Below are positions 1-24,745 of a DNA stretch of 24,745 bases, one piece after another. How positions within the stretch are numbered: position 1 is the first letter of the stretch; every line of letters starts with the position of its first letter. The notes under the pieces were generated by a model, which worked only from the letters and a program-made list of their open reading frames with translations, did no database searches and had not been told where the DNA came from. This DNA comes from a virus: the IMG/VR virus record IMGVR_UViG_3300006924_000164, positions 1 through 24,745 of that record. The stretch is one strand, 5' to 3'. The translations under genes and the position numbers were made by a program.

Positions 1-209
1 CCAGCCCATCTAGTAGACGGATGATGATGGTATCCACCTTTCGATACTGTTCCTGCTTTAGTCAACGGAAGATGATGCTCAGGGCAGTTGTATCTACGCA
101 AAGCAGAGACAAGCATCTGGCTAGTTTCGGTTACCATCTTGACTACATGCTTATCACATAGTTGAGTAGCAGAAACAGTAGGATCGTTGTCAACGCAAAA
201 AATGTTCAA
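1..209 (-). CDS. Conserved phage protein of unknown function, 5' part only
   Basis: Partial gene that runs off the left edge of the window; 69 codons are visible. It appears to start at a TTG (207-209) overlapping the stop codon of the upstream gene, with a GGAG Shine-Dalgarno 8 nt before it. The protein begins NIFCVDNDPTVSATQLCDKH and continues VVKMVTETSQMLVSALRR, followed by a His-rich stretch and PSTRWAG. From memory, the pattern 'DxDP...CDKHVVKM..E..QML' near the N-terminus is shared by many uncharacterised T4-like phage proteins whose function I do not know. Codon use matches the neighbours. It is the third gene of a minus-strand operon with the metallopeptidase-VWA and AAA+ genes. The reading frame is well supported; the TTG start is an inference. 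Confidence 0.7.
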   Translation of the reverse strand, partial: MNIFCVDNDPTVSATQLCDKHVVKMVTETSQMLVSALRRYNCPEHHLPLTKAGTVSKGGYHHHPSTRWA

Positions 210-1660
210 GACTCAAACTCCGATAACTTAAAGACGCGATTGTGTTCGATACACTTTTTAGGAATCCAGTCGGTGTACATTTCATCAGTCAGAAACCAAA
301 ACCAGTTAAGCGGTTTTTCTGGCTGAACCATCACACCGGAACAGTCATATCCATCAGTAAAGTGTATCACAATCTCGGGGTATTTGTCAATACTTCTACT
401 AGATAATTGTTGTTGAATGTACCGTTCAATACATCCATAGTCATCAGAACCATAACCGGCGACCACAGGATTCTTGTAATCTAATTCCTTGACCTCAGTA
501 GTTCGTGAGAACAAACGAACATTGAAATACTTGGGGTCTAGTGAATACGCTGCCTTGAAGAACTGCTCTTTCAAGTGTTCACATGAACCAGACGAATCAA
601 TGAACAGCCACACCAAGTATCGATTGTCTTTACCGTTGGCACGATTCTTTGATGGTAACAGATACTTGCTAGGCAACAGATTACGTCTGCGGTCGGCATG
701 AATCCACTGTAAAGCATTCTGCTTGTCTTGTGTCTTGTGAACAAACCGACGAAACAGGTCTTGCCATCGCTTGAGTTTTTTCACCTTGCGATAGTCTTGT
801 TGAATGACTCGCTCCAAAGAACCAGCAATCAATGGATCGCCGGGATTACCTTTACCGAAGTTTTCAGTCAAGGCATCACTCAGGTCATCCAAGTCTTTCC
901 TGTCAGCATTCTCCATGATTTCACCGACAACAGATTTCATGTCTTTGTCCGAACCTTCACCCATAGACTCAGCGAGTTTTTCATGATCATCCTTGCTCAT
1001 CTTGGACAAAGCATCTGCTATTTCACGCATTGCTTGTTGTTGATCTTTTGCTTCACTGATTTCTTCTTTGAAGTACTTGATCAACACATCGTTGTAATAC
1101 TCATACGATTTCTTTGGTTCGATGTCCGGTTTGATTTTATGAAACACAGTATCCAAGAATGCACCATGCTTGATTTCACTTAGTGCTTGTGCTGGATGGT
1201 CATCGTCTAACCCACTGCCTTCGGGATGTTGAATGTCAAACGCTTCGCCGAAGTTTAGCGAATCGCGTCTGATACCAAAATGTCCTACGATGGTTTCGTT
1301 GATCACAACATCCATAGCAATGTTGGTCAACTGTCGTTCCATACCAGTTGTGTCTTTGTCGAAGTTTGATTTTGATGACCGCTTACCATGATCAAGGATA
1401 ACATGTAAGCATTCATGACAAATCAAGAACAGCTTAGTGTCAAAGTTTAGAAGTCGCCAGAATGCAGGGTTGATCAAAAAGTCAATACATGCACCTTCTT
1501 TGTTGAATGATACAGCAGCAGTGTCTACATCATAAGTCACTGTTGGTCTGCCCAATTCATAGAACTGAGCAAACACACCATTGAGATTTTCCAACGATAG
1601 ACAGATAGATTGAAAGTCTTGCATGACTATCTGACGATCTTCATGTGTGACTTCACTCAT
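206..1660 (-). CDS. Metallopeptidase / VWA-like domain protein (DUF2201 type)
   Basis: 484 aa from the ATG at 1660, chosen for a GGGAGGAGG Shine-Dalgarno just upstream; the frame is open further upstream but overlaps the AAA+ gene. N-terminal part: a zinc-metallopeptidase signature HECLH at residues 82-86, followed by NIAMDVVIN near 113-121, the arrangement seen in the DUF2201 N-terminal putative metallopeptidase domain. Middle (about 195-310): charged and helical. C-terminal part: a VWA-like domain with the MIDAS motif DSSGS (355-359) and a later TDG (435-437). Proteins of this type are usually encoded beside a MoxR-family AAA+ ATPase, and here the MoxR-like gene lies immediately upstream with an 8-bp overlap (ATGAGTGA), so they are probably translated together. 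In bacteria such pairs are thought to act in protein or metal-centre maturation; the role in a phage is unknown. Confidence 0.88.
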   Translation of the reverse strand: MSEVTHEDRQIVMQDFQSICLSLENLNGVFAQFYELGRPTVTYDVDTAAVSFNKEGACIDFLINPAFWRLLNFDTKLFLICHECLHVILDHGKRSSKSNFDKDTTGMERQLTNIAMDVVINETIVGHFGIRRDSLNFGEAFDIQHPEGSGLDDDHPAQALSEIKHGAFLDTVFHKIKPDIEPKKSYEYYNDVLIKYFKEEISEAKDQQQAMREIADALSKMSKDDHEKLAESMGEGSDKDMKSVVGEIMENADRKDLDDLSDALTENFGKGNPGDPLIAGSLERVIQQDYRKVKKLKRWQDLFRRFVHKTQDKQNALQWIHADRRRNLLPSKYLLPSKNRANGKDNRYLVWLFIDSSGSCEHLKEQFFKAAYSLDPKYFNVRLFSRTTEVKELDYKNPVVAGYGSDDYGCIERYIQQQLSSRSIDKYPEIVIHFTDGYDCSGVMVQPEKPLNWFWFLTDEMYTDWIPKKCIEHNRVFKLSEFES

Positions 1661-2984
1661 CCGCGCCTCCTCCCCATGCTGATCCTGACCAGAAATCATC
1701 AGGTGTATCACAAGTCTCGGCGATGCCTTCATCACTGTCAAGCAACACTTCGATTTGTGTGCGAACAGTATCATCAAGAGATTCAAGTGAAAGCAGACCT
1801 CTTAGACGTTCATCATAGTCGCTGCACTTTTTCATAACATCGCGTGTAATAGGTGCATAATCCCGCACGATTCTCACTAGTGTTTCATCAGTCGCAGAAT
1901 GAGCAACACTGTGGAATACATTTACATCTTGATCACAAATGCCTTCTAGGTTGTCAACAACTGCTTTTGTTTCTGAACCATTGACAAGCGATTCCATCAA
2001 ATCATCATCTCCACTTCGGTGTGCGGCAATGATTCTTTGTTTGAGAGAACCAGCAGTCATTACGTTGAGGAAGTCTGCAACATTGATGTTGCTAGGGAAG
2101 ATTGTTTTAAGCAAAGACTTATTTGCGGAACAGTTTACAAACGCATCCATCGCATAGTCAAGTCGGCGTGGCGATAGACTGTTCTTTTGTTTGCTGGTTA
2201 GTGTGTTCCACCACTGAACTGCGGAAGCACCATCTCCACCGGGATACTTCTTGGAAAAGTACGATGCCGATACCTTGTAAGGAACTTCGATCTGCATCTG
2301 AAACCGGTCTGCTTGTGCAGGGTCTAGTTGCTCAGTGTCATAGTTGAAGTCATCATCGTCATCAGGATTGATAGCAGTCCAGACGTATTTTAGATTCGGC
2401 AACTTGCGACCATTGATAGACTTGAACTGAATCAACTCCATCACCGCATTACGAACACCCTTGTCTGATCGGTTGTACTCATCGATGAAGATTGCTTCTA
2501 GCGATTCATCCATCAACGCTTGTGGTCGAACAAAACCCAGATAGGTTTCACCTTGGTTATCTGTCATTTCTTTGGGTACACCAATGAAGTCAACAAACGG
2601 GTCCATTGTTGATCCAGAGAAGTAGACGAAATTGATGTCATGCCGTTCCATTGCTGCATTGATGCGAGCAGTTTTACCTACACCATGCTTACCAGACAAC
2701 ATAACATTCATGCCGTTCTTAATAGCAAAGTCTAGTTGCGAATCAATTTGATCTGCCATGTCTACCTCTTCAGGGGTGATAATGTTTTCCCACGGGATGT
2801 TATGGTTTGACCAAACACCTGTCGCGTGGGGTATAAATAGGGGTGTGTGAGAACAATACACAACCTCACCGTATGGATCATCCCCGTAGCTGTCGATGTT
2901 GGGTATTTCCATAACACAAGTATAGGCTTTTTCACTGCCAAAATCAATACAACCAAAGAATTTTTTCGAAGGGTCATAAATCAT
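1653..2984 (-). CDS. MoxR-family AAA+ ATPase
   Basis: Walker A GKHGVGKT lies at residues 98-105 if the start is 2984 (443 aa). Walker B is seen in 'AIFIDEYNRS', followed by sensor-type 'VWTAINPD' and an arginine-containing 'DPAQADRFQ', all typical of MoxR/RavA-like AAA+ proteins. The start is uncertain. The ATG at 2759 (368 aa) has the better Shine-Dalgarno (GAGG, 5 nt away). However, the 75 codons upstream read like real protein (for example GVWSNHNIPWENIITPEEV) with ordinary codon use, so I extend to the ATG at 2984. That ATG shares a CATG with the start of the divergent plus-strand gene. With the longer start, a plus-strand late promoter (2832-2839) lies inside this gene. The partner is the metallopeptidase-VWA protein just downstream. 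Function as a MoxR-type ATPase is well supported; its substrate is unknown. Confidence 0.85.
   Translation of the reverse strand: MIYDPSKKFFGCIDFGSEKAYTCVMEIPNIDSYGDDPYGEVVYCSHTPLFIPHATGVWSNHNIPWENIITPEEVDMADQIDSQLDFAIKNGMNVMLSGKHGVGKTARINAAMERHDINFVYFSGSTMDPFVDFIGVPKEMTDNQGETYLGFVRPQALMDESLEAIFIDEYNRSDKGVRNAVMELIQFKSINGRKLPNLKYVWTAINPDDDDDFNYDTEQLDPAQADRFQMQIEVPYKVSASYFSKKYPGGDGASAVQWWNTLTSKQKNSLSPRRLDYAMDAFVNCSANKSLLKTIFPSNINVADFLNVMTAGSLKQRIIAAHRSGDDDLMESLVNGSETKAVVDNLEGICDQDVNVFHSVAHSATDETLVRIVRDYAPITRDVMKKCSDYDERLRGLLSLESLDDTVRTQIEVLLDSDEGIAETCDTPDDFWSGSAWGGGADE
2832..2839 (+). promoter_or_regulatory. T4-type late promoter (TATAAATA)
   Basis: Exact TATAAATA followed by G. It is the -10-like element read by gp55-programmed RNA polymerase in T4-type phages, and this window encodes gp55. 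It lies about 143 bp upstream of the tail-tube-like gene, a product expected late in infection. It also falls within the probable 5' coding region of the opposing AAA+ gene. Confidence 0.75.
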
Positions 2985-3525
2985 GTCCACACCGGGATTT
3001 ACAAGAAACGGACCAACAAGCAACAATTTATTGAAGGAAACGGGCTTTTCGTTCACCTGTTCGTTCATTCCCGATACGGTATACCACCTACAAAGTGCTA
3101 ACCTACCGGGGGTATCTGGCAACCCGGTTCCTATGCAGACACCACTCACCACCATGAATGTACCGGGTGACCAGTTGGAATACGAGCCACTAAACATCAC
3201 TTTTCTGGTAGATGAAGAGATGGCAAACTATCGTAAAATGTATGACTGGATGAAGATGCTCTATACCGCAGAGAAAACATCAGACTTCACCACACTGATC
3301 AATCAAGACTTTCTAATGGATACTTACGGCGGCGGTATCACTGATGCTACACTGACTGTTCGATCAAACAAACACAACCCGACTGTCCGTGTTCAGTACC
3401 AAGATTTATTTCCAACATCGCTAGGCGAACTACAATTTACAACAGCAAGTACTGACGCAGAAGACCTTGTATGTACAGCGACATTTAGCTATACTGGATA
3501 CAAAATAGATTATATATCATCCTAA
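2983..3525 (+). CDS. Tail tube-like structural protein (gp19/gp54-like fold)
   Basis: 180 aa, starting at ATG 2983 with GAAGGG 9 nt upstream. The sequence resembles the tail-tube family of contractile phages. An N-terminal 'FSFTCSFIPDTVYHLQSANLPG' type segment leads into 'PGDQLEYEPLNITFLVDEEM' and 'YRKMYDWMKML'; later come 'NPTVRVQYQDLFPTSLGELQF' and a C-terminal 'CTATFSYTGYKID'. T4 gp19 has the same order of features (the 'DDWTVTV.ND' strand, the 'W' helix, and 'LWPTNVGELQLDW...FEVTLALDYWE'), but it is 163 aa and only distantly similar. It could be the main tube protein or a tube-initiator/baseplate relative such as gp54 or gp48, although those are longer in T4. It is followed 18 nt later by uvsY. 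A late promoter lies upstream at 2832. The broad family is fairly sure, the exact role less so. Confidence 0.7.
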   Translation: MSTPGFTRNGPTSNNLLKETGFSFTCSFIPDTVYHLQSANLPGVSGNPVPMQTPLTTMNVPGDQLEYEPLNITFLVDEEMANYRKMYDWMKMLYTAEKTSDFTTLINQDFLMDTYGGGITDATLTVRSNKHNPTVRVQYQDLFPTSLGELQFTTASTDAEDLVCTATFSYTGYKIDYISS

Positions 3526-3543
3526 CAACAAGGTAAATAAATT

Positions 3544-3990
3544 ATGAGTACTGCGACAAAATGCCCGACTATTGAAGAGATCGAAGAAGCATGGAAGAAA
3601 GATTCCCCGCTGTCAAAATCCGAACTGGTCGATCAAGCACTAGAAGTTGATTACCTACATGCTAAGTACCTCAAGTACTATAGACTATGTAAGGAACAGA
3701 AGTCAAGACTTTCACATACGCTGACCAAGAAACAATTTGAAGCACGCGATTACTACGATGGTAAAGCACCATCATCGGCATACAAAGACAAGCCGTTTGA
3801 TCGCAAGGTGATGAAATCTGATCTAGATAAATACGTACAGGTCGATGACGATGTAGTAAAAGTCGCAGTCGCACTAGACAAAGCAACCCTTAAAGTAGAA
3901 CTATTGGATGGAATACTCAAGCAGATTACGTATCGTGGTATGAACATCAAAAATGCGATATCATACATTCAATTCCTGTCTGGTGGCTAA
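3544..3990 (+). CDS. uvsY: UvsY recombination mediator
   Basis: 148 aa (T4 UvsY is 137 aa). AAGG precedes the ATG by 10 nt. UvsY helps load the UvsX recombinase onto single-stranded DNA coated with the gp32 protein. Matches to the T4 pattern: an N-terminal 'EEIEEAWKKDSPLSKSELVDQA' like T4 'LQEELKKDVFIDSTKLQYEA'; the lysine-rich 'EARDYYDGKAP' like T4 'KARLDYYSGRG'; 'FDRKVMKSDLDKYVQVDDDV' like T4 'DRYEKSEMKTVLSADKDV'; and a C-terminal 'DGILKQITYRGMNIKNAISYIQF' like T4 'SGALDAIKSRGFAIKHIQDM'. It lies in the tail-gene / uvsY / uvsW neighbourhood typical of T4-type phages. Its 3' end is followed by a terminator hairpin. Confidence 0.92.
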   Translation: MSTATKCPTIEEIEEAWKKDSPLSKSELVDQALEVDYLHAKYLKYYRLCKEQKSRLSHTLTKKQFEARDYYDGKAPSSAYKDKPFDRKVMKSDLDKYVQVDDDVVKVAVALDKATLKVELLDGILKQITYRGMNIKNAISYIQFLSGG

Positions 3991-3995
3991 AAAAT

Positions 3996-4026
3996 AAGAT
4001 TGACCCCGGTCAAGGGATCAATCTTT
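3996..4026 (+). terminator. Stem-loop terminator after uvsY
   Basis: AAGATTGA (3996-4003) pairs with TCAATCTT (4018-4025), extended inward by CCC/GGG with a bulged A, then a short T run. The T run is short (TTT), so it may act partly. A late promoter begins directly in its 3' flank. Confidence 0.6.
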
Positions 4027-4033
4027 ATAAATA
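4026..4033 (+). promoter_or_regulatory. T4-type late promoter (TATAAATA) for the HNH gene
   Basis: Exact TATAAATA followed by G, 62 bp upstream of the HNH endonuclease ATG and directly after the uvsY terminator. This would give the endonuclease its own late transcription unit, which would also run into uvsW. Confidence 0.8.
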
Positions 4034-4094
4034 GATTGTGAATCACGGTGTTACCAGCACCCATCCACTCTATCGTCTTTAGGGAGACAACAGC

Positions 4095-4799
4095 ATGACT
4101 ACTATTTATCACCAGCGATACCGCAAGCTCATCGACCACTACAAATCAATTGTATGTGAAGGCTATACCGAACGTCACCACATCATACCAAAATGCATGG
4201 GCGGTGACAATAGCGAAGACAATCTTGTTGATCTTCCAGCGAAGGCACACTACATTGCCCATTTGCTATTGACTAAGATGTACCCCGAGAACCGGTCAAT
4301 AAGGTTTGCCTTTAGTGCTATGAGAATGCAAACAAACAAACATACCAGAAAATTTATTACAGCAAATCGATACGCTAAAATGCGGGAACTACACGGTAGC
4401 CCTATAACAATTGACGGGAACACATTTCCATCAGGAAAACAAGCAGCAGACTTCTACCAAACAACCGAAGCTACTATTTCCAATTGGAGAATATACGGAA
4501 AGCCCGATAAAACAAAATATCATATTGTCATAGACGGGATGACATTCACATCTAAAAAAGAGGCTAGGGCATATTTCAACTGCTCACAATCTCGTTTAGA
4601 AACATGGATAAATACGGGTGGGAAATCCCGCTGTCGTATGAACGAATCTCCATGTCAAATAAACGGTATTGAGTTTCAAACACAACAATCTGCCGCAGAA
4701 TACTATAATGTGTCACGCCGAACGATTGCGACATGGATAAAAACCAATTCATGGCAAAATAAAAAATGGCAAACTAAGTATGGATGTTCTGATATCTAA
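4095..4799 (+). CDS. HNH homing-type endonuclease with three DNA-binding repeats
   Basis: 234 aa. AGGGAGA lies upstream of the ATG. N-terminal HNH nuclease: 'ERHHIIPKCMGGDNSEDNLV' with His28/His29, Asn43 and His52 (KAHYIAH) as probable metal and catalytic residues. The rest holds three copies of a roughly 30-residue unit at about 103-133, 144-173 and 187-216. Each has the pattern I-x-G-x-x-F-x-(S/T)-x-x-x-A-x-x-(Y/F)-(Y/F)...T/S...W-I, as in NUMOD1-type helix-turn-helix modules of phage homing endonucleases. It sits between uvsY and uvsW, and its last 20 nt overlap the start of uvsW. It has its own terminator/late-promoter boundary upstream, so it looks like an inserted selfish gene. A free-standing homing endonuclease that cuts a related phage lacking the insert is the likely role (inference). 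Confidence 0.88.
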   Translation: MTTIYHQRYRKLIDHYKSIVCEGYTERHHIIPKCMGGDNSEDNLVDLPAKAHYIAHLLLTKMYPENRSIRFAFSAMRMQTNKHTRKFITANRYAKMRELHGSPITIDGNTFPSGKQAADFYQTTEATISNWRIYGKPDKTKYHIVIDGMTFTSKKEARAYFNCSQSRLETWINTGGKSRCRMNESPCQINGIEFQTQQSAAEYYNVSRRTIATWIKTNSWQNKKWQTKYGCSDI

Positions 4800-6273
4800 A
4801 ATAAATGAAACCTTTCTCTATGTAGATGCTGATCGAAGTATACTTGCTGAGCTTGATGATCATTTCAAGTTTCGTCCGGACAACTATCAGTTTCATCCAA
4901 AATACAAAGCAAAGATGTGGGATGGATTCATCCATGCCTTCAACCAAATGACACAAACCCTGCACGTTGGTTTGGTCAACTATCTATTAGACTACTGCGA
5001 CAAGAACTCATACTCGATTCAAGTCAACGGCGACATCGGGATCAAAGACACCGGACTGATCAACGAAAAGCAAGTCACCAACATGATCCGCGATGACTTC
5101 GCAATCCCCGCAACAAAGATTGAGACACGCGACTATCAAGTAAGAGCAATCAAGCACGCAATCAATCACTCCCGCGCAGTGCTACTCTCTCCTACCGGTT
5201 CTGGTAAAAGTTTCATCCAGTACGCTCTTGTAAGATTCTATCAAAGCATTCTAGACAATGATGAAAAGCTGCTGGTCATCGTACCAACAACAGGTCTTGT
5301 TGCGCAGATGCTAGGCGACTTTGCCGACTACTCTTCAGAGGATGAAAATTGGGATGCCGAAGAAGAATGTCATATCATCATGGCAGGCAAAGAGAAAGAT
5401 ACGAATAAGCAAATCATCATTTCTACATGGCAGTCTCTGTACAAACTACCCAAGCGATACTTCGAACGATTCGGTTTCATCAACATCGATGAATGTCACC
5501 TTGCCGAAGCAAAGTCAATCAAGAAGATCACAGAGGGTGCTACCAACTGCAAATATAGATTCGGCACAACCGGTACACTCAAAGACGCAAAGACTCACCG
5601 ACTGAGCATCGAAGGATTGCTCGGTCCTGTCTATTCGGTCACCACAACAAGCGACCTGATCGATAAAGATGTGCTGACACAGATCAAAATAAATTGTGTC
5701 CAGCTAGGCTACACCGATGCCGAAAAGAAGGCACTGGCAAGAAAAGACTATAAAACAGAAGTGGACTGGATCGAATCACACGAAAAAAGATGCCGTTTTC
5801 TGGCTAATATGGGCGATTATTTTGCAAAAAATACGCTTTATTTGTTCTCCCGTAGAGAGCATGGCAAAAGCCTTTATAACGAGCTAAAAAAGTCAAAAAC
5901 GATTGACGAGCTATATTACGTGGACGGGACTATCGACGCGACCACCAGAAATAAAATTCGTGAGGCATGTGAAGAGCCGGGCAAGGTTGTCCATGTGGTA
6001 GCATCATACCAGACGTTCTCTACTGGCATCAACATCAAGAACCTACACAACATCGTATTCGCATCGTCAACCAAGTCAGCGATTCGCATCCTACAATCTA
6101 TCGGTCGTGGTCTGAGAAAGCACCACAGCAAAGACGTTTGTAACGTCTATGATATCTGCGATGACTTGCGACATAAATCATATGTGAACTACTCGATGAA
6201 ACACGCCAAGGAACGCGAGTTGATATTTATTCGAGAAGGCTTTAATTACACGAAGAAGAAAGTGAAACTATGA
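4780..6273 (+). CDS. uvsW: UvsW RNA-DNA / recombination helicase
   Basis: 497 aa (T4 UvsW is 503 aa). Superfamily 2 helicase that unwinds branched DNA and R-loops and drives branch migration in the switch to recombination-dependent replication. N-terminal domain: 'HFKFRPDNYQFHPKYKAKMWDGFIHAFN' type region, matching T4 'FFSFEADGYRFNPRFRYGNWDGRIRL'. Helicase motifs: Q-like 'ETRDYQ' (115-120), Walker A PTGSGKS (138-144), DECH box (237-240), 'GTTGTLKD' (motif III region), and motif VI 'QSIGRGLRKH'. The ATG at 4780 fits the expected N-terminus (MDVL vs T4 MDIKV) but has no clear Shine-Dalgarno and lies inside the 3' end of the HNH gene, so translation may depend on coupling. It ends with a 4-bp ATGA overlap into the next gene. 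Codon use in about 5690-5990 looks different from the flanks. Confidence 0.95.
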   Translation: MDVLISKINETFLYVDADRSILAELDDHFKFRPDNYQFHPKYKAKMWDGFIHAFNQMTQTLHVGLVNYLLDYCDKNSYSIQVNGDIGIKDTGLINEKQVTNMIRDDFAIPATKIETRDYQVRAIKHAINHSRAVLLSPTGSGKSFIQYALVRFYQSILDNDEKLLVIVPTTGLVAQMLGDFADYSSEDENWDAEEECHIIMAGKEKDTNKQIIISTWQSLYKLPKRYFERFGFINIDECHLAEAKSIKKITEGATNCKYRFGTTGTLKDAKTHRLSIEGLLGPVYSVTTTSDLIDKDVLTQIKINCVQLGYTDAEKKALARKDYKTEVDWIESHEKRCRFLANMGDYFAKNTLYLFSRREHGKSLYNELKKSKTIDELYYVDGTIDATTRNKIREACEEPGKVVHVVASYQTFSTGINIKNLHNIVFASSTKSAIRILQSIGRGLRKHHSKDVCNVYDICDDLRHKSYVNYSMKHAKERELIFIREGFNYTKKKVKL

Positions 6274-6731
6274 AAACTGTATACGCAGTATTGAAACTAA
6301 CAAACGGCGAAGAAGTCATCGGTAAGATGAAACCGGAAGAATTCAAGTACTGGCAAGACATCCCGGCAACAGGAACAATCTCTGTCTACGATCCTATGAA
6401 GGCAGCAGTTGAGCAGTATTATGAGCGTGATGGAGAATCAATTTCTGTCTTTGAGAAGACAATGATGACTTCATGGATTAGATTTGGTGACTGTAAAGTA
6501 GTGCAATTGCCTATGAAACATGTTATAATTGTCGTAGAACCTCATAGTCAAATCATTGAAACCTATGATGATTTGATTCTGAAGTACGACACTTATAAGA
6601 CCAACCCTGAACTTGCGGATCAGCTATACGGTTCTGTTGGTGATGTTTTTCTAACCCAAGACGATGAAGACGATGGATACGATGAAGATGATGAAGATGA
6701 TGAAGATGATGAACCAGACTTCACAGATTGA
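6270..6731 (+). CDS. Acidic-tailed hypothetical phage protein
   Basis: 153 aa, starting in a 4-bp overlap (ATGA) with the uvsW stop. It begins MKTVYAVLKLTNGEEVIGKM, then 'GTISVYDPMKAAVEQYYERDGESISVFEKTMMTSWI', 'VVQLPMKHVIIVVEP' and 'YDDLILKY'. The opening 'L.NGEEVIGK......V.DPM' followed by beta-strand-like stretches resembles small Sm-like barrel proteins seen in T4-type marine phages, but this is weak and I do not claim RNA binding. The last 20 residues are almost entirely Asp/Glu, encoded by the GATGAAGAT repeat. The 3' end overlaps the dCMP deaminase start by 23 bp. Probably expressed with uvsW. Confidence 0.8.
   Translation: MKTVYAVLKLTNGEEVIGKMKPEEFKYWQDIPATGTISVYDPMKAAVEQYYERDGESISVFEKTMMTSWIRFGDCKVVQLPMKHVIIVVEPHSQIIETYDDLILKYDTYKTNPELADQLYGSVGDVFLTQDDEDDGYDEDDEDDEDDEPDFTD
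6681..6713 (+). repeat. Tandem GATGAAGAT repeat
   Basis: Three copies of the 9-nt unit GATGAAGAT plus GATGAA, with degenerate copies just upstream (6664-6676). In one frame it encodes the acidic tail of the upstream protein; in the frame of the next gene it is a run of ATG and AAG codons. Confidence 0.9.
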
Positions 6732-7206
6732 CTGGATTCCTGTGATGAAAGAAGTTGTGTATGCAGCATCTAAATCACCGGACCCATCAACCCAAGTAGC
6801 AGCTACCATTTGTAAACCTGACGGTCGTATGATGATCACACCAGTGGTGAATAATTTTACTACTGGTGTTTCTCAAACACCCGAACGATGGAGCAACAGA
6901 GCCAAGAAGTATCACTATGTCGAACACGCTGAACGTGCAGCAATCTATCAGTGTGCTAAGATTGGTGTACCTACTGCTAACATGGTTCTTGTTGGTAACT
7001 GGCTTGCTTGTTCTGATTGTGCAAGAGGAATTGTATCAGCAGGCATCAAGAAAGTTGTTTGTTTGACCAGAGTTGATTGTTCACGTTGGGGAACATCGAC
7101 AAGACTAGGTGATGAAATCCTTACGTCTGCTGGTGTTGAGATGGAGTTTATTGATCATCACTTCGGTGTTGATCTTCTTCGATCAGGTAAGACCATTACA
7201 GTTTAA
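6709..7206 (+). CDS. cd: Deoxycytidylate (dCMP) deaminase
   Basis: 165 aa. Converts dCMP to dUMP, feeding dTMP synthesis. The cytidine/deoxycytidylate deaminase zinc site is visible: H73-A-E75 in 'VEHAERAAIYQC' and the Cys pair C101-S-D-C104 in 'WLACSDCARGIV' (the family usually has PCxxC; here Pro is replaced by Ala). The early motif 'SKSPDPSTQVAATI' is also typical. The start is hard to fix: the frame is open upstream through a run of in-frame ATG codons made by the GATGAAGAT repeat (from 6664). I chose 6709 because the real protein seems to begin MNQTSQIDW, giving a 23-bp overlap with the upstream gene. T4 carries the homologous gene cd. Together with the dUTPase at 17350 it forms the pyrimidine supply set in this window. 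Confidence 0.92.
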   Translation: MNQTSQIDWIPVMKEVVYAASKSPDPSTQVAATICKPDGRMMITPVVNNFTTGVSQTPERWSNRAKKYHYVEHAERAAIYQCAKIGVPTANMVLVGNWLACSDCARGIVSAGIKKVVCLTRVDCSRWGTSTRLGDEILTSAGVEMEFIDHHFGVDLLRSGKTITV

Positions 7207-7252
7207 TTATTAATATAGTAATGCTTATCTAAGACAATGAAATTGTAACCCC

Positions 7253-7290
7253 GTCCGAGATTTTTGTCAAGAGGCAATCGGACATTTTTT
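7253..7290 (+). terminator. Bulged stem-loop with T run before gene 55
   Basis: GTCCGA (7253-7258) pairs with TCGGAC (7278-7283). An inner stem TTGTC/GGCAA with an AAGA loop stacks on it after a 5-nt bulge, and six T follow. It probably ends the uvsW-dCMP deaminase transcript. Because it lies directly before the gene 55 ribosome binding site (GGAG at 7291), it could also control gene 55 expression. Confidence 0.6.
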
Positions 7291-7305
7291 GGAGATTTTT
7301 TTATT

Positions 7306-7878
7306 ATGGCAAAGCGACCCGTTCAAAAGCCTGAAGATGCAGCAGGCAATTATGTTGACAAGAAAGAATTCTATAACGAGATGAAGGAATGGAAGGAAGC
7401 AATCGCGGAAGCGGAAGCAACCGGTGACCCGTCGCCATCCATGCCCAACAACATCGGTGAAAAAATTATTCTCATCGCAGAAGGTGTAGCACGAAGAAAT
7501 AATTTCTCTGGCTACACATACAAAGACGAAATGATTTTGGATGGTATCGAAAACTGTGTCCGCTATGGTCACAACTTCGACCACGAAAAATACGACAATC
7601 CATTTGCTTACTTCTCGCAGATGGTTTACTATGCATTTGTTCGTCGCATCAAAACAGAGAAGAAAGAAGCAGCAAAGAAAAAGAAGTGTATCGAGTTGGC
7701 AATCGACGATCCACGTTATCAGCATGATCTAGGTGACGCTGGAACATCATCGGCAGCACTCGCAGACATGCAGAAAAAATTATCTGCTGAACTGAACGAG
7801 TATGATGAGTCGAATAAATCTTCTGGTAAAAAAGTAGGAAGACCATCATCTTCTTCATCAGAACCCTTGTTTGACTGA
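7306..7878 (+). CDS. 55: gp55, sigma factor for late transcription
   Basis: 190 aa (T4 gp55 is 185 aa). The ATG at 7306 is preceded by GGAG 11 nt away; the frame is open upstream but through hairpin sequence. gp55 is the small sigma70-family factor that directs host RNA polymerase to TATAAATA late promoters, with the sliding clamp gp45 as activator. Conserved core: 'IGEKIILIAEGVARRNNFSG' then 'YTYKDEMILDGIENC', 'HNFDHEKYDNPFAYFSQMVY' and 'AFVRRIKTEKKEAAKK', closely matching T4 'AIMLIAEGLSKRFNFSGYT', 'EMIADGIEASI', '[20 protein letters not shown]' and 'AFVQRIKKERKEVAKK'. The Ser-rich C-terminus ends in EPLFD, which may be the hydrophobic/acidic clamp-binding tail (inference). Its target promoters are present at 2832, 4026 and 16889. 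Confidence 0.95.
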   Translation: MAKRPVQKPEDAAGNYVDKKEFYNEMKEWKEAIAEAEATGDPSPSMPNNIGEKIILIAEGVARRNNFSGYTYKDEMILDGIENCVRYGHNFDHEKYDNPFAYFSQMVYYAFVRRIKTEKKEAAKKKKCIELAIDDPRYQHDLGDAGTSSAALADMQKKLSAELNEYDESNKSSGKKVGRPSSSSSEPLFD

Positions 7879-7895
7879 TCCTTATTTGGTATACT
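7867..7895 (+). promoter_or_regulatory. Sigma70-type promoter before gene 47
   Basis: TTGTTT, 17 nt, TATACT. It lies across the end of gene 55. A start 6-8 nt after the -10 would fall at about 7901-7903, on the ATG of gene 47. Confidence 0.45.
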
Positions 7896-7901
7896 TACAT
7901 T

Positions 7902-8951
7902 ATGAAAATATCACTTATCACAGACACACATGCAGGTATGCGTAATGACAACGCAGATTACTCAAACTATGCCGGTCGTTTCTTCAAGAATATATTCTTT
8001 CCCTACTTGAAGGAACACGACATCAAGACGGTGATTCACTTGGGCGATGTCTTCGACCGACGTAAGTACATCAACTTCAACACACTGAATGCTTTCCATG
8101 AGCAGTGGACTACACCTGTCATCGAGCAGGGTATTGAAGTCCATTCTATTCTAGGTAACCATGACGTATACTATCGCAACACAAACGACATCAATGCACA
8201 AAACCTGTTGCTACAACAAGCAAACACAACTGTATACGAGAAACCAGAAACCATTGAAATCGGTGGATTGAAGATTGCAATGTTGCCGTGGATCAACCGC
8301 GATAACTATGATGAATCTATGCAGTTTATCAAAGATACTGAAGCACCCGTTCTCATGGGACACTTGGAACTGAATGGGTATCAAGTGTTGAAGAACGTAA
8401 AGTTTGCTCATGGCATGGACCCCGCAGGATTTGCAAAGTTTTCACGGGTCTTCTCTGGTCACTTTCATGTCAAGCAGCAAAAGGGTAACATTGATTATCT
8501 AGGTACACCCTATGAGATTACATTCAACGATGCAGGGTTGAAGAAGGGTTTCCACATCTTCGACACCGAAACACGCTCGCTTGAATTTATTCAGAACCCT
8601 GAGAAGATGCACATCTATCTTCCCTATGATGATACCGAAGTTGACTATCTAACCGCAGACATTTCTGATTATGCTGGTAAGGTTGTCAAGGTAAACGTCA
8701 TTGAAAAGAATGACAGCTATGTGTTCGAAAAGTTTATCGAACGTCTTGATGCTGTTGCACCAATCAAGTATACTATTATAGACAACACAGAAGTGTTAGA
8801 CTATGGTACAACCGAAGAAGGCTTAGAATCAAAGGATACAATGAGTATCCTTGTCGACTATGTAAATGATAACTTTGAGTCTGACGAAGACAAGAAAGAA
8901 ATCACTAAGCTAATGAGAGAGCTATACAACGAAGCAATCTCCGAATCCTAA
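7902..8951 (+). CDS. 47: gp47, recombination nuclease subunit (SbcD/Mre11-like)
   Basis: 349 aa (T4 gp47 is 339 aa). Metallophosphoesterase subunit of the gp46-gp47 complex, which resects DNA ends for recombination-dependent replication and host DNA breakdown. Calcineurin-type metal-binding motifs are all present: D8-x-H10 (ITDTH), GDVFDRR (D49), GNHD (N86, H87, D88), GHLEL (H154) and GHFH (H187, H189). No clear Shine-Dalgarno precedes the ATG. A TATACT -10 lies 7 nt upstream, so part of its mRNA could be leaderless. Gene 46 follows 12 nt downstream, as expected for the pair. Confidence 0.95.
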   Translation: MKISLITDTHAGMRNDNADYSNYAGRFFKNIFFPYLKEHDIKTVIHLGDVFDRRKYINFNTLNAFHEQWTTPVIEQGIEVHSILGNHDVYYRNTNDINAQNLLLQQANTTVYEKPETIEIGGLKIAMLPWINRDNYDESMQFIKDTEAPVLMGHLELNGYQVLKNVKFAHGMDPAGFAKFSRVFSGHFHVKQQKGNIDYLGTPYEITFNDAGLKKGFHIFDTETRSLEFIQNPEKMHIYLPYDDTEVDYLTADISDYAGKVVKVNVIEKNDSYVFEKFIERLDAVAPIKYTIIDNTEVLDYGTTEEGLESKDTMSILVDYVNDNFESDEDKKEITKLMRELYNEAISES

Positions 8952-8963
8952 CGAGAAAACCGA

Positions 8964-10724
8964 ATGACCAAGTTCACGAAACTCCGAGTGCAAAATTTTA
9001 TGTCGGTAGGCAATCGTCCTATCGAATTCGATCTAGCGAAAAACAATACAACGCTAGTGGTCGGTGAGAATGGTTGTGGCAAATCACAATGCTACACTGA
9101 TGCAATCACCTATGTTCTGTTCAACAAGTCTTTCCGTGGCATCAACAAACCCGCATTGGTCAATTCGATCAATGGTGGTAATTGTCTTGTCGAGATTGAG
9201 TTTGAACAAGGCAACAATGAATACTTGATCCGTCGCGGTCAAAAGCCAAACCTGTTTGAGATTCATAAGAATGGTGTGCTTGTTCCGCAAGATGCAAGTG
9301 TAAAAGACTATCAGACAATGCTTGAGAAAAACATTCTAGGAATGAACTTCCGTTCGTTCACGCAGATTGTTATCTTAGGGTCTGCTTCTTTTACTCCGTT
9401 CATGCAACTACCAGCAGCACAACGCCGCGAAGTGATCGAAGAGATTCTAGAGATTCAAGTATTCTCTACAATGCATACGCTGTTGAAGAATCGCATCTCA
9501 GAACTCAAGGATCAAAAGAAAGACACTGAGTATGCACTGACACTGGTTGATGAAAAGATCAAGATGAATGATCGACATCGCCAGAAAACAGTAGACAACC
9601 TATCGGCACAAAACGAGTCTGCACAGGAAAAAATTGATATCTCTTCTGCTAAGATCAAAGAGTATAACGATGAGATATCAAGTCTACGTAAGCAGATCGA
9701 AGAACACGATAAGACAATCACTGATGCAGGGAATGTTCTTCGCAAGACAAAAGAACTAGAAACATACAAGCACAAGATTGAATCAAATCGTAAGCGTGTG
9801 CAAGGTGAAATTGATTTCTTTGATCACAATGCGAGTTGTCCTACATGTTCACAAAACATCGATAGCGAATTCAAGAAAGAAGCCGTCAAAGAACGCAACA
9901 CAAAGATTGATCAGTTTACCGATGGTCTTCAGCAATTGCAAGAGGCAATGGATGAAGTAACCAAGCGACAACAGGAAATTGATTCGATCAACGTAAAGAC
10001 AGCAGACCTAGCTTCGAAGGTGTCTTCTGCTACACACAAGGTATCTGCTGAGTCAGAATACATTACCAAGCTGCAAGGTGACATCACCGCTAACAACAAA
10101 AAGATCGGCACAATTTCTGCTGGCGGCGAATTGTCTAACGGCGAGAAAGAAGCACTGCGACAAGAAAAGGAATCGGCACAAAATCGGTCGGAAGATATCA
10201 CTAGATCACTTGGTTACTCTGATGTCGCTTCGCGTTTACTCAAAGACACTGGTATCAAAACAAAAATCATTCGCCAGTATCTGCCAATCATCAATAAGCA
10301 AGTCAATACGTATCTTACTAAGCTAAACTTTCCTGTAGCGTTTACACTCGATGAGGAATTCAAAGAAACTATTAAATCACGTTACCGCGACAACTTTTCT
10401 TATGAATCTTTTTCTGAAGGCGAGAAAGCACGAATCAACATATCACTACTTCTTACTTGGCGAGAGATTGCACGACGAAAAAATTCTGCTGCGTGTAATC
10501 TACTGATCCTTGACGAAGTGTTTTCTTCTGCACTAGACTTAGAAGGAACCGGTGGTTTGATGGAACTACTAAATCAATCTAACGGCGGCAAACACAAAAG
10601 CAACATCATCGTTATATCACACACAATTCCTGAGATATCATCGGAGCGTGACCGCTTTAACGAAATCATTCGTGTAAGCAAGGTCAATAACTTCTCACAA
10701 TACAAATACGAAAATCAGGATTGA
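8964..10724 (+). CDS. 46: gp46, recombination nuclease ATPase subunit (SbcC/Rad50-like)
   Basis: 586 aa (T4 gp46 is 560 aa). SMC-like ABC ATPase partner of gp47. Domain order: N-terminal half-ATPase with Walker A GENGCGKS (34-41); coiled-coil about 160-290; zinc-hook CPTC (292-295); second coiled-coil about 300-415; C-terminal half-ATPase with signature FSEGEKAR (483-490), Walker B LLILDEVF (513-520) and the H-loop VISHT (550-554). The hook CxxC is that used by Rad50-type proteins to dimerise around zinc. The Shine-Dalgarno is weak (CGAG upstream). The gene ends at a strong bidirectional terminator facing the cobT-like gene. Confidence 0.95.
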   Translation: MTKFTKLRVQNFMSVGNRPIEFDLAKNNTTLVVGENGCGKSQCYTDAITYVLFNKSFRGINKPALVNSINGGNCLVEIEFEQGNNEYLIRRGQKPNLFEIHKNGVLVPQDASVKDYQTMLEKNILGMNFRSFTQIVILGSASFTPFMQLPAAQRREVIEEILEIQVFSTMHTLLKNRISELKDQKKDTEYALTLVDEKIKMNDRHRQKTVDNLSAQNESAQEKIDISSAKIKEYNDEISSLRKQIEEHDKTITDAGNVLRKTKELETYKHKIESNRKRVQGEIDFFDHNASCPTCSQNIDSEFKKEAVKERNTKIDQFTDGLQQLQEAMDEVTKRQQEIDSINVKTADLASKVSSATHKVSAESEYITKLQGDITANNKKIGTISAGGELSNGEKEALRQEKESAQNRSEDITRSLGYSDVASRLLKDTGIKTKIIRQYLPIINKQVNTYLTKLNFPVAFTLDEEFKETIKSRYRDNFSYESFSEGEKARINISLLLTWREIARRKNSAACNLLILDEVFSSALDLEGTGGLMELLNQSNGGKHKSNIIVISHTIPEISSERDRFNEIIRVSKVNNFSQYKYENQD

Positions 10725-10757
10725 AAAAAAGGGATGCCAAACGGCATCCCTTTTTGT
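10724..10757. terminator. Bidirectional terminator between gene 46 and the cobT-like gene
   Basis: GGGATGCC (10731-10738), loop AAAC, GGCATCCC (10743-10750), flanked by a run of A on the left and T on the right. It can therefore stop transcription of both the plus-strand gene 46 and the convergent minus-strand cobT-like gene. Confidence 0.9.
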
Positions 10758-10774
10758 TTTTATGAATTGTCTTT

Positions 10775-12991
10775 TTAAGAAACCCAATCCGTCGAGTCGG
10801 TTGCGAAGTTTTTCGCAAGCATCTGGATGAACTGTCGTGATTCCTTACCAGCACCAAGAGCATCGAACCCGATCACGTAGGAAGCGTTGAACCCGCCAAC
10901 ACCCTTGACTTCGCTGATCGAATTGCTACCGTGATGAGCGGGGGCAATCGAGTTACGCTGACCAGTTTCATTATCATCACCCATTGGAAGAGCAAAGTTG
11001 TTGCTGGCGTGGATGTTGATGAAGCTAGTGTTGTGAGCGGCACGAATATCTTGAATCAGTGCGTTACCGTAAGAAATACCAGTGTAGGTTTTACCAGTAA
11101 TCTTAGAAGTGGTATTGGTAACTTCACGGGAAGAATCATAGTAGCTGTATGACCGACCGTGGACACCGTTACCGTCTTCACCATCGGTGAGCATGATCGC
11201 AGTGACGATATCAACTCGGTTGTTTGCTTTGAAGTCACGGATCAAAACATTCGCAACTTCAAGCGTTTCACCGATAGGCGTGCCGCCCATGTAGATCGGA
11301 CCAGCACTACCGTAGCCTGCCATCCGTTCGGTGTAGTTAGTATTTCGATCCTGATCCCGACACCAAGCGTAAACAAACTCGGTAGCCATTGCCAACTCCC
11401 GACCCGACATTGCCGAAGACATCAACTTCACAATGTGGGGGCGAATTTTACCCATCGGCGTACCGTCTGCATTGATTCCACCTTTACGAGTCCGACCCGT
11501 GGTGAAAGTGTAAACTTCAAACGGCACACGGATTGCCTTGCAGAACTGAGTAAGCAGGATAGTGGTCTTCGCAGTCTGGAAGATACAATCGGTCATCGAC
11601 GAAGAGAAGTCGATGAAGAAGACAAGCCCGTGAGACTTACCCTTCTGAACTTCAGCAGCGCGACGGAAAACATCATCAGTAATCTTGTAGGCGTGGAGTC
11701 GGTTGGTATCAATCACGCCAGTCTTAGCTAGTCGAGTACGCTGGTAATCACTTGCCGCTTGATGTCGCTTGAATGCCTGAGCCATTGCAGCAACTTGAGG
11801 CTTGATGTCGCTCATGAATTCAGAGTATCGCGCGGTATGAGCAGCAAACTTACCAGATTCAGCAGCAATCCGCATGAAATTTGTCATACCATCACGAACA
11901 TGCTTACCATCAGCGATTACATCGGTAACACCTTTTCGCTTTTTACCGCGATACTCAATTCGGTAGTTGCTGATTCGCTTTGAAGTATCAGCCGACTGAG
12001 CCATAGCGTTATTCAGAGCGGATTCAGTAGCGATGTCACCGCCAAGCAGAGAAGCAGACGCTTCGCCAAGCCCACCTTTTTTCTGGATGGTCGATGCTTC
12101 ACCCTGTTCGGATTCATCACCGTCTTCATCACCTTCGCCCGATGTCGATTCACCAGACTGGCTACCGGCATCACCCGCTTCATCACCTTCACCGGATTCA
12201 GACCCGTTAGCACCGGCATCGTCACCGGATTCATCACCGGAACCACCAGCACCGTCATCGTCACCGTCTTCAGACTGACCAGCACCGTTATCGTCACCGG
12301 ATTCATCACCGTCTTCAGACTGACCAGCACCAGACTGTTGCTCTTGCTCTTCATCACCCTGATCACCAGACTGACCCTGTTGACCTTGATCGCCTTGATC
12401 CTGTTGATCCTGCGAAGAATTGTCACGCTCATAAACAGACTTGACCAGAGCGGCAACGTCTTCAAACGATTCAAGATCGTCAAGTTTATCAACGATATCT
12501 TGCTCTTCAGCAGAGAACGGGACATCAACAATCGCGCCAGCTTTTGCGTGGATGTTAAGTCTATCCATGAAGCCAAGCGAGCCAACGCGCGACTGAAGAT
12601 CGTCACCGAAGAATCCGGCATCGATCAAATTTTGGTAACCCTTGTAAAACTCACCACGAAGACCGGGATACTCTCGCTGAATCAGCTTTTCGATTCGTGC
12701 GTCTTCGACAATGTTTAGAACCTGTTGTAGCTTGCGCTGAGCAGCTTCAGCCTGATTTGGTTCGATGTCACGACGATACGGTTCAACATCCGCCATGCGC
12801 GGAGTGTAAAGAGCATGACCAACTTCGTGCGCTTCGAAGAGAGTAGTAACCGATTCATCAAGATCAGCCGCAAACATCGGAAGAGTAAGAGTCCGCGATT
12901 CGGTATCAAACGAAGCGGTTTGAGCAGCAGCGCGAACAACCGTAATGTTTTCGGTAGCCAGCAAGCGGGAAAAAGTATCAGAGTTAGACAT
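10775..12991 (-). CDS. cobT: CobT-like metallopeptidase / VWA protein
   Basis: 738 aa. The ATG at 12991 has GGAG 6 nt upstream; a TTG 12 nt earlier is in frame but overlaps that site. N-terminal domain: a zinc-protease-type HEVGH motif at 55-59 followed by 'NIVEDARIEKLIQREYPG' (93-110), as in CobT-like peptidase domains. Residues 191-300 are a low-complexity linker of Gln, Gly, Ser, Asp and Glu, including two GAGQSEDGD units. C-terminal VWA domain: MIDAS DFSSS (461-465), 'GGTPIGE' threonine (571) and TDGEDG (602-607). In aerobic B12 synthesis CobT works with the AAA+ CobS and the CobN chelatase. Here only a CobS-like gene accompanies it, divergently. A TTGACT-17-GATAAT promoter precedes it. 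A B12 role is not shown; a general AAA+/VWA remodelling or peptidase role is equally possible. Confidence 0.88.
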   Translation of the reverse strand: MSNSDTFSRLLATENITVVRAAAQTASFDTESRTLTLPMFAADLDESVTTLFEAHEVGHALYTPRMADVEPYRRDIEPNQAEAAQRKLQQVLNIVEDARIEKLIQREYPGLRGEFYKGYQNLIDAGFFGDDLQSRVGSLGFMDRLNIHAKAGAIVDVPFSAEEQDIVDKLDDLESFEDVAALVKSVYERDNSSQDQQDQGDQGQQGQSGDQGDEEQEQQSGAGQSEDGDESGDDNGAGQSEDGDDDGAGGSGDESGDDAGANGSESGEGDEAGDAGSQSGESTSGEGDEDGDESEQGEASTIQKKGGLGEASASLLGGDIATESALNNAMAQSADTSKRISNYRIEYRGKKRKGVTDVIADGKHVRDGMTNFMRIAAESGKFAAHTARYSEFMSDIKPQVAAMAQAFKRHQAASDYQRTRLAKTGVIDTNRLHAYKITDDVFRRAAEVQKGKSHGLVFFIDFSSSMTDCIFQTAKTTILLTQFCKAIRVPFEVYTFTTGRTRKGGINADGTPMGKIRPHIVKLMSSAMSGRELAMATEFVYAWCRDQDRNTNYTERMAGYGSAGPIYMGGTPIGETLEVANVLIRDFKANNRVDIVTAIMLTDGEDGNGVHGRSYSYYDSSREVTNTTSKITGKTYTGISYGNALIQDIRAAHNTSFINIHASNNFALPMGDDNETGQRNSIAPAHHGSNSISEVKGVGGFNASYVIGFDALGAGKESRQFIQMLAKNFATDSTDWVS
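12092..12421 (-). repeat. Low-complexity acidic linker coding repeat in the cobT-like gene
   Basis: About 110 codons almost wholly Gln, Gly, Ser, Asp, Glu and Ala, with imperfect tandem units (SGDE/SGDD, GAGQSEDGD twice). Such linkers are common between the N-terminal and VWA domains of CobT-like proteins. The repeats could vary in length between related phages. Confidence 0.85.
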
Positions 12992-13026
12992 TAAATGCTC
13001 CAAAGAGGAAAATCAGTTGACAATAA

Positions 13027-13055
13027 ATTATCCCATAATTGCCCGCTCAAGTCAA
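13027..13055 (-). promoter_or_regulatory. Sigma70-type promoter for the cobT-like gene
   Basis: On the minus strand: TTGACT (13055-13050), 17-nt spacer, GATAAT (13032-13027), 36 nt before the ATG. This is near consensus. The same -35, spacer length and -10 occur at 18973-19001, suggesting a common early promoter class. Confidence 0.8.
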
Positions 13056-13079
13056 CCCCCTGAGCCAAATTTATTGTAG

Positions 13080-13237
13080 AATACACCTTAGTGGTTAGAT
13101 GACCAGTCCTTATATATGGGGCGAAAACTCGCAGGATAAACTAACTACTTTGGCTTGTGCCGGGGGCGAGCCGTAAGTGCTTATGTATAAAGGACTTACG
13201 AATTGTGATTGTGAATTTGTAACTACTAAGGTGTATT
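13080..13237. repeat. 18-bp inverted repeat enclosing a multi-hairpin element
   Basis: The left arm AATACACCTTAGTGGTTA (13080-13097) is complementary to the right arm TAACTACTAAGGTGTATT (13220-13237), 17 of 18 positions exact and the last a G-U pair in RNA. Inside are three hairpins: GCGA/TCGC (13121-13132) with outer TCCT/AGGA; GGCTTG/CGAGCC (13152-13172); and CGTAAGT/ACTTACG (13172-13200). This would fold as a closed three-branch junction. No open frame of note, no clear promoter of its own and no target-site duplication. It could be a structured RNA, a cruciform/origin element or a small MITE-like insertion. Confidence 0.75.
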
Positions 13238-13276
13238 ATGAATAAAATTGTGAAATGCCCCTTGCTACCCTATTGA
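13238..13276 (+). CDS. Possible 12-codon mini-ORF next to the inverted repeat
   Basis: ATG directly after the right arm of the inverted repeat encodes MNKIVKCPLLPY and a stop. AAGG, 6 nt upstream, lies inside the right arm, so pairing of the arms would hide it. Its stop lies in the -35 box of the cobS-like promoter. It could be a leader peptide or chance. Confidence 0.2.
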   Translation: MNKIVKCPLLPY

Positions 13277-13300
13277 CCTCAGAATTCATTATGGTACAAT
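13273..13300 (+). promoter_or_regulatory. Sigma70-type promoter for the cobS-like gene
   Basis: TTGACC, 16-nt spacer, TACAAT, 46 nt before the ATG at 13347. It lies downstream of the inverted-repeat element, so transcripts from it would not include that element. Confidence 0.7.
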
Positions 13301-13346
13301 ATGCCTGTCAACTGATTACCCCTTCCCCTACTTTGGAGTTTACCTC

Positions 13347-14621
13347 ATGGCTATTACCCTTCGTTCCAAGTCTCTCGCCGTTCTCTCTGCTCTCACCGAA
13401 GAGTATGGTGATATGGTCGAGCGTGCCGATCTCGTTGAAGCGGTCGAAACTGGTCTGATCGACCGCATTCCACAATGGCTAACTACATCCGCTGAACTTC
13501 GTGCGGGTCGCGGTATCTATCGTCTTCCTACTTGGTTGCTCGATGATTCGCCAGCTAAGCCTGTTGCCGCTAAGCCTAAGCGTAAGTCTAAGGCTAAGCC
13601 TGTTGCCGCTAAGCCTGTTGCCGCTGTTGCTGATCCGGTCGCTGAACCGGTTGCTGCTGCTAAGCCTACTTCGTTTGATAACGTGAAGACCGCCGCCGAT
13701 GGTCACTCGTTTGTTCCGAATCAATCGACCAACTACATTCCTTGGGGCAACTCTAAGTCGCTCAAGATGGTGCTTGAATCCGGTAAGTATATGCCCGTGT
13801 TCATCACTGGTCTGTCGGGTAACGGTAAGACCTACATGATCGAGCAAGAAGTTGCGCGTGCCAATCGTGAACTGTTCCGTGTGAATATTAATACTGCCAC
13901 CGATGAGGATGATCTGCTTGGTGGTTTCCGTCTGGTCAATGGTCAAACCGTTTGGTTTGATGGTCCGGTTATCGAAGCAATGAAGCGCGGTGCGGTTCTG
14001 CTGCTCGATGAACTAGACCTTGGTACCGAGCGTATCTTGTGTCTTCAGTCGGTGCTTGAAGGTAAGGGTGTGTTCATCAAAAAGACCAATCAATGGGTCG
14101 AACCTGCTCCCGGCTTTACGGTTGTTGCCACTGGTAACACAAAGGGTCAAGGTGACGATACGAACAAGTTTATCGGTGCTAACGTGATGAACGAAGCATT
14201 CCTTGAGCGTTTCCCGGTTTGGCTTGAACAGTCCTACCCTACCGAATCGGTTGAAACTCGTATCGTCAAGCGTTTGTTCAAGTCGCTTGGTCTGACCGAA
14301 GACGAAAAGCAAATCGATACGCTGATCAAGTTTGCTCAAAAGACCCGTAAGACCTATGAGGCTGGTGGTTGTGATGACCTGATCACTACTCGACGCTTGT
14401 GCCTGATTGTTGAATTGATGCCGGTGTTCGGTAAGATTGAAAAGGCAGTCGAAATTGCTTGCTCACGCTTCTGCAAGGAATCCAAGCGAGACTTCGTGAA
14501 GCTGTTCAAGGCATTGACCGAAGAGGCAAACAAGCCTGCTGAACCGGTCGCTCCTGCTACTGATGATACATCTTCTATCGGTCAGGCAATGGAAAAGCTG
14601 GTAAACGGTGTCCCGTTCTAA
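13347..14621 (+). CDS. cobS: CobS-like AAA+ ATPase
   Basis: 424 aa. GGAG lies 8 nt before the ATG. Residues 1-65 form a small domain ending 'WLTTSAELRAGRGIYRLP', possibly winged-helix-like. Residues 69-106 are a Lys/Ala/Pro/Val linker with KPVAAKP repeats. The AAA+ core starts near 'NYIPWGNSKSLKMVLESGKY' with Walker A GLSGNGKT (155-162), Walker B VLLLDELD (217-224), 'VVATGNTKGQGD' (sensor region) and 'FLERFPVWLEQ' (arginine finger region), as in CobS. CobS-like genes are common in marine T4-type phages. Cellular CobS is the ATPase of the CobNST cobalt chelatase. It is divergent from the CobT-like partner and followed by a strong terminator. Whether it serves host B12 synthesis or a phage-specific machine is unknown. 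Confidence 0.9.
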   Translation: MAITLRSKSLAVLSALTEEYGDMVERADLVEAVETGLIDRIPQWLTTSAELRAGRGIYRLPTWLLDDSPAKPVAAKPKRKSKAKPVAAKPVAAVADPVAEPVAAAKPTSFDNVKTAADGHSFVPNQSTNYIPWGNSKSLKMVLESGKYMPVFITGLSGNGKTYMIEQEVARANRELFRVNINTATDEDDLLGGFRLVNGQTVWFDGPVIEAMKRGAVLLLDELDLGTERILCLQSVLEGKGVFIKKTNQWVEPAPGFTVVATGNTKGQGDDTNKFIGANVMNEAFLERFPVWLEQSYPTESVETRIVKRLFKSLGLTEDEKQIDTLIKFAQKTRKTYEAGGCDDLITTRRLCLIVELMPVFGKIEKAVEIACSRFCKESKRDFVKLFKALTEEANKPAEPVAPATDDTSSIGQAMEKLVNGVPF

Positions 14622-14660
14622 AACAATAACCTGTCTCCCGTAGGGGGAACAGTTGACACG

Positions 14661-14693
14661 CCGGGCAGGATTTATTTCCTGCCCGGTTTTTTT
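14661..14693 (+). terminator. Strong terminator after the cobS-like gene
   Basis: CCGGGCAGGA (14661-14670) pairs with TCCTGCCCGG (14677-14686) across a 6-nt loop, followed by seven T. A classic intrinsic terminator. A smaller imperfect hairpin (CTGT...ACAG around CCC/GGG, 14631-14652) precedes it. Confidence 0.93.
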
Positions 14694-14704
14694 ATACCGA
14701 AGTA

Positions 14705-14733
14705 TTGCAATGCTTGTCTCGATAACCTATACT
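14705..14733 (+). promoter_or_regulatory. Sigma70-type promoter for the gene 45 operon
   Basis: TTGCAA, 17-nt spacer, TATACT, placed between the cobS-like terminator and gene 45, 37 nt before its ATG. It would drive 45-44-62. Confidence 0.75.
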
Positions 14734-14770
14734 TGTGTAACAATCCTATTTCCTACCGGAGTAATAAATT

Positions 14771-15484
14771 ATGAAGCTATCGCAGAAGACAATTACACTC
14801 ATGAAAAACCTAGCATCGATTAATACTAATTTGTATTTCAATGCTGGCGAATCGCAACTTGCTACAGTAGATGGCAAGTCGCCAACGGTTTTGTGCCGGG
14901 CGATGGTCGATGAGACATTCGACAAAGACTTTGGTATCTATGAACTGTCAGATTTTCTTGGTGCGATCAGTCTGTTCGATGATGTCGAAATCGAACTTGA
15001 CGATACCCACTGTATGCTCTATGAAAATGGCAGCAAGCGTAAGAAGCTAAAGTACTTTGGTGCTGAAAAGTCTTGCCTGATTCTCCCGCCTGCAAACGAA
15101 ATCCCTATCGAAGACAAAGACAAGATTGTGTCTTTCGTGCTTTCCGATGCGGAACTTAAAAACATTGTGCGTGCTGCTTCACTGATGAAACTCGACTCGA
15201 TTGCAATCGGTGTTGATGAAGACCGTGTATCAGTCGGTGCAAAGAACAGTGGATCGGGTAGCACTACAACAAACAACTACTCTGTTGATCTTGATGAATC
15301 AGATGTTGTTCGTGGTGATGCGTTCAATGGTACATTCGAAATCTCAATCGACAAACTAAACCTGAATCCTATCTCCGGTTGTGACTACAAAGTTACTGTC
15401 ACTTCTCGCGTGATTGGGTTTGACACTGTGACTGGTTCTGAGTATGATGTAACTTACTGGTATTCCCCACGAAAAGCGAGCTAA
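14771..15484 (+). CDS. 45: gp45, DNA polymerase sliding clamp
   Basis: 237 aa (T4 gp45 is 228 aa). Trimeric ring that tethers gp43 to DNA and acts as mobile activator of gp55-dependent late transcription. GGAG lies 9 nt before the ATG. It begins 'MKLSQKTITLMKNLASINTN', then 'YFNAGESQLATVDGKSPTVL', as in T4-type clamps ('LSKDTTALLKNFATINSGI...'), followed by 'FGIYELSDFLGAISLF' and, late in the protein, 'FEISIDKLNLNPISGCDYKV'. Its position directly upstream of 44 and 62 supports the call. Confidence 0.93.
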   Translation: MKLSQKTITLMKNLASINTNLYFNAGESQLATVDGKSPTVLCRAMVDETFDKDFGIYELSDFLGAISLFDDVEIELDDTHCMLYENGSKRKKLKYFGAEKSCLILPPANEIPIEDKDKIVSFVLSDAELKNIVRAASLMKLDSIAIGVDEDRVSVGAKNSGSGSTTTNNYSVDLDESDVVRGDAFNGTFEISIDKLNLNPISGCDYKVTVTSRVIGFDTVTGSEYDVTYWYSPRKAS

Positions 15485-15490
15485 TAAAGT

Positions 15491-16432
15491 ATGAAAGATA
15501 TCTGGTCAATCAAGTATCGTCCAAACAAGATTGCGGATTGTATTCTTCCGCCTGCACTTGAAGATGTGTTTACTGGTGTTGTAGAATCCGGTACACTGCA
15601 AAACATGATTCTCGCAGGTGATGCTGGTGTTGGTAAAACAACTGTTGCCAAAGCACTTTGCGATGAGTTGGGTCTTGACTCAATGTTTATCAACGCATCG
15701 AAAGATGGTGACATCGATACACTGCGCACAAAGATTCAGCAGTTTGCTTCTACTGTTTCGATGATGGGTAACGGTAAGGTTGTCATCCTAGACGAAGCTG
15801 ATCACCTGACCCGAGCAACACAACCCGCTCTTCGTTCGTTCATGGAAGAGTTTGCTGATAACTGCCGATTCATTCTTACTGCTAACTTTCTCAACAAGAT
15901 CATCGACCCGTTGCAATCGCGTTGTCATGTGATCACGTTCCAGTCTCAGTCAAAAGACAAGCCGATGCTCGCCCAAAAGTTTATGGGTAGCGTGTGCAAC
16001 ATCCTAGACACTGAAGGCGTTGAGTATGATAAGAAGGTTGTCGCAGAAGTTATCATGAAAAACTTCCCCGACTTCCGACGTACACTGAATGAGTTACAAT
16101 CATACTCAATCAAAAACAACAAGATCGACTCCGGTGTTCTGTCTCGCGTTGTTGATGCAGCAGATGTCAAGGTGCTGATCGGTTACCTTAAAAAACAAGA
16201 GTTTACCGAGATGCGTAAGTGGGTCGGTGTTCACGCAGCAGACATCGAACCGCAAACACTAATTCGTAACTTGTATGATGGAATGTATGACTATCTCAAG
16301 AAAGACTACATTCCCAAGGCAGTCGTGATCCTAGCCGAATGTCAGTATCGCATGGGCATGTGTGCCGACTCAGAAATCCAGTTGGTTGCATCGATGACCG
16401 AACTGATGTTGGAGTGTGAATACAATGCCTAA
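15491..16432 (+). CDS. 44: gp44, clamp loader large (ATPase) subunit
   Basis: 313 aa (T4 gp44 is 319 aa). AAA+ subunit that, four copies with one gp62, opens gp45 and loads it at primer ends. Opening 'WSIKYRPNKIADCILPP', Walker A AGDAGVGKT (42-50), Walker B VVILDEAD (97-104), and the SRC motif LQSRCHVITF (141-150) that supplies the arginine finger. The gene starts 6 nt after the gene 45 stop. Its stop overlaps the gene 62 start by 8 bp, which suggests translational coupling, as in T4. Confidence 0.95.
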   Translation: MKDIWSIKYRPNKIADCILPPALEDVFTGVVESGTLQNMILAGDAGVGKTTVAKALCDELGLDSMFINASKDGDIDTLRTKIQQFASTVSMMGNGKVVILDEADHLTRATQPALRSFMEEFADNCRFILTANFLNKIIDPLQSRCHVITFQSQSKDKPMLAQKFMGSVCNILDTEGVEYDKKVVAEVIMKNFPDFRRTLNELQSYSIKNNKIDSGVLSRVVDAADVKVLIGYLKKQEFTEMRKWVGVHAADIEPQTLIRNLYDGMYDYLKKDYIPKAVVILAECQYRMGMCADSEIQLVASMTELMLECEYNA

Positions 16433-16856
16433 GACTAAAAAGTGGGACAAATCAAACAACAGCATCCAGCTAGGCGACTTCCTATCGTCTATCAACTATT
16501 CGAAGAAACCGTTGCTTGATGATAATCCGGATGACGAAAAAGCGTATCCTGCATACATCATCAACCGTCTTCTGTCGTATCATGTTGATGCCATCATCCC
16601 GGTATCTCACTTGAACATTTATCATGAGTTGCCGAAGAAGATGCAGTTTGATTATTTGTGTGCGACACTAGGCAAACGCAAGCGGTTCTCACGATTTGCG
16701 AAGGATGAAGAAGAGCGAGTTGAGCGAATCAAGTTGATCGCTAGACACTACAATCTGTCTGTCGCCAAGGCACGCGAACTCTTGCCTATCTTAACAGACG
16801 AAGACTACGAAGACATTAAGAAAGCTCAGTACAAGGGCGGCAGAACGAAAATGTAA
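16425..16856 (+). CDS. 62: gp62, clamp loader small subunit
   Basis: 143 aa, shorter than T4 gp62 (187 aa) but like the short forms of marine T4-type phages. The ATG at 16425 has GGAG 10 nt upstream; a GTG at 16416 is in frame but less well placed. Features: 'LGDFLSSINYSKKPLLDD', 'AYIINRLLSYHVDAIIPV', 'LPKKMQFDYLCATLGKRKRF', 'IARHYNLSVAKARELLPILT' and a C-terminal 'YEDIKKAQYKGG'. The 'D.L......KR.....K' block and the C-terminal helix match gp62 of the T4 group. Position after gene 44, with overlapping stop and start, is decisive. Confidence 0.88.
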   Translation: MPKTKKWDKSNNSIQLGDFLSSINYSKKPLLDDNPDDEKAYPAYIINRLLSYHVDAIIPVSHLNIYHELPKKMQFDYLCATLGKRKRFSRFAKDEEERVERIKLIARHYNLSVAKARELLPILTDEDYEDIKKAQYKGGRTKM

Positions 16857-16876
16857 CATCTAGGGTTCTCAAAATT

Positions 16877-16896
16877 GATAAATACGAATATAAATA
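16877..16896 (+). promoter_or_regulatory. Tandem late-promoter-like elements before regA
   Basis: GATAAATA (16877-16884) and an exact TATAAATA (16889-16896) are 12 nt apart, 40-59 nt upstream of the regA ATG. The second is a full T4-type late promoter. The first matches seven of eight positions. Confidence 0.65.
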
Positions 16897-16935
16897 CGTT
16901 CGTTGTTATCACTGAATAAAGAGAGAACCCTAACC

Positions 16936-17346
16936 ATGAATTATGATGAATACAATGATCTCTTCCGTTGCCACGGAGTACCCATCACACTAGAACAGCC
17001 AGACGATTTCCTAAAAATCCGCGAGACATTGACTCGCATCGGCATGACAAAGCGTGACGAAAAAACCCTAGTGCAGTCATGCAATGTCCTACATAAAAGA
17101 GGACACTACGCAATCTGTCACTTCAAGGAACTGTTTGATCTAGACGGTAAACCAACTACAATCGACGCAAACGATATTGCTCGCAGAAACAAAGTTGCTG
17201 CATTGCTAGACGAGTGGGGATTGTGCAAAGTTGTGTTTCCTGATAAGTACAATGAGCCAATGGCAGAGATGACACAGATCAAGATCATCCGAAGCTCTGA
17301 AAAATCAGAGTGGACACTGGAATCAAAATACACAATCGGAAAGTAA
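16936..17346 (+). CDS. regA: RegA translational repressor
   Basis: 136 aa (T4 RegA is 122 aa). Binds early mRNAs over their start regions and represses translation. The core matches T4 RegA well: 'ITLEQPDDFLKIRETLTRIG', 'LVQSCNVLHKRGHYAICHFKE' (T4 'LYQSCHILQKKGLYYIVHFKE'), 'ARRNKVAALLDEWGL' (T4 'VRRDSIAWLLEDWGL'), and an ending 'EWTLESKYTIGK' (T4 'EWKLVPKYTIGN'). About 15 residues precede the T4 N-terminus. The ATG at 16936 is chosen because it starts the conserved protein; an in-frame upstream start at 16903 would run through leader sequence. It is preceded by late-promoter-type elements, unlike a purely early gene. It lies between 62 and dut; in T4 it lies between 62 and 43. Confidence 0.93.
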   Translation: MNYDEYNDLFRCHGVPITLEQPDDFLKIRETLTRIGMTKRDEKTLVQSCNVLHKRGHYAICHFKELFDLDGKPTTIDANDIARRNKVAALLDEWGLCKVVFPDKYNEPMAEMTQIKIIRSSEKSEWTLESKYTIGK

Positions 17347-17349
17347 TAA

Positions 17350-17901
17350 ATGGCAGGCATCGAAGTAGGTATTAAGAGAACTTCACCGACCGCAACACTT
17401 CCAACCAAAGGCACTGAACATGCAGCATGTTTTGATGTCTATGCTGACTTAAAAGGTAGCACCGCAGCAGAAGGTGTTTCTATCTGGACGAAGAGAGATG
17501 ATCGCAATGCCATGACCTACAAGAATGCGACGAAGATCGAATTTGTGCCGCAGGATGGTACGGTCGTTATTCGTCCCGGTGATCGTGCGTTGATCCCAAC
17601 CGGTTTGATCTTCGATGTTCCAGAAGGATACTGCATCAAGCAATACCCGCGATCAGGTACATCACTCAAGCAAGGATTGACATTGATCAATGCCGTTGGT
17701 GTTATTGATTCTGACTACACCAACGAATCATACATTCCCGTTGTGAACCACTCTGATACTACACACTTTTTACGACATGGCGAACGCCTAGCACAAATTG
17801 AGCTAGCAAAAGTTTTACCTGTTGAGTTTGTGGAAACAACTGGTGACATCGAACAGAAGTCCGACCGGCAAGGCGGGTTTGGTAGCACCGGGAGATATTA
17901 A
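17350..17901 (+). CDS. dut: dUTP diphosphatase (trimeric dUTPase)
   Basis: 183 aa. Hydrolyses dUTP to dUMP and pyrophosphate, keeping uracil out of DNA and feeding dTMP synthesis. All five conserved motifs are visible: 1 ACFDVYAD (26-33), 2 PRSGTSLK (100-107), 3 GVIDSDYTNE (117-126, with the catalytic Asp), 4 RLAQIEL (146-152), 5 RQGGFGSTG (173-181). It is longer than the usual ~150 aa because of an insertion between motifs 1 and 2 (about 36-68). It starts 3 nt after regA with GGAAAG upstream. T4 itself uses an unrelated dCTPase/dUTPase (gp56), so this is a replacement by a different fold. Confidence 0.95.
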   Translation: MAGIEVGIKRTSPTATLPTKGTEHAACFDVYADLKGSTAAEGVSIWTKRDDRNAMTYKNATKIEFVPQDGTVVIRPGDRALIPTGLIFDVPEGYCIKQYPRSGTSLKQGLTLINAVGVIDSDYTNESYIPVVNHSDTTHFLRHGERLAQIELAKVLPVEFVETTGDIEQKSDRQGGFGSTGRY

Positions 17902-17903
17902 AC

Positions 17904-18953
17904 ATGGCAACATTTTCGATCAAGAAAACTGGTGTCAACATGTCTGCGTGGGATTATTATATTGAAGGCAAGTCTGACTGGAAGACATTTCAAAATAATA
18001 TTCATGTTGAGTATAAGAGAAAAGACCCACCAGAATTATATCTGGACAAAAAGGGCGAATCTGTAAGTGCGAAGACTCTACGAAACAACCAAAAACTTAA
18101 ACTACTAGATAACAAGTCCGTTACTATCGACGGAGACAAGTGCGGATACGTCCAAGCCGGGGGCGAAAAAGGATACCTGTCAATTCGCTTCATAGGAAAA
18201 CCAAAGCGAGATACTACAAAAGATGAAAACATTGCTCTTGAAAAATTAGACAAGGCAATCAAAGAAAGAGATTCGTCTGGTAATGGTATCACTATCATAG
18301 TTAAAGACCGAGGCGGCAAAGTAGCATTTACGTTTGAGAACTGTGTTTCTGCGAAGACTATAAAAGGAACACCAAAAGCAGACTTCTCGATCCGCAACAA
18401 GAACGGTAAAGACATCTGTTTCATTTCACACAAAAAAGCGGGTGGTGCTGCTGCATACCAGCAGTACGTATCGGTGACTGGTCGTAAACGAGATGGTATA
18501 AACAACCATCCGTTGCTTACTGAAGCGTTGAGGTTTCTAGCAAGAGAACGCGACGGTATAGCAGAAGAACGAAACCGATTTATGTTTTACATTCCGTTCA
18601 ATCGACCCGGACACCAGCTTATCAATCGCGCTGTCTATGGCGAAGACTTTGGTAAAGCATACGGAAAAGAACACGTTCATTTCATAGGACAGGGAACCCC
18701 GATACTCAAAGAAGCATCTCCAAAAGACCGCCCACTTGGTGTGGGAACTGCGTATGAATTGGGATTTAGTGATGACTTGTCTGTGTCTGGAGACTTATCA
18801 CATTTTAGTAATAGTGGATACAAACCTATCATTCTTGCCCGATACACTGCCGGGCGAAAATTCTACTCAGACGGAAACATGTATGAGGATGTTAGGATTT
18901 TGATCGCCCCTGAGATTCTTGCGTCCGCTTCTGCTGTGGAAGTCGGTCTATAA
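17904..18953 (+). CDS. Unknown phage protein, possible PD-(D/E)xK nuclease fold
   Basis: 349 aa, starting 2 nt after the dut stop. Not recognised with confidence. The N-terminal 100 residues are basic and beta-rich ('VEYKRKDPPELYLDKKG', 'GYLSIRFIGKPKRD'), and a helix with many charged residues follows (108-124). At 157-178 'PKADFSIRNKNGKDICFISH' then KK has the shape of a PD-(D/E)xK nuclease core: Asp160, a short hairpin, then a strand ending S-H-K177. This suggests a nuclease but is not proof, since the Glu of (D/E)xK is replaced by Ser. The remainder has 'RFMFYIPFNRPGHQLINRAVYG'-type and 'KPIILARYTAGRKF' segments. It ends before a new promoter. Confidence 0.8.
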   Translation: MATFSIKKTGVNMSAWDYYIEGKSDWKTFQNNIHVEYKRKDPPELYLDKKGESVSAKTLRNNQKLKLLDNKSVTIDGDKCGYVQAGGEKGYLSIRFIGKPKRDTTKDENIALEKLDKAIKERDSSGNGITIIVKDRGGKVAFTFENCVSAKTIKGTPKADFSIRNKNGKDICFISHKKAGGAAAYQQYVSVTGRKRDGINNHPLLTEALRFLARERDGIAEERNRFMFYIPFNRPGHQLINRAVYGEDFGKAYGKEHVHFIGQGTPILKEASPKDRPLGVGTAYELGFSDDLSVSGDLSHFSNSGYKPIILARYTAGRKFYSDGNMYEDVRILIAPEILASASAVEVGL

Positions 18954-18972
18954 AAATAACCCAAAATAGTTA

Positions 18973-19001
18973 TTGACTCATACCCTGATTTCGACGATAA
19001 T
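18973..19001 (+). promoter_or_regulatory. Sigma70-type promoter for the accessory operon
   Basis: TTGACT, 17-nt spacer, GATAAT, identical boxes to the cobT-like promoter. It lies 68 nt before the ATG at 19070 and probably drives the four genes from 19070 to 20767. Confidence 0.78.
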
Positions 19002-19038
19002 ACTATAGTCGGACAGATCAGCGGTTTGTTGCCGTTGA

Positions 19039-19060
19039 CCGATATTTACTGATATTGGAG
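19039..19060 (+). promoter_or_regulatory. Hairpin covering the ribosome binding site of the 19070 gene
   Basis: CCGATAT (19039-19045) pairs with ATATTGG (19052-19058), one G-U, with a 6-nt loop. The GG of the Shine-Dalgarno GGAG (19057-19060) is in the stem, so translation could be restrained. Confidence 0.4.
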
Positions 19061-19069
19061 TATCAATCT

Positions 19070-19384
19070 ATGGCAAAGTCAGAAACCAAGGGTCGAGACA
19101 AGGTGTTATCGGAACAGGAAGAGATTTCAGTGAAACTCTTCGTGTTGGAAAATCAAGTCACACAAATGCGTCTGGTCGATGCTCGCGCCCAACTCGCGGC
19201 AATCGATCTTGTTTCATATCTTCATGCTTCAACTTTGTCCTATGATGAATCCGTAGCGTTTGTCGAAAACGAGACAAGCAATACGGGCGTTCTTGAATTG
19301 GCAAAGACCTATCTGAATGTTTCGAAAGCAACATTGGATGCGGTGCGTACCAAGGTCGAACAAATTATCAAGGGGCTTGCATAA
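19070..19384 (+). CDS. Small hypothetical protein
   Basis: 104 aa from the ATG at 19070, with GGAG 9 nt upstream. An in-frame start at 19055 would precede that site, so it was not used. Not recognised. The protein is largely helical: charged start 'MAKSETKGRDKVLSEQEEIS', a heptad-like 'VKLFVLENQVTQMRLVDARAQ' region, 'LAAIDLVSYLHASTLSYDES' and an ending 'LDAVRTKVEQIIKGLA'. No signal peptide or membrane segment. It is first in the operon that includes the secreted lysozyme, with a stop/start overlap of 1 nt (TAATG). A lysis-related or other accessory role cannot be told from sequence. Confidence 0.75.
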   Translation: MAKSETKGRDKVLSEQEEISVKLFVLENQVTQMRLVDARAQLAAIDLVSYLHASTLSYDESVAFVENETSNTGVLELAKTYLNVSKATLDAVRTKVEQIIKGLA

Positions 19385-19845
19385 TGTTGAAATTTACTGT
19401 TGTCGTATTTCTGATGATTTGGGCAATCGTTGCTCTTCCTGCTGAAGCAGACGAACACGATTGGGATGATTTTCTAGATGCTCTATGGGCAAAGGAATCG
19501 ACGCGACAACTTGATCCCCCTGACGGTGATGGTGGTAAAGCGATTGGTCCGTATCAGATTTGGTGGTCGTATTGGAAAGATGCGGTTGACCATGATAAGT
19601 CGCTGACTGCAAACGGTGAGACATATCAATCATGCCGTGACAAAGCGTATGCTGAGCGAGTTATCAAAGCATACATGAAGCGATGGGATCGTAAGTCTTG
19701 GACCGGTGTTGACCCGTCGTGGGAATCGAAAGCACGATTGCATAACGGTGGTTGTAACATTTATAAAAAGCGTGGCAAGACAGCGTGGCATAACACAACT
19801 AAGTATTGGAACATTGTTAAAAACACTATGGAGCAAACCCAATGA
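19384..19845 (+). CDS. Secreted invertebrate-type (destabilase-like) lysozyme
   Basis: 153 aa. AGGGG lies 9 nt before the ATG. Residues 1-22 look like a signal peptide: Lys3, hydrophobic core TVVVFLMIWAIVAL, then PAEA before DE, a plausible signal peptidase site; a signal-arrest-release anchor is the alternative. The mature part matches the i-type lysozyme/destabilase pattern: 'FLDALWAKEST' with Glu38 as candidate catalytic acid, 'GGKAIGPYQIWWSYWKDA', 'CRDKAYAERVIKAYMKRW', 'WESKARLHNGGCN' and 'TTKYWNIVKN'. It likely cleaves peptidoglycan during lysis or entry. Enzymes of this group more often occur in animals and some bacteria. It sits in an early-type operon between regA/dut and the polymerase gene rather than with lysis genes. 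Confidence 0.85.
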   Translation: MLKFTVVVFLMIWAIVALPAEADEHDWDDFLDALWAKESTRQLDPPDGDGGKAIGPYQIWWSYWKDAVDHDKSLTANGETYQSCRDKAYAERVIKAYMKRWDRKSWTGVDPSWESKARLHNGGCNIYKKRGKTAWHNTTKYWNIVKNTMEQTQ

Positions 19846-20090
19846 CTGATATACAGAGATATACATCCAGAAACTTGCTGGGAGGGGTGTCGCACGCCAC
19901 ACCTGAACCGGGTGGCGAGTACGTCCTCTACGCAGACCACCACGCCCGCATCACCGAGCTTGGGGCGGAACTGGACGCCGCCAATAATATCATTGAAGAA
20001 TTACTAAACGAGATTGAAGAGTCTAGCCTTTACTATGGAGATGCACCAGAACTCTTTGATACCTACAATAGAATTAAAGGAAAAGACTAA
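19842..20090 (+). CDS. Small hypothetical coiled-coil protein
   Basis: 82 aa, starting in a 4-bp overlap (ATGA) with the lysozyme stop. Sequence: 'PGGEYVLYADHHARITELGA' followed by a short coiled coil 'ELDAANNIIEELLNEIEESS'. This 'VLY.DH.ARI.EL..EL' pattern is frequent in small phage proteins of unknown function. The segment 19880-19985 is notably more G+C-rich than the flanking genes, which may mean recent acquisition. No function can be given. Confidence 0.72.
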   Translation: MTDIQRYTSRNLLGGVSHATPEPGGEYVLYADHHARITELGAELDAANNIIEELLNEIEESSLYYGDAPELFDTYNRIKGKD

Positions 20091-20767
20091 TGGACGAATT
20101 TAATGGGAACCCTGATCCAGAACAGGATGAAATTTATCAATTCATGATTGACATCACTCGCGGTATCACTGCGAAGATTCCTGATAACATCACAGAGCAT
20201 GTGCCGAAACCATCGGTCAAAGAAGTAGAAGCAGCAGCAGTGTATGTTGCACGAAACAACGAAAAGATGTTGGATGGTGGCATCAAGAACACTGAGATGT
20301 TTATGAATGCATCAATCATTCTTGTTCGTGCAAACATTCATGATGCAGTGGGGCGTGGTGCTAGAATTCTTACCGAAGAAGACTATAATGAGTTTGCTCG
20401 CAAGCAAGCAGAGCAATCGTATTATGCTTCTCTAAACGCAAAGGGACATCTTGACTTCACATGGAGCGATGACCCCGACAACCCCGAAGTAGAAATGTCG
20501 CTAAGCGAATCTGGTAGAAAAGAATTTGCTCGTCTATGGTTGGATGAATCAACTGCTAAATCATACTTTTGCGAAACGCTTGATGAACTTGCCGGTGGTA
20601 AAGATGCCGCAGATAAACTTGTTCGTGACTACATTGATGAAAAGACACAAAAGTTTTTAGATGATGGTTCGCCGGGTTTGGGTAAGCTACTCCGCGACGT
20701 TCTGAACTTCGACAAAGATTCATCGTCTTCTGCCGACAAAAATTTTGAGGAAGACCCACCATTCTAA
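20090..20767 (+). CDS. Hypothetical protein
   Basis: 225 aa, with a 1-nt stop/start overlap (TAATG) with the previous gene. Not recognised. Acidic overall, mostly helical: 'VKEVEAAAVYVARNNEKMLD', 'TEMFMNASIILVRANIHDAV', 'EEDYNEFARKQAEQSYYASL', 'AKGHLDFTWSDDPDNPEVEM', and a Ser/Asp-rich tail ending in NFEEDPPF. The acidic tail with a final Pro-Pro-Phe could be a protein-binding peptide (inference). Last gene of the accessory operon; gene 43 has its own promoter just downstream. Confidence 0.8.
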   Translation: MDEFNGNPDPEQDEIYQFMIDITRGITAKIPDNITEHVPKPSVKEVEAAAVYVARNNEKMLDGGIKNTEMFMNASIILVRANIHDAVGRGARILTEEDYNEFARKQAEQSYYASLNAKGHLDFTWSDDPDNPEVEMSLSESGRKEFARLWLDESTAKSYFCETLDELAGGKDAADKLVRDYIDEKTQKFLDDGSPGLGKLLRDVLNFDKDSSSSADKNFEEDPPF

Positions 20768-20770
20768 GTA

Positions 20771-20799
20771 TTGATTGGGATCGCGGAATCTGGTATCAT
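20771..20799 (+). promoter_or_regulatory. Sigma70-type promoter for gene 43
   Basis: TTGATT, 17-nt spacer, TATCAT, 54 nt before the ATG of the polymerase gene. A second -10-like TATACT at 20829-20834 lacks a good -35. Confidence 0.6.
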
Positions 20800-20822
20800 C
20801 GGTATGGTAAAACATGCCGATG
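20797..20822 (+). promoter_or_regulatory. 10-bp inverted repeat in the gene 43 leader
   Basis: CATCGGTATG (20797-20806), loop GTAAAA, CATGCCGATG (20813-20822); nine Watson-Crick pairs and one G-U. It overlaps the -10 box and probable start point and lies 31 nt before the ATG. It may be a DNA operator or, if transcripts start upstream, an RNA hairpin comparable in position to the T4 gp43 autoregulatory operator. Confidence 0.55.
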
Positions 20823-20853
20823 ATTTTCTATACTGACTGACAGGATTTATTTT

Positions 20854-23496
20854 ATGAGCTACACTTCATGCATGAGATGGGGTAATCACCTACTTGCTCG
20901 CGGGTACGATGATGTTACAGGTGAGCGGTATCACAGCAAGATCGATTTCAAGCCATCGCTGTACATCGAGACTGATACTACATCACCATACACATCGATT
21001 GATGGTAAAATTCTACAACACATCTCTGGCATGGACATGAAGCGTGCCAGAGAGTTTGTTCAGCTACAACCGGTCGGGTCTGTCTATGGTATGGATCGGT
21101 TTGAGTATCAATACACCGCAGTGAATTCGATGGCATTCTTTGATAAGTTTCGCGTCATGTATCTCGACATCGAAACCGAGTGTGAAGGTGGTTTTCCTGA
21201 CATCGAACAAGCAGACCAAGAAATCAACCTGATCACGATGATGGTCGGTGAGAAGAAGATCACGATTGGCACGACTAAGCATGGAACCATGAAGCGTGAT
21301 CCTGAAAACACAAATCATGAATTCTATAACTGCAAGACCGAAGATGAACTTATCTCTCGCTTCATCGAAGAGTGGAAACGACTAGACCCTGACGTTGTAA
21401 CTGGATGGAACGTAAACCTCTTCGACTTGCCGTATCTCTACAATCGCATCGAACATCGTCGCGGTACAAAGGTTGCAAAGAAGATGTCCCCGTGGGAAGT
21501 TGTGCAGAAGCGTAACGTCCGCATCAATGGTAGGGATCAGGTTTCTTATATCTTCTACGGCATCAACATCCTAGACTATCTTGACCTGTACAAGAAGTAT
21601 ACCTACGTCCAACAACCAACATACAAACTCGACTACATTGCGAGTGTTGAGTTGGGAACAAACAAACTATCATACGACGAACACGACTCGATGCACTCTT
21701 TCTACAAGAAAGATTGGGAGAAGTTTGTTGTCTATAACATCAAAGACGTTGAACTCGTTGCACAACTAGAAGACAAGATGCAGTTGATTCAGCTTGCGAT
21801 CATGTCGGCATCAGATGCACACGCAAACCCACACGATGTGTTTTCACAAGTACGCATGTGGGACTTACTGATCTACAATCACTTAAAAGCCGACGATAAG
21901 TTTTCTGCTGCAAGAGTTGACCCGCCGCAAGGCGTGATGGATCAGTATGCCGGTGCGTTTGTCAAAGAACCTGTGCCGGGTTTGTATGATTGGGTAGTGA
22001 CGTTTGACGTTTCTTCCATGTATCCTAACGCGATTCGTTACTTGAACATTTCACCCGAAACGGTTGTCGATAACACGGCAGACCGGTCAATGTCTATTGC
22101 ATATGCACTCGACAATGATGCCGAGACAAACATCAAGATGTTTATCGAAGACATCGAAACAGCAAAGAAGATCGGTAAAGATGCTGGTGATGCGAATGTG
22201 TGCGTATCGCCTACCGGTGACATGTTTGATAAGACGGTAGTTGGATTTCTGCCCGACATGATGGAAGACCTGTTTACACATCGCAAGACTTGTAAAAAGA
22301 TGTCAACCACATCGCAAACCAAAGCAGACAATGCTATGGCAGAAATCGAACGTCGTGGTATTGATGAATCTACGTTTGATGGGCGGGGTCAGGGGCTTGG
22401 AGGGATCGGGATTGAAGTAGATTTGGATGATTGGTCTGACACCCAACTGGTCGAATACTACCGATGCCACAAGCAAAGAGCAAAGCAGTATGACATCCAG
22501 CAAATGGCAATGAAGATTGCGTTGAACTCATGCTATGGTTCTCTTGGTAACCAATACTCACGTTACTATGACTTGAGGCTTGCGACTTCGATTACTATGA
22601 TGGGTCAGTTGTCGATTCGTTTTGTTGCTGACCGACTCAACAAAAAACTGAACAAGGTATTTCGCACAGAAGATCAGGACTATGTTGCTTACATTGACAC
22701 CGACTCTGTTCACCTGAAACTTGAGACAGCAGTTGAGCAGGTTGTGCCGGACGGAACCGAGCAAGAGAAGATCGAATTTCTACAAAAGACTGGTGCGGGT
22801 ATCGGTACAATCATCAAAGACGCATTCAAAGAACTTGGTGGCTACACAAACAACATTGCCGACTCGATGAACATGGAATGCGAAGCGATTTCACGCAAAG
22901 CACTATGGACTGGTAAGAAGCGTTATGTTCTCAACGTGGTTGCTGACGAAGACCGGGTATATCCACACGCTAAGAACAAGATCATGGGTCTTGAGATTAA
23001 GCGGTCATCAACGCCAGATGTAGTCAAGCCATACATCGAACGGTCGATTGAATTGATTCTTGCGGGAGACATTCATGAATTTCGTAAGTACATCAACGAA
23101 TGTAAGAATGAATTCTATACACTACCACCGGAAGACATCGCGTTTCCCCGTGGTGTATCGAGCATCGGCAAATTTATTCAAGGGCGTGGATATTCTAAAG
23201 GTACACCTATTGCAGTGCGTGCAGCAATCCTGTATAATAATCTAATCGAAGAGAAAATGATAACGGATAAGTATAGTCACATGACTGATGGTAGCAAGAT
23301 TAAATTCTTGTACCTGACTATGCCCAACACAATTCATGAAAACGTCATCGGGTTCAACAATGCTCTACCCAAAGAGTTTGGACTTGATAAGTATGTAGAC
23401 TACGATCTACAATTCAGCAAAACATTTATTGAGCCAGTCGAAGGTTTGTTGAAGTACATCGGCTGGACGATTGAAGAAAAACTAACCCTATTTTAA
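20854..23496 (+). CDS. 43: gp43, DNA polymerase (family B, with 3'-5' exonuclease)
   Basis: 880 aa (T4 gp43 is 898 aa). AGGA lies 8 nt before the ATG. Replicative polymerase working with gp45/44/62. Exonuclease motifs: I LDIET (104-108), II NVNLFDLPYLYNR (186-198), III YNIKD (294-298). Polymerase motifs: A DVSSMYP (385-391), B KIALNSCYG (554-562), C DTDS (615-618). The exonuclease residues Asp/Glu are intact, so proofreading is expected. Between motifs A and B, residues 509-519 are Gly-rich and encoded by a G-run sequence (22381-22410). The last residues 'WTIEEKLTLF' resemble the hydrophobic clamp-binding tail of T4-type polymerases. In T4 regA is the neighbour of 43; here dut and five accessory genes intervene. 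Confidence 0.97.
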   Translation: MSYTSCMRWGNHLLARGYDDVTGERYHSKIDFKPSLYIETDTTSPYTSIDGKILQHISGMDMKRAREFVQLQPVGSVYGMDRFEYQYTAVNSMAFFDKFRVMYLDIETECEGGFPDIEQADQEINLITMMVGEKKITIGTTKHGTMKRDPENTNHEFYNCKTEDELISRFIEEWKRLDPDVVTGWNVNLFDLPYLYNRIEHRRGTKVAKKMSPWEVVQKRNVRINGRDQVSYIFYGINILDYLDLYKKYTYVQQPTYKLDYIASVELGTNKLSYDEHDSMHSFYKKDWEKFVVYNIKDVELVAQLEDKMQLIQLAIMSASDAHANPHDVFSQVRMWDLLIYNHLKADDKFSAARVDPPQGVMDQYAGAFVKEPVPGLYDWVVTFDVSSMYPNAIRYLNISPETVVDNTADRSMSIAYALDNDAETNIKMFIEDIETAKKIGKDAGDANVCVSPTGDMFDKTVVGFLPDMMEDLFTHRKTCKKMSTTSQTKADNAMAEIERRGIDESTFDGRGQGLGGIGIEVDLDDWSDTQLVEYYRCHKQRAKQYDIQQMAMKIALNSCYGSLGNQYSRYYDLRLATSITMMGQLSIRFVADRLNKKLNKVFRTEDQDYVAYIDTDSVHLKLETAVEQVVPDGTEQEKIEFLQKTGAGIGTIIKDAFKELGGYTNNIADSMNMECEAISRKALWTGKKRYVLNVVADEDRVYPHAKNKIMGLEIKRSSTPDVVKPYIERSIELILAGDIHEFRKYINECKNEFYTLPPEDIAFPRGVSSIGKFIQGRGYSKGTPIAVRAAILYNNLIEEKMITDKYSHMTDGSKIKFLYLTMPNTIHENVIGFNNALPKEFGLDKYVDYDLQFSKTFIEPVEGLLKYIGWTIEEKLTLF
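22381..22410 (+). other. G-quadruplex-type motif within gene 43
   Basis: Five runs of three or four G separated by 1, 3, 6 and 3 nt. This meets the usual G3+N1-7 rule in a genome that otherwise has few G runs. It encodes the Gly-rich patch DGRGQGLGGIG. Confidence 0.7.
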
Positions 23497-23508
23497 TGGA
23501 GACACTTT

Positions 23509-24564
23509 ATGGCATCAGCTTACGCATCAAAACTACTCAAAACTGTAAACAACGAATTCGCAGCAATTGCTGAAGATGGTATCCTTGGTGGTGACATCGA
23601 GTGGTATGTTGACACTGGTAGCTACGCAATGAATGCTCTGCTATCTGGTTCGATCTACGGCGGATACCCTGCTAACAACGTGACTGCTCTTGCGGGTAAG
23701 TCTGGTGTTGGTAAGACCTACTATGCAATGACTGCTTGTAAGAACTTCCAACGAGACAATCCCGATGGTGTTGTTCTTTACTTTGAATCAGAAGGTGCGA
23801 TCCGTAAAGACATGCTCGACAAGTGGTGCATTGATACTTCGCGGTTTGTTATCTTCCCTGTTGTTACAGTTGAAGATTATCGTAAACAGCTTGTCGATCT
23901 GATCGAAGCATACGATCCAAAGAACGACCCACGTATCTTTGTTGTTCTTGACTCGATGGGTAACTTGTCTACCAAGAAAGAAGTTGATGACATCATCAAT
24001 GACACTGGTAAGAAAGACATGACTCGCGCACAGCTTATCAAGGCAACATTCCGTGTTGTAACTCTGAAGGCAGCACAAAAGGGAATCCCGCTTGTCTTGA
24101 CCAACCACACCTATGCTGAAATGGGCGCGATGTATCCAAAAGATGTTATGGCGGGTGGTTCGGGTCTTGTCTATGCTGCATCCACGATTGTGTTCTTGGG
24201 CAAACTCAAGGATAAGGAAGGCAGCGAACAGGTCGGTGTCAAGATTCGTGCCAAGCTACCGAAGTCACGATTGACTATTGAAAACTCAGAAGTCATGACT
24301 CAGGTAAACTTCAAGAAGGGACTGAACCGATACTTTGGTCTGGTCGAACTTGCAGAGCAAGCAGGCATTGTACAGAAGAATGGTACTCGCTATGTTTGGG
24401 TTGATGGTAAGAACTACTACGAGAAGGCAATCTACAAAGAACCAGATAAATTCTTCACCAAGGATATCCTTGACAAGATTGATGCATTCACACAATCCAA
24501 GTTTACTTACCAAGGTGGTGAGAGTGTTGATGAAATCCTTGAAGAAGTAGAAGGCGACGAATGA
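23509..24564 (+). CDS. uvsX: UvsX, RecA-like recombinase
   Basis: 351 aa (T4 UvsX is 391 aa). GGAG lies 8 nt before the ATG. Forms filaments on single-stranded DNA and carries out strand exchange; loaded by UvsY (3544). Walker A GKSGVGKT (63-70), the 'YFESEGAIRKDML' segment with the catalytic-type Glu, Walker B FVVLDS (144-149), and loop regions 'DDIINDTGKKDMTRAQLIK' and 'LTNHTYAEMG' (RecA-type L1/L2 and His/Tyr region), then 'VMAGGSGLVYAASTIVFLGK' as in T4 'VMGGGTGPMYSADTVFII'. The acidic C-terminus 'VDEILEEVEGDE' is typical. It follows gene 43 by 12 nt and overlaps the next gene by 4 bp. Confidence 0.96.
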   Translation: MASAYASKLLKTVNNEFAAIAEDGILGGDIEWYVDTGSYAMNALLSGSIYGGYPANNVTALAGKSGVGKTYYAMTACKNFQRDNPDGVVLYFESEGAIRKDMLDKWCIDTSRFVIFPVVTVEDYRKQLVDLIEAYDPKNDPRIFVVLDSMGNLSTKKEVDDIINDTGKKDMTRAQLIKATFRVVTLKAAQKGIPLVLTNHTYAEMGAMYPKDVMAGGSGLVYAASTIVFLGKLKDKEGSEQVGVKIRAKLPKSRLTIENSEVMTQVNFKKGLNRYFGLVELAEQAGIVQKNGTRYVWVDGKNYYEKAIYKEPDKFFTKDILDKIDAFTQSKFTYQGGESVDEILEEVEGDE

Positions 24565-24745
24565 TCTACATTGACAAACTACTACCGTGGAAACGTAAAA
24601 AGACAGTAGAGCGTAAAACATACTCATACGAGTTTGAGGATGTCTATGAATACCAAGACAGCGATGAAGTACATGCTGGCATTCGTATCAAAGACGGTCC
24701 ATACAAAGACTTGCTTTATGCATACAAAGAAGTTAAACTCATAGA
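24561..24745 (+). CDS. Hypothetical protein, 5' part only
   Basis: Begins at an ATG overlapping the uvsX stop (ATGA) and runs off the right edge; 61 codons visible. Starts MIYIDKLLPWKRKKTVERKT, then 'YSYEFEDVYEYQDSDEVHAG' and 'IRIKDGPYKDLLYAYKEVKL'. Basic start then acidic stretch. Not recognised. Coupled to uvsX by the overlap. Codon use matches the neighbours. Confidence 0.75.
   Translation, partial: MIYIDKLLPWKRKKTVERKTYSYEFEDVYEYQDSDEVHAGIRIKDGPYKDLLYAYKEVKLI

Follow-up and report, generated by a model that had tools for sequence, protein, structure and literature searches.

The stretch analysed here (24,745 bases; an IMG/VR virus record), referred to as the window, belongs by its gene content to a T4-like phage distantly related to the Kyanoviridae. 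It encodes a gp55-like sigma factor, UvsY, UvsW and gp46/47-like proteins, homologues of gp45, gp44 and gp62, as well as a peptidase (phrog_459) and a CobS-like ATPase (phrog_249), the latter with isolate matches of up to 41–54 % identity. The genes for the last two proteins are divergently oriented, and the features of the DNA at and between them are compiled in Table 1. All contigs considered are metagenomic. Near-identical contigs (>99 %) are present in IMG/VR and carry the region 13080–13237 unchanged, so that they provide no information on covariation; a search for closer relatives with the DNA polymerase as query retrieved only the same phage.

Besides the peptidase/cobS pair, the window harbours a second gene pair for an ATPase and a metallopeptidase/vWA-like protein (206–3200, minus strand; DUF2201_N; phrog_1297/249-like). 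A probable HNH homing endonuclease with a helix-turn-helix tail (4095–4799; HHIIPKCMGGDNSEDN) is encoded between the uvsY- and uvsW-like genes, and in the gap preceding it the minus strand is also strongly folded. Immediately 3′ of cobS, a strong intrinsic terminator is located (14660–14687, plus strand; 11-bp stem and T-run).

Table 1. Features of the peptidase/cobS intergenic region and its flanking genes (window coordinates)
Feature	Position	Strand	Remarks
Phage peptidase (phrog_459)	10775..13003	-	likely ATG start at 12991
Peptidase leader	13011..13022	-	exact inverted copy of cobS leader TGTCAACTGATT
Peptidase promoter TTGACT-17-GATAAT	13027..13055	-	sigma-70-like consensus match; mirrors cobS promoter
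Left 18-bp arm	13080..13097	-	inner end of mirrored upstream region of peptidase promoter
Possible decayed partner dyad	13086..13114	+	14/22; overlaps left arm and AGTCCTT half-site; weak
GC-rich hairpin GGCTTGTGCCGGGGGCGAGCC	13152..13172	+	abuts 29-bp dyad
29-bp dyad CGTAAGTGCTT-ATGTATA-AAGGACTTACG	13172..13200	+	conserved upstream site of cobS; corresponds to hairpin 3
Right 18-bp arm	13220..13237	+	inner end of mirrored upstream region of cobS promoter
cobS promoter TTGACC-16-TACAAT	13273..13300	+	sigma-70-like consensus match; extended -10 (TTATGGTACAAT)
cobS leader TGTCAACTGATT	13306..13317	+	12/12 identical in mirror alignment
CobS-like AAA ATPase	13347..14621	+	phrog_249, PF07728

The original prediction for this region, an 18-bp inverted repeat closing over further hairpins, was borne out for the repeat itself: the two arms pair at 18 of 18 positions (one G-U) and enclose 122 nt. 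For spans of 30–260 nt this helix is the longest in the window, the next-best ones comprising 14 pairs and being mostly rich in G-U. The plus strand of 13075–13242 folds at -61 kcal/mol (z -6.55; 0 of 200 shuffles as good), the minus strand at -41.5 (z -5.2), and among 2460 segments of 160 nt on both strands the largest GC-corrected excess of stability is that beginning at 13081 on the plus strand. With the arms held fixed, the plus-strand interior still surpasses its shuffles (0/300), the minus-strand interior much less so (24/300). Two of the three predicted inner hairpins (13152–13172 and 13172–13200) are sound, while that at 13107–13136 amounts to a weak 4-bp closure. Likewise, closure as a multi-branch junction is attainable (-60.9 with the third hairpin forced), but the minimum-energy form (-63.5) instead employs the proposed exact complementarity of AGTCCTT at 13105–13111 with 13190–13196, which is real.

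It was also correctly stated that nothing annotated explains the element. Neither a match by blastn against INPHARED nor a tRNA was detected, exact patterns for the element and its arms recovered only near-identical contigs from IMG/VR, and blastn and nhmmer searches of 80 CobS loci yielded nothing but near-identical copies. Tiny reading frames within the element (about 13100–13177 and 13184–13246) were set aside, since nothing supports them.

The symmetry of the region extends beyond the arms. When the minus strand leading outward from the left arm was aligned with the plus strand leading outward from the right arm, a colinear mirror of about 120 nt was obtained, comprising arm, -35, extended -10 (TTATGG), leader and ribosome site; its score of 70 compares to a mean of 28 (sd 5) and a maximum of 52 in 500 shuffles. 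Since the mirror is colinear over all these features, the element is the inner part of a larger inverted pair of predicted promoter modules, with its 18-bp arms forming the inner ends. Outward promoters, assigned in the window and its relatives by consensus match only, flank a conserved palindromic site, as in divergent promoter/operator regions. A scan of IMG/VR with the -10 motif gave mostly chance matches outside the phage of the window and locus L051.

L051 is the only one among the first 80 CobS loci in which peptidase and cobS are divergent, and it contains a 68-nt inverted repeat (79 %) taking in both promoters. Using its CobS as query, a clade was retrieved in which the two genes are likewise divergent. 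The comparison covered 14 loci in addition to the window; as L108 duplicates L107, these represent thirteen diverged IMG/VR relatives. The mirror score exceeded that of every shuffle in 11 of these 14 loci (not in L107/L108 and L116), and the cobS promoters are of the same -10 class as in the window. In nearly all relatives the intergenic DNA folds beyond shuffles on both strands, which is inherent in inverted repeats. The arm sequences vary from phage to phage, both arms within one phage remaining alike. Such symmetry, kept without conservation of sequence, may reflect duplication or conversion of promoter modules, or shared control.

Several intergenic regions of this clade contain further elements that are absent from the window. 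A third plus-strand promoter-like sequence (TTGACA-17-TGGTATTCG and variants) with a GC-rich hairpin (GCGTGCGTGCGGGCGCG type) downstream of it is kept in L109, L116, L118, L119 and L120. The motif GTTATCGGAC(A/G) recurs in L106, L109, L111, L113, L116 and L118–L120, and iteron-like ACCC(T/G)AACA repeats spaced about 11 bp apart are found in L107, L109, L116 and L135; neither of these was seen in the window.

The part of the element that is conserved in sequence is the 29-bp dyad upstream of cobS. Its layout is fixed at 11-7-11 bp (CGTAAGTSCTT-N7-AAGSACTTACG), and all 22 arm positions of the window dyad match the virus-wide consensus. A leave-one-out PWM assigns it 28.5 bits, compared with 18.6 bits for the second-best site of the window, overlapping the 5′ end of the tail-tube gene. 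Homologous dyads are located upstream of cobS in 11 relatives and are present in every closely related locus, the distance between dyad and cobS -10 amounting to 49–90 bp in 12 loci (most commonly 57–62). Most clade genomes searched, up to 135 kb, contain the dyad at a single locus; in contig G009 it occurs a second time, ahead of a different gene whose promoter is of the same class. Covariation between the half-sites is absent (76.2 % paired versus 78.2 % in shuffles; 13 clade sequences), and the dyad is therefore taken to be a DNA-level feature rather than an RNA hairpin. The window holds one good copy, not a pair; a score of 14, as attained by the possible decayed partner, occurs five times in the window. 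Three copies of ATTGTGA(A/T) adjoin the dyad (13201–13215 and 13246–13254; TTCACAAT on the minus strand), which may be degenerate DnaA boxes or due to chance.

A search pattern derived from the clade of the window (GTAARTSCNTNNNNNNNANGNAYTTACG) matched at least 119 stretches in IMG/VR. At a threshold of ≥17/22, the motif-positive loci (736 kb) contain 475 dyads as compared to 1 in shuffled sequence, a raw count inflated by overlapping loci and corresponding to 383 distinct 29-mers; none was found in the other CobS loci (1.08 Mb). Related contigs are included, so that some of the counts for this family are non-independent. Across the 383 unique dyads, pairing at the 11 positions is about that of shuffled halves and lower at position 8/22. 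A GC-rich stretch often abuts the dyad in other phages, as 13152–13172 does in the window. The dyads are frequently paired. Of 72 unique sites, 46 lie no more than 90 bp from a partner, as against an expectation of 7. The spacing is constant within each genome (42, 50, 52, 53 or 73 bp); L347, for example, has 11 pairs spaced at 42 bp, L270 has 10 at 50 bp, and L246, L263 and L349 have 10 each at 53 bp. In L347, L349, L246, L263, L238, L270 and L229 the pairs alternate with single small ORFs in the manner of a cassette array. Helical phasing is suggested by all pairs taken together (R 0.58) but is not significant on distinct distances (R 0.26, p ~0.3).

According to mechanical ORF calls, 23 dyad-containing gaps are convergent, 20 tandem and 8 divergent (n = 51), the respective background being 100, 238 and 91. 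The preference for convergent gaps in other phages is no less compatible with a boundary- or terminator-like function than with that of an operator. Promoter-like sequences point away from the dyad on 37 of 126 dyad sides and toward it on 16, with 11 in shuffles. In a 257-Gb genome collection the strict pattern matched only 12 stretches, which belong to Treponema, the Planctomycetes group, Verrucomicrobiales and a few other MAG contigs (1–2 copies per genome in ten genomes). Isolate phages gave weak, near-chance matches, the best being an intergenic site of Microviridae (E 0.02), and nothing relevant on the dyad motif or on REP-like arrays of phages was found in the open-access literature. As judged from these searches, the dyad family is almost exclusive to viruses and common to otherwise unrelated phages.

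Taken together, the region 13080–13237 is probably, albeit with considerable reservation, a DNA-level cis-regulatory region common to the two divergent genes, and the conserved core of this composite region is best read as a putative binding site for a dimeric protein. The comparisons described above establish the position of the dyad, its conservation, its DNA-level nature and the arrangement of its family. Lambda-type operator dyads are similar in that a palindrome lies upstream of and between divergent sigma-70-type promoters, which in the window form mirrored modules. They differ from the present 11-7-11 dyad of 29 bp, which is conserved in sequence across unrelated phages, has no known cognate regulator and, at 49–90 bp from the -10, does not overlap the promoter. 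The preference of the dyads for convergent gaps in other phages, the single good copy in the window and the non-significant helical phasing speak against a cis-regulatory region. So does the better folding of the plus-strand interior even with the arms fixed, as an RNA would explain. Together with the more stable plus-strand fold (z -6.55), the latter agrees with a structured RNA, i.e., a plus-strand transcript, small RNA or 5′UTR element adopting the closed multi-branch form. Such an RNA, put forward in the original prediction, is nevertheless unlikely: no Rfam family exceeded its gathering threshold (only SL1 at E 2.4, a chance match), the conserved hairpin displays no compensatory changes and pairs no better than shuffled halves, no plus-strand promoter was found immediately upstream of the element, the cobS promoter lying downstream of it, and the excess folding of the relatives is present on both strands instead of one. 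From the suggestion that the symmetry arose at the RNA or DNA level, the latter part is therefore retained and the former lacks support. The origin of replication likewise suggested would start replication between the divergent genes of the replication-gene cluster, the dyad serving as initiator site and the mirrored promoters priming outward. It receives support from seven relatives (L106, L107, L108, L113, L118, L119 and L120) with perfect DnaA boxes in the intergenic region, such boxes being rare elsewhere in the same contigs (e.g., 2 of 3 lie within this region in 134.8 kb), from the mostly single dyad locus per genome in the cobS clade, and from the minimum of the cumulative GC skew of the window at 13–14 kb. 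The boxes are often tandem and 11 bp apart (TTATCCACAAGTTATCCACA; L106:738–757, L107:3785–3804, L113:3757, L118:3663–3682 and 3821, L119, L120), a likeness to bacterial and plasmid origins with DnaA boxes and iterons. The window itself, however, lacks a DnaA box in this region even if one mismatch is allowed; its GC skew is largely explained by gene orientation, the gene-strand-corrected third-position skew showing no clear break at the site, and other phages carry many dyads per genome, unlike an origin. An origin at this locus is regarded as doubtful, though conceivable for the relatives with DnaA boxes.

The arrays of paired dyads invite comparison with repetitive elements and recombination sites. 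Bacterial REP, BIME and REPIN sequences are short imperfect palindromes which are extragenic, paired at regular spacing, preferentially situated in convergent and tandem gaps and present in many copies per genome (PMC2817692, PMC3116915). The viral family shares all of these traits, including the pairing, of which the window with its one good copy is devoid; it differs in sequence, in residing in viruses instead of bacterial chromosomes, in its outward-facing promoters and in that no RAYT was found. Terminal 18-bp repeats and a REP-like palindrome recurring in arrays of other phages would suit a mobile miniature element (TIR insertion or REP/REPIN-like) between the two genes. We consider this highly improbable, since the mirror continues outward from the supposed TIRs through promoter, leader and ribosome site, and the dyad keeps the same place upstream of cobS across diverged phages of the clade. 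Moreover, no flanking target-site duplication was seen by eye, and the Y1/RAYT transposase domain PF01797 was detected in 0 of 24 contigs, several of which are fragments, with positive controls in 5 genomes. The terminal-inverted-repeat insertion of the original prediction is accordingly disfavoured; co-directional relatives in which the peptidase gene immediately precedes cobS often show an intervening gap of ~70–150 nt, and given the different gene order these do not represent a true empty site. With its 11-7-11 geometry, i.e., ~11-bp inverted arms around a short variable centre, and with arrays separating small genes (L347 and L349, for instance, with 11 and 10 pairs spaced at 42 and 53 bp, respectively), the dyad also resembles core sites of tyrosine recombinases (dif/pdif, lambda core) and integron attC, although its arm sequence is presumably unlike dif. 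A role as recombination or cassette-boundary site, i.e., as the core of an integron- or pdif-like system shuffling small gene cassettes, is nonetheless quite unlikely: the tyrosine integrase domain PF00589 was found in 0 of 24 motif-bearing contigs (several of them fragments) and in all 14 control genomes, some arrays contain dyads differing in their central 7 bp, and the T4-like clade has stably retained the dyad upstream of cobS. In a broader version, the dyad could be the hallmark of a virus-specific gene-cassette system, in which a phage protein acting on paired dyads of constant, genome-specific spacing organises, and perhaps recombines, small-gene cassettes with their own promoters, the cobS site of the window then being a single domesticated copy; this appears rather unlikely.

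Following the interpretation as a cis-regulatory region, a dimeric DNA-binding protein, probably encoded by the phage, would occupy the dyad and activate or insulate the flanking promoters. Phage transcription units would have their upstream edge marked by the dyad, a copy of which may, in the window, have been incorporated into the mirrored divergent promoter region of peptidase and cobS. The two arms within one phage could be alike because a single promoter module underwent inverted duplication or conversion, or because the same factors bind at both promoters, and the RNA fold of the element would be a by-product of the DNA palindromes. A cis-regulatory function would explain why the region resembles a structured RNA without being one. 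Beyond this locus, the regular paired arrays between small genes would imply a common DNA-binding factor or mobility mechanism, and the dyad family may provide a handle on the control or exchange of many small phage genes of unknown function.
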